This document shows positions 1 through 64,000 of a stretch of DNA of 64,000 bases, piece by piece. The stretch is from Desulfovibrionaceae bacterium. GTDB taxonomy: Bacteria; Desulfobacterota; Desulfovibrionia; Desulfovibrionales; Desulfovibrionaceae. The number at the start of each line of letters is the position of its first letter. Within the stretch, counting starts at the first letter, position 1. Made by a program: the position numbers and the translations under genes. The DNA is taken from positions 62,001 to 126,000 of the forward strand of contig JAQVCS010000008.1 of assembly GCA_028689675.1 (NCBI GenBank), given 5' to 3'. The notes under the pieces were generated by a model. That model saw only the letters and a program-made list of their open reading frames with translations. It was not told the origin of the DNA and ran no database searches.

Positions 1-285
1 ACCAATCCCCTTGCCCTGAACGAAGCCTGCCTTGATCAGGCCGCTGTTGAGCGTGAGCGCGAAGTATACCGCCAGAAGGCCATTGAAGAAGGCAAGCCCG
101 CCCAGATTGTGGAAAAAATTGCCGAAGGCGCTGTAAAGAAATTTTATAAAGAAGTGTGCCTGCTTGACCAGCCCTACATCCGCGATGACAAGCAGACCAT
201 TGCTGATGTGGTGCGCGCTGCTGGCAAGGCCTGCGGTGCAGAACTGACCGTGACTGGTTTTACCCGCATTCAGTTGGGCGCATAA
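1..285 (+). CDS. tsf: Elongation factor Ts, C-terminal part (5' end outside window)
   Basis: The frame is open from base 1 to a TAA at 283-285. The 94 residues match the C-terminal dimerisation region of EF-Ts, the guanine-nucleotide exchange factor that recycles EF-Tu. The diagnostic stretches are EEGKPAQIVEKIAEG and KFYKEVCLLDQPYI followed by a DDKQTIADV segment. The N-terminal EF-Tu-contact domain lies to the left of the window, where rpsB would be the usual neighbour. A strong terminator follows 23 bases after the stop, so this is the end of its operon. Confidence 0.95.
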   Translation, partial: TNPLALNEACLDQAAVEREREVYRQKAIEEGKPAQIVEKIAEGAVKKFYKEVCLLDQPYIRDDKQTIADVVRAAGKACGAELTVTGFTRIQLGA

Positions 286-307
286 GCTTTTTTAGCTTTT
301 GCTGCAT

Positions 308-350
308 ACAAAAGACCGCTGCAAGCCTGTGCTTGTGGCGGTCTTTTTTT
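308..350 (+). terminator. Rho-independent terminator after tsf
   Basis: AAAGACCGC (311-319) pairs with GCGGTCTTT (338-346), and inner pairing is possible between GCAAG and CTTGT. A run of T follows. It closes the tsf transcript and also lies beyond the 3' end of pstA on the other strand. Confidence 0.9.
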
Positions 351-388
351 GTGCTGTGTCAACAATAAATGCGTACAGATACGCTGCC

Positions 389-1276
389 CTAAGTGCGCGC
401 ATTGCGCTGTTGCAGGCGGTCGCGAATGAGAATGGCCAGCACATTAATGCCCAGCACCAGCAAAATAAGCACAAGGCTGGTGCCATATTGCAGGGGGCGG
501 GTCTTTTCAATGTCCTGCCCAGCTGTGGCCAGCACATAAATGTGATAGGGCAGCGCCATTACGGCACTGAAAGGCGAATCGGGCAGGCGCGGGGTAAAGA
601 ACACCGCGGCTGTAAACATAATGGCGGCTGTTTCGCCAGCCGCACGTGCTACGCCCAAAATAGCACCAGTCAGCATGCCGGGCAGGGCGGCGGGCAGCAC
701 CACGCGGGCTATGGTTTGCGGTTTGGTTGCCCCCAGCGCCAGCGATGCCTCGCGATAGGTGCGGGGAACAGCGCGCAACGATTCTTCTGCTGTGCTGATA
801 ATAACGGGCAGGGTAAGCACGGCCAGCGTCAGTATGCCAGAAAGAATGCTCACGCCAAAGCCGCAAAAAATGACGAAAAAGGCCATGCCAAACAAGCCAA
901 AAACTACAGAGGGCACGCCAGCAAGGTTATTTACCCCCAGCCGTATAAAGCGGGCAAAGGGTGAGCCGCCCGCATATTCATGCAAATAAACAGCCGAGGC
1001 TACCCCAAGGGGAAAGGCCACGCCCAAAGCCCCCAGTGAAAGCAATGCCGTGCCTGCTATGCAGGGCCAAATGCCCCCTTCTGTCATCATGGCACGCGGG
1101 GCTTGGCTTACAAATTCCCACGACAGAGCTGGTATGCCCTGCCATGCCAAAAAGGCACATGTACCCGCCAGAGCAAGAATATTGATTGTTGTGGCGCTGC
1201 GCAGCAATAAAAACATGCTGCCTTCTTTCCATGAACGGCGGCGGTTGCGTGCCACCGTGTCACCTTCTGTATACAT
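389..1276 (-). CDS. pstA: Phosphate ABC transporter permease PstA
   Basis: This 295-residue inner-membrane protein is one of the two permease subunits of the high-affinity PstSCAB phosphate importer. It shows the binding-protein-dependent permease fold with about six hydrophobic segments. The EAA-type cytoplasmic loop reads REASLALGATKPQTIARVVLP, followed by the PstA-typical AGETAAIMFTA. The chosen ATG has a G-rich ribosome site (GGGGG) 4 bases upstream. It is the last gene of a minus-strand pstS-pstC-pstA run, with 148 bases separating it from pstC. Its ATPase partner PstB is encoded in the divergent phoB operon. Confidence 0.93.
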   Translation of the reverse strand: MYTEGDTVARNRRRSWKEGSMFLLLRSATTINILALAGTCAFLAWQGIPALSWEFVSQAPRAMMTEGGIWPCIAGTALLSLGALGVAFPLGVASAVYLHEYAGGSPFARFIRLGVNNLAGVPSVVFGLFGMAFFVIFCGFGVSILSGILTLAVLTLPVIISTAEESLRAVPRTYREASLALGATKPQTIARVVLPAALPGMLTGAILGVARAAGETAAIMFTAAVFFTPRLPDSPFSAVMALPYHIYVLATAGQDIEKTRPLQYGTSLVLILLVLGINVLAILIRDRLQQRNART

Positions 1277-1424
1277 AATTCCCCCATGCTGTGTGGCTAG
1301 TAAGTCGTGCTGAGTTCACTTTGAAAGCATCGTTCAAGGCTAAGCAAGGCTTGCCCAAGCCTCTTTTGCGGCAAAACTGTGCAGAGCAAGTACATATTTC
1401 TACTGTTTATTTGCCCTAGCAGAC

Positions 1425-2312
1425 CTAACAAGCCGAGCTGGACGTTTGATGTTTTTCAGCAATGCGCTGGGCTATCACGTTAAAGGTCAAGGTCAGCAAG
1501 AAAAGCACAATGCCTGTGGCAAACAGGGCATGATAGTGCACATCGCGGAAGGGGGCTTCGGCCATTTCTGCCGCAATGGATGCGGGCATGGGGCGCACAG
1601 GGTCAAGCAGCGAAGTGGGGCTGATAGCCGCCCCGCCTGCCACCATAAGCACCACCATAGTTTCACCAATGGCGCGGCTCATGCCCAGCATAATAGCTGT
1701 GCCTATGCCTGAAAGCGCGGCTGGCACAACCACCTGCGCCAATGTTTCCCAACGGGTAGCCCCAAGGGCAAGCGAGGCTTCGCGCAAGGAATGGGGCACG
1801 GCACGCAGGGCATCTTCTGCCACCGAGCAAATGGTGGGCACGCTCATAAAGGCCAGCATCAGGGCGGCGTTCAAAATGTTTAGCCCCGAAGCTGCCACCA
1901 GCCAGTCTTGCATAAGCGGGGCAATAAGCACCATGCCCACAAAGCCAATAACCACAGAGGGCAAAGCCGCCAGCAATTCAATAAAGGGCTTGACCACGCG
2001 CCGCACCGCCGAGGGGGCTATTTCTGCCAAGTACAGCGCTGTCATAACGCCAAGGGGCACAGCAAGGGCAGAGGCCAGCACCGTGACCGCAAGCGAGGCC
2101 GTGATAAGGGGGAAAATACCAAACAGGGGCGGTTCATCGGTGGGGTACCACAATGAGCCCAGCAAAAAATCTGTTATGGAAATGGAATTAAAAATGGGCA
2201 GCCCTTCCATAAACAAAAACAGGACAATACCCCCCAGAGTGAGCAGCGAGGAGCATGCAACCAGCAGCAACAGCCAGCGGGTATATTTTTCAGAAGCGCG
2301 TTCTTGCAGCAT
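1425..2312 (-). CDS. pstC: Phosphate ABC transporter permease PstC
   Basis: This 295-residue inner-membrane permease is the partner of PstA. It has a first membrane segment at about residues 11-35 and the EAA loop REASLALGATRWETLAQVVVP. The SRAIGETMVVLMVAGG segment is typical of PstC. The reading frame extends 20 codons further upstream, but the ATG at 2312 is preferred because AAAAGG lies 7 bases before it and the protein then starts like family members. It lies 75 bases after pstS on the same strand, so co-transcription is likely. Confidence 0.92.
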   Translation of the reverse strand: MLQERASEKYTRWLLLLVACSSLLTLGGIVLFLFMEGLPIFNSISITDFLLGSLWYPTDEPPLFGIFPLITASLAVTVLASALAVPLGVMTALYLAEIAPSAVRRVVKPFIELLAALPSVVIGFVGMVLIAPLMQDWLVAASGLNILNAALMLAFMSVPTICSVAEDALRAVPHSLREASLALGATRWETLAQVVVPAALSGIGTAIMLGMSRAIGETMVVLMVAGGAAISPTSLLDPVRPMPASIAAEMAEAPFRDVHYHALFATGIVLFLLTLTFNVIAQRIAEKHQTSSSAC

Positions 2313-2387
2313 AGTGCAACCTTTTAAAAGAGGGATAGAACAGCCGCCCCGCATTGCCCTTTGCGCTGGCAATGCGGGGCGTAAGGC

Positions 2388-3209
2388 TTATTTGCTAAGG
2401 GGGATGTAACCTACCTGTTCCACAAATTTTTGACCTTTTTGCTGGTCAAGGGTAAAATCAATCAAGGTTTTCACCATGCCTGTGGGCTGGCCATTGGTGA
2501 ATAAATACAGGTCACGGGCAATGGGCCATGTGCCGTCTTTGGCAGCGGCGGCCGTGGCGGCTTTGCCTTCCACAGTCAGGGGCTTTAAGGCATCGTTTAA
2601 GTAACCAAAGCCAATATAGCCAATAGCTTTTTTGTTCTTACCCACGGCCTGCGTTACCGCGCCGTTTGAAGCCTGCAACAGGGCAGCGGGCATGACTTTT
2701 TCTTTATTCATAATCAGCTCTGCCCATGTTTCAAACGTGCCAGAAGAGGAATCGCGGGAAATAACCACAATGGCCTCATCCTTGCCGCCTACTTCTTTCC
2801 AATTTGTAATTTTGCCAGTAAAGATATCGCGCAATTGTTGTACGCTTAAATCTTTCACCGTATTGCTGGGGTGCACTACGGGCACAAGGGCATCCTTGGC
2901 AATGGTAAAACGCACGGGCACAATGCCTTTGGCTTTGCCTTGTTCCTTCTCTTTGGCTTTCATTTCGCGCGAGCTCATGGCAATGGTGCACAGGCCGTCA
3001 TTCAAGGCCTTGATGCCATTGCCCGAGCCACCGCCTGAAAGGGAAATGTGCACGCCGGGGTTGGCGGCCATAAAGGCTTCGCTTACCTTTTGCATGACGG
3101 GCAGCACCGTGGTGGAGCCGTTGACAATAATGTCTTTTTCTGCCGCAGCAACAGGGGCGGCAAGGGTGATGGCAAGAGCACCAGCAAGCAGAAGACGGAA
3201 AGCATTCAT
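2388..3209 (-). CDS. pstS: Periplasmic phosphate-binding protein PstS
   Basis: This 273-residue protein is the periplasmic phosphate receptor of the Pst importer. A signal peptide is visible (MNAFRLLLAGALAITLAAP, with likely cleavage after VAAA, about residue 22). The phosphate-binding signatures NGSTTVLPV and SGGGSGNGIKAL follow, then SRDSSSGTFETW near the hinge. The frame is open for a further 112 codons upstream. The start at 3209 is nevertheless clear, because AGGAG lies 6 bases before the ATG and the signal peptide begins there. It is the first gene of the pstSCA operon and diverges from phoB across a 283-base control region. Confidence 0.96.
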   Translation of the reverse strand: MNAFRLLLAGALAITLAAPVAAAEKDIIVNGSTTVLPVMQKVSEAFMAANPGVHISLSGGGSGNGIKALNDGLCTIAMSSREMKAKEKEQGKAKGIVPVRFTIAKDALVPVVHPSNTVKDLSVQQLRDIFTGKITNWKEVGGKDEAIVVISRDSSSGTFETWAELIMNKEKVMPAALLQASNGAVTQAVGKNKKAIGYIGFGYLNDALKPLTVEGKAATAAAAKDGTWPIARDLYLFTNGQPTGMVKTLIDFTLDQQKGQKFVEQVGYIPLSK

Positions 3210-3492
3210 ACAGTACTCCTCGATAGAAATAAGGATACACATCATAAAGGGGGGCTGCTCACAGCAGCCTTGGGGCAAAAGCGCCGCACAGCTACGTTTT
3301 TTGCAGTGGGATGTTACAGCATTGTGGCGGCGGTACGAATATACTGTGTCATCTTGCTGCTGGCCTATGCCCGCATAATGGCGCTGGCTGGGCTTATGCG
3401 CCTGTGTTTGGTGACACCATATTGTAACATAGCCCGCATACTGCTGTAGCAAAGCCTTGTCACAGTGCAGCTCAGCAAGAAAAGGAAAAACT
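3210..3492. promoter_or_regulatory. Divergent pstS/phoB control region with possible Pho-box half sites
   Basis: No gene is seen in these 283 bases. A motif of the form YTGTAACAT occurs once toward phoB (3422-3430, plus strand) and once toward pstS (3311-3319, minus strand). The plus copy is preceded 11 bases upstream by GTGACACC, a spacing like that of Pho-box direct repeats bound by PhoB. This fits autoregulation by the adjacent PhoB, but I have no alignment to a Desulfovibrio Pho-box model, so the exact sites are tentative. Confidence 0.35.
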
Positions 3493-4176
3493 ATGCCTAC
3501 AGAACGTATTTTAATTGTTGAAGATGAAGATGACATTCGCGGCATTCTTGCCTTTAATCTGGAGCGCGAGGGCTATGTGGTTTTTCAGGCTGCCGATGGG
3601 GCGCAGGGCTTGGCTTTGGCCAAAGCGCACAAGCCGCACCTTGCCCTGCTGGACGTGATGCTGCCGGGCATGGATGGCTTTGCCCTGTGCCGCGAGCTTG
3701 AGCGCGACCCTGCCACTGCCAATACGGCCTTGGTCATGCTGACAGCCCGTGGTGAAGAGGTGGATCGCATTGTTGGCCTAGAGCTGGGGGCAGATGACTA
3801 TGTGGTCAAGCCCTTCAGCATGCGTGAGCTTTTGCTGCGTATTAAAATTATTCTACGCCGCCGCCAGCATGCCGAAAGCCCGCAGCCCTTGCTTGAAAGG
3901 CATGCCATTTGCGTGGACAGCACGGCACATACGGTAAAGGTGCAGGGGCAGCCCGTGGCCTTTACTGCCACAGAATTTCGCCTGCTAGAAGATTTGCTGC
4001 GCCATGCTGGCGCTGTGCGCACGCGAGAGCAATTGCTTGATAATGTGTGGGGATATCAGTTTGAAGGCTATGGCCGTACTGTGGATACGCATGTGCGGCG
4101 TGTGCGTGCCAAATTGGGCGATGCCGCAGACATGCTTGAAACAGTGCGCGGCGTTGGCTACAGAATTAAGGAGTAA
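3493..4176 (+). CDS. phoB: Phosphate regulon response regulator PhoB
   Basis: This is a 227-residue OmpR/PhoB-family regulator. The receiver domain spans about residues 1-120, with acidic residues in VEDEDD, phospho-acceptor Asp54 in LLDVMLPGMDG, the Thr of MLTARGEE, and Lys in DDYVVKPFS. A winged-helix DNA-binding domain follows (about 128-225), ending YGRTVDTHVRRVRAKLGD and VRGVGYRIKE. The ATG at 3493 has AAGGA 6 bases upstream. A longer frame from a TTG at 3457 lacks support. The gene is followed 2 bases later by phoR and is expected to activate the divergent pst genes when phosphate is scarce. Confidence 0.95.
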   Translation: MPTERILIVEDEDDIRGILAFNLEREGYVVFQAADGAQGLALAKAHKPHLALLDVMLPGMDGFALCRELERDPATANTALVMLTARGEEVDRIVGLELGADDYVVKPFSMRELLLRIKIILRRRQHAESPQPLLERHAICVDSTAHTVKVQGQPVAFTATEFRLLEDLLRHAGAVRTREQLLDNVWGYQFEGYGRTVDTHVRRVRAKLGDAADMLETVRGVGYRIKE

Positions 4177-4178
4177 TC

Positions 4179-5942
4179 ATGCCTGCCTTTTCCTTTAGAG
4201 CACAAATTATGCTGTGCATGCTGTGCACCACAGTTATAGCCTTTTGTGCGCCAGTGTATTATGCCCGTGTGGTTTTGCATAAAGCCGTGTTGCAGGAGAC
4301 GCAAAACGATATTCTGCGCAAAGCAGAAGGGCTTGCCCAAATGCTTGAGGGCAAGGATATGGATGTGCTGCGCCCCTATGCCCTCAGCGCTGCCGCCATG
4401 GGCATGCGCTTGAGCGTGATTGACGCACAGGGCACAGTGCTGCTTGATACACAGCAAAATGACGAAAAGACGAAACCCGATAACCATAGCGACAGGCCAG
4501 AGGTGCGCGAGGCTTTGCAGGCAGGGCAGGGCACAAGCCTACGCTACAGCCTTACCCTGCGCGATGAGCTGGTGTATGCTGCTGTGCGCTGTGCCGATGG
4601 GCGTGTGCTGCGCCTTGCTATGCCCTATGTGGGTGTGCAGGAGGTGCTGGACAAGCAGGTGCGCTCTATAAGCTTGGTGGCCTGTGCTGCTTTGGCTGTG
4701 GCTTTGCTGCTGGCCTTGCTGCTGAGTGCTGGCATTCGCCGCCAGCTGGCGCATATGGTGCGTGTAGTGGAAAATATTTCTTTGGGAAATTACGATTGCC
4801 GCTTGCGCCGCGTACCCGGTAAGGAATTTATGCCCTTGGCCGATGCTGTGAACCGTATGGCGCAAAATATTAATGACCAGATAAAAACCATGCAGGATCA
4901 GGCAGGGCAGCTTGCCAGCGTGCTGGATACTATGGATGACGGTGTGCTGGTGCTGGATGGCCGCGGGCGCGTGCGCCGTTATAACCGCGCATTTATGCAG
5001 CTTTTCCCTGCCGCGCGCGAATCGCAGGATGCGCCAGTGCTGGCTGTTGTGCCCGACCCGCATGTGCAGGAAGCTGTGGAAGCCTTGCTGCACAGCGCCA
5101 ATGAGAGCGAGCAGGTGCGGGAACAGCATGTGCAAATGGAAGGGGTGGCGCGTTCGCTGAATGTGCACATCAGTGCCCCAGCCCAGCCCAGCGCCGCTTT
5201 GGGGGCTGTGGCGGTGTTTCGAGATGTCAGCGCTTTGCTGCGGCTTGAGCGGGTGCGGCAGGATTTTGTAGCCAATGCTTCTCATGAACTGCGCACGCCT
5301 TTAACAGCTATTCAAAGCTATGCTGAAACCTTGGCAGGTATGGGCGGCACAGCAGAGCAGCAGCAATTTTGTGCTGTGATTTTAAAAAACAGCACCTATT
5401 TGCGCCGCCTTATTGATGCCTTGCTGCAACTCACGCGGCTGGAGCAGGCTGGGACGGCCACCCTGCCCATGCAGCCAGTAGACCCGCGTGCCTGCCTTGA
5501 CGATGCGCTTGCTTTTTGTTCTGCCGCCATACAGGCGCGGCATTTGCAGGTGGCAGAAGACATAGCGCCAGACCTGCGCGTTTTGGGCAGCGAGCAGCAC
5601 ATCACGCAAGTATTTTGTAATTTATTAAGCAATGCCTGCCGCTATGCCCCAGAGGGCAGCACCCTGCTTGCCCGTGCCCAGCTGCACAAGGACGGCATGG
5701 TAGCCTTGTGTATAGGCGATCAGGGCAAGGGCATACCGCAGGCAGAGCAGAAACGTGTGTTTGAGCGCTTTTACAGGGTGGAAAAACACCGTGGGCAGGG
5801 CAATACTGGCTTGGGGCTTGCCATTTGTAAACATATTGTGGAAGCGCACGGCGGGCACATTTGGGTGCAAAGCCCAGCCGAAGGCTACAGTACCTTGTTC
5901 AGCTTTACCCTGCCGCAAGCGGCAGCAGCAAAGGAATGCTAG
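4179..5942 (+). CDS. phoR: Phosphate regulon sensor histidine kinase PhoR
   Basis: This 587-residue membrane kinase has TM1 at about residues 9-31, an extracytoplasmic segment, TM2 at about 165-187, then HAMP, a PAS-like region (about 245-345), HisKA and HATPase_c. The phospho-acceptor is His369 in [20 protein letters not shown]. The ATP-binding lid carries [19 protein letters not shown] and TGLGLAI. It sits 2 bases behind phoB and overlaps no gene. Its stop is 1 base before the pstB start, so translational coupling is likely. The presence of a periplasmic loop and PAS domain resembles the larger PhoR/PnpS type rather than the E. coli form. Confidence 0.93.
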
Positions 5943-5943
5943 T

Positions 5944-6699
5944 ATGGAAACCAAGTTAACAGCGCGGGCTGTGTCTGTTTTTTATGGATCATCGCAGGCC
6001 TTATTTGATGTCAGTATGGATTTTCCTGCGTATGGGGTAACAGCCCTCATAGGCCCTTCGGGCTGTGGTAAAAGCACATTTTTGCGCTGTTTTAACCGCA
6101 TGAATGATCTTATTCCTGCCTGTCGCGTTGCTGGGGATATTACGCTGGATGGGCAGAGCATTTTAGCCGAGGCCATGGATGCTGTAAGCCTGCGGCGGCG
6201 TGTGGGTATGGTGTTTCAAAAGCCCAACCCCTTCCCCAAAAGTATTTTTGACAATGTGGCCTATGGCCTGCGCGTGAACGGTATGCGCGATGAAGAAGAA
6301 ATTGCCGCTGTGGTAGAAGTGGCGCTAAAGCGTGCCGCCATTTTTGAGGAAGTAAAAGACAGGCTGCACAGTTCAGCGCTGGGGCTTTCTGGCGGGCAGC
6401 AGCAGCGCTTGTGCATTGCGCGCGCTTTGGCCGTAGCGCCAGAAGTGCTGCTTATGGATGAGCCTGCTTCAGCGCTTGACCCCATTGCCACGCAAAAAAT
6501 TGAAGAAACCATACATGAATTGAAAGACAGCCTGACTATTCTGATTGTTACGCACAATATGCAGCAGGCAGCGCGCGTTTCAGACCAGACAGCCTTTTTT
6601 TATATGGGCAAACTCATCGAGCACGGGGCGACCGATAAAATTTTTACCCGCCCCGACCAGAAGCAGACAGAAGATTACATTACAGGGCGCTTTGGTTAG
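5944..6699 (+). CDS. pstB: Phosphate ABC transporter ATPase PstB
   Basis: This 251-residue cytoplasmic ATPase energises PstSCA. The Walker A motif is [10 protein letters not shown], the phosphate-importer-specific Q-loop is [20 protein letters not shown], the signature is [15 protein letters not shown], Walker B is [12 protein letters not shown], and the switch His lies in [12 protein letters not shown]. The ATG at 5944 is supported by AAGGA 9 bases upstream and lies 1 base after the phoR stop. Unusually for textbook pst loci, pstB is separated from its permeases and sits with the two-component system and phoU on the opposite strand. Confidence 0.96.
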
Positions 6700-6851
6700 C
6701 GTCAGCCCGTATTTTCCGCAATTGCCAAAGCAATTTCAAAGTAAAATTGCTTGAGGAAATACACAGGGCTGTGCTTTGTATGGCTAGACAAACAAATGCC
6801 TTTGGCTGCACAGGGCAGGCGGCAGGCGAGAAAGATCAAGAAGGAGCGTAT

Positions 6852-7517
6852 ATGGTAACGCAAGAAACAATTTTGCAGCAGCATATTGTGAGCCTGCGCA
6901 CGCGGCTACTGCTGATGTGCGCAGCTGTGAGCGTGGCTGTGGAAGATATGATACATGCTTTTGAAACGCGGGATGTGGGGCGCGCTGCTGCGGTGATTGA
7001 TGGCGATAATGATATTGACGCGCTGGAAAATGAAATTGACGATAAAGCCCTCAAGCTAATGGCCTGCACTCAGCCCGTAGCGGGAGATTTGCGCTTTGTG
7101 GTCAGTGCCCTGCGCATGGTGCTGGACTTGGAGCGCATTGGGGACGAGGCTTCTTCTATGGCCGAGGGCTGCATTTTGCTGCAAGATATGCCCCCCTATG
7201 TCATTATGGACGAAGTGCTGGTCTTTTTACATCAGTCGCGCAATGCCTATGAGCAGGCTGTGGCGGCCTTTCGTTCCAATGATATTGCTGCCGCCCTTGC
7301 CCTTGCCCGTACAGAAGATGACGCTACGCAAGGCGAAGTGCGCCTATTGCACCGCTGCATGCAGGCTGTGCTGGCTCATGAAGTGGACGAACAGGCCTTT
7401 ATGCACATTGTGCTCATTATTCGTGCGGCAACGCGCATTTGGCGGCGCTCTGCCAATATTGCCGAGCATGTGTATTTTTCTTTACATGGGGATAGCCTGA
7501 AGCATTGCCCCAAATAA
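6852..7517 (+). CDS. phoU: Phosphate signalling protein PhoU
   Basis: This 221-residue helical protein carries two PhoU repeats (about residues 10-100 and 115-210). Characteristic metal-site-like stretches are DNDIDALENEIDDKALKLMA and DLRFVVSALRMVLDLERIGD. PhoU links the Pst transporter to PhoR and dampens kinase activity when phosphate is sufficient. The ATG at 6852 has AAGGAG 7 bases upstream. The frame is open 35 codons further but without a site. It is the last gene of phoB-phoR-pstB-phoU and is followed by terminator hairpins. Confidence 0.92.
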   Translation: MVTQETILQQHIVSLRTRLLLMCAAVSVAVEDMIHAFETRDVGRAAAVIDGDNDIDALENEIDDKALKLMACTQPVAGDLRFVVSALRMVLDLERIGDEASSMAEGCILLQDMPPYVIMDEVLVFLHQSRNAYEQAVAAFRSNDIAAALALARTEDDATQGEVRLLHRCMQAVLAHEVDEQAFMHIVLIIRAATRIWRRSANIAEHVYFSLHGDSLKHCPK

Positions 7518-7519
7518 GC

Positions 7520-7610
7520 ACAAAAGGGCACTTGCCATAGCATGTACGCTTGGCAGTGCTTTTTTTACCATAAAAAAGCACCTTTACCCTTGGGTATGGG
7601 GGCTTTTTGC
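7520..7610. terminator. Convergent terminators between phoU and the BPL_N gene
   Basis: Two hairpins are visible. GCACTTGCCA pairs with TGGCAGTGC (one bulge) and is followed by a T run, serving phoU. Then AAAAAGC pairs with GCTTTTTG around 7572-7602, which could serve the minus-strand gene. The two transcripts converge here. Confidence 0.75.
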
Positions 7611-7616
7611 TTTGGC

Positions 7617-8897
7617 CTATACTGTGCCCTGCGTTTGCACATAGACAAGCTCGTCAATAATGGCAAGCAATGCACCAATAATGCCGCCGCCCAGCATGGC
7701 GTGACCAAATAAGGCCTCACGCTGGTCTTTTAGCCCGCGTTTGCTCACGGCATCGGGCATGGAAGGGGCAAGCGTGGTGGCAAGGCGCTCTGCCAGCAAA
7801 TAGCCCTCTGCACCATCGAGGAAAAGCGGGAATAATTGCTGAAACTCTTCCCTGTGCTGTGCCCAGCAGGCAAGGGTAGCTTCGCTGGGCTGCTGTTTGA
7901 GCACAGTGCACACGCCAGTGTACAGGCTGTTGAGGGCTGCCCCCGGTATGCCCGCCCGCCAGCCTGTCAGCCACGGGGTGCGGCGGAAAAATAAATTGTG
8001 CTCAATGCCTGTATGTAGCAGCCCGCGCAAGGTATGCCTTGCGGCAATAAGGGCGCTGTGCTCGGCAGTGCTTGCCCACAGCACAGGTTCGTTGTCTGGC
8101 TCCCATGCGGGCACAATGCTTGCCTGCGGGCTAAGGCCACCTTCTTTAGCCAGCAAATGTGCCAGCCAAGCATTGGCCTGTGGTGAGGCTGGGGTTTCAA
8201 GGTGGGAATAGCTGAGCGTGTAGCTGCCCTTGCCATAGCTGCCATGCACAATAATGGGCTGGTCGTGCAAAAATTCTGCCGAAAGGTCAACGCCATAGAC
8301 CTTGCGCCACACGTCAAACAGGTGCTCTGGCACAGAGGCTAAGGGCAGGTCGGCTACCCAAAAATCAGCCGCAGGGCGGCTGTAGCGCGCCAGCACGGCC
8401 ACCTCGCTGCCTGTCTGCGGGGCAAAACGCCCCGGCCACCATACGGGCAGGGCAGGGCTTTGCTGCTGAAACGAGGCTGGCATAAGGGGCAGCTGCGCGG
8501 CCTCTGTGGTCAGCTTGGTGCAGGCATGCCCTGAAATAAGGTGCTGCAAGCGGTCGCCATAGGTGGCACGCCCCCAAGGGCACAGGCCAAGCCCCTCTTC
8601 TTCATTGGCAGCGCGTAAGCCAAGCCCCGCACCGCCGCAAAAGCCCAAATAATGCCCCCCCTGTGCCACATACTGGCGTATAGCCTTGCGCCCCTGCTGC
8701 CCTAAAGCCTGACATTTAAGCCTTGCCGAGCCCCCGGGCACGAGCAGCATATGTGGTGGCTTGCCAGAAAGCAGTCCTTGCGCTATTTCTTGTGCTTTAA
8801 CAAGCCTGCACGGCAGGGCAAAGGCCTGTGCTGCGCGCAAAGCCATAAGCCCCCAAATAGTGGAGGCGTCCCAGAGTATGTAGAGTCCCGTACACAT
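7617..8897 (-). CDS. BPL_N-type glutamine-amidotransferase-like protein of unknown role
   Basis: This 426-residue protein has an N-terminal class I glutamine-amidotransferase-like fold as found in the biotin-protein-ligase N-terminal family (BPL_N). Markers are LYILWDAST at the N-terminus, LLVPGGSA, and the nucleophile-elbow-like YLGFCGGAGLGLRA at about residues 102-115. The C-terminal half (after about residue 250) has no motif I recognise. Cytoplasmic location is likely, since no signal peptide is seen. The ATG at 8897 is preferred because AAGGG lies 7 bases before it. Another open frame to 8957 would run into the valS leader. The gene is divergent from valS. Stand-alone BPL_N proteins of this length occur in sulfate reducers, and no reaction has been assigned that I know of. 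Confidence 0.7.
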   Translation of the reverse strand: MCTGLYILWDASTIWGLMALRAAQAFALPCRLVKAQEIAQGLLSGKPPHMLLVPGGSARLKCQALGQQGRKAIRQYVAQGGHYLGFCGGAGLGLRAANEEEGLGLCPWGRATYGDRLQHLISGHACTKLTTEAAQLPLMPASFQQQSPALPVWWPGRFAPQTGSEVAVLARYSRPAADFWVADLPLASVPEHLFDVWRKVYGVDLSAEFLHDQPIIVHGSYGKGSYTLSYSHLETPASPQANAWLAHLLAKEGGLSPQASIVPAWEPDNEPVLWASTAEHSALIAARHTLRGLLHTGIEHNLFFRRTPWLTGWRAGIPGAALNSLYTGVCTVLKQQPSEATLACWAQHREEFQQLFPLFLDGAEGYLLAERLATTLAPSMPDAVSKRGLKDQREALFGHAMLGGGIIGALLAIIDELVYVQTQGTV

Positions 8898-8959
8898 GAG
8901 TATCCCTTGCGTTATTGTGTGAACGTATATTATTGCCACCTTTTCCGGAGAATGCAACT

Positions 8960-11611
8960 ATGGCGGAGAATACCCTCCCCAAAGGCTATGAACCCCAGAA
9001 CGTAGAAGCGAAATGGCGCACCTACTGGGAAGAAAACAAAACCTTTATGGCCAACCCCGATGCCAAGGGTGATGCCTTTTCTATCGTTATCCCCCCACCC
9101 AATGTGACAGGGGTGCTGCACATGGGGCATGCCCTCAACCAAACCCTGATGGATGTGCTGTGCCGTCATGCCCGCCAAAAGGGCAAGAATGTGGTGTGGA
9201 TACCGGGCACAGACCATGCGGGCATAGCCACGCAAAATGTGGTGGAGCGTATGCTTGCCAAAGAAGGCAAAAGCCGCCACGACTTAGGGCGTGAACAATT
9301 TATTGAAAAAGTTTGGGAATGGCGCGAGGACTATGGTCACCGCATTCTCAACCAAATTCGCGCCATGGGTGCTTCGGTGGACTGGTCGCGCCTGCGTTTT
9401 ACCATGGACGAGGGGCTTTCTAAGGCTGTGCGCAAGGTCTTTGTGCAATTGCACAAAGAAGGGCTTATTTATAAGGGCAGCTACATTATCAACTGGTGCT
9501 CGCGCTGCCACACCGCCCTTGCCGATGATGAAGTGGAGCACGAAAACAGCAAAAGCCATTTGTGGCACATTCGCTATCATTTGGCCGATGGCTCTGGCTC
9601 GCTGGTGGTGGCCACCACACGCCCAGAAACCATACCGGGTGATACAGCCGTGTGCGTGCACCCCGAAGATGAGCGTTATGCCGCCTTTATTGGCAAAACA
9701 GTGCGCGTGCCTGTGCTGAACCGCGAAGTACCCATTATTGCCGACCGCTATGTGGACAGGGAATTTGGCACAGGGGCATTAAAAGTAACGCCTTGCCACG
9801 ACCATAATGACTGGATGCTGGGTAAAAATCATAATCTTGAGTTTATTCAGGTAATTGATGAAGACGGCATGATGAAGCCCGAAGCGGGGCAGTATGCTGG
9901 ACTGAGCAAGGCGCAATGCCGCGAACAGATTGTAGCAGATATTGAAGCCTTGGGTGATTTGGTGCTGGTGGAAGATATTGACCATTCTGTGGGGCATTGT
10001 TACCGCTGCCACACTGTGGTTGAGCCGCACGTTTCGCCACAGTGGTTTGTGGCTGCCACCAAAATGGCGCCAGCAGCCCGTGCCGCTGTGCCCGAATTAA
10101 CCCATATTTATCCAGAATCGTGGCTGAAGACCTATTATCACTGGCTGGATAACATCCGTGATTGGTGCATCAGCCGTCAAATTTGGTGGGGGCATCGCAT
10201 TCCTGCGTGGACATGCGCCCAGTGCGGCGAGCTTATTGTGGCTGAAGAAGACCCCACCACCTGCCCCAAGTGCGGCTGCACGCAGCTAGAGCAGGAATCA
10301 GACGTGCTCGACACATGGTTTTCTTCCGCGCTGTGGCCTTTTTCCACTATGGGCTGGCCTGAGCAAACCAAAGACCTTGCCCGCTATTACCCCACCTCGG
10401 TCTTGGTGACGGGCTTTGATATTCTCTTTTTCTGGGTAGCGCGCATGATGATGATGGGCACGCATTTTATGGGGCAAGTACCCTTTAAGGATGTGTATTT
10501 GCACGCCTTGGTGCGCGATGCCTCGGGGCGCAAAATGTCAAAATCAACGGGCAATGTCATTGACCCGCTGCTGATGATAGAAAAATATGGCTGCGATGCC
10601 CTGCGCTTTACCCTGACCTCGTTTGCTGCCATGGGGCGCGATATTCGCCTTGCTGAAGAGCGCGTTGAAGGCTACCGCCACTTTGTGAATAAGTTGTGGA
10701 ATGCCGCCCGCTTTGCCATGATGAATTTGCCCGAAACCGTGCCCGCCCCTGTGGCATTGGGCAGCATTGAAGGCCTGCATCATCAATGGATTTTGCACCG
10801 CTTGGAAAGGGCAAAGAAGGAAATGGACAGTGCCCTTGAAGAATACCGCTTTAACGATGCGGCGCAATTGGGCTATAAATTCTTGTGGAATGAATTTTGC
10901 GATTGGTATTTAGAGCTTATCAAGCCCGATATGCAGGACGAAAGCCGCAAGCCCGCTGCCCAATATGCCTTGTGGACAGTGCTGCGCGAAACTTTGTTGC
11001 TGCTGCACCCCATCATGCCCTTTGTAACGGCTGAAATTTGGCAGGCTTTGCCCGGCGGGGCAGAGGAAGACATTGCTAAAGCCTTGTACCCAGCCGCCCG
11101 CCCCGAGTGCGAAAAGCCCCTTGAAGCGGCGCGTATGGAATTTATTCAAGAGGCTATTGTGGCTGTGCGTACCATTCGCGCCGAGCTGAATATTGCCCCT
11201 TCGCTCAAGCTGACCCTGTTGGTGCACCCTGTGGACGACGAGCAGGCCGCTGTTTTAGAAAGCAGCCGAGAGCTGATTATGCCCCTTGCCCGTTTGGAAG
11301 CCTTGACCGTGGGGGCAGATGTGCACGCGCCCAAGGCCTCGGCCTCGCATGTGGTGCAAGGGGCGCAGGTTATTGTGCCCCTGCTGGGCGCTGTGGATTT
11401 TGAAGCCGAAATGGCGCGCCTTGATAAAGAGCTTGCCAAGCTGGCTAAGGATGTTGAAGGCTTACAAAAGCGTCTTGCCAATGAAAGCTTTATTGCGCGT
11501 GCCCCCAAAGAAGTGGTGGACAAAGAGCGCGAGCGCTGCACCGCCCTTGTAGATGCCAAAAATAAGCTCGAGGCCTTGAAAGCCCGCTTTGCTGAGGCCA
11601 TGGGCGCATAA
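8960..11611 (+). CDS. valS: Valine--tRNA ligase
   Basis: This 883-residue class Ia aminoacyl-tRNA synthetase charges tRNA-Val and edits threonine. The HIGH-type motif is HMGH at residues 54-57, within PPNVTGVLHMGHALN, and KMSKS is at residues 525-529. The editing domain lies between (for example TRPETIPGDTA). A zinc-ribbon-like CAQC...CPKCGC occurs before KMSKS. The anticodon-binding domain follows, and a C-terminal coiled coil rich in Lys/Glu/Leu (LDKELAKLAKDVEGLQKRL) is typical of ValRS. GGAG lies 9 bases upstream of the ATG. Confidence 0.98.
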   Translation: MAENTLPKGYEPQNVEAKWRTYWEENKTFMANPDAKGDAFSIVIPPPNVTGVLHMGHALNQTLMDVLCRHARQKGKNVVWIPGTDHAGIATQNVVERMLAKEGKSRHDLGREQFIEKVWEWREDYGHRILNQIRAMGASVDWSRLRFTMDEGLSKAVRKVFVQLHKEGLIYKGSYIINWCSRCHTALADDEVEHENSKSHLWHIRYHLADGSGSLVVATTRPETIPGDTAVCVHPEDERYAAFIGKTVRVPVLNREVPIIADRYVDREFGTGALKVTPCHDHNDWMLGKNHNLEFIQVIDEDGMMKPEAGQYAGLSKAQCREQIVADIEALGDLVLVEDIDHSVGHCYRCHTVVEPHVSPQWFVAATKMAPAARAAVPELTHIYPESWLKTYYHWLDNIRDWCISRQIWWGHRIPAWTCAQCGELIVAEEDPTTCPKCGCTQLEQESDVLDTWFSSALWPFSTMGWPEQTKDLARYYPTSVLVTGFDILFFWVARMMMMGTHFMGQVPFKDVYLHALVRDASGRKMSKSTGNVIDPLLMIEKYGCDALRFTLTSFAAMGRDIRLAEERVEGYRHFVNKLWNAARFAMMNLPETVPAPVALGSIEGLHHQWILHRLERAKKEMDSALEEYRFNDAAQLGYKFLWNEFCDWYLELIKPDMQDESRKPAAQYALWTVLRETLLLLHPIMPFVTAEIWQALPGGAEEDIAKALYPAARPECEKPLEAARMEFIQEAIVAVRTIRAELNIAPSLKLTLLVHPVDDEQAAVLESSRELIMPLARLEALTVGADVHAPKASASHVVQGAQVIVPLLGAVDFEAEMARLDKELAKLAKDVEGLQKRLANESFIARAPKEVVDKERERCTALVDAKNKLEALKARFAEAMGA

Positions 11612-11657
11612 AAAGAATAAAAAATAAGGCAGGGCAAATATGTTTTGCTCTGCCTCA

Positions 11658-11697
11658 AGACAAAACGCGGCGTACTTGTGTGCGCCGCGTTTTGTCT
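11658..11697. terminator. Bidirectional terminator between valS and nspC
   Basis: A perfect 15-base stem (11658-11672 with 11683-11697) is built on AAAACGCGGCG and CGCCGCGTTTT with a 10-base loop. A T-rich flank lies on the valS side and an A-rich one toward the convergent gene. It can serve both transcripts. A second short inverted repeat (GGCAGGGCAAA with TTTTGCTCTGCC) precedes it. Confidence 0.9.
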
Positions 11698-11752
11698 GTT
11701 TTGGTGTTTCCTGTCACGCCCTCCACTCACCATATAATGCTCAAGGTAAACG

Positions 11753-12922
11753 CTACGATAAGCGGCACTTAAAATCCTCATAGCCAAATTGACGCACCAG
11801 CGTCATGTTTTTTGTGTGCGGGTTATAGCTATAAATGGAGGGCAGGCGCAGGCCGTTAAAGGTGGTGGTTTTGACCATGCTGTAAATAGCCATGTCGGTA
11901 AAAATAAGCCTGTCGCCCACGGTAAGGGGTGCATCAAAGCTGTATTCACCTATCACATCGCCAGCAAGGCAAGATTTGCCGCCCAAGCGGTAGCTGTAGG
12001 GCTTTTCGCCCTTTTCCCCCGAGCCTATAATCATGGGGCGGTAGGGCATTTCCAGCACATCGGGCATGTGGGTGGCGGCAGAGCTGTCCAGAATGGCAAG
12101 GGGCATGTCTGCCATGGTGATGTCTAGCACGGTGCTGACCAGCCAGCCAGCATTCAGCGCCACAGCCTCGCCGGGCTCAAGGTAGACCTGTACGCCATAG
12201 CGCTGCTGAATGCGCTCTATGCAGGCGCACAGCAGGTCAATATCATAGCCCTGCTTGGTAATGTGATGCCCGCCGCCAAAATTGACCCAGCGCATTTGCG
12301 CTAAGTATTCACCAAATTTTGCTTCCACCACGTCCAGCGTGCGTGCTAGGGCATCGGCATCTTGCTCGCACAGAGTGTGAAAATGCAGGCCAGAAATGCC
12401 CTCAAGCGCATCGGCCTGAAAATGCTGCAAACGTATGCCCAAGCGCGAGCCAGCCGAGCAGGGGTTATATATATCCACAGCCCCTTCAGAATGTTCGGGG
12501 TTGATGCGTAAGCCGCAGGTGACCTCATGCCCGCAGCCTTGCACCAAGGGGCGAAAGCGCTGCCATTGGGCAAAGGAATTAAAAACAATATGGTCGGCAT
12601 AGCGCAGGGTTTCTGTCAGCTCTTCTTCAGACCATGCAGCAGCAAAGGCGTGCACTTCGCCTTTAAATTCTTCACGCCCAAGCCTTGCCTCATCGGGGGA
12701 AGAGGCGCATACGCCATATAAAGGCCCCTGCATGGCGCGTGAAAGCAGGGGAAAGGTATGCCACATGGCAAAGCCCTTGAGCGCCAGCATAATTTTTGCA
12801 CCAGTGCGGCGCTGCACTGTGTCTAAAATGGCAGCATTGCTTTGCAGCAGGCCTTCATCTACCACAAAACTGGGGGAAGAAACACTGTTGGGCTGAGAGA
12901 GCAGGGCGGGGATTGTGAGCAT
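11753..12922 (-). CDS. nspC: Carboxynorspermidine/carboxyspermidine decarboxylase
   Basis: This 389-residue PLP enzyme of the alanine-racemase-fold (fold III) decarboxylases performs the last step of the alternative spermidine/norspermidine route, decarboxylating carboxy(nor)spermidine. The PLP lysine is Lys49 in MLALKGFAMW. The glycine-rich phosphate loop is WVNFGGGHHI, and LEPGEAV plus LDSSAATHMPDVLEMPYRP are NspC-typical. ATG 12922 is chosen over the in-frame ATG 12928 because AGGA is then 7 bases upstream. It lies 95 bases behind the carboxynorspermidine synthase gene on the same strand, which makes a two-gene polyamine operon likely. Confidence 0.93.
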   Translation of the reverse strand: MLTIPALLSQPNSVSSPSFVVDEGLLQSNAAILDTVQRRTGAKIMLALKGFAMWHTFPLLSRAMQGPLYGVCASSPDEARLGREEFKGEVHAFAAAWSEEELTETLRYADHIVFNSFAQWQRFRPLVQGCGHEVTCGLRINPEHSEGAVDIYNPCSAGSRLGIRLQHFQADALEGISGLHFHTLCEQDADALARTLDVVEAKFGEYLAQMRWVNFGGGHHITKQGYDIDLLCACIERIQQRYGVQVYLEPGEAVALNAGWLVSTVLDITMADMPLAILDSSAATHMPDVLEMPYRPMIIGSGEKGEKPYSYRLGGKSCLAGDVIGEYSFDAPLTVGDRLIFTDMAIYSMVKTTTFNGLRLPSIYSYNPHTKNMTLVRQFGYEDFKCRLS

Positions 12923-13017
12923 GGGCATTCCTGTACTAGTGAAAGGGGAAAACAGATGAAGAGGGGTTGCCCCTTGGCATTTTCCCCTCTTGTGTTCTTG
13001 TGTGAGCTTTGTGCAGC

Positions 13018-14211
13018 TTATTTCAGCGTAACGCATTGCCACGGCAGGCCGTATGCGTTCAAATCGTCCATAAAGGGGTCGGGGTCAAGCTGTTCCATAT
13101 TCCACACGCCGGGCTGCATCCACTTGCCTTCCATCATCATTTTTGCGCCAATCATGGCGGGCACGCCTGTGGTGTAGGAAATGGCCTGCGAGCCTACTTC
13201 TTTATAGCATTCTTCATGATCGCAGACATTATAGATGTAGACTTTCTTTTCCTTGCCGTCTTTAACACCCTGCATCACGTTGCCAATGCAGGTTTTGCCC
13301 TTGGTTAAAGGCCCAAGCGAGGCAGGATCGGGCAGCAGGGCTTTTAAGAATTGGATGGGCACAATTTCCTGCCCATTAAAGGTCACAGGGTCTATGCGCG
13401 TCATGCCCACATTGCCCAGCACCTTGAGGTGGTCAAGGTAATTTTGCGAAAAAGTCATCCAGAAGCGGGCGCGGCGTATGCCTTTCAAATTGCGCACCAG
13501 CGATTCCAGCTCTTCATGATACATCAAAAAGCATTTTTTGCTGCCTATACCCTGCGGGAAGGAATAGTCCATAGACCAAGAGAGGGGGTCGGTTTCCACC
13601 CATTCGCCGCGTTCCCAAAAGCGCCCACGGGCAGTGACTTCACGAATATTGATTTCGGGGTTAAAATTGGTGGCAAAGGGCTGGCCATGGTCGCCAGCGT
13701 TGCAGTCAATAATATCAAGCACTTCAACAGTATCAAGCTCGTGCTTCATTACCCATGCGGCATAGACATTGGTGACGCCAGGGTCAAAGCCAGAGCCAAG
13801 TAAAGCCATAAGCCCAGCCTGTTTGAAGCGCTCTTGATACGCCCATTGCCATTTATATTCAAACTTTGCCGTATCAAGGGGCTCATAATTGGCGGTATCC
13901 ATATAGTGCACGCCGCATTCAAGGCAGGCTTCCATAATGTGCAAGTCTTGATAGGGCAGGGCAATATTTAAAACCATTTGTGGCTGTACAGTGCGGATAA
14001 GGTTGCACAGCTCGGGCACATTGTCGGCATCAACCTGTGCTGTGGCAATGTCGCGCCCCGTGCGCTGTTTCACGCTGGCGGCAATGGCATCACAGCGGGA
14101 AAGAGTGCGGCTTGCCAGCGTGATGTGCGAAAAAACAGAGCTGAGCTGTGCACATTTGTGTGCCACCACACTGCCCACGCCGCCAGCACCAATAATCAGG
14201 ATATTTGCCAT
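13018..14211 (-). CDS. Carboxynorspermidine synthase (saccharopine-dehydrogenase family)
   Basis: This 397-residue protein has an N-terminal Rossmann fold (ILIIGAGGVGSVVAHKCAQ) and the saccharopine-dehydrogenase-family catalytic domain. Conserved blocks include YMDTANYEPLD, LLGSGFDPGVTN, and the C-terminal TGVPAMIGAKMM followed by MEQLDPDPFM. In organisms that lack AdoMet-based spermidine synthesis, this enzyme condenses aspartate semialdehyde with putrescine or diaminopropane using NADPH. The product is passed to NspC, encoded next. The pairing with nspC is what distinguishes it from lysine-pathway saccharopine dehydrogenase. Confidence 0.92.
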   Translation of the reverse strand: MANILIIGAGGVGSVVAHKCAQLSSVFSHITLASRTLSRCDAIAASVKQRTGRDIATAQVDADNVPELCNLIRTVQPQMVLNIALPYQDLHIMEACLECGVHYMDTANYEPLDTAKFEYKWQWAYQERFKQAGLMALLGSGFDPGVTNVYAAWVMKHELDTVEVLDIIDCNAGDHGQPFATNFNPEINIREVTARGRFWERGEWVETDPLSWSMDYSFPQGIGSKKCFLMYHEELESLVRNLKGIRRARFWMTFSQNYLDHLKVLGNVGMTRIDPVTFNGQEIVPIQFLKALLPDPASLGPLTKGKTCIGNVMQGVKDGKEKKVYIYNVCDHEECYKEVGSQAISYTTGVPAMIGAKMMMEGKWMQPGVWNMEQLDPDPFMDDLNAYGLPWQCVTLK

Positions 14212-14351
14212 AGCTTTTCACCATTTTTTCTGTTTATGCCTCGCCACGCGCGAGACCCTTGCGAACCAGAGCCCTAAACCCAAACGTGCCCCAGTATAAG
14301 CAGACTTGCACTGCGGGGCAAATGAAAATTGTATGTCTGAAACAAGTATTT

Positions 14352-14391
14352 TTGTTACTTGCTTGACAAGATGGTACGGTCTTGGTAACAC
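14352..14391 (+). promoter_or_regulatory. Possible promoter with metal-regulator-like inverted repeat
   Basis: TTGTTAC (14352-14358) and GTAACAC (14385-14391) form an inverted pair around a TTGACA -35-like hexamer (14363-14368). NikR sites described for Desulfovibrio are GTGTTAC/GTAACAC pairs with a spacer of 13-14 bases. Here the outer spacing is 26, although an intermediate GGTACGG lies 14 bases after the first half. The resemblance fits nickel control of the following nikK-like gene but is incomplete. Confidence 0.35.
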
Positions 14392-14454
14392 TTTTTTTTA
14401 TATCGTAGCACATAATGCTATGTTTTAAAAATTTGTAACACGAAGGGGTGAGGA

Positions 14455-15243
14455 ATGAAGGCAAGAACCGTTCTTTGTAGCTTGGCTTTGGCAGCCGTAT
14501 TTTTGGCAGCTCCTGCTGTGCAGGCACATGAATTTATTCTGAAACCAGAAAAAGCCACCGTGGCACAGGGGCAGCAGTTTGGCGTGCAGGCGCAGGCCGC
14601 CCATGTTTTTATGGTCAGTGAAGAAGCAGAAAACCCTGCCGATTGTTCCCTCTTCCTTTTGCAGCAGGGCAAAAAGCACCCTATTGCCCTGAGTGAAGAT
14701 GCCGCCAACAAGACCCTTGCGGGCACAACAAGCCTGCCTGCCGCTGGTGCCGCGTGGCTTGTGGGGCACAGAGCCCCGCAGGTATGGTCTGAAACCACAG
14801 AAGGCGTGCTGGCTGGTGACCGTGCTGCCCTTGAAAAGCAAGGCAAGAAAGTTCTTTCTGTAACAAAATATGAAAAATTTGCCAAAACGCTGCTGAATGC
14901 CAGCAGCAAGGATGAAAGCTTTAAGGCTGTACAGGGGCAGAATTTGGAAATTGTCCTGCTTGATAACCCCGCGGCCATTCAGGCGGGCGGCACAATGCGC
15001 TGCCAAGTGCTGCTGCACGGCAAGCCTGTGGCAGGGGCTTTGGTGCAGGCAAGCTATGATGGCGCAAGCCCGAAAGAAGATACCTATCTTGCCAGTGTGG
15101 AAAGTGATGCCAAGGGCGTGGCATCCTTGCCCCTCAACCATGCTGGTTTATGGATGGTGCGTACCGCACAAACAGTAAAAGCGGCAGACAAAGGCATTGA
15201 TCAGCATCAAATGCGTGCTGTAACGGTATTTGCCATTCAGTAA
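14455..15243 (+). CDS. DUF4198-family periplasmic protein, NikK-like
   Basis: This 262-residue exported protein has a signal peptide at residues 1-24 (LALAAVFLAAPAVQAHEF), leaving an N-terminal AHEF. The mature domain is the DUF4198 fold (two beta-rich lobes), with a closing region PLNHAGLWMVRTAQ. DUF4198 proteins called NikK occur beside NikMNQO nickel transporters in Desulfovibrio and are thought to help deliver nickel in the periplasm. No ABC or ECF transporter genes are present here, only another small exported protein 425 bases downstream. The ribosome site GAAGGGGTGAGG lies directly upstream of the ATG. The specific metal is inferred from the family. Confidence 0.75.
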   Translation: MKARTVLCSLALAAVFLAAPAVQAHEFILKPEKATVAQGQQFGVQAQAAHVFMVSEEAENPADCSLFLLQQGKKHPIALSEDAANKTLAGTTSLPAAGAAWLVGHRAPQVWSETTEGVLAGDRAALEKQGKKVLSVTKYEKFAKTLLNASSKDESFKAVQGQNLEIVLLDNPAAIQAGGTMRCQVLLHGKPVAGALVQASYDGASPKEDTYLASVESDAKGVASLPLNHAGLWMVRTAQTVKAADKGIDQHQMRAVTVFAIQ

Positions 15244-15280
15244 TGCTGTAAGCTGTCGTTATGCTGCTGTAGCGTTTATT

Positions 15281-15408
15281 GTACGCTCACGGCAAAGAAC
15301 GATACCGCCACAGTGAGCCCCAGAAGGCTGTGGCGCTTTCAGCAAAAGGCCGAGGGGGTAGCGGCGTTTGCCCCGACGTTGCCCCCTTGGCCTTTAGAGC
15401 GAGCGTAC
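15281..15408. ncRNA. Candidate structured RNA or mobile hairpin element of unknown class
   Basis: These 128 bases fold on paper into a closed three-way junction. The closing stem is GTACGCTC (15281-15288) with GAGCGTAC (15401-15408). Arm 1 is CGCCACAG (15306-15313) with CTGTGGCG (15328-15335). Arm 2 is a continuous 14-pair stem, 15345-15358 with 15382-15395 (AAAGGCC...GGGGG with CCCCC...GGCCTTT). It lies between two nickel-uptake-like genes. It matches none of the riboswitch or housekeeping RNA consensus sequences I know (TPP, cobalamin, NiCo, 6S, SRP, tmRNA). The orientation is undetermined, and a small transposon-like element with 8-base terminal inverted repeats is an alternative. Confidence 0.5.
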
Positions 15409-15667
15409 TTTGACGTTGTCTTAACGGTAAGCAAAGTTTGCCTAGGGGTTTTTATAGCAAAGATTTACCCACTGTGATTTTTGGGCGTGGCTGGTGTTGC
15501 ACGCTTTGCCCTGCTGTACCTTGAGTTTTTTGTGATGCTTTGCTGGGGAAGTTATTAAGAACATAAAAATTTTTTGCTGCCCGCCCCAAGCCTTTCTGCC
15601 CTTGTGCACGGCATAGTTCGCGTTGTGGGGCTGCAAGGGGCGCAGACCTTGCCTTTGGGAGTGTGCT

Positions 15668-16144
15668 ATGTTTGTACGAAAAATATTTTTATCTTGTCTG
15701 CTGTGCTGTATTTGGGCTGTTTCGGCGCAAGCCCATGCCCTGTTGGCCGAGCAGGTGCAGCAAAGCCATGCTATTACGGTACGCTTTGCCTATTCTGGCG
15801 GCGACAAGGCTGCCTATACGGCTGTGGAAGTCTATTCCCCAACAGATGCGGCTGTGGAATATCAGAATGGGCGTGCAGATAAAAATGGCACCTTCAGCTT
15901 TGTTCCCAATGCTTCAGGCGAATGGCTTGTGGTGATGAGCGACGGCATGGGGCACAAGGTGCGCTTTCCTGTGCTGGTAGCGCTTGAGGAAGGCAAGGCA
16001 GGGCAACAAGCTGCCCCCGTGGCAGAGGCCAGTATTTTTTCTGGCTCTGTGCTCTTGCGTGTGCTGCTGGGCATGAGCTTGTTTGCAGCGCTTTTTTGCT
16101 GTGCGGGCTGGCGCCGTGCTGTGCGGCGAAATAAGGCTGCATAG
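15668..16144 (+). CDS. Small exported membrane-anchored protein, NikL-like
   Basis: This 158-residue protein has a signal peptide (IFLSCLLCCIWAVSAQAHA, cleavage about residue 21), leaving an N-terminal HALL. A beta-rich domain of about 90 residues follows, with ADKNGTFSFVPNASGEW. One C-terminal membrane helix (about 125-147) ends in a positive tail RRAVRRNKAA. This layout matches NikL proteins, small companions of NikK and the NikMNQO nickel transporter in Desulfovibrio. The start at 15668 has GGGAG 7 bases upstream, and the frame is open 15 codons further without a site. It shares the NikK-like neighbour but no transporter is linked, so it may serve one encoded elsewhere. Confidence 0.65.
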   Translation: MFVRKIFLSCLLCCIWAVSAQAHALLAEQVQQSHAITVRFAYSGGDKAAYTAVEVYSPTDAAVEYQNGRADKNGTFSFVPNASGEWLVVMSDGMGHKVRFPVLVALEEGKAGQQAAPVAEASIFSGSVLLRVLLGMSLFAALFCCAGWRRAVRRNKAA

Positions 16145-16154
16145 GCAATAATAG

Positions 16155-16225
16155 GCAGGGGCGGCGAAGCCAAATACACTTGTGCCAGTGCCAAGGCTGA
16201 GCCTTATGCCGCTCCTGCTTTTTTT
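16155..16225 (+). terminator. Terminator after the NikL-like gene
   Basis: GCAGGGGCGGC (16155-16165) pairs with GCCGCTCCTGC (16208-16218, one G-U pair) and is followed by a run of seven T. The long internal loop can form further pairs. The stretch from there to 16394 holds no visible gene. Confidence 0.75.
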
Positions 16226-16394
16226 AGTGTAGATTCACTTGCAACATTACAATGCCCTAGGCTGTGTGAACACGAGGTTCTTTTTTTCGCTGGGGCGCTA
16301 GACTTCAGCTGTTATTTCGGTCGAGTAGCATAAGAATACCCTGCCTGCATACAAGCCCCATCTTCCTTTTGCCGCAAATAAAATTTTTGTAGGC

Positions 16395-17714
16395 TTACCG
16401 CGCCCCGAGCGGGTCTTCATCCAGCAGGCGCACTTGCGCATAGCGCCCTGTGGCACGGGCGGCTTGTGCCAATGCCTGCCCTGTGGCGCGGCATTGCGGG
16501 CAGGCATAACGCGGGATAAGCAGGCACAGATTGGGCGCGCCATTGCACACGCTTTCTATACGCCCTAGGCCAGAGCACTGCGGGCAGAGCAGCCAGCTTT
16601 CTTTTTGCTCCTCTTGCAGCATGTCTGTGTCGTAAAAAATATGCTTGCGGCGCACCCACCAGCCCTGTTCTTCCTTGCCCTCGTGCGGATGCGTGGGCGG
16701 CTTGTGGTAACACTCAAGCACGGCATCGCACAGCGTGGCTATATAGTCCATAATTTCGGGCTTTTCACAGGCTATGCTGGGCGTCCAGTCGGGTTCAACA
16801 ATATCGGTGGCGGGCAAGCCTGCCAGCGCAAGGCAAATGGCAAGGTTCACATAGGGCAATGCCCCGCGTATGGAATAGCCGCCCTCAAGCACGCAAATAT
16901 CGGGGTTAATGGCCTTGTTCAGCGCGGCATAGCCCTGAGCAGAAAGGCGCATATTGGCCAGAGGGTCAGTAAAGTGATTATCCTGCCCAGCGGAATTGAT
17001 GATGAGGTCAGGCTTAAAATCTGCCAGCAGGGGCAGCACGGCATGCTCCACGGCATATAAATAGCCAGCATCGCCCGTGTTGGGCGGCAGGGCTATGTTT
17101 ATAGTGCGCCCCAAAGCCCCAGGCCCCCCGCATTCGCGGATAAAGCCCGTGCCTGGGTACAGGGTGCGGCCATCCTGATGCAAAGAAATAAAGAGCGTGT
17201 GTGGGTCATTCCAAAAAATATCCTGCGAGCCGTCCCCGTGGTGGCAATCGGTATCCACAATGGCAATTTTACGCGGAGAGCCGTCTGGCTTGGGGTACTT
17301 GTCTCGAATAGAGGCCAGCATAATGGCCTCTATATTCACATTGCAAAAACCGCGGTTGCCGTGGCTGACCCGCATAGCATGATGCCCCGGCGGGCGCACA
17401 AGGGCAAAGGCTTTGTCTGTCAGGCCATCCATAACCAATTGCGCTGCCCGAATAGCCCCGCCTGCCGAGGCTAAGTGCGAGGGCGAGCACACGCGCTGTA
17501 CAGTGGGCAGGCAAAAATGCACCCTTTCTATTTGCTCATAGGTGGCAAGCTTGGGGCGGTATTCTGTAATGCCCTCAATGTCAAACAGCCCTTCCTCATG
17601 CAATTGATCGCGCGTGTAGAGCAGGCGCTCTTCTCGCTCGGGATGCGTGGGGCTGATCGCCCAGTCAAAAGCAGGAAAAAAAACAACACCCAATGAATTG
17701 CGTGCATGTAACAT
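16395..17714 (-). CDS. Histone-deacetylase-family protein with C-terminal zinc ribbon
   Basis: This is a 439-residue arginase/deacetylase-fold hydrolase. Catalytic motifs are VRPPGHHAM, DTDCHHGDGSQ (metal-binding Asp/His and general-base His) and LEGGYS near the end of the domain, about residues 10-325. Bacterial relatives act on acetylated polyamines or proteins. A polyamine substrate would fit the polyamine operon 2 kb away, but this is inference. The C-terminal 80 residues carry two CPQC knuckles (CPQCSGLGRIES and CPQCRATG) resembling a DnaJ-type zinc ribbon, an add-on not found in typical acetylpolyamine amidohydrolases. ATG 17714 is chosen from family-like LGVVFFPAFDWAISP spacing, and its ribosome site is weak. 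Confidence 0.85.
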   Translation of the reverse strand: MLHARNSLGVVFFPAFDWAISPTHPEREERLLYTRDQLHEEGLFDIEGITEYRPKLATYEQIERVHFCLPTVQRVCSPSHLASAGGAIRAAQLVMDGLTDKAFALVRPPGHHAMRVSHGNRGFCNVNIEAIMLASIRDKYPKPDGSPRKIAIVDTDCHHGDGSQDIFWNDPHTLFISLHQDGRTLYPGTGFIRECGGPGALGRTINIALPPNTGDAGYLYAVEHAVLPLLADFKPDLIINSAGQDNHFTDPLANMRLSAQGYAALNKAINPDICVLEGGYSIRGALPYVNLAICLALAGLPATDIVEPDWTPSIACEKPEIMDYIATLCDAVLECYHKPPTHPHEGKEEQGWWVRRKHIFYDTDMLQEEQKESWLLCPQCSGLGRIESVCNGAPNLCLLIPRYACPQCRATGQALAQAARATGRYAQVRLLDEDPLGAR

Positions 17715-17728
17715 GGCAAAACCCATAG

Positions 17729-17759
17729 GCTGCGGGGGCACAGGCTGCACCCCCGCAGC
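17729..17759. other. Perfect 10-bp stem-loop between two minus-strand genes
   Basis: GCTGCGGGGG (17729-17738) and CCCCCGCAGC (17750-17759) flank an 11-base loop, between the stop of the 122-residue protein gene and the deacetylase start. No T run follows in either direction, so it is not a standard intrinsic terminator. It could protect a processed mRNA end or limit read-through. Confidence 0.55.
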
Positions 17760-17765
17760 TGTGTT

Positions 17766-18134
17766 TTATTTATGGCACTGGCAAGCAGCGTCTTCGCATT
17801 CGTCCTCTTCGTCAGCTTCGTCAAAAATATCAACAGCATAACGAGTTTGGGCAACAATTTCTGCAAAATGGTTCAGGCCTTCGGCATAGGCAAGGTTGCT
17901 TTCTGCCACGGCAACATAGAGCACGCTGTCGGCATCTTCCAAAACAAAAATGCCGCCAGCACCTTCATCTTTACGCATGGCAAGGCAAACCAGCAGGTTT
18001 TCATCGCCCATGGAGGCGTGAACATAATAGCCCGGCAGGGCGTCTTCTTGCAGCACGGCTTCTAAAGCGGGGTCGGTGCGGGGGGCAAATTGTATTCCTG
18101 TAGCGCCAAAAGTCAGGGTGTACAGTTCAGACAT
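17766..18134 (-). CDS. Small conserved-looking acidic protein of unknown function
   Basis: This 122-residue protein, starting MSELYTLTFG, shows no domain I can name. It is acidic, and its C-terminus DIFDEADEEDECEDAACQCHK carries a Glu/Asp/Cys/His-rich tail that could bind metal. GAGGA lies 5 bases before the ATG at 18134. The frame is open 25 codons further upstream into the tmk end, but without a ribosome site. It is placed between tmk and the deacetylase gene on the same strand, so it may belong to the yhaM-tmk transcript. It resembles type III secretion chaperone-like or YbjN-like small folds in its even hydrophobic spacing, but I cannot support either. Confidence 0.7.
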   Translation of the reverse strand: MSELYTLTFGATGIQFAPRTDPALEAVLQEDALPGYYVHASMGDENLLVCLAMRKDEGAGGIFVLEDADSVLYVAVAESNLAYAEGLNHFAEIVAQTRYAVDIFDEADEEDECEDAACQCHK

Positions 18135-18160
18135 ACTATTCCTCATGGTGTTTATAGGTG

Positions 18161-18808
18161 TTATAGCCTGCCATAGTCGTGTAATTTCTTTTCTATGGCA
18201 GAAATACATTGCAAGAGCACATCATCGGGGTTTTGTGTGGCATCAATAATAACAATGCGCTCAGGCTCTTCTGCCGCAAGCTGCAAATAGCCTTCACGCA
18301 CGCGGGTATGAAAGCGTATGCTTTCTGCCTCAAAACGCCCCTCTGAAATAACCGTGCCTTCTTCTTCGTTGCGGCGGGCAGCGCGGGCAAGCCCTACCTG
18401 CACAGGCACATCAAAAAGCAGGGTGAGGTCAGGTATCATGCCGCCAATAGCATGTTCATTGAGCAGGCGCAGGCGGTCTATATCCATACCGCGCCCTGCC
18501 CCTTGGTACACAAAGGTGGAATCCATATAGCGATCGCACAGCACAATTTCGCCTTCTTCCAGCGCTGGCAGAATAATATCTTTAATATGCTGGGCACGGT
18601 CAGCAAGAAATAAAAATAATTCGGCACGGCTTGAAAGGCTGGTGTTGCGGGCATCTAGCAACACATGGCGCAGGGTGCGCCCCAGCGCCGAGCCCCCTGG
18701 CTCGCGGGTAAGGCGCACGTCAAAGCTCTTCTTTTCCAGATAGGTGGCAAGCTGTGCAAGAGCAGAAGACTTGCCCGAACCTTCTATACCTTCAAAAGTG
18801 ATAAACAT
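18161..18808 (-). CDS. tmk: Thymidylate kinase
   Basis: This 215-residue cytoplasmic dTMP kinase (dTMP + ATP to dTDP + ADP) has P-loop FEGIEGSGKSSALAQL at residues 4-19. The DR(Y/H)-type motif is CDRYMDSTFVYQGAGRG, and LTREPGGSALGRTLR is the thymidylate-kinase TREPGG motif. The lid region RRNEEEGTV lies at about residue 145. The start codon lies inside the 3' end of the upstream nuclease gene (25-base overlap), so the two are probably translationally coupled. Confidence 0.96.
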   Translation of the reverse strand: MFITFEGIEGSGKSSALAQLATYLEKKSFDVRLTREPGGSALGRTLRHVLLDARNTSLSSRAELFLFLADRAQHIKDIILPALEEGEIVLCDRYMDSTFVYQGAGRGMDIDRLRLLNEHAIGGMIPDLTLLFDVPVQVGLARAARRNEEEGTVISEGRFEAESIRFHTRVREGYLQLAAEEPERIVIIDATQNPDDVLLQCISAIEKKLHDYGRL

Positions 18809-19821
18809 TCTTTTTGTACCACCTTTCGCGGGCGCGCTTTTTCTGGCTTTTCTGCTGTTTCGGGGCTTTTCATTGCCTTGTGCATAAAGCGCCCCAGCGT
18901 GGCTTGATAGGGTGTCCAGCCAGTTTCTGTGGGCACGTCCTCAAAAAGCTGGCGGCATTGTGCCATTTTGGCATCCATATTGTCAGCATAATGCAGGGCA
19001 AAGGCCTCTGCTGTTTGCGGTATACGCGCTGCCCCAAATTCTGGCTGGCCATGATGGCTTAAAATAAGGTGCTTCACATGCTGAATGAGCTCTGGCGCTA
19101 GGCTTGCTTTGGCAAAAAAGGGGGCAAGCAATTCTAAGCCCAGCTCAATATGCCCCATAAGCCTGCCGGCGTCGGTATAGTCATTTACAAGCCCACCAGA
19201 AAATTCTTCAATTTTCCCAATATCATGAAAAAGAGCCCCTGCCAGCAAGGTTTGCTTGTCAAGCTGGGGGTAGTGCAAAGCCATGGTGCAGGCAAAGCGT
19301 GCCACGCCCAAGGTGTGCTCAAGCAGCCCGCCCACATAGGCATGGTGCACGCCCTTGGCCGCAGGGCTGAGGCAAAAGCGTTTGGCTATGCTTTCCTGCG
19401 TAAAAACCTGTAGCACCAGCTTGCGCCACGGGCTGTGAGTAAATTCTTGCCGTATTAGGCTAAGCAGCTCTTCGTGCATGACCTCGAGAGGGCGGGGGCT
19501 TGAGGGCATAAAATCCTCTAAAGCCACCTGCGCCTGCTGTTCTTCTGTAAGCAGCTCAAGCCCCTCTATGGTGAGCTGCACCTGCTCACGATACAGGCTG
19601 GCGCGCCCGCGCACAAGGGCTATTTGCCCTGCCGCAAGGGCGGGAAATTCCATACTAAGCGGCGACCATATTTTGGCATCCATCTGCCCTGTGGCGTCTT
19701 TAAGCACCAGCCGCCAGAAAGGCCCATTTTTTGCCTGTTGCTGGCTTGCCTCTGCAATAACAAACAATGCTTCTACAGCATCGTGTGCACCTATGTTTTT
19801 GACGAATTGCCCTTTTTGCAT
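18784..19821 (-). CDS. YhaM-type 3'-5' exoribonuclease (OB fold plus HD domain)
   Basis: This 345-residue protein has an N-terminal OB-fold nucleic-acid-binding domain (about residues 10-95, with FWRLVLKDATGQMDAKIW). A metal-dependent HD phosphohydrolase domain follows, with HHAYVGGLLEHTLGVA and LAGALFHDIGKIEE supplying the H...HD ligands, and SHHG later. This arrangement defines YhaM/CBF1 3'-5' exonucleases that degrade RNA or single-stranded DNA. The start at 19821 has AAGGA 4 bases upstream. An upstream in-frame ATG at 19863 lacks a site. The final codons overlap tmk. The C-terminal tail after about residue 320 is Lys/Glu/Pro-rich. Confidence 0.88.
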   Translation of the reverse strand: MQKGQFVKNIGAHDAVEALFVIAEASQQQAKNGPFWRLVLKDATGQMDAKIWSPLSMEFPALAAGQIALVRGRASLYREQVQLTIEGLELLTEEQQAQVALEDFMPSSPRPLEVMHEELLSLIRQEFTHSPWRKLVLQVFTQESIAKRFCLSPAAKGVHHAYVGGLLEHTLGVARFACTMALHYPQLDKQTLLAGALFHDIGKIEEFSGGLVNDYTDAGRLMGHIELGLELLAPFFAKASLAPELIQHVKHLILSHHGQPEFGAARIPQTAEAFALHYADNMDAKMAQCRQLFEDVPTETGWTPYQATLGRFMHKAMKSPETAEKPEKARPRKVVQKECLSLLKV

Positions 19822-19950
19822 GTATCCTTCACCGCATGGTGGCTGCGGGCTGGCATATGGCAAACCTGCACCCTATTTTATAACTATATTCTTCGCTATA
19901 GAGTCCCTGTTTTCTGTGGCGTTGTCAAACAGAGAATGAAAGGAAATAAA

Positions 19951-20703
19951 GTGCGCGTTCTTTTAACAAATGATGATGGCATTTATGCCCCAGGGCTGCG
20001 TGCCCTGTATGCAGCCCTGCATGAAGCTGGGCACGAGGTTACTGTGGTTGCCCCTATGAATCAGCAATCGGGCGTGGGGCATTCGCTTACTGTTTTTGTG
20101 CCTCTGCGTGTGCAAAAGGTGGCCGAAGATGGCTTTAGCGGCACGGCATTGTTTGGCACGCCTACAGATTGCGTAAAGCTGGCACTTTCGCAATTGCTGC
20201 CCAGCCGCCCCGATGTGGTGATGAGCGGCATTAATGCCGGCGCTAATGTGGGGCCCGATATTTTATATTCTGGCACAGTGGGTGCTGCAACGGAGGCCGC
20301 GCATGAAGGCTTGCCCTCGCTGGCTTTTTCGCACGATTCGTTCACGCCAAGCAACCTTATGCCCGTGGCACGCCATGCTGTGGCTCTGGCAGAGCGTATT
20401 GTGTGGGAGCATGTGCCCCCGCGCCGCGTTATCAATGTAAATTATCCTGCCTGCCCCCTTGAAGAATGCAAGGGCACGCGCGTGTGCAGCCTGACCTCGG
20501 CTGTGTGGGTGAATGACTATGCAGAGCGGCGCGACCTGCACAATGCCCCCTATTGGTGGCTGGCTGGGGAAATTCCGCCTCACAGTGTGAATGCTGGCTC
20601 TGATAAAGATTTGCTTAACCGCGGCTATATCACCATAAGCCCCTTGAAATTTGAATTTACCGACACAGAAACGGTAGATGTTTTAGTAAAAATGGGCTTG
20701 TAG
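19951..20703 (+). CDS. surE: 5'/3'-nucleotidase SurE
   Basis: This 250-residue survival protein SurE is a metal-dependent nucleotidase that hydrolyses nucleoside monophosphates. It begins VRVLLTNDDGIYAPG, whose DD pair binds the metal. Other signatures are VAPMNQQSGVGHSLT, GTPTDCVKLA, SGINAGANVG and YSGTVGAATEAA. I start at the GTG at 19951 because AAGGA lies 8 bases before it and the product then has the standard N-terminus and length. An ATG at 19936 would add five residues. The gene diverges from the YhaM-type gene. Confidence 0.94.
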   Translation: MRVLLTNDDGIYAPGLRALYAALHEAGHEVTVVAPMNQQSGVGHSLTVFVPLRVQKVAEDGFSGTALFGTPTDCVKLALSQLLPSRPDVVMSGINAGANVGPDILYSGTVGAATEAAHEGLPSLAFSHDSFTPSNLMPVARHAVALAERIVWEHVPPRRVINVNYPACPLEECKGTRVCSLTSAVWVNDYAERRDLHNAPYWWLAGEIPPHSVNAGSDKDLLNRGYITISPLKFEFTDTETVDVLVKMGL

Positions 20704-20916
20704 TTGACCATGCCTGTGGGGAAAAAGCCCTCAACTTTGTACCCAAGCGTATCGTAGGCTGTGTGTACTTGGGCTATTGCCCTGTGCTGCCCTGTTTTTG
20801 CTTTTTTTGCAGAGGCGGGCATAATGATTTGCCAAGGTTTTTCTCTTGCTATATAGCAGTAGCACACTGGTAATGGGGGCTTTTTCCTCTTTTTTTCTCT
20901 TTTTTGTGAGGTTCGT

Positions 20917-22263
20917 ATGGAATTTGTTTTGCATGTGCTCAACAGCATCAGCAATGTGGTGTGGGGGCCAGCCATGTTGGTTTTGCTTATTGGCACAGGT
21001 GTGTATTTAACTATTGGATTACGCTTTTATACTTTTCGCCATATTTTTACGGCTTTTCATTTTTTGCGTAAAGGTGGTGGGGCTTCAGCCGAAAAAGGTG
21101 AATTAAGCCCTTTTAATGCCCTTATGACAGCCCTTGCAGGCACAATAGGCACGGGCAGTATTGTGGGGGTGGCCACGGCTATTTTGGCTGGGGGGCCTGG
21201 GGCGCTGTTTTGGATGTGGTGCACGGCATTGGTGGGCATGGCTACCAAGTTTGCCGAAATTTTGCTGGCTGTGCATTACCGCGAAATAACCCCCACAGGC
21301 AATATTGTGGGCGGGGCAATGTATTTTATTCGTAATGGTCTGGGCAAAAAATGGCAGTGGCTGGGCACGGCTTTTGCCTGTTTTGCTGCCATTACCTGCT
21401 TTGGCACGGGCAATGCTGTGCAGTCTAACGCCATTGCAGGGGTGCTGCTTGAGGCGCTGCATATTCCGCCGTGGGTTACGGCACTTGTCTTGTTTATCCT
21501 TGCTGCGGCAGTTATTTTGGGCGGTTTGCGCCGCATAGGCAATGTGGCTGGGCGTATTGTGCCTGTGATGGTTTTTATCTACATCGTGGCCGCGCTGATT
21601 ATTTTGGTTTTGTATATTGAGCAGGTGCCTGCCATGCTTATGCTGGTGATAGAGCAGGCTTTTAACCCCACAGCGGCCACAGGCGGTTTTGCTGGGGCAA
21701 CGGTGATGATGGCTATTCGCTATGGCATGGCGCGCGGCGTGTTTGCCAATGAGGCTGGGCTGGGCTCTGGGCCTATTGCCCATGCCACAGCAAGCTCCAC
21801 ACCTGTGCGGCAGGCTACCATGGGCATGCTGGATGTGTTTATTACCACCATGATTGTGTGCAGCATGACGGGCTTTGCCATTTTGGTGACAGGGCAGTGG
21901 ACAGTGCAGGGCGTGCAGGGGGCAAGCTTAACAGCGCAGGCCTTTGAAGTGGCCTTGCCCGGTGTGGGCTCGTTGATTGTAGCCTTTTCTTTGGTGATGT
22001 TTGCTTTTTCTACCACGCTTGGCTGGTGTGTGTATGGTGAGCGCTCTGCCATTTATTTGTTTGGCGATAAGGTCTTGCGCCCCTTTCGCGTGCTGTACAC
22101 TCTGATGGTGCCTGTGGGTGCTTTGGTACAGCTTGATTTGGTTTGGGTGCTGGCAGATATTTTTAATGCTCTTATGGCCGTGCCTAACTTGATTGGCGTG
22201 CTTTTGCTTTCCCCCGTGGTGTTTAGGCTGGTGCGTGAGGCAGAGGCCAAGGGTATACGCTAG
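20917..22263 (+). CDS. Sodium:alanine/glycine symporter (AGCS family)
   Basis: This 448-residue inner-membrane carrier has about eleven hydrophobic helices. The family signature GTGSIVGVATAILAGGPGALFWMW sits near residues 70-93 (read in two parts: GTGSIVGVATAIL and GGPGALFWMWCTA). GMARGVFANEAGLGSGPIAHA and STTLGWCVYGERSAIY are further AGCS blocks that line the substrate and sodium sites. It imports small neutral amino acids with Na+ or H+. A GAGG ribosome site lies 6 bases upstream. A terminator follows directly, so it is transcribed alone. The 213 bases before it contain only a weak inverted repeat (CCCAAG with CTTGGG). Confidence 0.9.
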   Translation: MEFVLHVLNSISNVVWGPAMLVLLIGTGVYLTIGLRFYTFRHIFTAFHFLRKGGGASAEKGELSPFNALMTALAGTIGTGSIVGVATAILAGGPGALFWMWCTALVGMATKFAEILLAVHYREITPTGNIVGGAMYFIRNGLGKKWQWLGTAFACFAAITCFGTGNAVQSNAIAGVLLEALHIPPWVTALVLFILAAAVILGGLRRIGNVAGRIVPVMVFIYIVAALIILVLYIEQVPAMLMLVIEQAFNPTAATGGFAGATVMMAIRYGMARGVFANEAGLGSGPIAHATASSTPVRQATMGMLDVFITTMIVCSMTGFAILVTGQWTVQGVQGASLTAQAFEVALPGVGSLIVAFSLVMFAFSTTLGWCVYGERSAIYLFGDKVLRPFRVLYTLMVPVGALVQLDLVWVLADIFNALMAVPNLIGVLLLSPVVFRLVREAEAKGIR

Positions 22264-22280
22264 AGCACTATGTATAAGCA

Positions 22281-22313
22281 AAAAAGCGGCGCATCACAGG
22301 GTGCGCCGCTTTG
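22281..22313 (+). terminator. Terminator after the AGCS symporter gene
   Basis: AAAGCGGCGCA pairs with GTGCGCCGCTTT (with a short TCACAGG loop). It begins 17 bases after the stop and faces the convergent fur gene. Confidence 0.85.
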
Positions 22314-22337
22314 CATTTATTGGTGCTTCTGTTGTGG

Positions 22338-22775
22338 CTACACTGCTTTTTTGCGGCAGGCAGAGCACAGACCATAGAGGTGGTGCACATGGCTAGTAAG
22401 CACAAAACCATGCTTTTCTGCCACTTCGCGCTGTAATTTTTCTATGCGGTCATCACAAATTTCAATGGTTTTGCCGCAATGTTCACACACAATATGGTCA
22501 TGATGTGCCCCGGGGGTGGCCACTTCATAACGGGCAATGCCATCGCTGAAATGGATTTCACGGGCAAGGCCAGCTTCACACAGCAATTTGAGCGTGCGGT
22601 ATACTGTGGTTTGCCCCACATTGGCATCGTGTGCCGCAACATGCTTATAAAATTCTTCCAGCGAGTGATGCCCGGGGAATTCAAAAAAAGCCTGCGCTAT
22701 TGCACGACGCTGATTGGTCACATTCAGCCCGTTTTTTGACATATATTCCAAAAATTGTTCACTTGAAAGCTCCAT
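22338..22775 (-). CDS. fur: Fur-family metal-dependent repressor
   Basis: This 145-residue DNA-binding protein has a winged helix at about residues 1-85, with TNQRRAIAQAFFEF and the recognition segment NVGQTTVYRTLKLL. The metal site HHDHIVCEHCGKTIE and a second Cys pair in CSACRKK follow, a layout of Fur/PerR/Zur-type repressors. Canonical Fur is most likely, since the HHDH and CxxC pattern is Fur-like, but specificity cannot be read from sequence alone. The ATG at 22775 has AAGGAG 8 bases upstream. The preceding 25 codons of open frame include a palindromic terminator and are not coding. Confidence 0.85.
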   Translation of the reverse strand: MELSSEQFLEYMSKNGLNVTNQRRAIAQAFFEFPGHHSLEEFYKHVAAHDANVGQTTVYRTLKLLCEAGLAREIHFSDGIARYEVATPGAHHDHIVCEHCGKTIEICDDRIEKLQREVAEKHGFVLTSHVHHLYGLCSACRKKAV

Positions 22776-22833
22776 AGCAGACTCCTTGGCGTAAAAGCAT
22801 ATCGCAGAAGCCCGAATCTGCCAAGGAAAATCA

Positions 22834-22870
22834 AAAGGCAGCATGCCCAAAACATAGACATGCTGCCTTT
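22834..22870. terminator. Terminator between thiC and fur
   Basis: AAAGGCAGCATG (22834-22845) pairs perfectly with CATGCTGCCTTT (22859-22870). It ends the thiC transcript on the minus strand and lies just upstream of the fur promoter region. Confidence 0.88.
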
Positions 22871-22889
22871 ATGTACGCAATATACTGAA

Positions 22890-24167
22890 TTAATTTTCTT
22901 TACGCAGCATTTTTACGGCACAAAATTTGCCGCACATGGCGCAGACATCTTCTTTTTTGTGGGCTTCGCGGCGTTTTTCCACCATGGCGGGGTCAAGGGC
23001 GGCTTGTTTCATGCCTTCCCAATCCAAGGCCATGCGGGCTTTATTCATGGCTGCTTCACGGGCAAGGGCACGCTGTGTGCCCAGCGCCACCTCTCCAGCC
23101 TGTGCCGCCACGCGCGAAGCCATAACGCCAGCGCGCACGTCAGCCTCATCGGGCAGGGTCAAATGCTCAGCTGGGGTAAGGTAGCACAAGAAGTCCACAC
23201 CAGCCACCACGCCCAAAGCCCCGCCAATTGCCCCAGCAATATGGTCATAGCCTGCGGCGGTATCCACTGTTAGCGGCCCCAGCACATACAAGGGCGCGCC
23301 ATGCGTCAATTTTTTAATGCCCTTGATTTGCGCCTCTACCTGATTCAGCGCCACATGCCCAGGGCCTTCAATCATGCACTGCACCCCTGCGGCCAAAGCA
23401 TGCTGTGCCAAGCGCCCCAAGGTAATGACTTCTTCCCACTGGGCGGCATCGCCAGCGTCTACCCCTGCGCCGGGGCGCAAACCATCGCCCAGCGAAAGGG
23501 TAACATTATATTCGCGCGCAATGTCAAGCAAGCGGTCAAATTGTTCCAGCAAGGGGTTTTCTTTGTTGTTTTCGCGCATCCAGCGTGCCAGCAGCGCGCC
23601 GCCGCGAGACACAATGCCCAAGACGCGCCCGCCCTCAGCAGCCCAAGCAGCACCGCGCTGGGTGAGGCCGCAATGCACAGTCATAAAATCAACGCCTTGC
23701 CGTGCCTGTTTGGCAATTTCATCAAACAGGGCATCGGGGTTCAGCTCTTCAATGGGCTTGTCGGCATCAAGCAGCACTTGTGCGGCAGAATACATGGGTA
23801 CAGTGCCCACGGGCAGGGGGCATTGACGCAGCATATTTTGGCGCAAGGCGTCAAGGTCGCCGGCAATAGACAAATCCATAACCGTATGCGCCCCACTTTC
23901 TATGGCGGCCTGCAATTTTTTGGCTTCGGTCGTGGGGCAATTGCACAGGGGAGAGGTGCCAAGATTGGCATTGATTTTAATGCTGGCAGGCTGCCCCACC
24001 AGTATGGGGCGCACATTGGCGTGGGCGGGGTTGCCCAAAAGAACCATAGTGCCCGCGTTGAGGGCTTCACAAATGCTGTCTAAAGGCAGGCCTTCGGCCT
24101 GAGCAAGGCTTGCGCCGTACTGCTCTACCAAAGAGCGCAGGGCGGCGTTTTTTTCCAACAAACTCAT
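22890..24167 (-). CDS. thiC: Phosphomethylpyrimidine synthase ThiC (short form)
   Basis: This 425-residue radical-SAM enzyme converts 5-aminoimidazole ribotide to HMP-phosphate, the pyrimidine of thiamine. Conserved blocks include NANLGTSPLCNCP, TVHCGLTQRGAAW, SRGGALLARWM, CMIEGPGHVALNQVEAQ and TPAEHLTLPDEADVR. The C-terminal cluster motif reads CAMCGKFCAVKM, giving three cysteines for the 4Fe-4S cluster. At about 425 residues it is the compact form without the long N-terminal domain of E. coli ThiC (about 630). AGGA lies 8 bases upstream of the ATG. A TPP riboswitch and terminator precede it. Confidence 0.97.
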   Translation of the reverse strand: MSLLEKNAALRSLVEQYGASLAQAEGLPLDSICEALNAGTMVLLGNPAHANVRPILVGQPASIKINANLGTSPLCNCPTTEAKKLQAAIESGAHTVMDLSIAGDLDALRQNMLRQCPLPVGTVPMYSAAQVLLDADKPIEELNPDALFDEIAKQARQGVDFMTVHCGLTQRGAAWAAEGGRVLGIVSRGGALLARWMRENNKENPLLEQFDRLLDIAREYNVTLSLGDGLRPGAGVDAGDAAQWEEVITLGRLAQHALAAGVQCMIEGPGHVALNQVEAQIKGIKKLTHGAPLYVLGPLTVDTAAGYDHIAGAIGGALGVVAGVDFLCYLTPAEHLTLPDEADVRAGVMASRVAAQAGEVALGTQRALAREAAMNKARMALDWEGMKQAALDPAMVEKRREAHKKEDVCAMCGKFCAVKMLRKEN

Positions 24168-24204
24168 AGTACTATCCTCATGGTGGTTGAGGACGCAGTC
24201 GGGC

Positions 24205-24231
24205 AAAAAAGCCCGACCGTAGAGGCCGGGC
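24205..24231 (-). terminator. Riboswitch expression-platform terminator upstream of thiC
   Basis: Read on the minus strand, GCCCGGCC and GGTCGGGC flank a TCTAC loop and are followed by six T. It lies between the TPP aptamer and the thiC start. The arm GCCCGAC can alternatively pair with GTCGGGC at 24198-24204. Alternative pairing of this kind fits transcriptional attenuation when TPP is bound. Confidence 0.75.
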
Positions 24232-24246
24232 ACAAGTGCTTTTGTG

Positions 24247-24330
24247 GCTTCCCTACGGCAGCTTTAACCGCGTCAGGTTCAAAGGGTCTGGCACAATGCC
24301 ACTCTCAGCTTGGTATAAGCTCCCCTAGCG
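24247..24330 (-). promoter_or_regulatory. TPP riboswitch (THI element) controlling thiC
   Basis: On the minus strand the conserved order of the thiamine-pyrophosphate aptamer is present: AGGGGAGC, then CTGAGA, then GACCCTTTGAACCTGA, then GTTAAAGCTGCCGTAGGGAA. The short outer helix is closed by GGGGAGC and the final CTTCCC complement. It sits about 80-160 bases upstream of thiC, so pyrimidine synthesis is repressed when TPP is abundant. Confidence 0.97.
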
Positions 24331-24494
24331 CGTAAAAGCATAGACGCCGCCTTGTTTTTTGTAAAGTCTGAAAAAAGCAGAAAGGGAGAGAATAGGGCGG
24401 GCTGGCTTATTTACTCTTTTTCGTACATAGCGTACGGTTTCTGTGCAAAAGCGACTTTGTTTTTGCTCCCTTATTGTCTTGTTAGGAGGTTTGC

Positions 24495-24899
24495 ATGAAA
24501 AATTTGCTTATCTGCACGTTGACATTGTGTTCTTTTGGCCTTGCTGTTGCTGCCTATGCCGCGCCAGAAGCGCCCACGGGTAAAATACTGTTGGAACATA
24601 CTCAAAAGAAATCAGTCCCTTTTGAGCACAGCGAGCACAAAGATGTGCCCTGTGTTACCTGTCACCACTTAGTGGATGGCAAAGAAACATTTGCAAAATG
24701 TGCCAGCGCAGGCTGCCATGATGCTTTTGACCGTAAGTCTGACGAAGCGAAGACTGCCAAGGGGTATTTCCGCATTATTCACGAAAAATCACCGCTCAAA
24801 AATAAAACCTGCCTTGCTTGTCACACTGAATATGTGCAAAGCCACCCCGACAAGAAAAAGGATATGACAGGCTGTAAGGGCTCTGATTGCCATCCTTAA
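24495..24899 (+). CDS. Tetraheme cytochrome c3 (class III)
   Basis: This 134-residue periplasmic electron carrier has a signal peptide at residues 1-22 (LCSFGLAVAAYA) before mature APEAPTGKI. Four heme-binding motifs are present: C53VTCH57, C69ASAGCH75 (CX4CH), C106LACH110 and C127KGSDCH133 (CX4CH). Axial histidines include those in PFEHSEH and in HHLVDG. Two CX2CH and two CX4CH motifs are the type I cytochrome c3 pattern of Desulfovibrio. The protein shuttles electrons between periplasmic hydrogenases or formate dehydrogenases and membrane complexes. AGGAGG lies 5 bases before the ATG. The gene is monocistronic, ended by a strong terminator. Confidence 0.97.
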   Translation: MKNLLICTLTLCSFGLAVAAYAAPEAPTGKILLEHTQKKSVPFEHSEHKDVPCVTCHHLVDGKETFAKCASAGCHDAFDRKSDEAKTAKGYFRIIHEKSPLKNKTCLACHTEYVQSHPDKKKDMTGCKGSDCHP

Positions 24900-24954
24900 G
24901 GTAAAAAAGCCTGAGCTATTCTCTTTTCTACAATTTTTTTGTACTGTCCATACA

Positions 24955-24990
24955 CAAAGCCCCTCTGGTATGACCATGAGGGGCTTTGCT
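24955..24990. terminator. Bidirectional terminator after cytochrome c3
   Basis: CAAAGCCCCTC (24955-24965) pairs perfectly with GAGGGGCTTTG (24978-24988) across a 12-base loop. It serves the cytochrome gene and the convergent membrane-protein gene. Confidence 0.88.
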
Positions 24991-24994
24991 TGTG

Positions 24995-25573
24995 TTAGCG
25001 CACCGTATGCTTGCGCCTGAACCACCAGCCAGTGCGCAGGGTGAGCGGGCGATAGACAGAAATGATAAGCATAGAAAAGATAAGGCTTGACTGCAAAACT
25101 GCCGCCCAAATATCTTCGGGCAGAATACAGGAACGCACAAAGCGCAGGGGGGCATCCAGCCCATGGGGAACGAGTAGGGCAATGAGCTCATCGCCCCAAG
25201 GCCCCCAGAACAACGTGCCCCAAAAACAGGCGGCAAGGCTTACCATCCATTTATAGCCCACCCAGAAATATTTAAAAAAGCCAAAGGAGGTGTAATAGGA
25301 ATAAAAAATGCCTGTCAGCAGGCAGCCAGCCAAGCCGGGCATGACCACCCATGTGTCAACATGATGCAGGCAATATTGCACCACACTAGCAAAGGCAGGG
25401 TCATCAAGGCTGTTAAGGCGCAAAAAACCCAAGGTCTGCATGGCCACTGCCCCACCAGCCCATGCCGTGGCTGAAAGCAGGTGCACGGCTTTCATGGTTT
25501 TAAGAATAATATTTTCGCGGGCGCTGACGCCCCTGCCCGTTGCCCCAAACGATTTTACTCTATAGCACTGCAT
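24995..25573 (-). CDS. Integral membrane protein, DUF2269/CopD-like
   Basis: This 192-residue protein has four or five hydrophobic segments. The first contains MKAVHLLSATAWAGGAVAMQ, a His-bearing helix start like those of CopD and DUF2269 proteins, where paired histidines may bind heme or copper. A further His pair lies in CLHHVDTWVVMPG. The cytoplasmic end is very basic (RTGWWFRRKHTVR). The ATG at 25573 follows a GGGGGGG/AAG tract that can serve as a ribosome site. It lies alone between cytochrome c3 and a dispersed repeat. A redox or metal role is family-based inference. Confidence 0.65.
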   Translation of the reverse strand: MQCYRVKSFGATGRGVSARENIILKTMKAVHLLSATAWAGGAVAMQTLGFLRLNSLDDPAFASVVQYCLHHVDTWVVMPGLAGCLLTGIFYSYYTSFGFFKYFWVGYKWMVSLAACFWGTLFWGPWGDELIALLVPHGLDAPLRFVRSCILPEDIWAAVLQSSLIFSMLIISVYRPLTLRTGWWFRRKHTVR

Positions 25574-25620
25574 TGTTCTTCCCCCCCCTTGCGCAAAAAT
25601 GCTGTTTCTTGCCTTAATAT

Positions 25621-25790
25621 CAGCCCCCATTAAAATATCTGCTGTAAAGCCGCCTTTTCCACGCTGGCTTCGTTGCACAAAAAAATATGCTTTCGACGTA
25701 GCGCAGTTAGGCCTTTGCCGCCCTTTTTTTTATGCATCAAATCAGCGTGAAGAAAATCAGCTTTTACCAGCGGTATTCTAGGGGCAGGTC
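25621..25790. repeat. Dispersed structured repeat, copy A
   Basis: This roughly 170-base stretch matches 49951-50101 in ordered blocks. It opens with CAGCCCCCATTAAA, then TCTGCTGT, then a variable GGCT-closed hairpin and GTTG, then TCGACGTAGCGC, a CCTTTT block, and finally ATCAGCTTTT with a C/G-rich end. It lies in the gap between a membrane-protein gene and tetR, with no coding capacity. The combination of constant blocks and a variable middle looks like a mobile or structured intergenic repeat. Confidence 0.7.
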
Positions 25791-25799
25791 TCATGTTAT

Positions 25800-26414
25800 T
25801 CAATTCTCTTTGCCCTGCTCCAGCGCAGTGCAGGCCTGCGCTGTAAAAAGTACGCGCAAAGCCTGTTGTATAATAACCTCGCCTTGCTCTCGTGAAGGCC
25901 CCATGCGCGCGAGCAATTTTAAAGCCCATATTTGTGCCTGTAAAAATAAAGCACCTTGTGCAGCAGGCAGGGCAGGGTTGCGGTCGGGGGCTTCTTCCAG
26001 CGCAGCTTGCAGGCGCTGCCGCAAGGCTACCATGGTGGCATTGATGCAGGGGGCAAACTCGGGGTTTTCCCCGTGGCATTCCAGCGCACTGTTTACTAAA
26101 AAACAGCCCTTGCCAGCAGCATCGTGCAGGCTGGCCTCAAGCATATGGTGCAGCAAGGCGTGTATTTGCTGTATGCCGGGCTGGTGTGCTCTGAGCAAAT
26201 CGTCCAGCTCGTGCATGGCCTCGTGGGCATACGCCTCCAGCGAGGCAAGCATCATGCCTTTTTTGCTGCCAAACAAGGCATACAGGCTGGGGGCTTTCAA
26301 GCCTGTGCGTTCTACCAATTCACTGATGGGGGTGGCTGCATAGCCCTGACGCCACAGGCAGTCTACCACGGTGCTCAGCACCTGCTGTTTATTATATATT
26401 GGTTGTCTTCCCAC
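25800..26414 (-). CDS. TetR/AcrR-family transcriptional repressor
   Basis: This 204-residue regulator has its N-terminal helix-turn-helix at about residues 10-55 (QVLSTVVDCLWRQGYAATPI, then ELVERTGLKAPSLYALFGSK). A helical ligand domain follows, with Cys103-like residues in GKGCFLVNSALECHGENPEF. This resembles NemR/ComR-type TetR proteins that sense reactive species by cysteine. It is divergent from the rhodanese/RclC-like operon, whose promoter carries an 18-base palindrome, so it probably represses that operon. The start is the only one giving the full TetR domain. Confidence 0.88.
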   Translation of the reverse strand: MGRQPIYNKQQVLSTVVDCLWRQGYAATPISELVERTGLKAPSLYALFGSKKGMMLASLEAYAHEAMHELDDLLRAHQPGIQQIHALLHHMLEASLHDAAGKGCFLVNSALECHGENPEFAPCINATMVALRQRLQAALEEAPDRNPALPAAQGALFLQAQIWALKLLARMGPSREQGEVIIQQALRVLFTAQACTALEQGKEN

Positions 26415-26485
26415 TTTTTGTACCCTTATTCCTGCCCCTTGTGTTTATACATGCAATAGCGTGGGCAGAGTATACTATTTTTTAC

Positions 26486-26526
26486 TTGACACCTACCGAA
26501 TTTTTTATTTAACTAACGCTAGCTAA
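26486..26526 (+). promoter_or_regulatory. Promoter with palindromic operator for the rhodanese operon
   Basis: A TTGACA -35 hexamer lies at 26486-26491. An 18-base near-perfect palindrome TTAACTAACGCTAGCTAA spans 26509-26526 (14 of 18 positions symmetric), covering the expected -10 and start site. The divergent TetR gene begins 95 bases away, so this is its likely operator. Confidence 0.7.
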
Positions 26527-26580
26527 AAAATAAAGCAAGAGAACAAAATGCTCTCTGCAAACAAAAAGAGGAAAGAATCC

Positions 26581-27048
26581 ATGTCTACCATGATGTCAGC
26601 CCCCGCCCCCCGCTCTTCTGTCCAAAGCCTTGCTCTTGGCCAAGCCAGCCCCTTTACGCTGCTGTGGGGCATGGCATTGCTGTGTTGTGCCCTTATGTTT
26701 GCCCTGCCTGCTACTGCGCAGGACATACCCGCTTCTGGCGCGGTAGATGGCCGTGCAGGGCAGCAATTGATTAATGATTTTGGGGAAAAGCTCACCGTGC
26801 TGGATGTACGCAGCCCAGCAGAATTTGCCCAAGGGCACATACCAGCAGCCGTGCTGATTCCGCTGCAAGAGCTGGATGCGCGCATCAATGAGGTGCCTGC
26901 CGATAAGCCCCTGCTTATTGTCTGCCGCACTGGGCGCAGAGCGCAAATTGCCTATGAACATTTGCAGCAAGCCCGCCCAGAACAAACAATGTGGTTTTTA
27001 GCCAGTACGCCAAAGTATAATAGCGACAACACCTATTCTCTACAGTAA
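26581..27048 (+). CDS. Exported rhodanese-domain protein
   Basis: This 155-residue protein has a hydrophobic export segment (LLWGMALLCCALMFALPATAQ, about residues 27-47), then a single rhodanese domain. LTVLDVRSPAEFAQGHIPAA is the CH2A-like block, and the active-site loop is CRTGRRA with Cys115. Such proteins move sulfane sulfur or reduce disulfides in the periplasm. GAGGAAAG precedes the ATG at 26581. An upstream ATG at 26548 would add 11 lysine-rich residues. It is followed 39 bases later by a DUF417/RclC-like gene, and both lie under a TetR-type operator. Confidence 0.85.
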   Translation: MSTMMSAPAPRSSVQSLALGQASPFTLLWGMALLCCALMFALPATAQDIPASGAVDGRAGQQLINDFGEKLTVLDVRSPAEFAQGHIPAAVLIPLQELDARINEVPADKPLLIVCRTGRRAQIAYEHLQQARPEQTMWFLASTPKYNSDNTYSLQ

Positions 27049-27087
27049 AGAACACAAGCCATAAGCCATAATAAAGTGAGAAAGACT

Positions 27088-27663
27088 ATGACAAATTTTT
27101 TTGAAAACATGGCAAAGTTTGATTCTTTTGGGGCTAACCTTGCCCGTATTGGTATGATTATTGTGCTGCTGTGGATTGGGGGTTTGAAAATTATCCCTTA
27201 TGAGGCAGACGGCATTGTCCCCTTTGTGGCCAACAGCCCCTTTATGAGCTTTTTAATGGATAATCCCAGCGAATATAAGCAGCATATGAACCCCGAGGGC
27301 AAATTAGTGCCTGAAAATCGCCAGTGGCATCAGGAGCATGGCACCTATACAGCTTCATATGTAATTGGGGCAATTATTGTGAGCCTAGGGTTGATGTTGT
27401 GCCTGCACCCTTGGCTGCCGCAGGTGGCGGCCGTGGGCAGCCTGCTGGTGGCGGGTATGGCCTTTGTTACCCTTTCCTTTTTAATAACAACGCCAGAAAG
27501 CTGGGTGCCAGCATTGGGGGATGCCCACAGCGGCTTCCCCTACCTAAGTGGCAGAGGCAGGCTTGTCATCAAAGATGCTATTATGATGGGTGCGGCTGTG
27601 GTAACTATGGCACATTCGGCCAAAGCCTATTTGCGAAAGCGCGCCACAGCTCAGGCGGCCTAA
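27088..27663 (+). CDS. DUF417/YkgB-family membrane protein, RclC-like
   Basis: This is a 191-residue inner-membrane protein. It starts with an amphipathic segment, then LARIGMIIVLLWIGGLKIIP YEADGIVPFV (the YkgB signature, written here in two parts), and has three further membrane helices. E. coli RclC of this family belongs to the reactive chlorine resistance regulon. The pairing with an exported rhodanese and a cysteine-bearing TetR regulator suggests an oxidant- or electrophile-induced operon. GAGAAAG lies a few bases before ATG 27088. The molecular role of the family is unknown. Confidence 0.85.
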   Translation: MTNFFENMAKFDSFGANLARIGMIIVLLWIGGLKIIPYEADGIVPFVANSPFMSFLMDNPSEYKQHMNPEGKLVPENRQWHQEHGTYTASYVIGAIIVSLGLMLCLHPWLPQVAAVGSLLVAGMAFVTLSFLITTPESWVPALGDAHSGFPYLSGRGRLVIKDAIMMGAAVVTMAHSAKAYLRKRATAQAA

Positions 27664-27672
27664 GCAAGTAAG

Positions 27673-27707
27673 AACAAAACACCCGTACAGTGTGCGGGTG
27701 TTTTGTT
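27673..27707. terminator. Terminator after the RclC-like gene
   Basis: AACAAAACACCCG (27673-27685) pairs perfectly with CGGGTGTTTTGTT (27695-27707). T- and A-rich flanks make it effective in both directions. The convergent gene ends at 27775. Confidence 0.9.
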
Positions 27708-27774
27708 GTGATCGAGGCTTTGGCAAAAAGGTCAAGCCAGAGAAATATTGAGCAAATAGTTTGAAACTGTGCCG

Positions 27775-28290
27775 CTAAAATAAAAGATTAAGCAAGGAAG
27801 TATCTGGCTTATCCAGAGTATAAATATTGAAGCACTGCGCTCTGGAACGGTTTACAGGATAACCCTGTAATTGCGCCCCTACAGCAGCCTTGCCAGCAGG
27901 CACATCCAGCGCCAGCCCTGTTTTTACGTTGATAAGAATATAATAAGACTTATATTTTTCAATCTTCCAGCGCTGATTTTGATGCCCGTAATAATCATAG
28001 AGAATGATGGGCACACCGTCATATCTTTTCCCGCCTGAAGAATCCATACATTTTGATTTTGCGCGTATGGAATAAACATCATTGCCCAAATGCTTTAATT
28101 CCCATACCGTTGCCTTGGTGGAATAGCTCAAAGCAAGAATAGTGCCATTGCGCATAGCGGGCGCGCTGACATAGCGGTCAGAAAATTTTATGTGATAGCG
28201 GCCATCAGGAAGAACAGCCGCATGGCTGACAGAAAGGCCGACAAAGCACACAAGAAAAAAAGCACACAGAATGCGAAGGCTGTTTTTCAT
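27775..28290 (-). CDS. Secreted RICIN-type beta-trefoil lectin-like protein
   Basis: This 171-residue protein has a clear signal peptide (ILCAFFLVCFVGLSVSHA, cleavage about residue 24). The mature 145 residues resemble one ricin-B/RICIN beta-trefoil, with GRYHIKFSDRYVSAP, WELKHLGNDVYSIRAKS, the QxW-like NQRWKIEKYKSYYILIN, and GLALDVPAGKAAVGAQLQGY. Such domains bind sugars. No enzyme domain is attached. GGAG lies 5 bases upstream of the ATG. Its GC is slightly lower than the core genes and it borders a decayed region, so acquisition by transfer is possible. Confidence 0.75.
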   Translation of the reverse strand: MKNSLRILCAFFLVCFVGLSVSHAAVLPDGRYHIKFSDRYVSAPAMRNGTILALSYSTKATVWELKHLGNDVYSIRAKSKCMDSSGGKRYDGVPIILYDYYGHQNQRWKIEKYKSYYILINVKTGLALDVPAGKAAVGAQLQGYPVNRSRAQCFNIYTLDKPDTSLLNLLF

Positions 28291-28514
28291 AGTTTCTCCT
28301 TAGTGGGGTAATGGTTTTGTTATGAAGCCTTTTTGTGCCTCGCCTTATCTCAAGACAAGAGCCTATATTTATATATACCCCTTATGTTGTCTGTATTTTC
28401 AAGACGCACTGCCAATACTGTGAGCTGTATGATTCATAGAAATCGTTTCAATTTTCTAATACTCTTCCCTTACGGAAAAAGAAGTTCGACAACGCCTTCA
28501 GTGGGGCAATCTGT

Positions 28515-28694
28515 ATGAGGAATCCAGAAACGCTAGACTTGTTTGTCGGCGATGCGGTATTTCGCGTCTGGGATCGACCACACAGTGCCCAGAATGGCAA
28601 AATATCTATGGAGCGATACTGTGAACTTATGGAGCAGACACTGTCCATCGAAGAGGTGGCGAACCGCTATCATCCAGAACTAGAACATATCTAG
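28515..28694 (+). pseudogene. C-terminal fragment of an unrecognised gene
   Basis: A frame runs open from 28440 to a TAG at 28692-28694, with an internal ATG at 28515 (59 residues, VGDAVFRVWDRPHSAQNG, then ERYCELMEQTLSIEEV). Codon use and composition look protein-coding, but no start codon with ribosome site exists upstream and the frame is cut by TAG at 28437. It looks like the tail of a longer gene left behind after recombination. I do not recognise the family. The surrounding 28291-28742 has no other gene. Confidence 0.45.
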
Positions 28695-28742
28695 GAACAA
28701 AGCTACAGATGGGAGCTTCAACTCAGAAAATTGACACGATGT

Positions 28743-28853
<111 letters not shown>

Positions 28854-29804
28854 TTATTTTGCTCGGAGGCGGCCTTTGGCAAGGTGCTCGCAATACCAAG
28901 CATACGTCCTTTTCAAACCCTCTTCAAGCGAAATGTGCGGCCGCCAGCCCATGCCAAATAATCTACTGGAATCCATAAGTTTTCTTGGTGTGCCATCGGG
29001 CTTGCTGGTATCAGTTTCAATAGCCCCTGTAAAGCCCACTGTGGCGGCAACCTTGAGCGCCAAGTTCATAATGCTCAGCTCTTCTTGGCAGCCCACATTG
29101 ATGTGAATCATATCGGAGTAATTTTGCATTAAAAATACGCAGGCATCAGCCATATCATCTACATATAAAAATTCGCGCAGGGCTGTGCCTGTGCCCCAAA
29201 TAGTTACAGTAGGCGCATTGGTACTTTTTGCTTCATGAAAGCGGCGCATAAGTGCTGGCAAAACATGGGAATTTTCAGGGTGAAAATTATCGCCAATGCC
29301 GTATAAATTCGTAGGCATGGCTGAAATAGCATCAAAGCCGTATTGCTGGCGGTATGCCTGCGCCATGCGTATGCCAGAAATTTTTGCCAAGGCATAGCAA
29401 TCATTCGTGGGCTCAAGGGCACTGCTCAGCAGGCATTCTTCGGGCATGGGCTGGGGGGCAAACTTGGGGTAAATACAGGAAGAACCAAGAAAAAGCAGCT
29501 TTTTACAGCCATTTCTGTATGCCGCATCCATAATATTGCATTGCAGCAACTCGTTTTCATAAATGAATTGCGCGGGGTAGGTGGCATTAGCATGAATGCC
29601 CCCCACCTTAGCCGCCGCAAGAAAAATATAGTCTGGTTTTTCTGCGGCAAAAAATTCGCGCACGGCAGCCTGATTGCACAAGTCCAGCTCGCTATGCCTG
29701 CGCCCTATGATATTGGTAAAGCCAGCCAGCCTCAGCGCGCGGCAAATGGCACTGCCCACAAGGCCAGTATGCCCTGCAACATATATTTTATCCGATATAT
29801 TCAT
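28854..29804 (-). CDS. fcl: GDP-L-fucose synthase
   Basis: This 316-residue NADP-dependent epimerase/reductase converts GDP-4-keto-6-deoxymannose to GDP-L-fucose. The Rossmann motif is [12 protein letters not shown], the catalytic Ser lies in [17 protein letters not shown], and the Tyr/Lys pair in [14 protein letters not shown]. Fcl-specific stretches include [20 protein letters not shown] and [17 protein letters not shown]. The length is normal. Its usual partner gmd directly downstream is truncated to 31 codons. It forms part of a minus-strand polysaccharide run with the O-antigen ligase-like and GT4 genes. Confidence 0.95.
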
Positions 29805-29816
29805 GATACAACCTTA

Positions 29817-31235
29817 CTAAATACTGTTATCTTCATGGCTCAGGCTACAATAAAGTGCGATAAGCAGAGTATGGGCAAAAGGGTTTCTCATTTCCACAAC
29901 AGCAAGCATGGCTACAGCAAGCAGGCAAAAATAGGCTGTGCCCCCAGTATACCAGAAAAGTGTGCAGGGGCAGGGCTGACGCCTGTATGCCCAGCGTAGC
30001 CGCCACCAGAGGGCAAGACAAGCCCCAATAAGACACAAGGCAACAGGAATACCGTATTCCGCACTGAGCGCCAGCCAAGCACAGAGCTTAGGTATACTTT
30101 TTTGTTCCTTCCACGTGCGCATTTCTCCCATATCGCGGGAGGTGAGAGGGGAATGCTCTGCATAGGCAGGGCTGAACATGCCGCGCCCTACGCCAAGGAA
30201 GGGGTACTTCAAGGTGATTTCTGCGCTGATTTGTGTTACTTCAAATCGATTTGATTTGCCAGCAAGAAGTTGCCACGAGGCCTTGTGCCCCAGTGAGGTC
30301 AAGCACGCGCTCAGCAGCACAATACTAATAAATGATGCGAAAAATCCATAACGCAGGGCTGTGGAAAAACGCGGCAACAGCAGAAATAGTGCTAAAATAA
30401 TGCCCACAGCGCACAAAGCAACACCTGCCGTTGAGCGACAAAGCAGCAGCAAGAGCAATGAAGCCATAAGCAAAAAAATACTGGCATTACGCGAAAGTGG
30501 TGCATAGGTCTTGACGGCCTGCTTTACTTGCTGCTGTGCCGCTGCACAGCCAGCCAAGCCTAAGGGCAAGAAAAAAAGCCCCAGCCATGTGGCAAGAACA
30601 GAGGCTTCTTCAAAAAATCCATTGATACGCCCCTCTGTGAGGGCATAGGCATGCTCGCGGTACATAGGAATGGCCGTTGCCAGCCAGCGAGCTTCCAACC
30701 AAGGGGAAAGGGTGCGCAGCAGGGATGCGAGCGCGCTATGCAGGGCAATGAGGGCAGGTTGTGTTGCATCCTGTGTGAATATGGTCAATGCCTGCACCGC
30801 ACACCAGCAGCAAAGGGCAAAGAATGCGGCAAGAGCCCCGCGCATAAAATTTCTTCTGCCCTGTTCGTCAAGCAGTAGAAGGCGCAGCAGCTCCACAAAT
30901 AACAGGGCAAAGGGAAGCTGGAGCAATAGCTTTACTAAGCCTGTGAGCAGCATAGAAACAAAGCTGTGCTGTGGCAGCAACGGAGCATTAAACCAGAAGG
31001 CTGCTGCCTGTGCGCACAAAAGCGCTGCTAGCCAAGGGCATAACCAGCGCCAGCGGAGCAAGGCTTTTTGCCAAGACCACTGCCCGCATACAAAGGCATA
31101 GCCCAAAAACATGATACAAGGATAAATGAGAATGTGCTGAAGATAATAATTGGGCATGGCAGGAAAAATCCATACCTGCCAGCAGGCCATTGGGATAAAA
31201 AGCGCAGCAAATGCCCTGTGAATGCAAGTATACAT
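29817..31235 (-). CDS. O-antigen ligase/polymerase-like membrane protein
   Basis: This 472-residue polytopic protein has about 10-12 hydrophobic helices and a large loop near residues 335-385 containing ITLKYPFLGVGRGMFSPAY and AEHSPLTSRDM. That loop is the placement and composition of the Wzy/WaaL periplasmic loop (PFLGVGxG...H motif). Members join or polymerise lipid-linked glycans on the periplasmic side. ATG 31235 is used because AAGGAGC lies 6 bases upstream, and the open frame beyond has none. It follows the GT4 gene by about 95 bases and precedes fcl by 12 bases. Confidence 0.75.
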   Translation of the reverse strand: MYTCIHRAFAALFIPMACWQVWIFPAMPNYYLQHILIYPCIMFLGYAFVCGQWSWQKALLRWRWLCPWLAALLCAQAAAFWFNAPLLPQHSFVSMLLTGLVKLLLQLPFALLFVELLRLLLLDEQGRRNFMRGALAAFFALCCWCAVQALTIFTQDATQPALIALHSALASLLRTLSPWLEARWLATAIPMYREHAYALTEGRINGFFEEASVLATWLGLFFLPLGLAGCAAAQQQVKQAVKTYAPLSRNASIFLLMASLLLLLLCRSTAGVALCAVGIILALFLLLPRFSTALRYGFFASFISIVLLSACLTSLGHKASWQLLAGKSNRFEVTQISAEITLKYPFLGVGRGMFSPAYAEHSPLTSRDMGEMRTWKEQKSIPKLCAWLALSAEYGIPVALCLIGACLALWWRLRWAYRRQPCPCTLFWYTGGTAYFCLLAVAMLAVVEMRNPFAHTLLIALYCSLSHEDNSI

Positions 31236-31330
31236 GCTGAAGCTCCTTGGGCAGACGGCATTGGAAAAGGGCATCTGGTCTGTGTGGGTTTGCCTGCAAA
31301 ATCGTGCCACAAAAGGCTGGCGCGCCATTT

Positions 31331-32446
31331 CTATTTTTCAGAAGCAAGATTGGAATAAATCTCTGTGTATTTTTGATAAACAATGCGGGAATCATGCTTT
31401 TGTGCGGCATAATCATGGGCAGCCGCGCCAATGCGCGCCCGTAAGCTGGGGTCAGCGGCGAGCTTTTGCACGCACTGTATGAGCTCTGTAGCATTGTTAA
31501 CTAAAAAGCCTGTTTCCCCATGGTGAATAACGGCAGCATTGGCAGGAATGCGCGAGGCAATGACAGGCTTGCCCAAATACATTGCTTCCAAAAGAGAGAA
31601 AGAAAGCCCTTCCCAGCGCGATGGCTGAACGTACATGTCTAATTGCTGCATTTCGCGCAGTGCCGCCTTGTGCTCCATGCAGGGCGTGCTGGCAATAGTG
31701 TGGGAAAGAGCCTGAGCTTTTTCTCCTCCGCCAATCCATTTCCATGTAATACTATCAGAGGTTGCCCTCGCAGCTTCTTGCACCCATGCACTATTGCGGG
31801 CAAAGGTGACACGCCCGCAAAGTCCTGCCCTTGGTTTCTGTGGCTGGCTTTGTGGCTTTTCCGCGCGTATTTCATCCAGTAGGCTGGTGCTCAAGGCATT
31901 AGGAATAAAGAGTGGCTGCCTGCACTGCGGCGACAAGGTGCGGGCTATGTCATATTCTTGCTGACCACAGGCCACAAGGGCATTGCCTGTGCGCGCCATA
32001 ATCCATTCAATACCTTTAAAAATTGTCCGCTGCACAATGGGGGCATTTTCCTGCAAAAAAGAAAAACCATGCGGCGTATACAAAGAGGGTATGCCGTGCC
32101 AGCGCGCCGCCAAGCGCCCCAGCACACCAGCCTTGGACGAATGACAATGAATAAGGCGTGGGCGCAGGGCTTGTATCAATTTGTTCAGCGCACACCAAGC
32201 TGCCCAGTCATGTTGCAGGGAAATTTCGCGCCGCAGAGAGGGAACAGGAAAAAAGCGTGTCCCTTGGGGGAAAAGAGCTTCTGCGCCAGCCATGGCGCGT
32301 GCTGTACCGTGGGCTACGGCATGGTGTAAGCCATTTTCTGCCGTTGCAGAGACAATATTGGACAACGCGGTAAGGCAACCAAAAGAAAAGGGTTCAGTAA
32401 TGTGCAACACATCTGGGCGTGGACTTTGTAATGATATATGTGACAT
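31331..32446 (-). CDS. GT4-family glycosyltransferase
   Basis: This 371-residue GT-B enzyme has N-terminal acceptor domain features PRLIHCHSSKAGVLGRLAAR and YTPHGFSF. Its C-terminal nucleotide-sugar domain carries the E-x7-E motif, WEGLSFSLLEAMYLGKPVIAS. It probably adds a sugar to a lipid-linked intermediate on the cytoplasmic face. No clear ribosome site precedes the ATG at 32446, so the start is uncertain. It is the first gene of the minus-strand polysaccharide group and lies 220 bases from the split tRNA, at the chromosomal side of the island boundary. Confidence 0.8.
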   Translation of the reverse strand: MSHISLQSPRPDVLHITEPFSFGCLTALSNIVSATAENGLHHAVAHGTARAMAGAEALFPQGTRFFPVPSLRREISLQHDWAAWCALNKLIQALRPRLIHCHSSKAGVLGRLAARWHGIPSLYTPHGFSFLQENAPIVQRTIFKGIEWIMARTGNALVACGQQEYDIARTLSPQCRQPLFIPNALSTSLLDEIRAEKPQSQPQKPRAGLCGRVTFARNSAWVQEAARATSDSITWKWIGGGEKAQALSHTIASTPCMEHKAALREMQQLDMYVQPSRWEGLSFSLLEAMYLGKPVIASRIPANAAVIHHGETGFLVNNATELIQCVQKLAADPSLRARIGAAAHDYAAQKHDSRIVYQKYTEIYSNLASEK

Positions 32447-32624
32447 GTATTGAGTACACCATCCCTTTCATTGAGAATGCGTGTACATAGCATAAAAAGT
32501 TACATGTATCAAATAGCGAAATTATACTACCCTATTCATAAAAAATCAGCATTGCGGGACAATGAAGAGCGCACTCTCAACTATGGGGAATATGTGTGGA
32601 CAAGTTGTGGGCTGGGAAATAAAA

Positions 32625-32655
32625 AAGCACCTACAAAAATTATTTGTAGGTGCTT
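32625..32655. terminator. Terminator downstream of the tRNA-Arg locus
   Basis: AAGCACCTACAAA (32625-32637) pairs perfectly with TTTGTAGGTGCTT (32643-32655), flanked by A and T runs. On the minus strand it follows the tRNA 3' end by 12 bases, as expected for the original tRNA terminator. Confidence 0.85.
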
Positions 32656-32666
32656 AATCTTTTTTA

Positions 32667-32713
32667 TGGTGTGCCCGACAGGAATCGAACCTGTGGCCTA
32701 CAGCTTAGGAGGC
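32667..32713 (-). tRNA. 3' part of tRNA-Arg(CCT); island attachment site
   Basis: The minus strand carries an intact anticodon stem-loop with loop CTCCTAA (anticodon CCT), then variable region, T arm AGGTTCGATTCCT, the acceptor strand CGGGCAC and an encoded CCA ending at 32667. The matching 5' acceptor strand and D arm are absent: the bases upstream do not pair with the 3' strand. This is the typical footprint of integration into a tRNA 3' half. An integrase gene starts 172 bases to the right, so this is one att site. The other end, with a complete tRNA, must lie outside the window. Confidence 0.85.
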
Positions 32714-32884
32714 TATAGATTGCTATTTCGCTCTCTTACGCCCTAGTTCTTTTGTTATTGATTTTATTGAATATATTTTTTTGACCGCTTCGTTGACATA
32801 CCCCCTATTTCGCCCTATTTTGGGGGTGCGTGTTGGGATGGTGTTGGGAAGAAAGCTCTTCCCAACACGGGTCAGGGAGGCTCT

Positions 32885-34072
32885 ATGGCACAGGCAAAAC
32901 GTGAGAAGGTACAAAAATATGCTGGCGTGTATTTTCGCATTGACGAGGATACTAAGGAGCGCACATACTATATTATGTACCGTATAGGTGGGCGCGGCGC
33001 AAAGCTCATTGAAGAGCCCGTTGGAAAGTCTTCGACGGGTATGACAGGGCGTAAGGCTTCCTTAATTCGTGCTGATAGAATTCGTGGCACAGAATTACCC
33101 AATACCGAAAAAAGAAAAGAAGCCGTAAAAGCCAAGGTTGCCGACCAATCACGGTGGACAATTGAGCGTATATGGCTTTTGTATGAAAGCACCAATGCAG
33201 ACAAACCAACAACCAGAACTGATCGCTATTTTGTGCGCTATCTTTCTGATTTTTTTCAACGCATGCCCACAGAGATAACAACTCAAGATATTGATATTTT
33301 GCGCAAAAAACTTACCACTACCCCTAGTAAGCGCCTTAAAAAGGGGCAGGTGGTTAACCTTGCCCCACAAACGATTAAACATATTTTAGAATTGCTGCGG
33401 CGGCTTATTAATTTTGCTGTTTCGCGTGATATCTGTTTGCCTCCTACGCAGTTGCACTTTACTATGCCCCGTGTCGATAATCAAAAAACAGAAATGCTTA
33501 CCGATGCTCAGCTCGCTCGTTTGCTCCAAGCCTTAGATGAGGAAGTTGATCAGGATGCCGCCGCCTTTATACGCCTTGCCCTTGTTACGGGGATGCGTAA
33601 AGGGGCGCTTATGGCTTTGCGTTGGGATGACTGCGATTTTGAACACAACGTTATCACCCTGCGCGGTGAAGCAGCTAAAAAGGGCACAACAGAATTTATT
33701 CCCATGACCGCCTCCGCCCGTGCTGTGCTGGAATCTATTCAAAACCGCACAAGCCCTTTTGTCTTCCCCGGGCGTGACGGAAAACAGCGTACAGATTACC
33801 GCCGCATTGCCCGCCGCGTTAAAGAAAAAGCTGGGCTGCCCGCTGATTTTCGCCCCTTGCATGGTTTACGACATAATTTCGCCAGCCGTCTTGCTTCTAG
33901 CGGGCAGGTGGAGTTATATGTTATTCAGAAATTGCTCACGCACAGCAGCCCGCAAATGACACAGCGCTATGCCCATTTGCAAAACGAAACCTTGATGAAG
34001 GCCGCCAGCTTGGCTGACACTTTTTTGCTTGAAAAAAAGGACGATTCAAAGGAAGATAGCAACGATTCATAA
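32885..34072 (+). CDS. int: Tyrosine recombinase (island integrase)
   Basis: This is a 395-residue phage-type integrase. An N-terminal arm-binding region and SAM-like core-binding domain (about 100-200) precede the catalytic domain. Catalytic residues are Arg238 in TGMRKGAL, His326/Arg329 in HGLRHNFAS, His in LLTHSSPQMTQRYAHL and nucleophile Tyr362. It reads away from the adjacent tRNA-Arg fragment, as island integrases usually do. GGGAGG lies 5 bases upstream of the ATG. A degraded relative with the same SSGQV...THDSPQMTQRYSHL block is found at 50.6 kb. Confidence 0.95.
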   Translation: MAQAKREKVQKYAGVYFRIDEDTKERTYYIMYRIGGRGAKLIEEPVGKSSTGMTGRKASLIRADRIRGTELPNTEKRKEAVKAKVADQSRWTIERIWLLYESTNADKPTTRTDRYFVRYLSDFFQRMPTEITTQDIDILRKKLTTTPSKRLKKGQVVNLAPQTIKHILELLRRLINFAVSRDICLPPTQLHFTMPRVDNQKTEMLTDAQLARLLQALDEEVDQDAAAFIRLALVTGMRKGALMALRWDDCDFEHNVITLRGEAAKKGTTEFIPMTASARAVLESIQNRTSPFVFPGRDGKQRTDYRRIARRVKEKAGLPADFRPLHGLRHNFASRLASSGQVELYVIQKLLTHSSPQMTQRYAHLQNETLMKAASLADTFLLEKKDDSKEDSNDS

Positions 34073-34098
34073 AAGAAGACAGACAAAGAGAGAAAGCC

Positions 34099-34236
34099 AT
34101 GCTCGCCAGTATAGATTGCTATAAAAAAGAGCTGGAACAATACCGTCCCTTTGAGGCGGAGTTGCTGCCAGCAATTACTGCCTATTACCGTGTGGGGCTG
34201 ACTATGGGCAAGTCCTTCGCGATATCTTTGCCGTGA
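34099..34236 (+). pseudogene. Remnant of a Fic/DUF4172-type protein
   Basis: A 45-codon frame reads YKKELEQYRPFEAELLPAI then TAYYRVGLT and a short foreign end. The YRPFEAELLP start resembles the N-terminal region of Fic-family AMP-transferases. Just after the frame ends, another frame reads RDIFAVTG, which looks like the Fic LRDIFAVTGH segment that normally lies dozens of residues further on. I therefore read this as a Fic gene with an internal deletion and frameshift, and nothing of the HPFxxGNGR motif remains. The overlap of ideas is family-based; the deletion is inferred. Confidence 0.5.
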
Positions 34237-35075
34237 CAGGCACGTTCAAACCTATGATTATAGTTTAGCATTGCATCTAAAATAATATCATATCTATTAT
34301 TTTGATATAATAATGTTGAATATGAATGTATATAGATATTTATAATTACTATAAATACATTCTATAGTCTATAGAGATATTATTATCTGCTATTTTTGAT
34401 AGTCTAAAGAATATTGTTGCAACAAATATATTCTATATATGATAATCGATGATTATTTTAAATAGTAATCAGTTATTAAATGATATATAAAGAATATAAA
34501 AATAGGCTACCTTATGTCTTGAGGTGGCCTATTATATTATAAATTTTAGCTAGTTAGTTTGTAAATAATTATAATGGGTATTCTAAAGCGAAAAGAGAGC
34601 CTCGGCAGAAGACCAAAGGAAGTTCACTTTTGCTAACAGTAGAACTGTAAGTAAGAACATAAAAAAGTAGGTTATTTTGAGCTATTATAGTAGTGTGCAA
34701 TAGGTATTTTTTGTAGCTCTAGCAGAAAGGTTTGACAGACTCGCCATAGAGGCCATTATCAGGTGCTATTTCCTAAATAAATCCTAACATATTTATTTAA
34801 TTTATTTTATTAGTAAGAATTCTATCTATTCATGTATAAGCTGTTTTTTGCATCCCCTGAAGTACTTGTATTTTTTAGGGCAATCAGGTAATAACCTCCT
34901 CATCGAATTAACAGTTCTACTGTCGTCTTATGAAATCGCTCTTTCCCCTAGGGTGCATTGATAAGTATGGAATAAGGTTTTCAGGCAAATATTGCACCAT
35001 CTTAGGGAGGAGGATCTGGCAAAAACTAGATAACGAGCTGTTATGTATGTATAAGAATAAATAGGATTTTTTGAG
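34237..35075. other. AT-rich intergenic region with a pair of palindromes
   Basis: About 840 bases show no credible gene and long A/T tracts. Two copies of the palindromic motif ACAGT-NNN-ACTGT occur at 34636-34648 (spacer AGA) and 34911-34923 (spacer TTC). Each copy is the reverse complement of the other. They may bind a dimeric regulator or be chance. The 3' part provides the leader for the first glycosyltransferase gene. Confidence 0.5.
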
Positions 35076-36200
35076 ATGGCAATAAAATCTTTTATTAAAA
35101 AATGCTGGAAAAAGACCCCCTTACCTATACGGGAAGCCGTCCTTGCCTTGCTCTGTTGCGCCCATGCACAGAAACGTTTTTCAGTTGCAGAAAAGAAAAC
35201 GGTCACCTTCGTTTTTGGTGCGTTCCGCTCTTCTAGCGGTTTAGCACAGGGTGCACGTCTGTATGCGGATAAAAAAGAAAAAGAGGGCGCCTGTGTTATC
35301 CGTGTTGATGTGACAGACGCCATGGTGCAGCGGGCAGATTTTCTTCTGCCAGAGAATGTAGTTCCGCTAGAGCAGGCACTTGCCATGCCTGAAAATGGCA
35401 CGGTAGTCATTCATGCAAACCCACCGCAATTTCAGCTTGTTCTCTGTAAACTGGGCAAGCAATTCTTGGCAAATAAACGCATCATTGGCTATTGGGCATG
35501 GGAGCTGGAAGAAATTCCCTCCATCTGGGAGCAAGCTCTGGACTATGTTGATGCTGTGGAAGTACCCAGCACCTTTGTGCAGGCGGCTATCAGCAAGCAC
35601 ACGAACAAAGAAGTTACTGTTGTTCCGCATGATGTTCCTGTGCCTGCGCGGCGCAAAGAGCGGTATGCTGAAGACGGTATTGTGCGATGTTTATATTGTT
35701 TTGATATGTCATCAGCCTTTATGCGTAAGAATCCGTTAGCGGCCTTGCAAGCTTTTTCCTTGGCATTTAAAGATGGTGAGGCTGAATTAACCTTTAAAGT
35801 GAGCAATGTACAGGCTGATCCTAATGCCTTCGACGCATTTAAAAATGCCTGTACGCAAGTTCCATGTGTTCACATCATTACGCAGGCAATGACATCAGAC
35901 GAGCTTACTTCTTTATATTGTCAGAATGATATTTACCTCTCCCTGCATCGTTCTGAAGGGTATGGTTTAACCATCCGAGAAGCCATGTTGTGTGGCCTGC
36001 ATATAGTGGCTACTGGGTGGTCGGGCAATATGGACTTTATGACGGGGGAATTGGCACATCCTGTTCCATATACACTGATACCCTTGAAAGAGGTTGCTGG
36101 AACATTTAAAGGGCTTGAATCTCGCTGGGCAGACGTAGACATAAAGGCTGCGGCTACTATCTTAAGAGCGTTACAGCTAGAATTTTTAAAAAGATATTAA
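35076..36200 (+). CDS. Glycosyltransferase (GT4-like, GT-B fold)
   Basis: This 374-residue protein opens with a basic amphipathic helix (MAIKSFIKKCWKKTPLPIRE). Its donor domain shows DIYLSLHRSEGYGLTIREAM, with an E-x7-E motif and Gly-rich turn characteristic of GT4 retaining transferases. RIIGYWAWELEEIP and VEVPSTFVQAAI are typical of the Desulfovibrio/cyanobacterial glycosyltransferase subgroup with a WELEE motif. It is the first gene of the island glycan cluster and ends 1 base before the next gene. Its composition is intermediate between core and the AT-rich genes that follow. Confidence 0.82.
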   Translation: MAIKSFIKKCWKKTPLPIREAVLALLCCAHAQKRFSVAEKKTVTFVFGAFRSSSGLAQGARLYADKKEKEGACVIRVDVTDAMVQRADFLLPENVVPLEQALAMPENGTVVIHANPPQFQLVLCKLGKQFLANKRIIGYWAWELEEIPSIWEQALDYVDAVEVPSTFVQAAISKHTNKEVTVVPHDVPVPARRKERYAEDGIVRCLYCFDMSSAFMRKNPLAALQAFSLAFKDGEAELTFKVSNVQADPNAFDAFKNACTQVPCVHIITQAMTSDELTSLYCQNDIYLSLHRSEGYGLTIREAMLCGLHIVATGWSGNMDFMTGELAHPVPYTLIPLKEVAGTFKGLESRWADVDIKAAATILRALQLEFLKRY

Positions 36201-36201
36201 T

Positions 36202-37272
36202 ATGATAGAGTTAAAAGAAAATGATAATTCTTGTAGAAGGGTCATGCCTGCTTTTGTAGATTGTGATACCCAAATTATATTTGAATCAAGTGATTTTTTT
36301 GTACCATATTTGTCTATTGCATTGGTATCACTCAAACAACATATTTCTGTAGAAAAAAAATATGATATAATTATTCTGAGCTGTGACATATGTATATATA
36401 ATGAGAATAAAATAAAAAATATATTTATTACAAATGAAAATGTTAGCATTCGATGTTTTGATGTCACACCTATAGTCAGTAAGTATATAAAAGATTCAAA
36501 ATTTAAATATTTTGAACTTTGTTTTTGTAGATTGTTACTTCCATGGATTTTTCCAAACTTTAAAAAAATACTTAACCTTGGTGCTGATATTATTATCGAG
36601 AGAGATATTTATGAATTATGTATACAACAGATTCCAGAAGAATACTATTTAGCTGGAGTTGAAGATTTTGGATATCAGGGTAGGCTGGGACGCGATATTT
36701 CTTTCGAAGATTTGTCTCTTAAATATCCATTTAGGTATGTTAATGCAGACGTTTTGATTTATAATTTAGAAAAAATTAGAAATACTTTTACAATAGAAAG
36801 TATAATGTCTGTTTGGCAAAAAAAATTTTTACAATGTGCTGAACAAGATGCACTCAATCTTATCTTTGATGGAAAGATATTCCTTTTAGATTCTCGATGG
36901 AATATATTCCCTAAACGTATGAGCACCGAAGAATATATTAGTAATGCACCTTTAGAGTCAAGGAAAAGGTATGAAAATATATATAATGAACCGTATATTA
37001 TCCACTATGCTGGAGAGCCAAAGCCGTGGGATTTTCCTGACGTCGATTATGCTGAAAGATGGTGGGCATACGCGAGAAAATCTGAATATTATGAATTAAT
37101 ATTATACAATATGTATGAAAAAGCATATGCTAATAAATCGAAAGATTTACTTAAAATTTTATTCCCAAAAGGTTCTTTGTTGAGAAAAATTTTTAAAAAA
37201 TGTTTACCGATGGGGTCTTTAAGGTATGTATATTGTAAACGTATTTTAAAAAAAATACATTTAATGAAGTGA
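36202..37272 (+). CDS. GT8-family glycosyltransferase
   Basis: This 356-residue GT-A enzyme resembles LgtC/WaaJ galactosyl- or glucosyltransferases. Seen are LCFCRLLLPWIFPNFKKILN, the aspartate site at about 126-128, YVNADVLIYNLEKIR, EQDALNLIFDGK and the closing HYAGEPKPW typical of GT8. The usual D-x-D metal motif reads GADIII here, so the first Asp is replaced by Gly. The gene is strikingly AT-rich (well below its neighbours), indicating foreign origin. It begins 1 base after the previous stop. Its start lacks a good ribosome site, suggesting translational coupling. Confidence 0.8.
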   Translation: MIELKENDNSCRRVMPAFVDCDTQIIFESSDFFVPYLSIALVSLKQHISVEKKYDIIILSCDICIYNENKIKNIFITNENVSIRCFDVTPIVSKYIKDSKFKYFELCFCRLLLPWIFPNFKKILNLGADIIIERDIYELCIQQIPEEYYLAGVEDFGYQGRLGRDISFEDLSLKYPFRYVNADVLIYNLEKIRNTFTIESIMSVWQKKFLQCAEQDALNLIFDGKIFLLDSRWNIFPKRMSTEEYISNAPLESRKRYENIYNEPYIIHYAGEPKPWDFPDVDYAERWWAYARKSEYYELILYNMYEKAYANKSKDLLKILFPKGSLLRKIFKKCLPMGSLRYVYCKRILKKIHLMK

Positions 37273-37330
37273 TATAATATTACAATGAAATATATTTATT
37301 ACAAATAAGTAAGAGTATTAATTGATATAA

Positions 37331-39157
37331 ATGAATAAATTTATTAAAAATTTTTTTGCGGATTTTTTTCGTATACTGGCTGTGCTACAGCCCAGAGAGA
37401 AATTAAAGACTATAGTTCTATTTTCCGCTATGGCATTGCAGACGGCATTAGAGCTCTTTTTTATTTTGACGCTGGCATATATGGGAACGGCACTGACTGA
37501 TCCAGAATCATTACGTTCTAAGTTGCTATTCAGAGGCATTTTTTACTGTTTCCCTCTGACGGAGACAATAACACAAGATGCTCGGTATCTTGTGTTATTG
37601 TCTGGGGTCGTGGTTGTCGTTCTTTCTGTGTCAAAAAATATTGTGAATTATGCAACGGCACGGGCTACGGCGCTGTTTAGCGAACAGATATCAATATCTC
37701 TTGGCAAAGAAATTATGTCCCGTTTTCTATATCGAGACTATATATGGCATCTTTCTTCTGAAAGTGGGTCCACATTCCAGAGAATGCTGTGGCGAGGACA
37801 TTTGGCAAGTATGCTGGTTGCACAGCTATCTATGTATGCCTCTATATTGACGTTGCTAGTATTGTTCTTGAGCTTGGTAGGGCAGGAACCAATGCTCACA
37901 ACTATTGTTGTAGCAATTACTGGGACGGTGGGTTTTCTGCTTTACCGAAGTATTCGGCATAATGTGGATATGCAGGCACAGAAGGCGGCAGAAAGTGCGC
38001 AAGAAGAGACCCGGGCACTCATGTGTGCCACCAAGGGCATTCGTGACGTCCTGATTTATCGACAGCAGGATGTTTTTTTAAACACCATCACGGGGGCAGC
38101 CCAAAAGGGGGTTTTGCCTCGAACGTTTAATACCATTGCCCCCACCATGCCCACATGGGTGCTAGAAGCAACAGGCTTTGCTGTGGTTGTGATGGCCATT
38201 GCTTATCTTGTCTGTTTTGAAAAGGCAGAAGTACCACGCATTGCGGAAGCATTGGGTTTACTCATGCTGACGGCATGGCGCGTTCTACCATACGCCAACC
38301 GTGTGGTAAGTTATCAGGTAGGCATTAGAGCGTTGCGCCCTATGACCTCTTCTGTTTTGGATTTATTAGAGAATTTGCGTAACACACCCAGTGACCCGCC
38401 GCCTATTCCAGCAAGAGATTTTACATTTAGGCATGAAATTACACTAGATCAGGTGTCTTTCCGCTATCCTGAGGCGACGGAAGATAGTCTGCACAAGCTA
38501 ACATTTAGTATTCCCGTTGGAAAAAAACTGGGAATTATCGGACCATCTGGTGCAGGAAAAAGTACACTAGTGGGAGTATTAAGCGGTCTACTGCACCCTC
38601 GCGAAGGATCATTGTTCGTAGACGGCAGGGTGTTGGATGCGCCGTGTGCGGCTGCGTTTGCCCAGATCATTGGCTATGTACCACAAAGCCCTTTTCTATT
38701 CGCAGGTACATTGGCAGAAAATGTGGCATTCTGCCAGTGGGGCAAACCATGGGATGAAGCACGGGTGCAAGAAGCCTGTAGTAAAGCAGCTATTGATTTT
38801 ATGGATACTCATCCTCAGGGTATGCTTCAGCCTATAGGAGAAAATGGTGCTGGGCTTTCTGGAGGACAAGCGCAGAGGGTCTCCATAGCTCGAGCCATGT
38901 ACACGCGCCCAAAGTTGTTGATTTTTGACGAAGCCACTAGTGCATTAGATCAGGCTAATGAGAACAGCATACAGCAGACTATTATGGAGCTGTCGGGTGG
39001 AGTGACATGCGTGATTATTGCGCACCGTCTGACCACAGTAGAAAAATGTGACTCATTAATCTGGATGGATAAAGGAAAAATAGTTATGCAGGGGATGCCA
39101 GAAAAGATTTTGCAGCTCTACCGAGAATCGCAAGGAAGACAGGCGCAAGCTATGTGA
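37331..39157 (+). CDS. ABC exporter, fused permease and ATPase (flippase type)
   Basis: This 608-residue half-transporter has an N-terminal transmembrane domain with six helices (about residues 20-320) and a C-terminal nucleotide-binding domain. The domain carries Walker A GPSGAGKSTLVGVLSG, signature LSGGQAQRVSIARAM, Walker B LLIFDEATSALDQ and the switch His in IIAHRLTTVEKCD. PglK and MsbA share this layout. Placed in a glycan cluster without wzx, it may flip a lipid-linked oligosaccharide, though export of another lipid is possible. Functional units would be homodimers in the inner membrane. Confidence 0.85.
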   Translation: MNKFIKNFFADFFRILAVLQPREKLKTIVLFSAMALQTALELFFILTLAYMGTALTDPESLRSKLLFRGIFYCFPLTETITQDARYLVLLSGVVVVVLSVSKNIVNYATARATALFSEQISISLGKEIMSRFLYRDYIWHLSSESGSTFQRMLWRGHLASMLVAQLSMYASILTLLVLFLSLVGQEPMLTTIVVAITGTVGFLLYRSIRHNVDMQAQKAAESAQEETRALMCATKGIRDVLIYRQQDVFLNTITGAAQKGVLPRTFNTIAPTMPTWVLEATGFAVVVMAIAYLVCFEKAEVPRIAEALGLLMLTAWRVLPYANRVVSYQVGIRALRPMTSSVLDLLENLRNTPSDPPPIPARDFTFRHEITLDQVSFRYPEATEDSLHKLTFSIPVGKKLGIIGPSGAGKSTLVGVLSGLLHPREGSLFVDGRVLDAPCAAAFAQIIGYVPQSPFLFAGTLAENVAFCQWGKPWDEARVQEACSKAAIDFMDTHPQGMLQPIGENGAGLSGGQAQRVSIARAMYTRPKLLIFDEATSALDQANENSIQQTIMELSGGVTCVIIAHRLTTVEKCDSLIWMDKGKIVMQGMPEKILQLYRESQGRQAQAM

Positions 39158-39430
39158 TATGGGCTTTAGATTATCACACTAAAGATTAATATCCCTCAGG
39201 TATACTATCATTAAAGCTCTTTTCGATGTTGCAATAAAAAATTCATTCTTCTCTGTCAATAATAAGGATTTGAATGTTATTAAAATAATAGAATATATAA
39301 ATATATCTGGCACAGTCAGTAAATTAGAAGCAATGTAGATGGTCTATTAATCGAGGTTAAAGAGTACTTGTTTTGCGATACAGCAGTAGATAGGGTTAAA
39401 AAGATACTTGTTTCTATTGAAGGGATTTAT

Positions 39431-40207
39431 ATGAAAGTAGTAATTCTTGCTGGTGGTCTTGGAACACGTTTGGGAGAAGAAACAAATATTCGTCCTAAAC
39501 CAATGGTAGAAATTGGTGGAAGACCAATTCTCTGGCATATTATGAAAATTTACTCACACTATGAGATTAATGATTTTATTGTCCTTTGTGGGTATAAACA
39601 TGAAGTTATCAAAGAATATTTTGCAAATTACTATTTAAATAATGCAGATGTTACTTTTGATCTTCAGAAAGGAAAAACAATTATTCAGCACACAAGAGTT
39701 GAACCTTGGAAGGTAACCCTCGTCAATACTGGAGCGGAAACAATGACGGGGGGGCGAATAAAAAAGGTGCGAGAGTATGTCGGTAATGAGACTTTTATGC
39801 TTACATACGGCGATGGGCTTGGGAACGTGGATATTCATATGCTTCTTAAGTTTCATAAGCAGCAGGGACGCTATGCAACCTTGACAACCGTACAGCCACA
39901 GGGGCGTTTTGGTGTGCTTTCTCTCTCTGGGGGAAATGTATCGGAATTTCAGGAAAAGCCTCAGAATGGCGGTTCTTGGATAAATGGTGGTTTTTTTGTT
40001 CTCGAACCTCAAATTTTTGATTTTATTCCTGACGGGGATGACGTGGTTTGGGAGCAAGAACCGTTACGACAGCTCACAAGTGCTGGTCAGCTTGCTGCAT
40101 TCCGACATTATGGATTTTGGCGTCCTATGGATATGCTTAAAGATAAAAAAGATTTGAATGCCATGTGGGATGCCGGTAATGCACCATGGAAGATCTGGAA
40201 GGAATAA
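39431..40207 (+). CDS. rfbF: Glucose-1-phosphate cytidylyltransferase
   Basis: This 258-residue nucleotidyltransferase makes CDP-glucose from glucose-1-phosphate and CTP, the entry to CDP-3,6-dideoxyhexoses. The pyrophosphorylase signature is VVILAGGLGTRLGEET with RPKPMVEIGGRPIL. RfbF-typical blocks include FMLTYGDGLGNVDI, FQEKPQNGGSWINGGFFVLE and FRHYGFWRPMDMLKDKKDL. ATG 39431 follows AGGGA by 6 bases; the frame upstream is open but unsupported. The 273 bases before it are AT-rich without a gene and may hold the promoter. The next gene starts 5 bases after its stop. Confidence 0.96.
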   Translation: MKVVILAGGLGTRLGEETNIRPKPMVEIGGRPILWHIMKIYSHYEINDFIVLCGYKHEVIKEYFANYYLNNADVTFDLQKGKTIIQHTRVEPWKVTLVNTGAETMTGGRIKKVREYVGNETFMLTYGDGLGNVDIHMLLKFHKQQGRYATLTTVQPQGRFGVLSLSGGNVSEFQEKPQNGGSWINGGFFVLEPQIFDFIPDGDDVVWEQEPLRQLTSAGQLAAFRHYGFWRPMDMLKDKKDLNAMWDAGNAPWKIWKE

Positions 40208-40211
40208 TGAG

Positions 40212-41267
40212 ATGATAGAGCTTAATTTTTTCCATGGAAAAAAAGTTTTCATCACTGGTCACAATGGGTTCAAGGGCAGCTGGATGTGTCGCGTGCTTAC
40301 TGGAGTCGGTGCGGAGGTGATAGGGTACAGTTTACCCACACCTGCAGGTATCAACCTCTTTGATATAGCAGACATTGAAGGGAAGTTGCACAATGTCATT
40401 GGTGATATACGCGATTTTGATCACCTCAAAAATACCTTTACTATAGCACAGCCTGAAATTGTAATCCATATGGCGGCGCAGCCTCTTGTGCGCGATTCTT
40501 ATCAAGACCCTCATTACACCTATGAAACTAATGTTATGGGAACAGTAAACATACTTGAATGTATCAGAAGTACTTCGTGTGTGAAGAGTTTTCTTAATGT
40601 TACGACAGATAAGGTCTATCTTAATAATGAATGGTGTTGGGGCTATCGTGAAAATGAAGCTCTTGATGGTTTTGATCCTTATTCAAATTCAAAAAGTTGT
40701 TCTGAAATAATAACACACTGTTATAAAAATAGTTTTTTTTCTGATGGGCATCTTCCAATTAGCACTGCTCGTGCCGGAAATGTCATTGGAGGGGGCGATT
40801 TTGCTACGGATCGTATTATTCCCGATTGCATCCGCGCACAGCAAGTTAGACAGCCAATTAAAGTGCGTAACCCCTTGTCTACGAGACCCTACCAGCATGT
40901 ATTGGAACCAGTTATGGCTTATCTAATGTTAGTTCAGCGTCAATGGGAAGATCGTGCAGTATCGGGATGGTATAATGTAGGCCCAGATGACTGTGATTGT
41001 GTGACCACTGGTCAGCTCGTAGACTTGTTTTGTCGTCTATGGGGAGAAGAGGCTACATGGGAGAATCATACAGAAATAAATGCGCCTCATGAAGCTAATT
41101 TTCTTAAGCTGGACTGCACAAAATTAAAAAATACACTTCACTGGGCTCCGCGTTGGCATATTGAAGAGGCTGTAGAAAAAACATGTGAATGGGCCAAAGT
41201 ATGGCTGGCTGGTGGAAATATTCACGCTGTGATGGATAAACAGATTGACGAGTACGTGAAGGGTTGA
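40212..41267 (+). CDS. rfbG: CDP-glucose 4,6-dehydratase
   Basis: This 351-residue NAD-dependent dehydratase converts CDP-glucose to CDP-4-keto-6-deoxyglucose. The Rossmann motif is VFITGHNGFKGSWMCRVL. The catalytic triad region has NVTTDKVYLNNEWCWGYREN and DPYSNSKSCSE (Tyr/Lys). The CDP-glucose-specific stretch RPYQHVLEPVMAYLMLVQRQ is present. It lies between rfbF and rfbH and is translationally close to both. AAGGA lies 9 bases upstream of ATG 40212. Confidence 0.95.
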   Translation: MIELNFFHGKKVFITGHNGFKGSWMCRVLTGVGAEVIGYSLPTPAGINLFDIADIEGKLHNVIGDIRDFDHLKNTFTIAQPEIVIHMAAQPLVRDSYQDPHYTYETNVMGTVNILECIRSTSCVKSFLNVTTDKVYLNNEWCWGYRENEALDGFDPYSNSKSCSEIITHCYKNSFFSDGHLPISTARAGNVIGGGDFATDRIIPDCIRAQQVRQPIKVRNPLSTRPYQHVLEPVMAYLMLVQRQWEDRAVSGWYNVGPDDCDCVTTGQLVDLFCRLWGEEATWENHTEINAPHEANFLKLDCTKLKNTLHWAPRWHIEEAVEKTCEWAKVWLAGGNIHAVMDKQIDEYVKG

Positions 41268-41317
41268 TGGTAATATCTGCCGCTTTTGCTCTTTCCGGCT
41301 ATAGAGGAATTCAAGGT

Positions 41318-42682
41318 ATGAATCAAACACCTGAAGATATTAAAAAAGAAATAAAACGCCTTGCAGTAAGATATTATGAAATGACCCTTCCTAGCAAACG
41401 TCGTACCGAGTATATCCCCGTTTCTGGAAAATCTCTTGGTTCTGAAGAGCTGTGTGCAATGATTGATGCTTCGTTGGATATGTGGCTCACCGCTGGACAT
41501 TTCAATACTGAATTTGAAAAAAAATTTGCTGAAAAGTTAGGTGTTCGCTATGCTCTTTCGACAAATTCTGGTTCTAGTGCTAATCTGTTAGCAATGACAG
41601 CTCTTACCTCTCCCAAATTGGGAGAGCGCCATTTAAAAAAAGGTGACGAGGTCATTGCCGTTGCCGCAGGATTTCCTACTACGGTAAATCCTATTATCCA
41701 GAATGGACTTATACCTGTTTTTGTAGACATAGATTTAACCACATATAATATTGATATTAACCGTATTGAAGAAGCAATCACACCGAAAACTAAAGCGATC
41801 TTTATCGCTCATACCCTTGGGAATATGTACGACATGGATGCCATGATGGCTCTGTGTGGTCGTTATAATCTATGGATGATTGAGGATAGCTGTGATGCTC
41901 TTGGTGCTCGTTGGAAAGATAGATTTGCGGGCAGCATCGGTCACATTGGTACGTTTAGCTTTTATCCTGCTCATCATATGACCATGGGGGAAGGCGGTGC
42001 CGTCATTACAAATGATTCTAAGTTACACCGCATTCTCATGTCGATACGTGATTGGGGACGTGACTGTTGGTGTCAGCCAGGAACAGACAATACATGCAAG
42101 TGCCGTTTTAACTTACAACTAGGTAAATTGCCTATGGGGTATGATCATAAGTATACTTACTCCCACATTGGCTACAATCTTAAAATTACGGACTGGCAGG
42201 CAGCTATTGGTGTGGAGCAACTCAAAAAGTTAGACGGCTTTTTGGAAAAACGCCGCCAAAATGCGGCAACTCTTTTAGCAGAGTTAGCGGATCTCACACA
42301 CGCTCTTATTCTGCCAACCCCTTCTGAATACTGTACTCCATCTTGGTTTGGCTTTCTCATCTCTGTTCGCCCTGAAGCATCTTTCAGCAAGCAAGAATTA
42401 GTAGAATATTTGGAATCTCACGGCGTAGGGACGCGTCAGCTTTTTGCGGGTAACTTACTGCGACAGCCCATGCTAACTGAGACAGATGTAGAATTACGTA
42501 TTGGTTCAGGAGCGTTGATAAATTCTCGGAATTTGAGCGAAGAACACTACAAGCTGTTGCCTGTAACTGAATTTATTATGAAGCATACATTCTGGGTTGG
42601 GACGGCACAAAATATTGATGAAAATGATGAAAAAGAAATATCCCGCATCATTCATGAATTTGTGAAGAGTCGGTTTATATGA
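41318..42682 (+). CDS. rfbH: CDP-4-keto-6-deoxyglucose 3-dehydrase (RfbH/DdhC/E1)
   Basis: This 454-residue PMP- and [2Fe-2S]-dependent enzyme removes the C3 hydroxyl of CDP-4-keto-6-deoxyglucose. It has an aminotransferase fold, but the PLP-binding lysine is replaced by histidine, visible in FYPAHHMTMGEGG with His219-His220, the hallmark of this dehydrase. Cluster ligands are the clustered cysteines DCWCQPGTDNTCKCRF. An in-frame ATG at 41264 overlaps the rfbG stop with AAGGG before it, so a 472-residue form is possible. I favour 41318 from the family-like N-terminus and its GAGG site. A separate ferredoxin-reductase partner (DdhD) is not seen nearby. Confidence 0.95.
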   Translation: MNQTPEDIKKEIKRLAVRYYEMTLPSKRRTEYIPVSGKSLGSEELCAMIDASLDMWLTAGHFNTEFEKKFAEKLGVRYALSTNSGSSANLLAMTALTSPKLGERHLKKGDEVIAVAAGFPTTVNPIIQNGLIPVFVDIDLTTYNIDINRIEEAITPKTKAIFIAHTLGNMYDMDAMMALCGRYNLWMIEDSCDALGARWKDRFAGSIGHIGTFSFYPAHHMTMGEGGAVITNDSKLHRILMSIRDWGRDCWCQPGTDNTCKCRFNLQLGKLPMGYDHKYTYSHIGYNLKITDWQAAIGVEQLKKLDGFLEKRRQNAATLLAELADLTHALILPTPSEYCTPSWFGFLISVRPEASFSKQELVEYLESHGVGTRQLFAGNLLRQPMLTETDVELRIGSGALINSRNLSEEHYKLLPVTEFIMKHTFWVGTAQNIDENDEKEISRIIHEFVKSRFI

Positions 42683-43557
42683 AGAAAATACTTCTCACGG
42701 GTGGCTCAGGTTTTATTGGTAGGAATCTTTTAGAATCTGTTCTTAATGATACCTATGAAATAAGTGCTCCATCTCATGCAGAACTGGATATTGCAGACAC
42801 TAAAAGTGTTGACCAATATTTTCGTACTCGTGAATTTGATGTGATTCTGCACACGGCGGTGAAGCCCGGCCACCGTAATGCGCCGGACCACACACAACTT
42901 CTTTCCACGAATCTTCGGATGTTCGAAAATCTTGTGCGGCATAAAGATTGCTTCGATAAATTTATTAATTTCGGAAGTGGTGCTGTATATAGTGTATCTG
43001 CTGATAACGCAGGAGTGACAGAAGAAGAGCGTTTTGTTCATATGGGGATAGATGAGCATAGTTTTTGTAAATATGTGGTTGCCAAACGTGTTGAAGCACT
43101 CGAAGGTTTTATTGATTTAAATATTTTCGGCATATTCGGAAAATATGAGGATTACACAATTCGGTTTATTTCGAATGCAATCTGTAAAAGTATATTCTGT
43201 CTGCCTGTCACCTTGCGTCAGAATCGCCGCTTTAGTTATCTAGATGTAAATGACTTACCAAAGATTTTAGAATTTTTTATTGAAAATGATGTACAGTATC
43301 ATTCATACAATATCACTCCGCCCGGATTTGTTGAACTAGAGCAGCTCGCAATATACATTGCAAAAAAGGGTAATGTTCCAGTTCAAATTGGTGCTGATGG
43401 CTATGGACTTAATTATTACGGCTCAAATCTGCGACTTGTAAGAGAATTCCCACAGATTATATTCACAGATATCAAAAAATCTATTGACAGACTGTACGAA
43501 TATTATAGTGTTCGGAAAGAAAAATTTGATAAATCTTTACTTAAATTTGATCGCTGA
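42679..43557 (+). CDS. NAD-dependent epimerase/dehydratase (sugar 4-ketoreductase candidate)
   Basis: This 292-residue extended SDR has the cofactor loop LLTGGSGFIGRNLLE, a catalytic Ser region INFGSGAVYSVS, and a Tyr/Lys pair that in this protein reads FCKYVVAKRVEALE. Its start ATGA overlaps the rfbH stop by 4 bases, implying coupled translation and a role on the RfbH product. In dideoxysugar pathways this position is held by the reductase that sets C4 (abequose, paratose, tyvelose) or, in yersiniose synthesis, reduces the added side chain (YerF). The next gene encodes a carbon-ligating enzyme, so the second option is attractive but unproven. Confidence 0.82.
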   Translation: MKKILLTGGSGFIGRNLLESVLNDTYEISAPSHAELDIADTKSVDQYFRTREFDVILHTAVKPGHRNAPDHTQLLSTNLRMFENLVRHKDCFDKFINFGSGAVYSVSADNAGVTEEERFVHMGIDEHSFCKYVVAKRVEALEGFIDLNIFGIFGKYEDYTIRFISNAICKSIFCLPVTLRQNRRFSYLDVNDLPKILEFFIENDVQYHSYNITPPGFVELEQLAIYIAKKGNVPVQIGADGYGLNYYGSNLRLVREFPQIIFTDIKKSIDRLYEYYSVRKEKFDKSLLKFDR

Positions 43558-43572
43558 GTATGGAAAAATAAA

Positions 43573-45384
43573 ATGATAATCAAAGTTTCAAACTATATAT
43601 CTAAATATTTGGCAGAATATGGTATTACCCATATCTTCACTGTCACCGGCGGGGGAGCTATGCATCTCAATGATGCATTCGGCCATCAAAAGGGAATAAA
43701 ATGTATTTATAATCATCACGAGCAGGCTTGTGCTATCGCCGGAGAAAGCTATGCGCGTATCAATAACCGCATAGCCGCTGTCTGTGTGACCACAGGTCCC
43801 GGTGCTACCAATGCTCTAACAGGAGTCGTAGGCGGATACCTTGACTCTATTCCCATGTTGATTTTATCCGGTCAGGTTCGATATGACACCACAGCCCGCT
43901 GGTCAGGCTTAAATATCCGTGCCATGGGAGATCAGGAGTTTGATATCTGCAACAGTGTGAAATCAATGACTAAATATTGTGAAATGGTCATTGATCCATT
44001 AAAAATTAAATCCTGTCTTCAAAAGGCTTTGCATATCGCGCAGACAGGTCGCCCCGGTCCCTGTTGGTTAGATATTCCATTGAATGTACAGGGAAGTTTT
44101 GTGGAAACAGATGATCTTGAGGACTGGAACTGCACTTCATATGATGCCATGCTCCCTCCGCCCATTTCAAAAAATATCATTGAGACAGTGCTGGAAAAAA
44201 TACGTTCAGCGCAGCGTCCAATATTTTATGCCGGCAATGGTATCCGAATTGCCGACGCCCATAAATTTTTTATTTCTGTAGTAAAAAAATTGAATATTCC
44301 CGTCGTCACCGGCTGGAACAGTATTGATGCTATTTATGATGAGCATCCCTTATATACGGGCCGCGCCGGTATTATGGGTGACAGAGCTGGAAATTTTGCC
44401 GTCCAGAACAGTGACCTCATTTTTTCCGTTGGCAGTCGTTTGAGTATCAGACAGGTAGGTTATAATTATAAGACATGGGCACGGGAAGCCTTTGTCATTG
44501 CCAATGATATTGATGCCGAAGAACTGAAGAAACCCACGCTACATGTAGAACTGCCGATTTGGGCTGATGCTAAAGATCTTCTTGAAAAGCTGGACAGATT
44601 CCTACCCCAGGAAAAATTGTTCAAGGGGGAAGACTGGCTGAACTGTTGCCACGGATGGAAGGAAAAATATCCAGTAGTTCAGAAGAAACATTTTGAACAG
44701 AAAGAATTAGTCAATATTTATGCATTCATCTCGGTACTGAGTCATCGGTTAAAAGAGGGGCAAATCACAGTCGTAGGGAATGGTTCTGCCTGTGTGGTGG
44801 GCAGTCATGGTTATGTCATAAAAAAAGATTCCCGATTTATCGTTAATTCTGCTATCGCCTCCATGGGCTACGATCTGCCCGCCGCCATTGGAGCCTGTGT
44901 AGCTACGTCATCCCAAGACATTATCAATGTAACGGGTGACGGCAGTATTCAGATGAATATTCAGGAGTTGCAGACTATTATTACAAATCATCTGCCTATC
45001 AAAATATTTATTATCAATAATAATGGTTATCATTCTATACGTCAAACACAAAATAATTTTTTTGGGAAGCCACTTGTAGGCATCGGCCCTGAAAGCGGGG
45101 ATCTCGGGTTCCCCGATATGGCCAAGCTCGCTCCGGCCTATGGCTATCCATTCTTCCGCATCAGCAGCAATAAGGAACTGGATAAAATAGATCAGGTGCT
45201 TGCTACGCCCGGGCCTGTTATCTGTGAAATATTAGTTGATAGTGAACAAAAATTTGAGCCTAAAGCCGCCACTCGACGGCTAGAAGATGGAACGCTGGTG
45301 TCGGCGCCCCTTGAGGATCTCGCACCGTTTCTTGATAGAAAAGAATTGGCGGAAAATCTGTTTATTCCATCTGTGGAAAAATAA
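43573..45384 (+). CDS. Thiamine-diphosphate-dependent carboligase, acetolactate-synthase-like
   Basis: This 603-residue protein has the three ThDP-enzyme domains. The catalytic Glu50 is in YNHHEQACAIAGESYAR. The central domain spans about 200-340, and the ThDP/Mg motif is TGDGSIQMN...FIINNNGYHS. The middle domain keeps the FAD-region pattern of acetolactate synthases, so FAD may be bound. Residue 70-80 TTGPGATNALTG is typical. Yersinia YerE, a relative, transfers a two-carbon unit from pyruvate to the 4-keto group of CDP-3,6-dideoxyhexose to make yersiniose. The position right after rfbFGH and an SDR supports a similar branch-forming reaction. Ordinary branched-chain amino-acid synthesis is unlikely here because no small subunit or ilv gene is near. 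Confidence 0.85.
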   Translation: MIIKVSNYISKYLAEYGITHIFTVTGGGAMHLNDAFGHQKGIKCIYNHHEQACAIAGESYARINNRIAAVCVTTGPGATNALTGVVGGYLDSIPMLILSGQVRYDTTARWSGLNIRAMGDQEFDICNSVKSMTKYCEMVIDPLKIKSCLQKALHIAQTGRPGPCWLDIPLNVQGSFVETDDLEDWNCTSYDAMLPPPISKNIIETVLEKIRSAQRPIFYAGNGIRIADAHKFFISVVKKLNIPVVTGWNSIDAIYDEHPLYTGRAGIMGDRAGNFAVQNSDLIFSVGSRLSIRQVGYNYKTWAREAFVIANDIDAEELKKPTLHVELPIWADAKDLLEKLDRFLPQEKLFKGEDWLNCCHGWKEKYPVVQKKHFEQKELVNIYAFISVLSHRLKEGQITVVGNGSACVVGSHGYVIKKDSRFIVNSAIASMGYDLPAAIGACVATSSQDIINVTGDGSIQMNIQELQTIITNHLPIKIFIINNNGYHSIRQTQNNFFGKPLVGIGPESGDLGFPDMAKLAPAYGYPFFRISSNKELDKIDQVLATPGPVICEILVDSEQKFEPKAATRRLEDGTLVSAPLEDLAPFLDRKELAENLFIPSVEK

Positions 45385-45394
45385 GGAAAGAACT

Positions 45395-46987
45395 ATGGGT
45401 AATATTTATCTCCTTGACTGCACCCTACGCGATGGCGGTTATATTAATAACTGGGAATTTGGTTATGATGCCATCCGCAATATCGGGCGCAAAATAGCTA
45501 AGGCAGGAATTGAAGGATTTGAAGTCGGATTTATTAAAGGCGATATTTTTTCAAAAGATAAAACTATCTATCCTAATGTTTCCTGTGTTGAAGATATTAT
45601 TGCCCCTAAGGATCCTCGCTTGATGTATATCGGTATGGTAGACATGAATGCCCCCGTGCCGCTAGAACGTATAGGACATCGCAACCCACGTTCTTTGGAC
45701 GCCATCCGCGTTATCTTCAAAAAAAATAAACTTGAAGAGGGTTATATTTATTGTGATAAAATTAAAAGGCTGGGTTATATAGTCTTTGCTCAACTTGTAG
45801 GGACAGATAATTACAGTGATGGCGAATTCATCAATGCGGTCAAGATGTTTAATAAACTTGAACCTGATGTCCTTTCTATTGTTGATACATTCGGTGCCAT
45901 TCGTTTAAAACAATTTCTACGCCTTGTTTACATAGCTGACAATAATCTAAAACCAACGATTGGCCTTGGTTATCATTCTCATAACAATCTCCAGCAGGCA
46001 TTTAGTAATGCACAAAGTATGGTTGAGCTAAATCTCTCTCGAGATATCTATATTGATGCCTGCGTCTTTGGTATGGGACGGGGAGCTGGCAATCTGAATC
46101 TGGAACTTTTTGCTGAGTATCTAAATCATACTGAAAAGAAAGATTACCAGATAGAACCTATGCTTGAAATTGCTGATGAATATCTAAATGATATTCATAA
46201 GCAACACTTCTGGGGGTATTCATTGCCCTACTATCTATCAGCCTGTAATAATTGTCATCCGAATTATGCATTATATTTTTCTGAAAAACAGACCCTAACG
46301 GCAAAGTCTTTAAATGAGATAATGCAAGGGATGACACCGGCTCACCGCCAATCGTACGATAAGGAAATTGCGGAAAAATACTATCGACAATACATGGAAA
46401 ACTATATCAACGATATAGAGGCAATCCGCACACTGTCCAGTGAATTTTCTGACAGAACGGTACTGCTGCTTGCACCGGGTTCCAGCATTTATGAATATGC
46501 TGACAATATTATGAAATTCATTAGTCTCCATGATGCGGTAGTTATTTCTTTGAACTTTTTCTGTGAAAATTTTCCTATCACTTACATTTTTAGTAGTAAT
46601 ATGCGCAGATATGTACATCTTCAGGAAAAAGTACAGGTACGAAAAATTATTACTTCAAATATCAAGGACGCAGTTTGCTACGATTATATGATCAATTTCT
46701 CAAGTTATTGCTCAATCTATCCTGAAATTATCGATAATTCTGCTATAATGGCTCTCAATATGCTCAATGCTTCAGGTGTTTCTCATATATATGTTGCTGG
46801 CCTTGACGGGTATACATCACAGTGTACGGGGAATTACTGCAATAAATCTCTCGATTTTAATTTTTCAGATATTTTTGCTCAACGTAATTCTTGTATATCC
46901 CAAGCGCTTAATGAAATTAAAAAAAGACTTGGTATAACCTTCCTCACTCCGACTATATACAACATTGAGGATGTGCCAAATGAGTGA
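45395..46987 (+). CDS. DRE-TIM (HMGL/4-hydroxy-2-oxovalerate-type) aldolase fused to a C-terminal domain
   Basis: This 530-residue protein has N-terminal residues 1-280 forming a DRE-TIM metallolyase. The start is YLLDCTLRDGGYINNW with catalytic Arg12 and metal-binding Asp13, and GYHSHNNLQQAFSNAQ supplies metal ligands His194 and His196. MGRGAGNLNLELFAEYL matches the DmpG-type tail. These enzymes add or cleave pyruvate. Residues about 340-530 form a second Rossmann-like domain (VLLLAPGSSIYEYADNIMKF, later SGVSHIYVAGLDGY), resembling DUF115/MAF-type glycan-associated domains. AAGGAAAG precedes ATG 45395, and the end overlaps the kinase gene by 8 bases. No acetaldehyde dehydrogenase partner is encoded, so catabolic use is unlikely. 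Confidence 0.82.
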   Translation: MGNIYLLDCTLRDGGYINNWEFGYDAIRNIGRKIAKAGIEGFEVGFIKGDIFSKDKTIYPNVSCVEDIIAPKDPRLMYIGMVDMNAPVPLERIGHRNPRSLDAIRVIFKKNKLEEGYIYCDKIKRLGYIVFAQLVGTDNYSDGEFINAVKMFNKLEPDVLSIVDTFGAIRLKQFLRLVYIADNNLKPTIGLGYHSHNNLQQAFSNAQSMVELNLSRDIYIDACVFGMGRGAGNLNLELFAEYLNHTEKKDYQIEPMLEIADEYLNDIHKQHFWGYSLPYYLSACNNCHPNYALYFSEKQTLTAKSLNEIMQGMTPAHRQSYDKEIAEKYYRQYMENYINDIEAIRTLSSEFSDRTVLLLAPGSSIYEYADNIMKFISLHDAVVISLNFFCENFPITYIFSSNMRRYVHLQEKVQVRKIITSNIKDAVCYDYMINFSSYCSIYPEIIDNSAIMALNMLNASGVSHIYVAGLDGYTSQCTGNYCNKSLDFNFSDIFAQRNSCISQALNEIKKRLGITFLTPTIYNIEDVPNE

Positions 46988-48002
46988 TATTATTACATTT
47001 GGCGAAATTATGCTGCGCTTGTCGCCGCCAAACTATCAGCGCGTTATTCAAGCTAGTTCCTTTAATGCTACTTACGGTGGTGCTGAAGCCAATGTAGCAA
47101 CCTCTCTAGCACAATTTGGTCTTGAGACCGACTATGTAACGAAGTTACCAAAAAATTTTCTAGGGGATGCGGCATTTAATGAATTACGCCGCTATGGCGT
47201 AGGGGTGTCCTCTATAGTGCGAGGCGGGGGCCGTCTGGGGATTTATTTCGCCGAAAGAGGAGCGAGTCAGCGTGGTTCCACGGTGCTCTATGACCGCTAC
47301 GGATCCGCGTTTCAGCAAAGCGCGGCGGAAACCTGGAACTGGGAAAAAATATTCGCTGGAGCCCGCTGGTTTCATTTCACCGGCATCACTCCGGCCCTCG
47401 GCAAAAATGTAGCACAGGCTTGTCTAGATGCTTGCACGACAGCCCGCAAAATGGGCTTGACCGTTAGTTGTGATCTTAATTTTCGTAGCAAATTATGGAG
47501 CCAAGAACAGGCCCGACAGACCATGACAGAACTTTGTCATTATGTGGACGTTTGTATTGCCAATGAGGAAGACGCCTATAGTGTTTTCGGTATACAAACA
47601 GATCAGAAGGCCCTGCTTTCCGGAAAATTGGATTTAGATGCTTATAAGCAAACGGCAAAAAAACTTCATGAGCGTTTTGGATTCCACAAGGTGGCCATTA
47701 CTCTGCGCCGTTCTTTTTCCGCCAGTGACAATAACTGGTCAGCATTGCTTCTTGATGAAGAAGGCCTTTATCACAGTAGGGAGTACTCTATACATATTGT
47801 TGATCGCATTGGCGGTGGTGATGCCTTCGGCGCCGGTTTACTCTATGGTCTGCTGAAGGGGATGCATGGGCGGGATGCGCTTGAATTTGGTGTAGCCGCA
47901 GGCTGTTTGAAACAAACTATCGATGGAGATTTTAACCTGTCGACAGTGGCAGAAATACAAAAACTTGCCCATGGGGATGCTTCCGGCAGAGTACAGAGGT
48001 AA
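46980..48002 (+). CDS. PfkB-family sugar kinase, 2-keto-3-deoxygluconate-kinase-like
   Basis: This 340-residue ribokinase-fold kinase has the substrate lid region FGEIMLRLSPP and YGGAEANVATSLAQFG. The catalytic anion-hole motif DRIGGGDAFGAGLLYGLLKG contains the base Asp. The nearest named family is KdgK, which phosphorylates 2-keto-3-deoxy acids. In this cluster a 2-keto-3-deoxy product would be the expected outcome of a pyruvate aldolase, encoded by the overlapping upstream gene, so the kinase may act on that product. GAGG lies 9 bases before the ATG at 46980. Composition is closer to core genes than the flanking transferases. Confidence 0.85.
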   Translation: MSDIITFGEIMLRLSPPNYQRVIQASSFNATYGGAEANVATSLAQFGLETDYVTKLPKNFLGDAAFNELRRYGVGVSSIVRGGGRLGIYFAERGASQRGSTVLYDRYGSAFQQSAAETWNWEKIFAGARWFHFTGITPALGKNVAQACLDACTTARKMGLTVSCDLNFRSKLWSQEQARQTMTELCHYVDVCIANEEDAYSVFGIQTDQKALLSGKLDLDAYKQTAKKLHERFGFHKVAITLRRSFSASDNNWSALLLDEEGLYHSREYSIHIVDRIGGGDAFGAGLLYGLLKGMHGRDALEFGVAAGCLKQTIDGDFNLSTVAEIQKLAHGDASGRVQR

Positions 48003-48035
48003 GCAAAGTATATTATAAAAAATATTGGATATATT

Positions 48036-49022
48036 ATGAACTTAAAAGACACATTAGAAATATTCATTATTACATACAATAGAAAACCGTATTTACAAAA
48101 AACGTTCGATCAGATATTTTCTGAAAATTCACCAATAAAAGATTTAAAAATAACAATTCTAGATAATAAATCTACAGATGGAACATCTGAGCTAATAGAA
48201 GAATATATAAAAATATTTCATAATATTAGACACATAGTTCATAGTTATAATATTGGTGGCAATGCAAATATAGCAAGAGCATTTGAAACAGCTTCCTCAA
48301 AATTTGTTTGGATTATATGTGATGATGATGAATATGATTTCTCCTATTGGAATGAAGTCCAAAATGCTATAGATGAAGAAAAAAATCTCATCGTTGTAGC
48401 AAATTATCTTAAACCGAAAGAATCAAAAGTTAATTTAATTAAACAATTAACTTTTGTACCTGCGGGAATATACAAAGTCAGCAATTTTAATTCCACCATG
48501 ATGATTAACATGCACTATTGTATTTCGAGTATGTTTCCACAAATGGCGATTTTTGCTGATATTATCAATAAACAAAAAGAAATATACATTTGTCAGCATT
48601 GGTGTGTACGCATGAAGGTCAATGAAGATGCTGCATATACGCGCGGAGTAACAGGATTTCCTCACCCCTATATGAAAGATTGTTTTTGGCATTCAGGCTT
48701 TGCTACTGCCATTCAGCTATTTGAAAATAAGAACTTACGCAAAGAACTTATGGATAATATAGACCTTGATGGTCAAAAAGGTTTTCGGTGCATGGTGAAA
48801 TTAGCCTCCATTTCATATGAACAATATAATAATCGAATAAGAAATCTCTTTGATTTATTTTCTGCCTGCTCCGCACAACAAAAAATATCTCTTATACTCG
48901 CCATATTATATTATTATATATTACTTATACATATATGTAAGATAAAAATATTTCTTAAAAAACAATTAAAAAAATCTCCTTTTCTTTTTGATCTTGCAAA
49001 AAGATTTTTAGGAAAAAAATAA
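48036..49022 (+). CDS. GT2-family glycosyltransferase
   Basis: This 328-residue GT-A enzyme has its nucleotide-binding start at LEIFIITYNRKPYLQKT, ITILDNKSTDGTSE, and the metal site WIICDDDEYD (D-x-D type). A hydrophobic C-terminal stretch (ISLILAILYYYILLIHICK) followed by a Lys-rich tail suggests membrane association. The gene is very AT-rich, like the GT8 gene. It lies 33 bases after the kinase gene and is the last gene of the glycan cluster before the IS5-like element. Confidence 0.82.
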   Translation: MNLKDTLEIFIITYNRKPYLQKTFDQIFSENSPIKDLKITILDNKSTDGTSELIEEYIKIFHNIRHIVHSYNIGGNANIARAFETASSKFVWIICDDDEYDFSYWNEVQNAIDEEKNLIVVANYLKPKESKVNLIKQLTFVPAGIYKVSNFNSTMMINMHYCISSMFPQMAIFADIINKQKEIYICQHWCVRMKVNEDAAYTRGVTGFPHPYMKDCFWHSGFATAIQLFENKNLRKELMDNIDLDGQKGFRCMVKLASISYEQYNNRIRNLFDLFSACSAQQKISLILAILYYYILLIHICKIKIFLKKQLKKSPFLFDLAKRFLGKK

Positions 49023-49047
49023 CACCTTTATATTTTCTACTTTTCTT

Positions 49048-49889
49048 AGATAGTGTCGTCAATTAATTTTAGCCCAAATAGCAATACATCTGATCTGCAC
49101 TGCGGCAATGAATGATGAGGTGTTTTTGACATATCTTGTAGCAATGCCACGCCAGCGTTTCAGTTCTAAAAATGCGTTTTCTACCAAATGGCGATAACGA
49201 TATAAATATTTATCGTAATCTCGCGGATCTGTACGATTTTTGCGCGGAGGGATGACTGGCGTTACGCCATTTTCCATAAGGGCATTCGCAAATTCATCGC
49301 TGTCATACCCCTTGTCGGCCAAGAGATTTTCAGCTTTTATTCCTTTAACAAGCCTGCATGCTTGAGAGCAATCAGCAACGGTACCTGATGTAATAAACAT
49401 TCTGACCGGCATACCATGCGCATCCACGGCCAAATGTATCTTGGTGTTGAGCTCCCTTTTGTGCGTCCCATGGTCTGGTTACCGCCGCGTGCGCCTGCTG
49501 CATGAGGATGCACCTTGATGTGACTTGCATCTATCATCAGCCACTCAAAATCAGGGTCGACGACAAGAATTTCGAGCAACTTTTCCCAATTTCCCTTGTC
49601 GCGCCATCGGCAAAAACGACGATGGGTATTTTTCCAGTCCCCGTAGTCGGGAGGAAGGTCTCTCCATGGGGCTCCTGTACGCAAAATTCAAAAAACAGCG
49701 TTAATAAACAGTCGATTGTCACGAGCGGTAACCCCTCTGACACCTTGCCGCCCCGGAAGGTGCGGCTCCAAAAGTTCCCAAATTCTGTCAGATATGTCGT
49801 GCGATGATATGTTGCAGTCATATTTTCCTCATTTTCGAGGAAGATAGCAGAAAATTTAACGAATGAAAATACAATTGACTACACTATCT
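49048..49889 (-). mobile_element. IS5-family insertion sequence (IS427-like), degraded
   Basis: The 842-base element has imperfect terminal inverted repeats: AGATAGTGTCGTCAATT at 49048 and, inverted, AGATAGTGTAGTCAATT ending at 49889 (one mismatch over 17). Left and right flanks show TT and AG, so no clear target duplication remains. The transposase ORF fills the element on the minus strand but is interrupted. It sits directly after the GT2 gene and marks the edge of the glycan cluster. Confidence 0.88.
49059..49821 (-). pseudogene. IS5-family transposase, interrupted by nonsense and frameshift
   Basis: Three minus-strand pieces reconstruct one DDE transposase of about 250 residues. The N-terminal part (DISDRIWELLEPHLPGRQG) has no start codon in frame and ends at a TGA where the family has Trp (FINAVF-stop-ILRTGAPW). 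The middle part contains RTGAPWRDLPPDYGDWK and DPDFEWLMIDASHIK (first catalytic Asp). The C-terminal part follows a frame change at an AAAAGGG tract and holds LLADKGYDSDEF (second Asp) and LVENAFLELKRWRGIATR (Glu). Frameshift at an A/G slippery tract is programmed in some IS427 members. The TGA and the missing start are not, so the copy is probably dead in cis. Confidence 0.88.
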
Positions 49890-49950
49890 AGGGAGATTTT
49901 ACACAAAAGGTAATGAGTAAAAAAATAATCAGTTTTTATATAATTAGGCT

Positions 49951-50101
49951 CAGCCCTCATTAAATTGTCTGCTGTGCAGCCAGTTTTTCAAAACTGGCTG
50001 TGTTGTCGACGTAGCGCGGCTACCCCTTCACGTCCTTTTCTTTAGGCGCCTCAGCTTGAGGAAAAAATCAGTTTTTCGCGGGTAGCATTTTAACGAGGGT
50101 A
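49951..50101. repeat. Dispersed structured repeat, copy B
   Basis: This is homologous to copy A at 25621-25790. Shared blocks in the same order are CAGCCCTCATTAAA, TCTGCTGT, a variable hairpin (here AGCCAGTTTT with AAAACTGGCT), GTTG, TCGACGTAGCGC, a CCTTTT block, and ATCAGTTTTT near the end. Copy B lies between the IS5-like element and an IS256 fragment, so the repeat occurs in both core and island DNA. Confidence 0.7.
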
Positions 50102-50141
50102 GAATCTAGGTGCTTCTGCTAGGATCTTTGAACAAGGAGGC

Positions 50142-50363
50142 ATGGAAACATTGACATATTACGATTTCCCAGCACGCCATTGGCGACAACTGCGCACCAA
50201 TAACGGACTGGAACGCCTGAACAGGGAAATACGCCGCCGCACCCGCGTTGTAGGCAATTTTCCCAATAGTCACTCAGCACTGATGCTTGTTGCCGCAAGG
50301 CTCAGACACATGGCCACGAGTGACTGGGGCCTACGGCATTACATGAATATGGAACCGGTGTAA
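50142..50363 (+). pseudogene. IS256-family transposase, C-terminal fragment
   Basis: The 73 codons encode the end of a Mutator/IS256 transposase: ALTYYDFP-like ETLTYYDFPARHWRQL, then TNNGLERLNREIRRRTRVVG and FPNSHSALMLVAARL. TNxLERxNxxIRRRTRVVG holds the last catalytic Glu region of this family. In-frame codons continue upstream to about 50110 without the rest of the gene, so roughly 80 percent is missing. The right end with the CTGTCCAGCATTTTTCGCAC-like terminal sequence follows at about 50392-50420. Confidence 0.85.
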
Positions 50364-50384
50364 CAGGAACCTGCCAGCACGGGG

Positions 50385-50501
50385 CTATAGGGAAAGTGCG
50401 AAAAATGCTGGACAGTACCCTGCCTTGATTTCAATGTCTTGTGTTTCTGCCTGTATATCATGTATTTTTGCAAGCAATTTTTTCACTTCTTCAGGTGTCA
50501 T
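50385..50501 (-). pseudogene. Start of an AlbA_2-like ATP-binding protein cut by the IS256 end
   Basis: Minus-strand codons from ATG 50501 read MTPEEVKKLLAKIHDIQ, AETQDIEIKA, and then run into the IS256 terminal sequence and stop after 38 residues. The ETQDIEIKA part resembles the E-x-x-x-IEFK motif that opens AlbA_2/helix-turn-helix ATP-binding proteins. A GGGGGAG-type ribosome site precedes the ATG. The rest of the gene is absent. The junction dates the truncation to the IS256 insertion or a later deletion. Confidence 0.5.
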
Positions 50502-50639
50502 TTTGTTTCTCCCCCATATTGCTGCTTGTTTTTACTATTTTTTTAATTTTTTTCAAGATTAAAATTATTTTTTTATTTTTTATTAATTTTTTAAAAAAAC
50601 ACAAATTATCAAAATATTAAGAGGAAAATTCAAAACTTT

Positions 50640-50990
50640 TCAAATTTCAAAAACGGTATCTGACGATACACCGTGAAGACAAGCACAAGAAACGCTATCT
50701 TTTTTTACTCTCTTCGCAGACAGGGAAAATAGGATTACCTTGTTGAAGTAAAATTTCCGCACGGGTGACTCCGCATTGGCAACCTGCTGGAAGTACAGGC
50801 TTATCACCTCCGCTGTGCACTTCATGGCATCGTCAACAAGATGGCTGTAGCGTTGTGTCATTTGTGGGCTGTCATGCGTCATGAGCTTTTGCAGGACGAA
50901 CATATCCACCTGCCCACTGCTGGCACGATGCAAAGGTATGCCGTAAGCTATGCAGGGAGCGAACGTCCTTCGGTAATCCAGCATTGCTCT
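50640..50990 (-). pseudogene. Frameshifted C-terminal piece of a second tyrosine integrase
   Basis: Two minus-strand frames together give GLPKDVRSLHSLRHTFAS (the HxLRH block) and, after a one-base shift, ASSGQVDMFVLQKLMTHDS and PQMTQRYSHLVDDAM with the catalytic Tyr. It is clearly related to the intact integrase at 32885-34072 but distinct in sequence. Everything N-terminal is gone. It adjoins the broken DUF4143 ATPase. It shows that another integrative element once ended or recombined here. Confidence 0.85.
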
Positions 50991-51008
50991 ACCTCATCCA
51001 ATCCATCA

Positions 51009-52204
51009 TTATATATAGTCAATGGGGGTAATGTAGACCTCTCTGTTCATGGGGATAAACTTATCTGCCATACAAATGACTGATCCTAGCCCGTATTTAT
51101 CCTTGCCTATCACAGAGAAGTTTTTAACCATTTTTTCTGTAGGTGTTCCTGTCTGCTTTATCTCCACTGGGTAGAGCTTCCCGTTTTGTTCAATAATCAG
51201 GTCTATTTCCTGCTGAAGAGCATTGCGGTAAAAATAGATATGTGGGCTTTGTCCATTATGGTAGTAGCTTTTGAGTATTTCGCTAACAACATAGGTTTCA
51301 AACAAAGCTCCGCTCATAGGAATACTCAAGGCTGCTTCACCAGAGCTTATGCCGCAAAGGTAACAGCATAAGCCAGTATCCATGAAATAGAACTTGGGGG
51401 TTTTTACTGCTCTCTGTCCTATATTATTGTAATATGGTTGTAGAATATAGATAAGCCCAGAAGTCTGGAGGATAGACATCCATGCTTTAATGGTCTTTGC
51501 AGTTTTTCCCACATCCCGTGCAATATCGTTGTAGTTAATAAGCTGCCCTGTTCTGCTGGCTATGACCTTTAAAAAGGTGATAAAGGCACTTTCATCAGAA
51601 ATATTCAAAATTTGCCGTACATCACGCTCTAGGTAGGTGCGGATATAGGAACTATAAAAAAGGTCTCTATCGGTAATACCGTCATGCACTTGGGGGTATG
51701 AACCCTGCACTATGGCATCAAAAATTTCCGTAATGGCACGCACAGGACGAGGTTCTGTGATAAAAGAAGGAAGATAGGGGGGGCGTGTTATATCTCTTTG
51801 TAATTCAGATATGGAAAAACCTTGCAAGTCCAGTATACCTACTCTTCCCGCTAAGCTTTCTGCTATATTCTGCATGAGTGAAAACTGCTGAGAACCCGAA
51901 AGCCATATAGACCCACGTTTTTCAGATTTATCCACCAGTAATTTTATATAAGGAAAGAGTTGCGGGGCGCGTTGTACCTCATCTATAAATACTGGGGGCT
52001 GATACATCTGGAAAAAGAGCTCTGGATCATTTTGAGCTAAAATGGCGGAGAAATATCATCGAGGCTAACGTAGGTGCGGTCTGATTCCATAATATGCTTG
52101 AGCAGAGTTGTCTTCCCTACCTGCCTAGGGCCTGTCACCATAAGAACCTTAAAAGACGCTGCACATTGTTTAGCTACTGCCGAGAGGGTACGTTCGTAGT
52201 ACAT
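51009..52204 (-). pseudogene. AAA_14/DUF4143 ATPase with one frameshift
   Basis: From ATG 52204 the frame gives MYYERTLSAVAKQCAASFKV and Walker A TGPRQVGKTTLLKH, then SLDDIS. A shift near 52045-52060 follows, where the original frame (AILAQNDPELFFQ) is recovered by changing one base. It continues to 51009 with Walker B FIDEVQRAP, SGSQQFSLM, and the DUF4143 part ending IDLIIEQNGKLYPVEIKQ. An intact member would have about 398 residues. These proteins are common, often mobile ATPases of uncertain function with an endonuclease-like EIK end. If the shift is real the product is split. A sequencing error cannot be excluded. Confidence 0.82.
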
Positions 52205-52255
52205 TACTGCCTCCGTATTTTTTAAAAGGATAGCAATTTTGTATTTTGAGGTCAA

Positions 52256-52820
52256 TAAACTACATAAAATAAGGATTTGTATTCCCTATTTTACATAAAT
52301 ATACATAACTATATAATATAAATTAAAAAATAATGAATAAGTGCTCCACATGAGCGCCTAAGGTTCACCAATTTTGAGTCACTTCAACCTCAAGCGAAAA
52401 GATTGGATTACTATGGCCAAAGACAAGGAGGACGTACGCCTTGAGAGGATAAGGGCTTCTAGCGCGGAATAGGCGCTGGCACTGTTACGCACGGGTAACG
52501 ATAGAGTGTATCCCTTGAAAATCCCATAATCTTGCACGCCTTGGATATATTTCCAAGCTCTGCGGCAAGAGTGCGCAGTCCAGTCTTGTGTTTTATGATG
52601 TTTTGGTTAACTTTGCATTGGGGAATCTCCGTGGGCATGGTGCCCGACTGATGGTGTATGTGTACTTCCATCAAAACGGACTTCCCCCTTCCTTTTGCAA
52701 GGGTACTGATGCTCCCTAAAAGTCAGATGATATAACATTTCTTGCTTCTAGGGAGCACCCACATGTTTACATGCTAATAATTACATACAACTCTTTGCCA
52801 TATTGTCTTTGGAGAGACAG
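52256..52820. other. Non-coding, IS-scarred stretch
   Basis: Apart from the IS481-like fragment listed separately, only a 19-codon frame at 52413-52472 (MAKDKEDVRLERIRASSAE) is visible, perhaps the start of another lost transposase. No promoter or repeat stands out. Confidence 0.4.
52459..52674 (-). pseudogene. IS481-like transposase N-terminal fragment
   Basis: The codons spell QNIIKHKTGLRTLAAELGNI then SKACKIMGFSRDTLYRY, the helix-turn-helix that opens many IS481-group transposases (IKHKxGLLNLAxELGNVSKAC). The integrase core is absent and the frame ends within a few codons of foreign sequence. The upstream 20 residues are probably not native. Only a scar of the element remains. Confidence 0.65.
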
Positions 52821-53086
52821 CTAATACTCGATAACCAATTTTTCTACCTTTTTTTGGGAAACAATGACAATATCGCCTTTTTTGGGGTTGGGGCATAGCT
52901 TGTTCATTTTTTCAATCCATTTTTTCAAATTACCATTCTTTCGGCCGCTAGGGTAGCGTTTCCATGTACCATCATCTTTTACTATTTTACTCTTTGTATT
53001 AGATAATGAGATGTAATTCTTTTTTGAATTATATACTTTACTTCTGTTTTTTTTGACGTATTCTGCTTATTGCCTGTATTCTTCAT
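52821..53086 (-). pseudogene. Small lysine-rich ORF broken at a poly-A tract
   Basis: A good ATG start (53086) leads through KNTGNKQNTSKK into a run of eight A on the minus strand. After a frame change there, an open frame continues to a TAG at 52821 with DGTWKRYPSGRKNGNLKKWI and KGDIVIVSQKKVEKLVIEY. The ORF would have about 87 residues. I recognise no family. The coding signal is modest, and the tract is a likely slip or sequencing-error site. Confidence 0.35.
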
Positions 53087-53387
53087 ATCTCTATCTCTTA
53101 TTTATAGTTTAGATATTTAGACATAAGAGGGAGTATCTCTCCTTTGGTGTCGGAAAGGGCACATCCCTCTTTATGTCGTCTAGTAGCGAGGAAGAAAATT
53201 TTGCGCTAAAATTTTAGCCTAGAAAAAGATTTTCTATTTCATAAAATATACATATTGCCGCAACAAATATGCTAGAAAAGATATCTACACTTTAGTATTA
53301 GCGGTACTCAGTACCTAAGCAATTTCTTCGACGCGTCGAATTTTGCACTAAAATTTTAATCAATTTAACCGTGTATAGTCTTACTCT

Positions 53388-54542
53388 TTACGCTAATTTT
53401 ATTATATATTTTTGTGTTTTCGTATTACTCTGGACTTTTGAAATGTGCCCCTTGCTACATAAAGTAGTAAGCGCGGTATCTAGTAAATCCCGAACTGGGC
53501 ATGAACCTTTCAGGCTTCTATAGCAAGAGCTCGCTGTAAATGTGCCTTTTTCTTTTTCTCTAATCCAATTCAATATAATGTGTTCATACGAAGACGATGC
53601 TTGCGTTTTAATCTCTTCGTAAAGATACATACTATGCTGTGCAAGGATATTCATGACTTTTATAGCTTTTTCTGCATCTTGCTGTCTTACAGAGCAATGC
53701 TCCTTCCTTTGATTGCGTAGAATAGCAAATAGACTTGCAAATTTTAGTAAATATTTCGTTTCTTGTTGAAACAGCGGATTTTTCTTCATCTTGGGTGCTG
53801 TTTCTTCATGAAAGGCTTGCAATATCTCCATTGCGTTGCTGGAAAAGTCTATTTTATTATTCTTATTTACTGTAAACTGTTTTATATGCGCCATAAATAT
53901 ACCTTCCCATGGCGAAAGATTACTTTGAGTAAAAAGCTGCATTGGCACACTTTCTTGTGGAAAATAAAACATCAAATTACTATAACAGGCAAGAATATTA
54001 TCATATTGCGCTTTATTCATGGTGGTTACCCCTGCTAGTGTTTCAAACGCCTGTATACAAAGCTGTGGGAAGTATATGTTTTTATCCCTAAATCTAACCG
54101 TGCGACTTGCTAAAATAGTATTCATCGTCTTGGCCATATCCCCTATAAGCATGCGGCATATATTTGAATCACAAATCAGGTGATTTTTATTTTGCGCTAT
54201 AAACTTCATGATCCCTTCCTTAGAAAAGGCAGGACTAGGGCTTGGCTGTGGTAACACCAAGCCTAAGATAGTGAGAAAATCCTGTAATTGTACTTTTCTT
54301 ATATAGCCTATATTAACAAGGGAAAGCCCTATAGACTCTTGGTTTATACCTTTAGGGTTATAGTGGAAATATCCGCAATATTTCGAACTAATCTGCACTA
54401 ACAGATTCAGTTGAATAAATGATCTAGAAAGCTGTGTAATATCCTGAATTTCATATATCAAATTTTCAAAGGGTGTATTATTAAATAGGTTTTCTTCAAG
54501 ATGGGGAAGTGTATCTATACGCTTTGCTGTTTCTTTTCTCAT
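53388..54542 (-). CDS. DUF3987-like replication-associated protein
   Basis: This 384-residue protein has a C-terminal half with KYLLKFASLFAILRNQRKEH followed by VRQQDAEKAIKVMNILAQHS, the helical arrangement found at the end of DUF3987/YfjI-type primase-helicase proteins of satellites and plasmids. I see no intact Walker motif, so it may be a shortened or divergent member. GAGG lies 8 bases before ATG 54542. It follows the AlpA-like gene by 19 bases on the same strand and probably forms one transcript with it and the initiator gene. Composition is AT-rich. Confidence 0.6.
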   Translation of the reverse strand: MRKETAKRIDTLPHLEENLFNNTPFENLIYEIQDITQLSRSFIQLNLLVQISSKYCGYFHYNPKGINQESIGLSLVNIGYIRKVQLQDFLTILGLVLPQPSPSPAFSKEGIMKFIAQNKNHLICDSNICRMLIGDMAKTMNTILASRTVRFRDKNIYFPQLCIQAFETLAGVTTMNKAQYDNILACYSNLMFYFPQESVPMQLFTQSNLSPWEGIFMAHIKQFTVNKNNKIDFSSNAMEILQAFHEETAPKMKKNPLFQQETKYLLKFASLFAILRNQRKEHCSVRQQDAEKAIKVMNILAQHSMYLYEEIKTQASSSYEHIILNWIREKEKGTFTASSCYRSLKGSCPVRDLLDTALTTLCSKGHISKVQSNTKTQKYIIKLA

Positions 54543-54561
54543 GATGACATCCTCTTTTGTT

Positions 54562-54762
54562 TTAGCGTTCTGCGGGAACAAGATTACCGTTAATATAGGT
54601 GTTAATATCCTCAAGGCGATAACGTACAATTTTACCTATTTTGTGGTAGGCTAAATTCTTTTTCAAATACCGCCATTGCTGCAACGTTTTGCAACTTAAA
54701 CCGAGAATATCCGCAACTTCTTGTTCTGTAAGTAATTTGCATGAATCTGTGCTATTAGTCAT
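54562..54762 (-). CDS. AlpA/excisionase-type DNA-binding protein
   Basis: This 66-residue protein with a MerR-like HTH_17 fold includes LLTEQEVADILGLSCKTLQQ, WRYLKKNLAYHKIGK and IVRYRLEDINTYI. Such small proteins act as excisionases or activate integrase and replication genes in satellites and genomic islands. A strong ribosome site AAGGAGG lies 5 bases before the ATG. It sits between the initiator gene and the DUF3987-like gene, 10 bases after the former. Confidence 0.85.
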   Translation of the reverse strand: MTNSTDSCKLLTEQEVADILGLSCKTLQQWRYLKKNLAYHKIGKIVRYRLEDINTYINGNLVPAER

Positions 54763-54772
54763 ACTGTCCTCC

Positions 54773-55708
54773 TTAGAGTATACCGCTGTCAGCTTTTGCC
54801 TGCGCCAACAACTTGTTTATGATTTTAACTTGTTTTTCATAGTTGGGAGAATGCTGCCTATAGGATTTTCGTAAGAAGGAATTTTCTAGGCATACTTCTG
54901 CAACATCAAAATAATACTTGGGTATATTCGTTAAATCATTAGCCATCTTATCTTTAGTTAGAATCTGGTCTATCTTCGTTATCATGCTCGGAAGTATTTC
55001 CCACATGGTACTTTGTATATATTGTAGAATGCGTTTAAACTGTTCCCACGTATATTCGTTATGCTCTTCAGGGTATACTTCTCTATTTTTTCTATTAAAA
55101 AAGAGTATCCTTTTTATATGTGGATGATTTTCATTAAACTTTATATCATTAGTTTTTTTCTTCTTTTTTGTAAGATACCCATAAGCTCCATTACTATAGG
55201 TAGGTTGCACCAGACTTGCACTTATATCTTTGGAGACAACGATTTCTCTCCATAAATCCTCAAGAAGTGCTCTCATCTGGCTTTTTGCACATTCATTTAC
55301 GCAGTTAAAGCCACCTACTATATGCAAATGAAGACCTTTAGCTGGGCTTGATTCTATTTTACCAATTCCCCATGCGGAGGGAAGAAGCTGTTTAAACCTT
55401 TTACGAAAAATGCCTATACAGGTCTGCAAATCATCAAGGCTATGGGGATCATAAGGGCTATCATTAGGGGTAATAAAGCTAGCAAAATAATCTATGCTAC
55501 TTTTTGTTATTGCACATGCTTTGCGTATCCTTGAATGAAATTTATTTACTTTAATATATTTATTTACTTGCCTAGAATATTGGGGAAGACTACGTTTTTC
55601 TAGAGCTGTTTTATTGTAGCTAGTTGCTGCATAACCTTGAAAGATAAGGCTGATAATATCCTCCTTTTGAGGAGGACAGGTATAATCCTTATATAATAGA
55701 GTAGACAT
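54773..55708 (-). CDS. HUH-like rolling-circle replication initiator candidate (Gp2/YagK-like)
   Basis: This 311-residue protein has a central motif KGLHLHIVGGFNC containing the His-hydrophobic-His pair of HUH nucleases at about residue 125. Candidate catalytic tyrosines follow later, in YSNGAYGYLTKKKKK. This order resembles inovirus-type Gp2/YagK-YfjJ replication proteins. ATG 55708 has AAGGAT 6 bases upstream. An upstream hydrophobic extension in the same frame is not supported. A short cluster of TATGGGA repeats lies about 120 bases upstream. Identification rests on motif and context only. Confidence 0.6.
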   Translation of the reverse strand: MSTLLYKDYTCPPQKEDIISLIFQGYAATSYNKTALEKRSLPQYSRQVNKYIKVNKFHSRIRKACAITKSSIDYFASFITPNDSPYDPHSLDDLQTCIGIFRKRFKQLLPSAWGIGKIESSPAKGLHLHIVGGFNCVNECAKSQMRALLEDLWREIVVSKDISASLVQPTYSNGAYGYLTKKKKKTNDIKFNENHPHIKRILFFNRKNREVYPEEHNEYTWEQFKRILQYIQSTMWEILPSMITKIDQILTKDKMANDLTNIPKYYFDVAEVCLENSFLRKSYRQHSPNYEKQVKIINKLLAQAKADSGIL

Positions 55709-57317
55709 AGCTATATCCTTATAGTATATATAATAGGGTAGTATTATATAAAGTATGGGAAATAGGGTGTGGGAAAAGAATAGGCAGTATTGAAGCAATT
55801 GCCTTGTAATAAACCCTCACTCTATATGGGAATGGGATATGGGATATGAGGGGCTAGTAATATGTTATGAAGTTGACTTATTACTGCCTACATTCTCTTT
55901 TGCGGTGGTGCTCTTTGTTGTTTATACATGCTTTTCTCCATACATGTAGACCTCTTAAGCTATATAGCTAAGAGGTAATTATTTTTTAAATGTAAACTTG
56001 GGATAAAAAAGGTCAGCACTAAAATGCTGGCAGAATTTGCTCAAAAGGGCTTATTTCTGCATAGAATCACGGATTATACTGTTTACACGGTATTTTCAGT
56101 GCAAACAGCACAGTTCGGCTGGGGATGGTAATTCATCCCTTGTATGTCACGCAGAAAGAACATACTCAGCAATGGAGACTTTGTCAAGCACTATCTGATA
56201 TTTTTTTGTGACTCTGCTTTTTCGATAATTCGTATAGTAAAATTAATGAATATTTATTATAAGTAGCAGATGAAGTATGACAAATGTATTATCTAATTTG
56301 ATTAATAAAAAACATATAATAAGTTGAAGTAGTCTAGATATAATTGAAATTGAAATAAGATTAAAATAATAGTGGAAGAAGTATATTAATTGTGAGATAC
56401 AGTGCTGCTATGATGTAAAATGATTAGATCGAGTATGGCTTTTTCGTGTCTATCCTAAAATTGTATCCTATGTGTAGGGCTGGCGTATCGGTCTTCTGCC
56501 GTAATAGGTCATGCGGCATATTTTTTCAAAATATCGCAAAGGCAAAAAGGTAAAAATAGACTCATATTTTTGTGGGTACTATTGTACGCACATCTCTTCA
56601 TGTATGTATGGTAGTAAACTCAATGGGTATTAAGTAGTCCACGAAAGAGAAATTCTCCCGTTCATAAATTTTTAAGCTGTTTGGGTTAGCTCGTTTTGGG
56701 GAAGAATTTTTCGGATTTTACACGAATGCGCGGTGTTCACTTGTATAATATGAGCAGTAGATTTATCTAGTGCAATCATTGCTGCTATGTGCTCATAGGT
56801 ATAACCATATATACTAAAGAGAATGTGATTTGCTCAGTGGAGCATGCTCATAATTTTTTGAAATATGCAATCCCTGTTCTGTTTTATTGGCAGATTTTTA
56901 CTAGTAAATTCTCGCTTGGTCGCTTTTCCCAGAATGAACATGGCCATAATATCTGTCGCCAAGCTGAAGGAAAAAATTTGATGCCGAAAAATTGCGATTT
57001 AAGAGGCTAAAATTCCATACCCCTATAGATATTATGTATGGAGGCCTTTTTTGGATTAGAGGGCATTCTCGGGCGATTTCGGAAGTTTCGCTCAATTTCA
57101 CAGTGTGGAAGACGTGCTTTTTGGCCTGTTTTCATCCCTATTTTTTTTCTATGACGATTCTAAGCAAGGCAAAAAGTACCATCCTCATTAGAGGATTGTA
57201 CTATTAATTCAATGGAATAGTATATTTAACAGGAATAAGGATAGTCTGCCAGTATCTTCGGATACCATTGACAGCCCCTTGGCTTATTGGAATACTGGCG
57301 CACAAGGAGAGAAAACT
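55709..57317. other. Long AT-rich non-coding region with direct repeats (possible origin)
   Basis: No convincing gene is found in 1.6 kb. At 55825-55851 four near-identical heptamers lie almost end to end (TATGGGA, AATGGGA, TATGGGA, TATGAGG). Further copies, TATGGGA at 55754 and TGTGGGA at 55768, lie closer to the initiator gene. This is what a small iteron cluster would look like. The remaining part, to the hairpin at 57175, shows only scattered short ORFs without ribosome sites. Confidence 0.4.
57175..57202. other. Hairpin upstream of the AAA-ATPase gene
   Basis: AGTACCATCCTC (57175-57186) and GAGGATTGTACT (57191-57202) pair over 12 positions with one mismatch around an ATTA loop. It lies 116 bases before the start codon. 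It may be an operator or an mRNA leader structure. No T run follows. Confidence 0.5.
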
Positions 57318-59024
57318 ATGGCAAAGCCTCCACGCATTCTTATTGGTGGTGAATTTTTCCGCAGATTGCGCGAAGAACAGTGCTATTATGCTGATAAAAC
57401 TGCACTTATTGAAGAACTCGTGGGCGAGTCAACATCGGCAATGGTTTCTCTGATTACGCGCCCGCGCCGTTTTGGTAAAACGCTGACCATGACCATGCTG
57501 CGTGAGTTCTTTGATATTCAAAAGGATAGTAAAGATATTTTCGCAGGCTTGAATATTGCTAAGAACTCCGCCCTGTGCGCTGCGTGGATGAATAAGTATC
57601 CTGTGATGTTCATTTCGCTTAAGCAGGTGGAAGGCTTGAATTTTTCTCATGCCTTGGGGCAGCTTGCAGAGCATATACGCAGACTTGTCATTGAATCTAA
57701 TTATTTGCTGGACAGTTCGCAGGTTGATAGCAGTGATAAAGAATCCCTGCTATCCTTTAAGCAGCGCGGAATTACACAAACAGACTTGGAAACGTCTCTG
57801 TTCACCCTTAGCCATGCCCTGCGTGACCATTGGGGCAAGCCCGTCATTCTGCTCATTGATGAATATGATGTCCCTCTCGCGAGGGCAGAAGAAAATGGCT
57901 ATTACGCTGAAATGGTGAGCTTTCTCCGCAATATGCTGGGGGCGGCACTCAAAACCAATGATGCACTTCAGCTGGCTGTATTAACTGGCTGCCTGCGTAT
58001 TTCTAAAGAAAGTATTTTTACGGGGCTGAATAATTTCAAGTGTTTCGGGCTTGCCGATGTGCAATTTGCCGATAAGCTGGGTTTTACTTCTGCCGAGGTT
58101 GACGCATTGCTTACTTCAGCAGGATTTTCTGACAAAAAAACCTTGATGAAAGAATGGTATGACGGCTACCGCTTCGGGAAGAATACGGAAATCTATTGCC
58201 CTTGGGATATTTTACAGTATGTAAGTGATCTTCAGGTTGATTCTGAAGCCAAGCCACAGGCATATTGGAATAATTCCAGCGGCAACCGCATTGTTCGCAG
58301 TTTTGTAGGGCGCACCGACCTGCATGTGGGCAATAAGTTTGAAAAGTTGCTTGCTGGTGGCTGTGTGGAGGCGAACATTGCTGAAAATCTTACTTATGAC
58401 GCCTTGCACGCTTCAGAAGATAATTTGTGGACATTGCTCTATCTTACGGGCTACTTGACCAAGGCAAGTCCCGAGCAGATGGCGGCTTGCGGCGTAACGC
58501 CTGATGATGAGACAACGCCATTGGTTATTCCTAATAAGGAAGTATACAAAATCTTTACTTCTTCCATAGCCTCATGGTTTATCGATGCAGTCAAGGCTTC
58601 TGACCGTTCCGCATTGTTCAGCCTTTTTTGGGCTGGCAATGCTCCAGCTCTTTCCTCTCTTCTGACAGAGCAGCTATATTCCACTATCAGTTATTATGAT
58701 GCCCACGAAGATTATTATCACGCCTTTCTTGCGGGTATGCTTTCCTTTAGTGCGTATGAAGTGCGCTCTAACCGTGAATTAGGTAATGGCAGACCAGATA
58801 TTTTCGTCCTTGATTTATCTGGCAAGCGGGCGGCAATCATAGAAATTAAAATTGCCAAGGAGCGTGCCAGCATGAAAGAATCCGCGCAAACTGCCCTCGC
58901 CCAGATTGAAGCGCAGGACTATGCCTTTGGTTTGCCTTCAATTCTTACTAAAGTGTATAAGTATGGCGTTGCCTTTTGGAAAAAAGAATGCTTGGTGCTG
59001 GGTGGGGAAGGGCAACAGCACTGA
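57318..59024 (+). CDS. AAA-ATPase_like protein with C-terminal PD-(D/E)XK nuclease-like domain
   Basis: This 568-residue protein has an N-terminal substrate-type motif FRRLREEQCYYADKTALIEE and Walker A-like ITRPRRFGKTLTMTMLREFF. Walker B is VILLIDEYDVPLARAEENGY. The C-terminal PDDEXK_9 block is NGRPDIFVLDLSGKRAAIIE followed by IKIAK, giving D and ExK residues. Members of this family are numerous in anaerobes and of unknown function, often in accessory regions. AAGGAGAG lies 7 bases upstream of ATG 57318. It is convergent with zorD. A defence role is suggested only by this location. Confidence 0.85.
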   Translation: MAKPPRILIGGEFFRRLREEQCYYADKTALIEELVGESTSAMVSLITRPRRFGKTLTMTMLREFFDIQKDSKDIFAGLNIAKNSALCAAWMNKYPVMFISLKQVEGLNFSHALGQLAEHIRRLVIESNYLLDSSQVDSSDKESLLSFKQRGITQTDLETSLFTLSHALRDHWGKPVILLIDEYDVPLARAEENGYYAEMVSFLRNMLGAALKTNDALQLAVLTGCLRISKESIFTGLNNFKCFGLADVQFADKLGFTSAEVDALLTSAGFSDKKTLMKEWYDGYRFGKNTEIYCPWDILQYVSDLQVDSEAKPQAYWNNSSGNRIVRSFVGRTDLHVGNKFEKLLAGGCVEANIAENLTYDALHASEDNLWTLLYLTGYLTKASPEQMAACGVTPDDETTPLVIPNKEVYKIFTSSIASWFIDAVKASDRSALFSLFWAGNAPALSSLLTEQLYSTISYYDAHEDYYHAFLAGMLSFSAYEVRSNRELGNGRPDIFVLDLSGKRAAIIEIKIAKERASMKESAQTALAQIEAQDYAFGLPSILTKVYKYGVAFWKKECLVLGGEGQQH

Positions 59025-59080
59025 CAAGTACGATGAAATTTCTTACCCCCTTTGAAATACGGGCATATCATAATTTACAC

Positions 59081-62068
59081 TTATTCCCCTTTCACTCTTG
59101 CATATAACGCATCAAGTTCATTGCCTGTTACGGGGGGCAGTAACAAATCGCGGCTCAAAGCGCGCTTATTTTCAAGCAGCCTGTGTAAGTTTAAATCAAA
59201 ACTGGTGTCGGCTAGATGTGCTTGAGGATGTATAGCCAAGGGGAAGTATACATGAACATCACGTTTTTGCCCCATGCGATAGGCGCGATCGGTGCATTGA
59301 TCTTCTACAGCAGGATTCCACCATCGCGATAAATGTATTACATGATTAGCCGCAGTCAGAGTTAAGCCCACCCCAGCGGCTTTAGGGGAAAGAATAATGA
59401 CATCAAAGCCTAGAGGTGCATCTTGAAATTTTTGAACATATTTTTGCCTTTGCGTGGCAGGCGTTTGCCCGTTGATAATAAAGGGCAGATGCAACAAAGA
59501 ATAGCGTTTTTGCAAAAGTACGGCAAGATAGGGTTGATGATCACGAGATTCTAAAAAGATCAGTACTTTTTCCTTGGCTTTACATATTTTATCGAGTAAA
59601 TTCAAGGCGATATTAAAGCGGGCGGCTATTTTGTAATACTCAATATCTATATGCCCAGAAGGTTTTTCTGGGTGTAGGCTAATCATGCGCAGAGCTTGAA
59701 GCATTTCTAATGGGGAATATTTCTTTTCAAGTGCATTTTCATATGCTTGAGCTTGGGCGAGAGTCATATTTTTTTTATGTATATGCTCATATTTATACGG
59801 AAGACCTTCTAATGTATTTGATTTCATGCGTCTGAGCATGGGTTTAAATGTATGCTCTGCACTGCCTTCTAACAAAGCTTTAAGCTTACGCAAGCGTGCT
59901 TCATCAGCTTGACCATATATAGCATTAAATTGGCGTAATTCTTTCAAAAAGCCTGGAAGTAAGACATCCATGATAGACCATAAATCGATAAGGCTATTTT
60001 CAACAGGCGTTCCTGTTAAGCCAAGATGGAATTCACTATTGAGCGTCCGTATTGCTTGACTAATCTGTGATGTATAATTTTTTGCTTTTTGCATTTCATC
60101 ATACACAATAAGTGCAAAAGGTATTGCTGCAAAACTATGGTGATAATCACGCACTGTTTCATAGCTTGCAAAAATACATTGTGCTTCTTGCAATTGTGCT
60201 GTATCAAGCCGCGAAGTGCCATCATCAATATCACGCCCTCGCATATTCGATGCACAGCGCAATTGTTTGAGCTTTTCAGCGCGCAGCACAAGGCAAGAGC
60301 CTAGCCCTGCTTGCAAATGCTTATTCGCCTCATTATTCCAATTCTCCACAAGGCTTGTGGGGGTGATAATTAGCACAGGTTTAGCGGCATAGCCTAACTC
60401 TTGACGTCTATGCCGCAACCACAATAAAAAGGTCAAACAAGACAAAGTTTTACCCAAGCCCATATCGTCTGCCAAAAGAGCCCCACTATAGCCTTCAGAC
60501 CATAATTGCACTAGCCAATGCCATGCTTCTTGTTGATGGCCTTTCAGGCTTGTTTTAATCTCTACGGGAAAAGCCTGCTGTATTAGCACAGGTTTTCTTG
60601 GGCGATAACTATTAAAAAAGACCTGCTCTTCATTATCTTTTGTTTCAAGAAAATACTTTTTTTCTTTGCTGGCGTCAGCACTAGAGCCTTCGTTTTGTGT
60701 TTCATCCTTTACTTGTTCTGCGGCTCTTTCTTGTGCTTGTAAACATTTTTCTATAGATTCTATGGTCTGTATTGTTTCCTGATTGGCGGGAATTTCTAGT
60801 TCAGTACAATATATATGGTTACTGTTTGTTTCTTTAGTATCTGTTTCTTCTGCTGGCAGGCTACCATGAATAATCGTACTGTCTTGATTATTGTGTATAG
60901 CGAGTTCTACTTGTTTTTTAGCTTCTTTAGCTTCGGCACTTGTAGCAAAACAGAGCTTCTTTTCACCAAGAGCCATACCATAACTTTCTGGTATCCAGCT
61001 TGTTTGTGAACACACAGTCCAAGGCAAAGCCTTTTTAACCCAGACACCCAAACCTATGACTCTTTCAGAATATTCTTGTGTGGCAACAAAAATACTTTCT
61101 AAAGCACCTTCATCATATTTTTGCTCCAAGTACTCTTTAATAAAGCGTTGCGGCGTGCAAATAAATTGTCGGCGTGTCTTGCTTGTTGCCTTACGCATAG
61201 TGCGTACTACTTCTAAGCAATCTTGCAGCATAGGATCTAAAAAAACATAACGATTATTGCCCAGCACATAAGAAGACCGTGTTTGCGGGTAAGTAGAGGT
61301 GAAGTGCTGTATAAATTTATCTTGATATTGCGGGGGAAGAATTGCCTCTGCTTCGCTCACAGACAAAGCATCTTGAGTAGGCAATGCTGCCTCTTCATGC
61401 TCTGCCTGCATTTGCTGCCCGAAAAGCACAGGAACAAAATCAAGTTCTCCATCTTTGGTCATCAATTGCAAAGAAAAAGCAGCCGCATGGTAGACACGCA
61501 AGTCAGACAAAAAACCATCTTTGCTAATACGTTCTTGCGCTTCTCTGGGTAATTCTGCTGTTATATAGGCAAGATATTTACGTTTTTCATCATACTGACT
61601 AGGCAATAATTCGTTATGTCTTTCTATAGCTTCACAAAGAGCATATAAATTTCGTGGCAGCCTTTGCCATTGTCCTTGATAGCGCAGCATAGAGCCTGTG
61701 CGCACGATACGCGCTCTTTGCCCTTGTGCAGTAAGCCAACAGCTTTCGATGGAAAAATCTTCCTGACTCATATTGCCCTGACTTTGCAAGGAAAGGTGCA
61801 AAGGACTAATAGGGGGAAGGCCAAGCAACCAAGCCTCAGCTTGGCTCAAATTGGCTATACATTGATGCGGCAAGAGCAGGCTTTCTTGTGTAATCTCGCC
61901 TTGCTGCTCTTCGTACAAGCGCAACAAGCAATCTATCGCGCTACAAAAAATAGCGTTCTCCGCCCACTGTGCTGTGGCTATTATTTGGGGGCTGCGCAAC
62001 AGCCTTGAAGAAAAAAACTGAAAAATAAGCCCCTGAGGCTGTACTGTATACTCTATAGATATGCGCAT
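59081..62068 (-). CDS. zorD: Zorya system protein ZorD (SNF2-type helicase)
   Basis: This 995-residue protein has a roughly 500-residue N-terminal region specific to this family, then a Snf2 motor. Walker A is LLADDMGLGKTLSCLTFLLW at about residue 535, the DEAQ-like box is VYDEMQKAKN at about 655, motif III is LTGTPVENSLIDLW, and motifs V-VI are SPKAAGVGLTLTAANHVIHL and DQCTDRAYRMGQKR at about 920. In type I Zorya, ZorD acts on invading DNA with ZorC after the ZorAB motor complex senses phage. It begins 9 bases after the zorC stop, in the order zorB-zorC-zorD, which supports the assignment over a generic SNF2 helicase. Confidence 0.9.
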   Translation of the reverse strand: MRISIEYTVQPQGLIFQFFSSRLLRSPQIIATAQWAENAIFCSAIDCLLRLYEEQQGEITQESLLLPHQCIANLSQAEAWLLGLPPISPLHLSLQSQGNMSQEDFSIESCWLTAQGQRARIVRTGSMLRYQGQWQRLPRNLYALCEAIERHNELLPSQYDEKRKYLAYITAELPREAQERISKDGFLSDLRVYHAAAFSLQLMTKDGELDFVPVLFGQQMQAEHEEAALPTQDALSVSEAEAILPPQYQDKFIQHFTSTYPQTRSSYVLGNNRYVFLDPMLQDCLEVVRTMRKATSKTRRQFICTPQRFIKEYLEQKYDEGALESIFVATQEYSERVIGLGVWVKKALPWTVCSQTSWIPESYGMALGEKKLCFATSAEAKEAKKQVELAIHNNQDSTIIHGSLPAEETDTKETNSNHIYCTELEIPANQETIQTIESIEKCLQAQERAAEQVKDETQNEGSSADASKEKKYFLETKDNEEQVFFNSYRPRKPVLIQQAFPVEIKTSLKGHQQEAWHWLVQLWSEGYSGALLADDMGLGKTLSCLTFLLWLRHRRQELGYAAKPVLIITPTSLVENWNNEANKHLQAGLGSCLVLRAEKLKQLRCASNMRGRDIDDGTSRLDTAQLQEAQCIFASYETVRDYHHSFAAIPFALIVYDEMQKAKNYTSQISQAIRTLNSEFHLGLTGTPVENSLIDLWSIMDVLLPGFLKELRQFNAIYGQADEARLRKLKALLEGSAEHTFKPMLRRMKSNTLEGLPYKYEHIHKKNMTLAQAQAYENALEKKYSPLEMLQALRMISLHPEKPSGHIDIEYYKIAARFNIALNLLDKICKAKEKVLIFLESRDHQPYLAVLLQKRYSLLHLPFIINGQTPATQRQKYVQKFQDAPLGFDVIILSPKAAGVGLTLTAANHVIHLSRWWNPAVEDQCTDRAYRMGQKRDVHVYFPLAIHPQAHLADTSFDLNLHRLLENKRALSRDLLLPPVTGNELDALYARVKGE

Positions 62069-62077
62069 AAATGCTCT

Positions 62078-63469
62078 CTATCGGGAATAATTGGTATATC
62101 GTCCAGTTTCTTTACGTATTACGTTTGCTACTTCATCACGCCAACTTCCACTCTTATAGTGGGTAAAAGAATGTATAGAGCCTCGCTCAAGTTCAGTCTT
62201 TGTATAATATTTTTCGTATAACTTTGGATGGTTATTGCGATTATTTACCCAAATATGGCATTTCCCATTGTGACTCCAGTCAACTATGGTTAAAGAATCA
62301 ATACGCAACATGAGCACAATATGGGTTTCAATATCGGGTGATTGAGTAAGGATTGCAAAACTCAATGTCTCTTGAGTTCCTCTCTTTTCTATACTGTGGG
62401 CATAGGCTTGCCCTTTATTTCCGAGCACAACCCAAGCTTCATCAATATGCCCAGCGTGTAAATACGAACGCCAAAAGCGTACGCGAAAATGCCACATTCG
62501 TTTGGCATCGTCATCAGTGTTCACTACTTTATCTGTGATGTCCAAAAATAAGTCTAAGGATTGTTTTGTAAGCCAGCGTAATATCAATTCCTTAGCCTCT
62601 GTGCTAACGCCAAACCATTGCGCATTGTGTAACCTTGGGTCGCCTAAACAATGCAGTAAATAGCTTTGTACACGCTGGCAAAGGGCAGGGTTACTGTTGG
62701 GGCTGCGTAAAGGTAAAAGCAGGGCTTCGGCCATATGACCAATTAACAGTGCTGTTTTATTTAGTAAATCACCCTGTTCCGTGGAACATAGGGCAATAAC
62801 TCGCTTTATGTCCTCTTCTGTCAGCATTGTTTGATTAGCAATGCGCTTTAACAGTATTGTCAGTATGCACAAGGCTAAGGGTGATGACTGTAAACCTACA
62901 GGAAGGGCAGCATTTTTGAAAATTATTGAAATATGATCTTGAGATGAAGCTGTACAGCTTGAGCATAGATTAACCAGGTTGTTAATTACTTTTGTGTGAT
63001 CAAAAAATGAATATTTTATTTGTGCTTGCTGCCAAGAAGTATCTAGTATTGTACTATTATTGATAAGGAAATGTGAAAGTTGCTCTGTATGTTTTTCTAT
63101 AATGGAAAAAGTATTGCAATAAAGGCGAGCTAAAGAACGTACAATGCGGGGGCGAAGCTTTTTTTTCACAGCAAGTAAATACCTCGCCATGAGTTCAAAT
63201 GAAGACAGTATACCTCCGTCCCCAGCAAGGGCAAAAGGGGAATAACGCCAATCGAGCACACTAAGAGCGTCAAAATTATTTTGCGTTGCAGCCTTAGTGA
63301 TGGCAGTCTTGAGTGCTGCTAAATCAAGCAATCGAGGCATTTTTTCAGCTTTTTTTGTGCCTAATGCTTCAGCTTGTTTTTGAATTCGAGACTCTGGCAT
63401 ATACACAGGGCGTATAGGCATACTGTTGTGCTGCCATTCCTTACTCAGCGCAAGCAATCCAAGGCTCAT
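62078..63469 (-). CDS. zorC: Zorya system protein ZorC (EH-signature protein)
   Basis: This 463-residue protein ends with the EH_Signature-type region (TIVDWSHNGKCHIWVNNRNN and the YEKYYTKTELERGS-containing stretch). It starts in an ATGA overlap with the zorB stop. The predicted fold is mostly helical, with no enzymatic motif. In type I Zorya, ZorC is a cytoplasmic DNA-binding effector recruited by ZorAB and working with ZorD. Placement between an OmpA-like and an SNF2 gene is diagnostic of zorBCD order. The N-terminal 25 residues before PESRIQKQAEAL may start later, since an internal ATG exists. Confidence 0.88.
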   Translation of the reverse strand: MSLGLLALSKEWQHNSMPIRPVYMPESRIQKQAEALGTKKAEKMPRLLDLAALKTAITKAATQNNFDALSVLDWRYSPFALAGDGGILSSFELMARYLLAVKKKLRPRIVRSLARLYCNTFSIIEKHTEQLSHFLINNSTILDTSWQQAQIKYSFFDHTKVINNLVNLCSSCTASSQDHISIIFKNAALPVGLQSSPLALCILTILLKRIANQTMLTEEDIKRVIALCSTEQGDLLNKTALLIGHMAEALLLPLRSPNSNPALCQRVQSYLLHCLGDPRLHNAQWFGVSTEAKELILRWLTKQSLDLFLDITDKVVNTDDDAKRMWHFRVRFWRSYLHAGHIDEAWVVLGNKGQAYAHSIEKRGTQETLSFAILTQSPDIETHIVLMLRIDSLTIVDWSHNGKCHIWVNNRNNHPKLYEKYYTKTELERGSIHSFTHYKSGSWRDEVANVIRKETGRYTNYSR

Positions 63470-64000
63470 TGTAAGGATCTCCTTGCCGCATCTAAAATCA
63501 TTGTGTCGGGCGGCGCCATAATAAAGCGTAAATCAATACGCCTGTTTAAGCGTTTATGTTCCTCAGTATCATTGGGCACAACAGGACGTTTGAAACCATA
63601 GCCAGCTATAGACATAAGGGGATATGCTGCTTGATCTTTTCTTTCTTGTCTGCTGCATAGCGTGGATAATTCTGGGCATTCTTTTATCAATACTTGGTAA
63701 GTATGTAATGCTCTTTCCATAGATAAACGCCAATTGATATTTTCATCGCCATCAGTATCAGTATGCCCTTCAATAAGCAATGCCTCTAACCCAAAAGCTG
63801 AAGGTGTGCAATTGTTGGGCAAAGGCATTGAGCCTTGCCCTGTATAGCAAGGCAGAACAGTAGCAAGAGCATGAGCTAACAAGGCAACAGCACTGCGACC
63901 CTCTGTTGATAATTCAGCCTTGCCCACAGCAAAAAGAATGGATTCAGGTAAGCGCAATATGCCATTATCTTTATCGATGACCACTTCAACACCCTGATCT
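63466..64000 (-). CDS. zorB: Zorya system protein ZorB, C-terminal part (5' end outside window)
   Basis: The frame is open through the right edge, so the gene is partial. The 178 visible residues form an OmpA/MotB-type peptidoglycan-binding domain: LPESILFAVGKAELSTEGRS, then LIEGHTDTDGDENINWRLSMER, and NRRIDLRFIM near the end. ZorB is the MotB-like stator partner of the MotA-like proton channel ZorA, with one transmembrane helix expected in the missing N-terminus. Its stop overlaps the zorC ATG. zorA is expected immediately to the right. The identification depends on the zorC and zorD neighbours, as the domain alone is common. Confidence 0.88.
   Translation of the reverse strand, partial: DQGVEVVIDKDNGILRLPESILFAVGKAELSTEGRSAVALLAHALATVLPCYTGQGSMPLPNNCTPSAFGLEALLIEGHTDTDGDENINWRLSMERALHTYQVLIKECPELSTLCSRQERKDQAAYPLMSIAGYGFKRPVVPNDTEEHKRLNRRIDLRFIMAPPDTMILDAARRSLQ

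Follow-up and report, generated by a model that had tools for sequence, protein, structure and literature searches.

Correia elements (NEMIS/CREE) of Neisseria are intergenic MITEs with terminal inverted repeats and a TA target, and the repeat described here is likened to them by description only. ERIC sequences (RU-1/IRU, ~127 bp) are also intergenic, palindromic, MITE-like repeats with TA at their ends (PMC2759123). Geobacter uraniireducens carries a MITE of 178-235 bp termed Chunjie (cited in PMC10969869), while a 24-copy family built around the central palindrome GRCGTAGCGCTGCTACGCC has been listed for Geobacter metallireducens under the name 'predicted short RNA elements', and similar sequences have been reported for further species of Geobacter and for Desulfotalea (PMC2700814, Additional file 4, 2009). 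The window, i.e. the whole stretch of 64,000 nucleotides that was analysed, contains two copies of a repeat that is likely a ~180-bp non-coding palindromic MITE moved in trans by a transposase of the IS5 family (two-frame DDE type).

Copies in the window and their neighbourhood

The first-pass annotation had reported ordered sequence blocks recurring at ~25.6 and ~50 kb. This recurrence is real, with ends slightly wider than given there (25615-25793 and 49945-50108), and the exact block TCGACGTAGCGC and the opening CAGCCC(C/T)CATTAAA are present in both copies. The ordered blocks likewise exist, yet they correspond to the terminal repeat, the stems and the loops of a single palindrome, and what appeared as a variable middle is in copy B a deletion of ~20 bases from the core. 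The following features are concerned (both copies belonged to the training set of the covariance model R1, which scores them at 175 and 137 bits):

25615..25793, plus strand: copy A of the palindromic MITE (R1, 175 bits, E 3.7e-43), with degenerate ends and a recognisable core
25660..25742, plus strand: core hairpin of copy A, consisting of P1, internal loop 1, P2, internal loop 2 and the apical stem CGTAGC... (structural model R3, 18.5 bits, E 0.014 over 64 kb)
25800-26414, minus strand: TetR-type gene; copy A lies 6-7 bp beyond its stop codon
49047..49890, minus strand: IS5-family element beside copy B, two-frame transposase NF033580, terminal inverted repeat TAGATAGTGTCGTCAATT (17/18 complementary)
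49945..50108, plus strand: copy B (R1, 136.8 bits, E 2.3e-33), lacking ~20 core bases, right end ...AATCTA
49945..49964, plus strand: left terminal inverted repeat of copy B, TAGGCTCAGCCCTCATTAAA, an exact consensus by pattern match with 0 mismatches
50142..50363, plus strand: IS256-family transposase fragment downstream of copy B (NF033543, E 1.2e-16)

Both copies are old and have degenerated; in the window, the core of copy B goes undetected by R3. A terminator scan found none at copy A and a single site near chance level at copy B. Copy B is situated 54 bp from the IS5-family element and just upstream of the IS256 fragment. The transposase of this neighbouring IS5-family element is split over two overlapping frames and bordered by terminal inverted repeats of 18 bp; close relatives with the same ends are present in two other genomes (G056 and G101). 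As a mobiliser of the repeat it was rejected because its termini are unlike those of the repeat. Elsewhere in the window, a TPP riboswitch (RF00059, 67.9 bits) is located at 24233-24336 on the minus strand, directly upstream of thiC (22890-24233, minus strand). Two open reading frames on the minus strand (51009-52007 and 52037-52255, together spanning 51009-52255) resemble one ATPase gene split in two frames; the former gave no match to NCBIfam.

Copy number, ends and target site

When copy A was compared with the genome by BLASTN, six places were found, including itself and copy B, the latter at E=1e-5. A model built from eight copies retrieved ten from this genome, spread over six contigs, of which nine are strong (94-192 bits) and the tenth is weak (43 bits), and further copies of the kind predicted from the sequence thus exist, in core as well as in island DNA. 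The decayed tenth copy (G000:C20:108960-109182) is fused to a second palindrome (AAAAAGCGCCT...), possibly representing two nested hairpins. At the thresholds used, two congeneric genomes yielded no copies; the family is also present in related genera. The congeners lack the gene neighbouring the copy that was examined for an empty site. As had been noted from the open reading frames, the repeat is non-coding: no copy forms part of a conserved coding gene, and several adjoin gene stop codons.

Full-length copies measure 164-185 bp and are imperfect palindromes over nearly their entire length. One end reads TAGG(G/C)TCAGCCCTCATTAAA and the other is its complement, such that the outermost bases are TAGG...CCTA. 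With terminal inverted repeats of 18-20 bp (TAGGSTCAGSMCTCATTAAW), the short, non-coding elements have the make-up of MITEs. A pyrimidine precedes the TA at 48 of 52 well-defined ends (p ~7e-11 against one half), which identifies the target as YTAR, the target of IS5 (PMC10359306). TA is found at both ends, while the outer YTAR bases often differ between the two sides of single copies, so that a duplication can be claimed for TA alone. In 15 of 58 elements, the terminal TAG of the element itself serves as the stop codon of a gene, compared with 15% of the available non-coding YTAR sites (p=0.02; strict gene calls). This modest enrichment fits YTAR targeting combined with tolerance, and special targeting of stop codons is not needed.

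A candidate mobiliser of the IS5 family

A search of this genome for the termini led to an IS5-family element, G000:C12:139090-139926, that encodes a two-frame DDE transposase (NF033580) between terminal inverted repeats TAGGGTCAGGACTCATT (17/17 identical). Its terminal repeat TAGGGTCAGGACTCATTAAT is almost the one seen in the MITE: 16 of 20 terminal bases are the same as in the MITE consensus, and 19-20 of 20 for the copies in G021, which have TAGGGTCAGGACTCATTAA, almost exactly the IS terminus, at both ends. The element is the sole copy found in this genome of an IS with matching ends and has an apparent extra frameshift in its first open reading frame. Several related IS copies with TAGGYTCAGGACTCATTAAT reside in G056, and in one of these neither frame is disrupted beyond the usual shift. 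Genomes G021, G062, G044 and G101 contain MITEs, but no IS close to the resident IS5-type transposase was found in them. Since the MITE and the IS5-family element share the terminal 18-20 bp alone, the former is not a simple internal deletion of the latter. At two loci of G044 (L057 and L146), GGGTCTGTTAACACTATAG, which is like the end of another IS5-type element, abuts or replaces one end of the repeat; these junctions suggest nested insertions at YTAR sites.

We infer that a transposase of the resident IS5 type mobilises the repeat and that the repeat has moved in this lineage. Such a transposase would recognise the terminal repeats and direct insertion into YTAR, with TA then present at each end. 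If a stop codon of the form Y-TA-R served as insertion site, a TAG stop would be rebuilt because each end of the element reads TAG. Insertions at the 3' ends of genes, where many copies sit, could therefore be harmless.

The conserved core hairpin

A curated core alignment (A8) covers 22 sequences, drawn from this genome and from further Desulfovibrionales. In it, the core consists of a stem TGGC/GCCA, an internal loop with GCGTT opposite GCCTT, a variable stem (P2) and, beyond a second internal loop, the apical stem CGTA/TACG. Paired cells amount to 86% versus 65% in shuffled alignments, and compensatory cells to 105 versus 36 (at most 46 in slid controls), with changes on both sides at 16 of 21 core pairs. 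The columns of loop 1 are near-invariant and those of P2 are not; the apical stem is nearly invariant and thus says little on covariation. RNAalifold predicted no pairs on a 39-sequence alignment (A7), a failure that we ascribe to the alignment and not to the structure, since the latter is evident in A8.

The additional proposal that the repeat is a structured RNA family does not hold in the form in which it was made. Within the window element, no Rfam family was matched at E values up to 5, and elsewhere the search gave only microRNA-shaped chance matches and one sub-threshold match to PK-repBA (E 0.58); identity with an Rfam structured RNA was rejected as no curated covariance model matches. 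At paired positions of the written strand, G-U (G-T) does not exceed A-C (13 versus 18 in the core, 246 versus 286 in a separate count). The lack of a wobble excess disfavours an RNA gene on one strand; selection at the transcript level is compatible with the same counts because copies lie in both orientations, which masks a strand signal. As the structure is real and strongly covarying, the hairpin is likely to be under selection, be it as DNA or in RNA transcribed from either strand.

Spread through the phylum and differing ends

The core was found in at least 84 of 348 genomes of the class with a sequence-only model and in at least 104 of 395 genomes of the phylum, i.e. about a quarter, with R3, many of them reaching the maximum number of scored copies; both counts are lower bounds because strict filters scored just 9-11 candidates per genome. 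Copies in other genera have the inner part in common but not the ends, which are of the types TAGGSTCAGCCCTCATTAAA, GGGGCTGTYT..., TAGCAGCCTGTTGAAAAA, TGCCGAAATTATCC... and others. In one genus, the end TAGCAGCCTGTTGAAAAA is like the end TAGCTGCGTGTTGAAAAA of a resident repeated element in 16 of 18 positions. The putative transposase fragment of the TAGCTGCGTGTTGAAAAA-ended element matched no family, which renders this pairing weaker than the one with IS5. Judged by sequence likeness, at least two of the terminal-repeat types that accompany the core thus resemble resident insertion sequences, and we infer an exchange of ends between lineages. Near-identical cores with a terminus of the TGCCGAAATTATCC type are present in the three related genomes G063, G065 and G067 (loci L231-L234) in at least nine copies per genome, and these copies were probably active recently. 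Elements of relatives gave no blastn match to plasmids (two elements) or phages (one element), and the exact core pattern was not matched in viral contigs.

Because the module persists while the termini are swapped between lineages, the inner hairpin appears to be more than filler. Its persistence would most likely be explained if the hairpin with its near-invariant GCGTT/GCCTT loop were read, as folded DNA or as a transcript, by a protein of the host or of the element; recognition of the loop by a protein is speculative.

Alternative explanations

A strongly covarying hairpin and copies directly 3' of stop codons would also fit regulatory or small RNAs, or 3' UTR hairpins, that had multiplied as a family together with their genes. 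A proposal of this kind has been made for the G. metallireducens elements, whose published label points in the same direction (PMC2700814). We consider this origin unlikely here, because the terminal inverted repeats match an IS and the ends carry TA in YTAR, because one core occurs with differing termini, and because copies were not detected in the two congeners at the thresholds used; the wobble counts, the Rfam searches and the terminator scan at copy A speak against it as well. Single-strand transposition of the HUH type (REP/RAYT-like or IS200/IS605-like), in which the conserved hairpin is recognised and the IS-like ends are secondary, would agree with a core whose conserved internal loops persist throughout the phylum while the ends differ. 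Terminal inverted repeats with TA in YTAR are a signature of DDE transposases, the type also encoded by the resident element whose ends match, and such a mechanism is accordingly very improbable.

That a single coding gene lies decayed at both places in the window, or that an ordinary segment was duplicated, has practically no probability left: no supporting point was found, and the explanation is refuted by the copy set, in which non-coding copies with fixed termini lie between unrelated genes and stems change by compensation. What is well supported among the suggestions of the first-pass annotation is a genome-wide intergenic repeat that is a non-autonomous transposon remnant, given its terminal inverted repeats, its presence in core and island DNA, TA in YTAR and the nearly matching termini of a resident IS5-family element; the anatomy of the repeat is that of a MITE of the ERIC/Correia kind.

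Comparison with known repeats

In the usual view, a MITE is what decay has left of a single insertion sequence. In the present case, one hairpin core spans a phylum behind different IS ends, with its loop kept and its stems rewritten by compensation. It is conceivable, though we hold it to be somewhat less probable than its negation, that a mobile-hairpin superfamily extends throughout the phylum and perhaps wider, including ERIC, in which the core is the heritable unit, acquires the termini of resident DDE insertion sequences and is kept by a hairpin-reading protein. If true, ERIC-like repeats would be mobilised by whichever resident transposase shares their ends, and the question arises which factor recognises the conserved loop.

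The insertion sequences of the IS5 family (NF033580 group) correspond to the repeat in termini and YTAR target and are its probable mobilisers. Chunjie is similar in size and occurs in Geobacter; it was compared by description only (PMC10969869). The G. metallireducens family is intergenic like the repeat studied here, and its palindrome GRCGTAGCGCTGCTACGCC matches the apical part of the copies, CGACGTAGCGC.GCTACGCC, so that the apical palindrome looks like the same one on the sequence printed in that source. The family has been described as RNA elements, and the text devoted to it mentions neither terminal repeats nor an IS partner nor covariation across the structure (PMC2700814).

Internal loop 1 recurs in the ERIC consensus of E. 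coli (GC-TGCGTT-GG...CC-GCCTT-GC), whose apical loop is similar as well (TCAC-stem-GCTC; PMC2759123). Different termini (TATACCC...) and a shorter length set ERIC apart from the repeat with TAGGSTCAG... and ~164-185 bp. R3 aligned locally with E. coli ERIC at 11.8 bits (E 0.53, fourth best in 40 kb) and a strict loop descriptor with a background of 1 hit per 4 Mb matches the E. coli consensus, figures that are flattering because ERIC was reached via a text search for two short motifs. The same descriptor fits neither the published S. enterica ERIC variant nor the worn copies of the window. Kinship with ERIC is thus a lead, and common ancestry is suggestive and not proven. The repeat is best read as a MITE of the ERIC/Correia type with an unusual conserved core.

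Follow-up and report, generated by a model that had tools for sequence, protein, structure and literature searches.

Introduction

Few long-branched sugars are known from bacteria, and the basic trick behind them, in which a custom side-chain donor is joined to a deoxysugar, has already been described from a few bacteria. Among the enzymes concerned, that of Yersinia favours pyruvate and moves a C3 chain at most, ErwE of the erwiniose pathway does not accept pyruvate, its preferred donors being 4-hydroxy-2-oxo acids, and MMAR_2332 of the caryophyllose pathway resembles ErwE in taking hydroxylated 2-oxo acids as donors; more than 200 YerE-like clusters have been predicted, most of them with a product that is not known (PMC12247030). 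The branch of caryophyllose is a 1,3,4,5-tetrahydroxyhexyl chain, that is, 2'-deoxy (PMC5706390). A 2'-deoxy chain is what a pyruvate aldol would be expected to leave behind.

Here we describe an operon from a Desulfovibrionaceae bacterium, located within a 64,000-nucleotide stretch of contig JAQVCS010000008.1 (the window), whose probable product, judged by gene content and by analogy with these systems, is a CDP-activated 3,6-dideoxyhexose of higher carbon number, branched at C-4 and destined for a surface polysaccharide. It shares rfbFGH, a YerE-like ThDP enzyme and an SDR with the yersiniose A pathway of Yersinia (YerE/YerF), and differs from it by the addition of an aldolase and a kinase and by a ThDP enzyme that is nearer to JanthE than to 5ahk. 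With the erwiniose pathway of Pectobacterium (ErwE) it has in common rfbFGH, a YerE-like ThDP enzyme, a DRE-TIM pyruvate aldolase and an SDR; the Pectobacterium loci differ in that their HOA aldolase is canonical and is joined by an acetaldehyde dehydrogenase and by another aldolase, of the HpcH/HpaI family, whereas the aldolase of the window is fused and non-canonical and is accompanied by a kinase. The caryophyllose system of Mycobacterium marinum (MMAR_2332) is alike in its expected product type, with branching at C-4 and a long, hydroxylated 2'-deoxy chain. The view taken in the initial annotation, that nothing like the full set had been described, is not supported in the light of the ErwE and MMAR_2332 reports and of the predicted clusters (PMC12247030).

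Results

Operon layout and setting

The cluster at positions 39431-48002 consists of seven intact genes on the + strand, with all seven reading frames uninterrupted. The order and tight spacing originally claimed for them agree with the open reading frame coordinates (Table 1) and with the intergenic distances, which are, in order, 4, 50, -4, 15, 10 and -8 bases (negative values denoting overlaps). The operon extends beyond these limits, as a GT2 gene begins 33 bases past the kinase gene and glycosyltransferase and ABC-transporter genes lie upstream; the PglK/MsbA-like exporter encoded there may transport a glycan lipid. The G+C content of this polysaccharide-gene island is ∼41%, against 52.7% in positions 1-32000 of the window, and an integrase gene is present at 32885-34072. 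The same set of genes, though not always in this order, is found again in dozens of further genomes, so that the grouping is not due to chance.

Table 1. Genes of the operon and its upstream neighbours; for the SDR, ThDP enzyme, aldolase and kinase, profiles place the protein at superfamily level only.
Feature	Position	Strand	Basis
rfbF, glucose-1-phosphate cytidylyltransferase (CDP-glucose)	39431..40207	+	TIGR02623
rfbG, CDP-glucose 4,6-dehydratase	40212..41267	+	TIGR02622
rfbH, CDP-4-dehydro-6-deoxyglucose 3-dehydrase, PMP enzyme	41318..42682	+	NF011936 and motif
SDR reductase	42679..43557	+	PF01370, YVVAK and TGGSGFIG motifs
YerE-like ThDP carboligase	43573..45384	+	8rph (JanthE) match, motifs, clade placement
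DRE-TIM pyruvate-type aldolase with fused C-terminal domain	45395..46987	+	PF00682, fold match
PfkB kinase, 2-keto-3-deoxygluconate kinase type	46980..48002	+	2afb, second half of NF041633
GT2 glycosyltransferase, operon 3' end	48036..49022	+	PF00535
ABC exporter, PglK/MsbA-like, upstream	37331..39157	+	TIGR02203 and PglK matches, below cut-off
GT8 glycosyltransferase, upstream	36202..37272	+	PF01501
GT4-like glycosyltransferase, upstream	35076..36200	+	weak PF13692/PF00534

The dideoxysugar core and the carboligase

RfbF (408.9 bits, cut-off 300), RfbG (438.3 bits, cut-off 278) and RfbH (646.2 bits, cut-off 423) all exceed the curated thresholds of their profiles, and in RfbH the PLP lysine of aminotransferases is replaced by His (SFYPAHHMTMGEGG). 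As established for these families, the three enzymes would produce CDP-4-keto-3,6-dideoxyglucose. Relatives of the SDR at 45-49% adjoin YerE-like ThDP genes in four loci (L038, L054, L179 and L282), and we propose that it reduces the new branch ketone, a YerF-like role.

Among solved structures, the ThDP enzyme is closest to JanthE, a YerE-like C-4 carboligase (8rph; 412 bits, 36% identity across 588 residues), with 5ahk (233 bits) and plant AHAS (at most 228 bits) far behind. Catalytic Glu50, GDG 455-457 and NNN are all present; JanthE has CDG where the window enzyme has GDG, and its pocket residues V121, Y268 and P293 are replaced by D, M and R, with Y297 and K567 kept. A housekeeping acetolactate synthase is ruled out by the gap between the JanthE and AHAS scores, by an AHAS-like gene that the genome carries besides this one and by clade placement; judged by its sequence, the product is a putative YerE-like carboligase. 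The original assignment of rfbFGH, a YerE-like enzyme and an SDR is supported. Genes for rfbFGH lie near the ThDP gene at 12 of 19 YerE-like loci and at 0/61 AHAS loci.

The ThDP sequence alone does not reveal the donor, because close relatives are found both with and without an aldolase, and the JanthE donor-pocket positions compared did not tell the two kinds of cluster apart. At the loci of the nearest relatives (63-68%; L042, L043, L045 and L046), rfbFGH and an SDR are present and an aldolase is missing, as at a yersiniose-type locus (L206; ThDP enzyme 58% to 5ahk). The former would suit a plain yersiniose-type pathway, with pyruvate as the donor for the ThDP enzyme and an acetyl branch reduced by the SDR, the aldolase and kinase serving a separate block, e.g. 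a 2-keto-3-deoxy-ulosonic acid sugar. Such a block would find a parallel at the 8 of 55 sites where the aldolase family adjoins a CMP-ulosonate-type cytidylyltransferase, and in L208 and L040, where it lies near both such an enzyme and a PfkB kinase. We nevertheless regard this explanation as unlikely: RfbF is the sole cytidylyltransferase seen in the island, the aldolase gene begins 10 bases past the ThDP gene, and its three relatives at 51-53% are likewise close to YerE-like ThDP genes.

The aldolase

The aldolase starts at ATG 45395, preceded by GGAAAG. Its residues ∼1-345 match the fold of 3dxi and of the HOA aldolase DmpG (1nvm), with which it also shares an Asp-His-His metal site: Asp13, His194 and His196 are invariant in 53 sequences, and we take them to be the metal ligands from their counterparts' roles in DmpG. 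Unlike DmpG, it falls far below the HOA family threshold (TIGR03217; 60.9 bits, cut-off 286), lacks a dehydrogenase partner, no acylating acetaldehyde dehydrogenase being found among the operon genes, and carries an extra C-terminal domain. Its DRE motif, moreover, reads TLRDGGY, with Tyr where the SLRDGSH of canonical HOA aldolases has His. This Tyr16 follows RDG at the position where the L181 and L199 aldolases have His, the catalytic base of the canonical enzymes. The C-terminal domain (∼350-530) gives weak MptE-like Pfam hits in a few relatives and, modelled alone, returned an unusable structure (pLDDT 37).

Aldolase genes recur next to those of YerE-like carboligases. An aldolase lies near the ThDP gene at 7/19 YerE-like loci and 0/61 AHAS loci (Fisher p 1.6e-5, the loci not being independent). 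A first count had placed an "aldolase" at 8/61 AHAS loci, but these were weak hits of 65-76 bits to proteins of 514-582 aa, which were taken to be isopropylmalate/citramalate synthases and left out. Of 55 aldolase sites sampled in Lachnospiraceae, 34 have a YerE-like carboligase within five genes, a fraction biased upward because the aldolase query came from a ThDP-linked locus; the order rfbFGH-aldolase-(HAD)-ThDP-SDR is frequent. Across 15 genomes having the ThDP cluster, the full-length aldolase was found only inside it. A search of E. coli genomes gave no match.

Other loci place different enzymes in this setting. HpcH/HpaI, another aldolase family, adjoins the ThDP gene in L052, L054 and L059, and two Pectobacterium loci (L199 and L200) encode rfbFGH, an HpcH/HpaI aldolase, a YerE-like ThDP enzyme, acetaldehyde dehydrogenase, HOA aldolase and an SDR; in L181, the relatives at 57% and 63% exceed the TIGR03215 and TIGR03217 cut-offs. 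A further variant (L039, and L207 on Desulfobaculum bizertense plasmid NZ_CP090010) shares rfbH with the window and has an aldolase forming the nearest outside branch of the window aldolase family, with two transketolase halves where the window has the YerE-like enzyme.

Co-location in Lachnospiraceae, together with a canonical 4-hydroxy-2-oxovalerate aldolase in the locus of Pectobacterium, the erwiniose genus, makes it most likely that the aldolase supplies the 2-oxo-acid donor of the carboligase, and it is this evidence that upholds the longer branch first suggested for the pathway.

The kinase

The kinase matches the T. maritima KDG kinase (2afb) over its full length with 381 bits and the second half of NF041633 with 549 bits. 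Arg residues in its YDRYGSA and DLNFR motifs align with the T. thermophilus enzyme, and may be counterparts of the substrate-carboxylate arginines of 1V1A; the substrate is probably a 2-oxo acid. The gene is present in single copy.

This closeness to a true KDG kinase, and a 43% kinase relative adjoining a KDPG-aldolase-like gene in another member of the family (G103), could point to a catabolic cassette in which kinase and aldolase degrade 2-keto-3-deoxygluconate, lying beside the sugar operon by chance. The genome (99.5% complete), however, has no KDPG/KHG aldolase (PF01081), which 8 of 14 control genomes possess, making KDG catabolism unlikely. Furthermore, the aldolase belongs to the DRE-TIM and not the KDPG type, the last 8 bases of its gene are shared with the start of the kinase gene within a sugar operon on a low-GC island, and the kinase is absent from both genus relatives searched. 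We consider such a cassette highly improbable. Among the loci seen, ThDP, aldolase and kinase genes did not occur together in a catabolic locus lacking rfbFGH, the arrangement that would have counted against a biosynthetic role; 17 of the 34 ThDP-aldolase sites lack rfb genes within five genes, and an unsystematic look at these recognised no catabolic context.

In four separate loci a PfkB kinase gene adjoins an aldolase gene or is found close to it, and a HAD-phosphatase-like gene is found near the aldolase in 18 of the 34 aldolase-ThDP loci, which hints at phosphorylated intermediates; no aldolase site carries both. These patterns would fit a refinement of the branched-sugar pathway in which aldolase and kinase together provide the ThDP enzyme with a phosphorylated donor, the branch staying phosphorylated or being processed later. 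With only the four kinase cases to draw on, we think this refinement unlikely.

Discussion

In the branched-sugar pathway that we favour, the DRE-TIM aldolase would condense pyruvate with an aldehyde into a 4-hydroxy-2-oxo (2-keto-3-deoxy) acid. The YerE-like enzyme, if it acts as ErwE does, would decarboxylate this acid and attach the resulting acyl anion at the keto sugar's C-4, before the SDR reduces the new ketone. A branch built in this way would be hydroxylated at 1' and 3' but not at 2', like that of caryophyllose, and by analogy the product is most likely similar to erwiniose or caryophyllose, with a 2'-deoxy branch.

More tentatively, and with slightly more doubt than confidence, the fused aldolase may represent a new class of 2-keto-3-deoxy-acid (ulosonate) synthase with two fates for its product, CMP-activation and ThDP-dependent C-branching of CDP-dideoxysugars. 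If so, the product encoded in the window would be a new sugar of higher carbon number, its branch depending on the kinase.

We found no published description of the rfbFGH-carboligase-aldolase gene combination, which is widespread in gut bacteria. Our comparisons suggest a genomic rule whereby clusters without an aldolase would specify a two-carbon branch and those with a pyruvate aldolase a longer, 2'-deoxy branch. By this rule, undescribed sugars may be sought in dozens of gut Lachnospiraceae, in some Desulfovibrionaceae and in certain phage contigs, all of which would likewise be sources of new C-C bond-forming enzymes.

Organisation of the operon

The operon includes seven intact genes, all on the plus strand and separated by 4, 50, −4, 15, 10 and −8 bases (negative values denote overlaps). 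A GT2 gene lies 33 bases 3′ of the seventh gene, and GT4-like, GT8 and ABC exporter genes are found upstream. RfbF, RfbG and RfbH scored above curated NCBIfam cut-offs; the SDR, ThDP enzyme, aldolase and kinase gave matches at superfamily level only. A simple promoter and terminator scan returned barely more matches than shuffled sequence.

Coordinates of features in the window and of selected loci elsewhere
Feature	Location	Coordinates
Seven-gene operon	Window	39431-48002
Integrase gene	Window, island	32885-34072
IS transposase remnant, in two frames	Window, just 3′ of operon	49059-49684
Probable integrase fragment	Window	50640-50984
rfbH, split transketolase, aldolase	L039	9105-13354
rfbH, split transketolase, aldolase	L207	5846-10014
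rfbFGH, SDR, split transketolase	L204	5419-12438
YerE-like ThDP enzyme, aldolase, cyclizing enzyme	L038	11091-12826
Cytidylyltransferase, aldolase, kinase	L208	892-4218

A proposed donor-making aldolase beside a YerE-like enzyme

As established for these families, RfbFGH would yield CDP-4-keto-3,6-dideoxyglucose. The aldolase probably joins pyruvate to an aldehyde, giving a 4-hydroxy-2-oxo acid that the ThDP enzyme would decarboxylate and add to C-4, with the SDR probably reducing the new ketone; branch length would then follow from the aldehyde that the aldolase takes.

The closest solved relative of the ThDP enzyme was 8rph (412 bits), which we take to be JanthE, ahead of 5ahk (233 bits), presumably PpYerE, and of the AHAS enzymes (at most 228 bits). 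Both JanthE and PpYerE are described in papers stating that structures exist. The second ThDP copy in the genome is AHAS-like (31% identity). Across 84,980 species genomes, rfb genes lay within six genes at 12 of the 19 loci with at least 44% identity, and at none of the 61 AHAS-operon-like loci with at most 34%.

Residues 1-345 of the aldolase resemble 3dxi and DmpG in fold (Foldseek TM 0.69-0.80 by target length; AlphaFold model, pLDDT 87), and all 53 sequences compared share Asp13, His194 and His196. Directly after RDGG it carries Tyr, whereas the canonical HOA aldolases of loci L181 and L199 carry His. Relatives occurred in 82 of the 348 genomes searched (family of one Lachnospiraceae genome). 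Of 55 aldolase sites in the neighbourhoods fetched, 34 lay no more than five genes from a YerE-like ThDP gene, a fraction biased because the sample was seeded with a ThDP-linked aldolase; among these 34, rfb genes were also present at 17 and a HAD gene at 18. A CMP-sugar synthetase was present at 8 of the 55. Of 15 genomes with the ThDP cluster, four held a full-length aldolase, each time solely inside the cluster; in the remainder none was found anywhere. The window aldolase groups with three from Lachnospiraceae (51-53%), each near a YerE-like ThDP gene, and the next branch comprises two aldolases adjoining split transketolases.

Comparison with known branched sugars

ErwE, the Pectobacterium atrosepticum enzyme, favours 4-hydroxy-2-oxo acids as donors and does not accept pyruvate; MMAR_2332, which belongs to the caryophyllose pathway, resembles it in donor use, and the yersiniose enzyme prefers pyruvate (PMC12247030). 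The caryophyllose branch is 1,3,4,5-tetrahydroxyhexyl (PMC5706390) and thus deoxy at 2′, the pattern expected when a pyruvate aldol product is decarboxylated and transferred. We found rfbH in 6 of 25 Pectobacterium genomes, two of which (L199, L200) combine rfbFGH with an HpcH/HpaI aldolase, YerE-like ThDP enzyme, oxidoreductase, acetaldehyde dehydrogenase, HOA aldolase and SDR. Their dehydrogenase and HOA aldolase share 57% and 63% identity with the L181 proteins, both of which score above curated cut-offs. We infer that L199 and L200 make erwiniose. A yersiniose-type locus (L206; ThDP enzyme 58% to 5ahk) has no aldolase.

C-4 branching by YerE-like enzymes with long hydroxylated donors is of a known kind, and more than 200 such clusters have been predicted (PMC12247030). 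The literature searched, of incomplete coverage and with no priority claimed, contained no description of the fused aldolase as a recurrent donor maker, of its additional occurrence in CMP-ulosonate-like loci or of the kinase.

The kinase, single-copy in the genome, is closest to T. maritima KDG kinase, and its one relative above 40% among 118 other family genomes adjoins a KDPG-aldolase-like gene. Ordinary KDG breakdown is unlikely, since no KDPG aldolase was found in the window's genome. In three other loci a kinase relative occurs beside an aldolase or not far from it: L059 (57%; the aldolase being of HpcH/HpaI type), L208 (50%) and L040 (37%). On L208, a viral-classed contig, cytidylyltransferase (PF02348), full-length aldolase and kinase stand in a row. 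Kinase and HAD genes occurred together at no aldolase site.

Related loci and mobility

In four loci (L038, L050, L185, L186) the YerE-like ThDP enzyme and aldolase are accompanied by a cyclizing enzyme related to AroB (in L038, TIGR04425), and some of these loci also carry an FGGY kinase. Such gene sets hint at a polyol branch that is cyclised. In Desulfovibrionaceae, rfbH, split transketolase and aldolase in L039 and plasmid-borne L207, where the aldolase is annotated 'hypothetical protein', suggest a transketolase-driven branched sugar outside Streptomyces. L204, from an enterobacterial-family genome, lacks the aldolase.

On viral-classed IMG/VR contigs (L270-L276, L289, L290), a short aldolase (~340 aa) lies immediately 5′ of a YerE-like ThDP gene (43-47%), accompanied by SDR and sugar genes and, in L274, a collagen-like tail-fibre-type protein; phage carriage of branched-sugar pathways is possible. 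Others (L277-L288, L291-L293) carry rfbH-like and YerE-like ThDP genes, mostly without aldolase.

The window ThDP enzyme groups with Clostridia sequences in a well supported clade (closest identity 68%). This placement, together with the drop in G+C (~41% in the island and 29% in the GT2 gene, versus 53% for window 1-32000), suggests lateral transfer.
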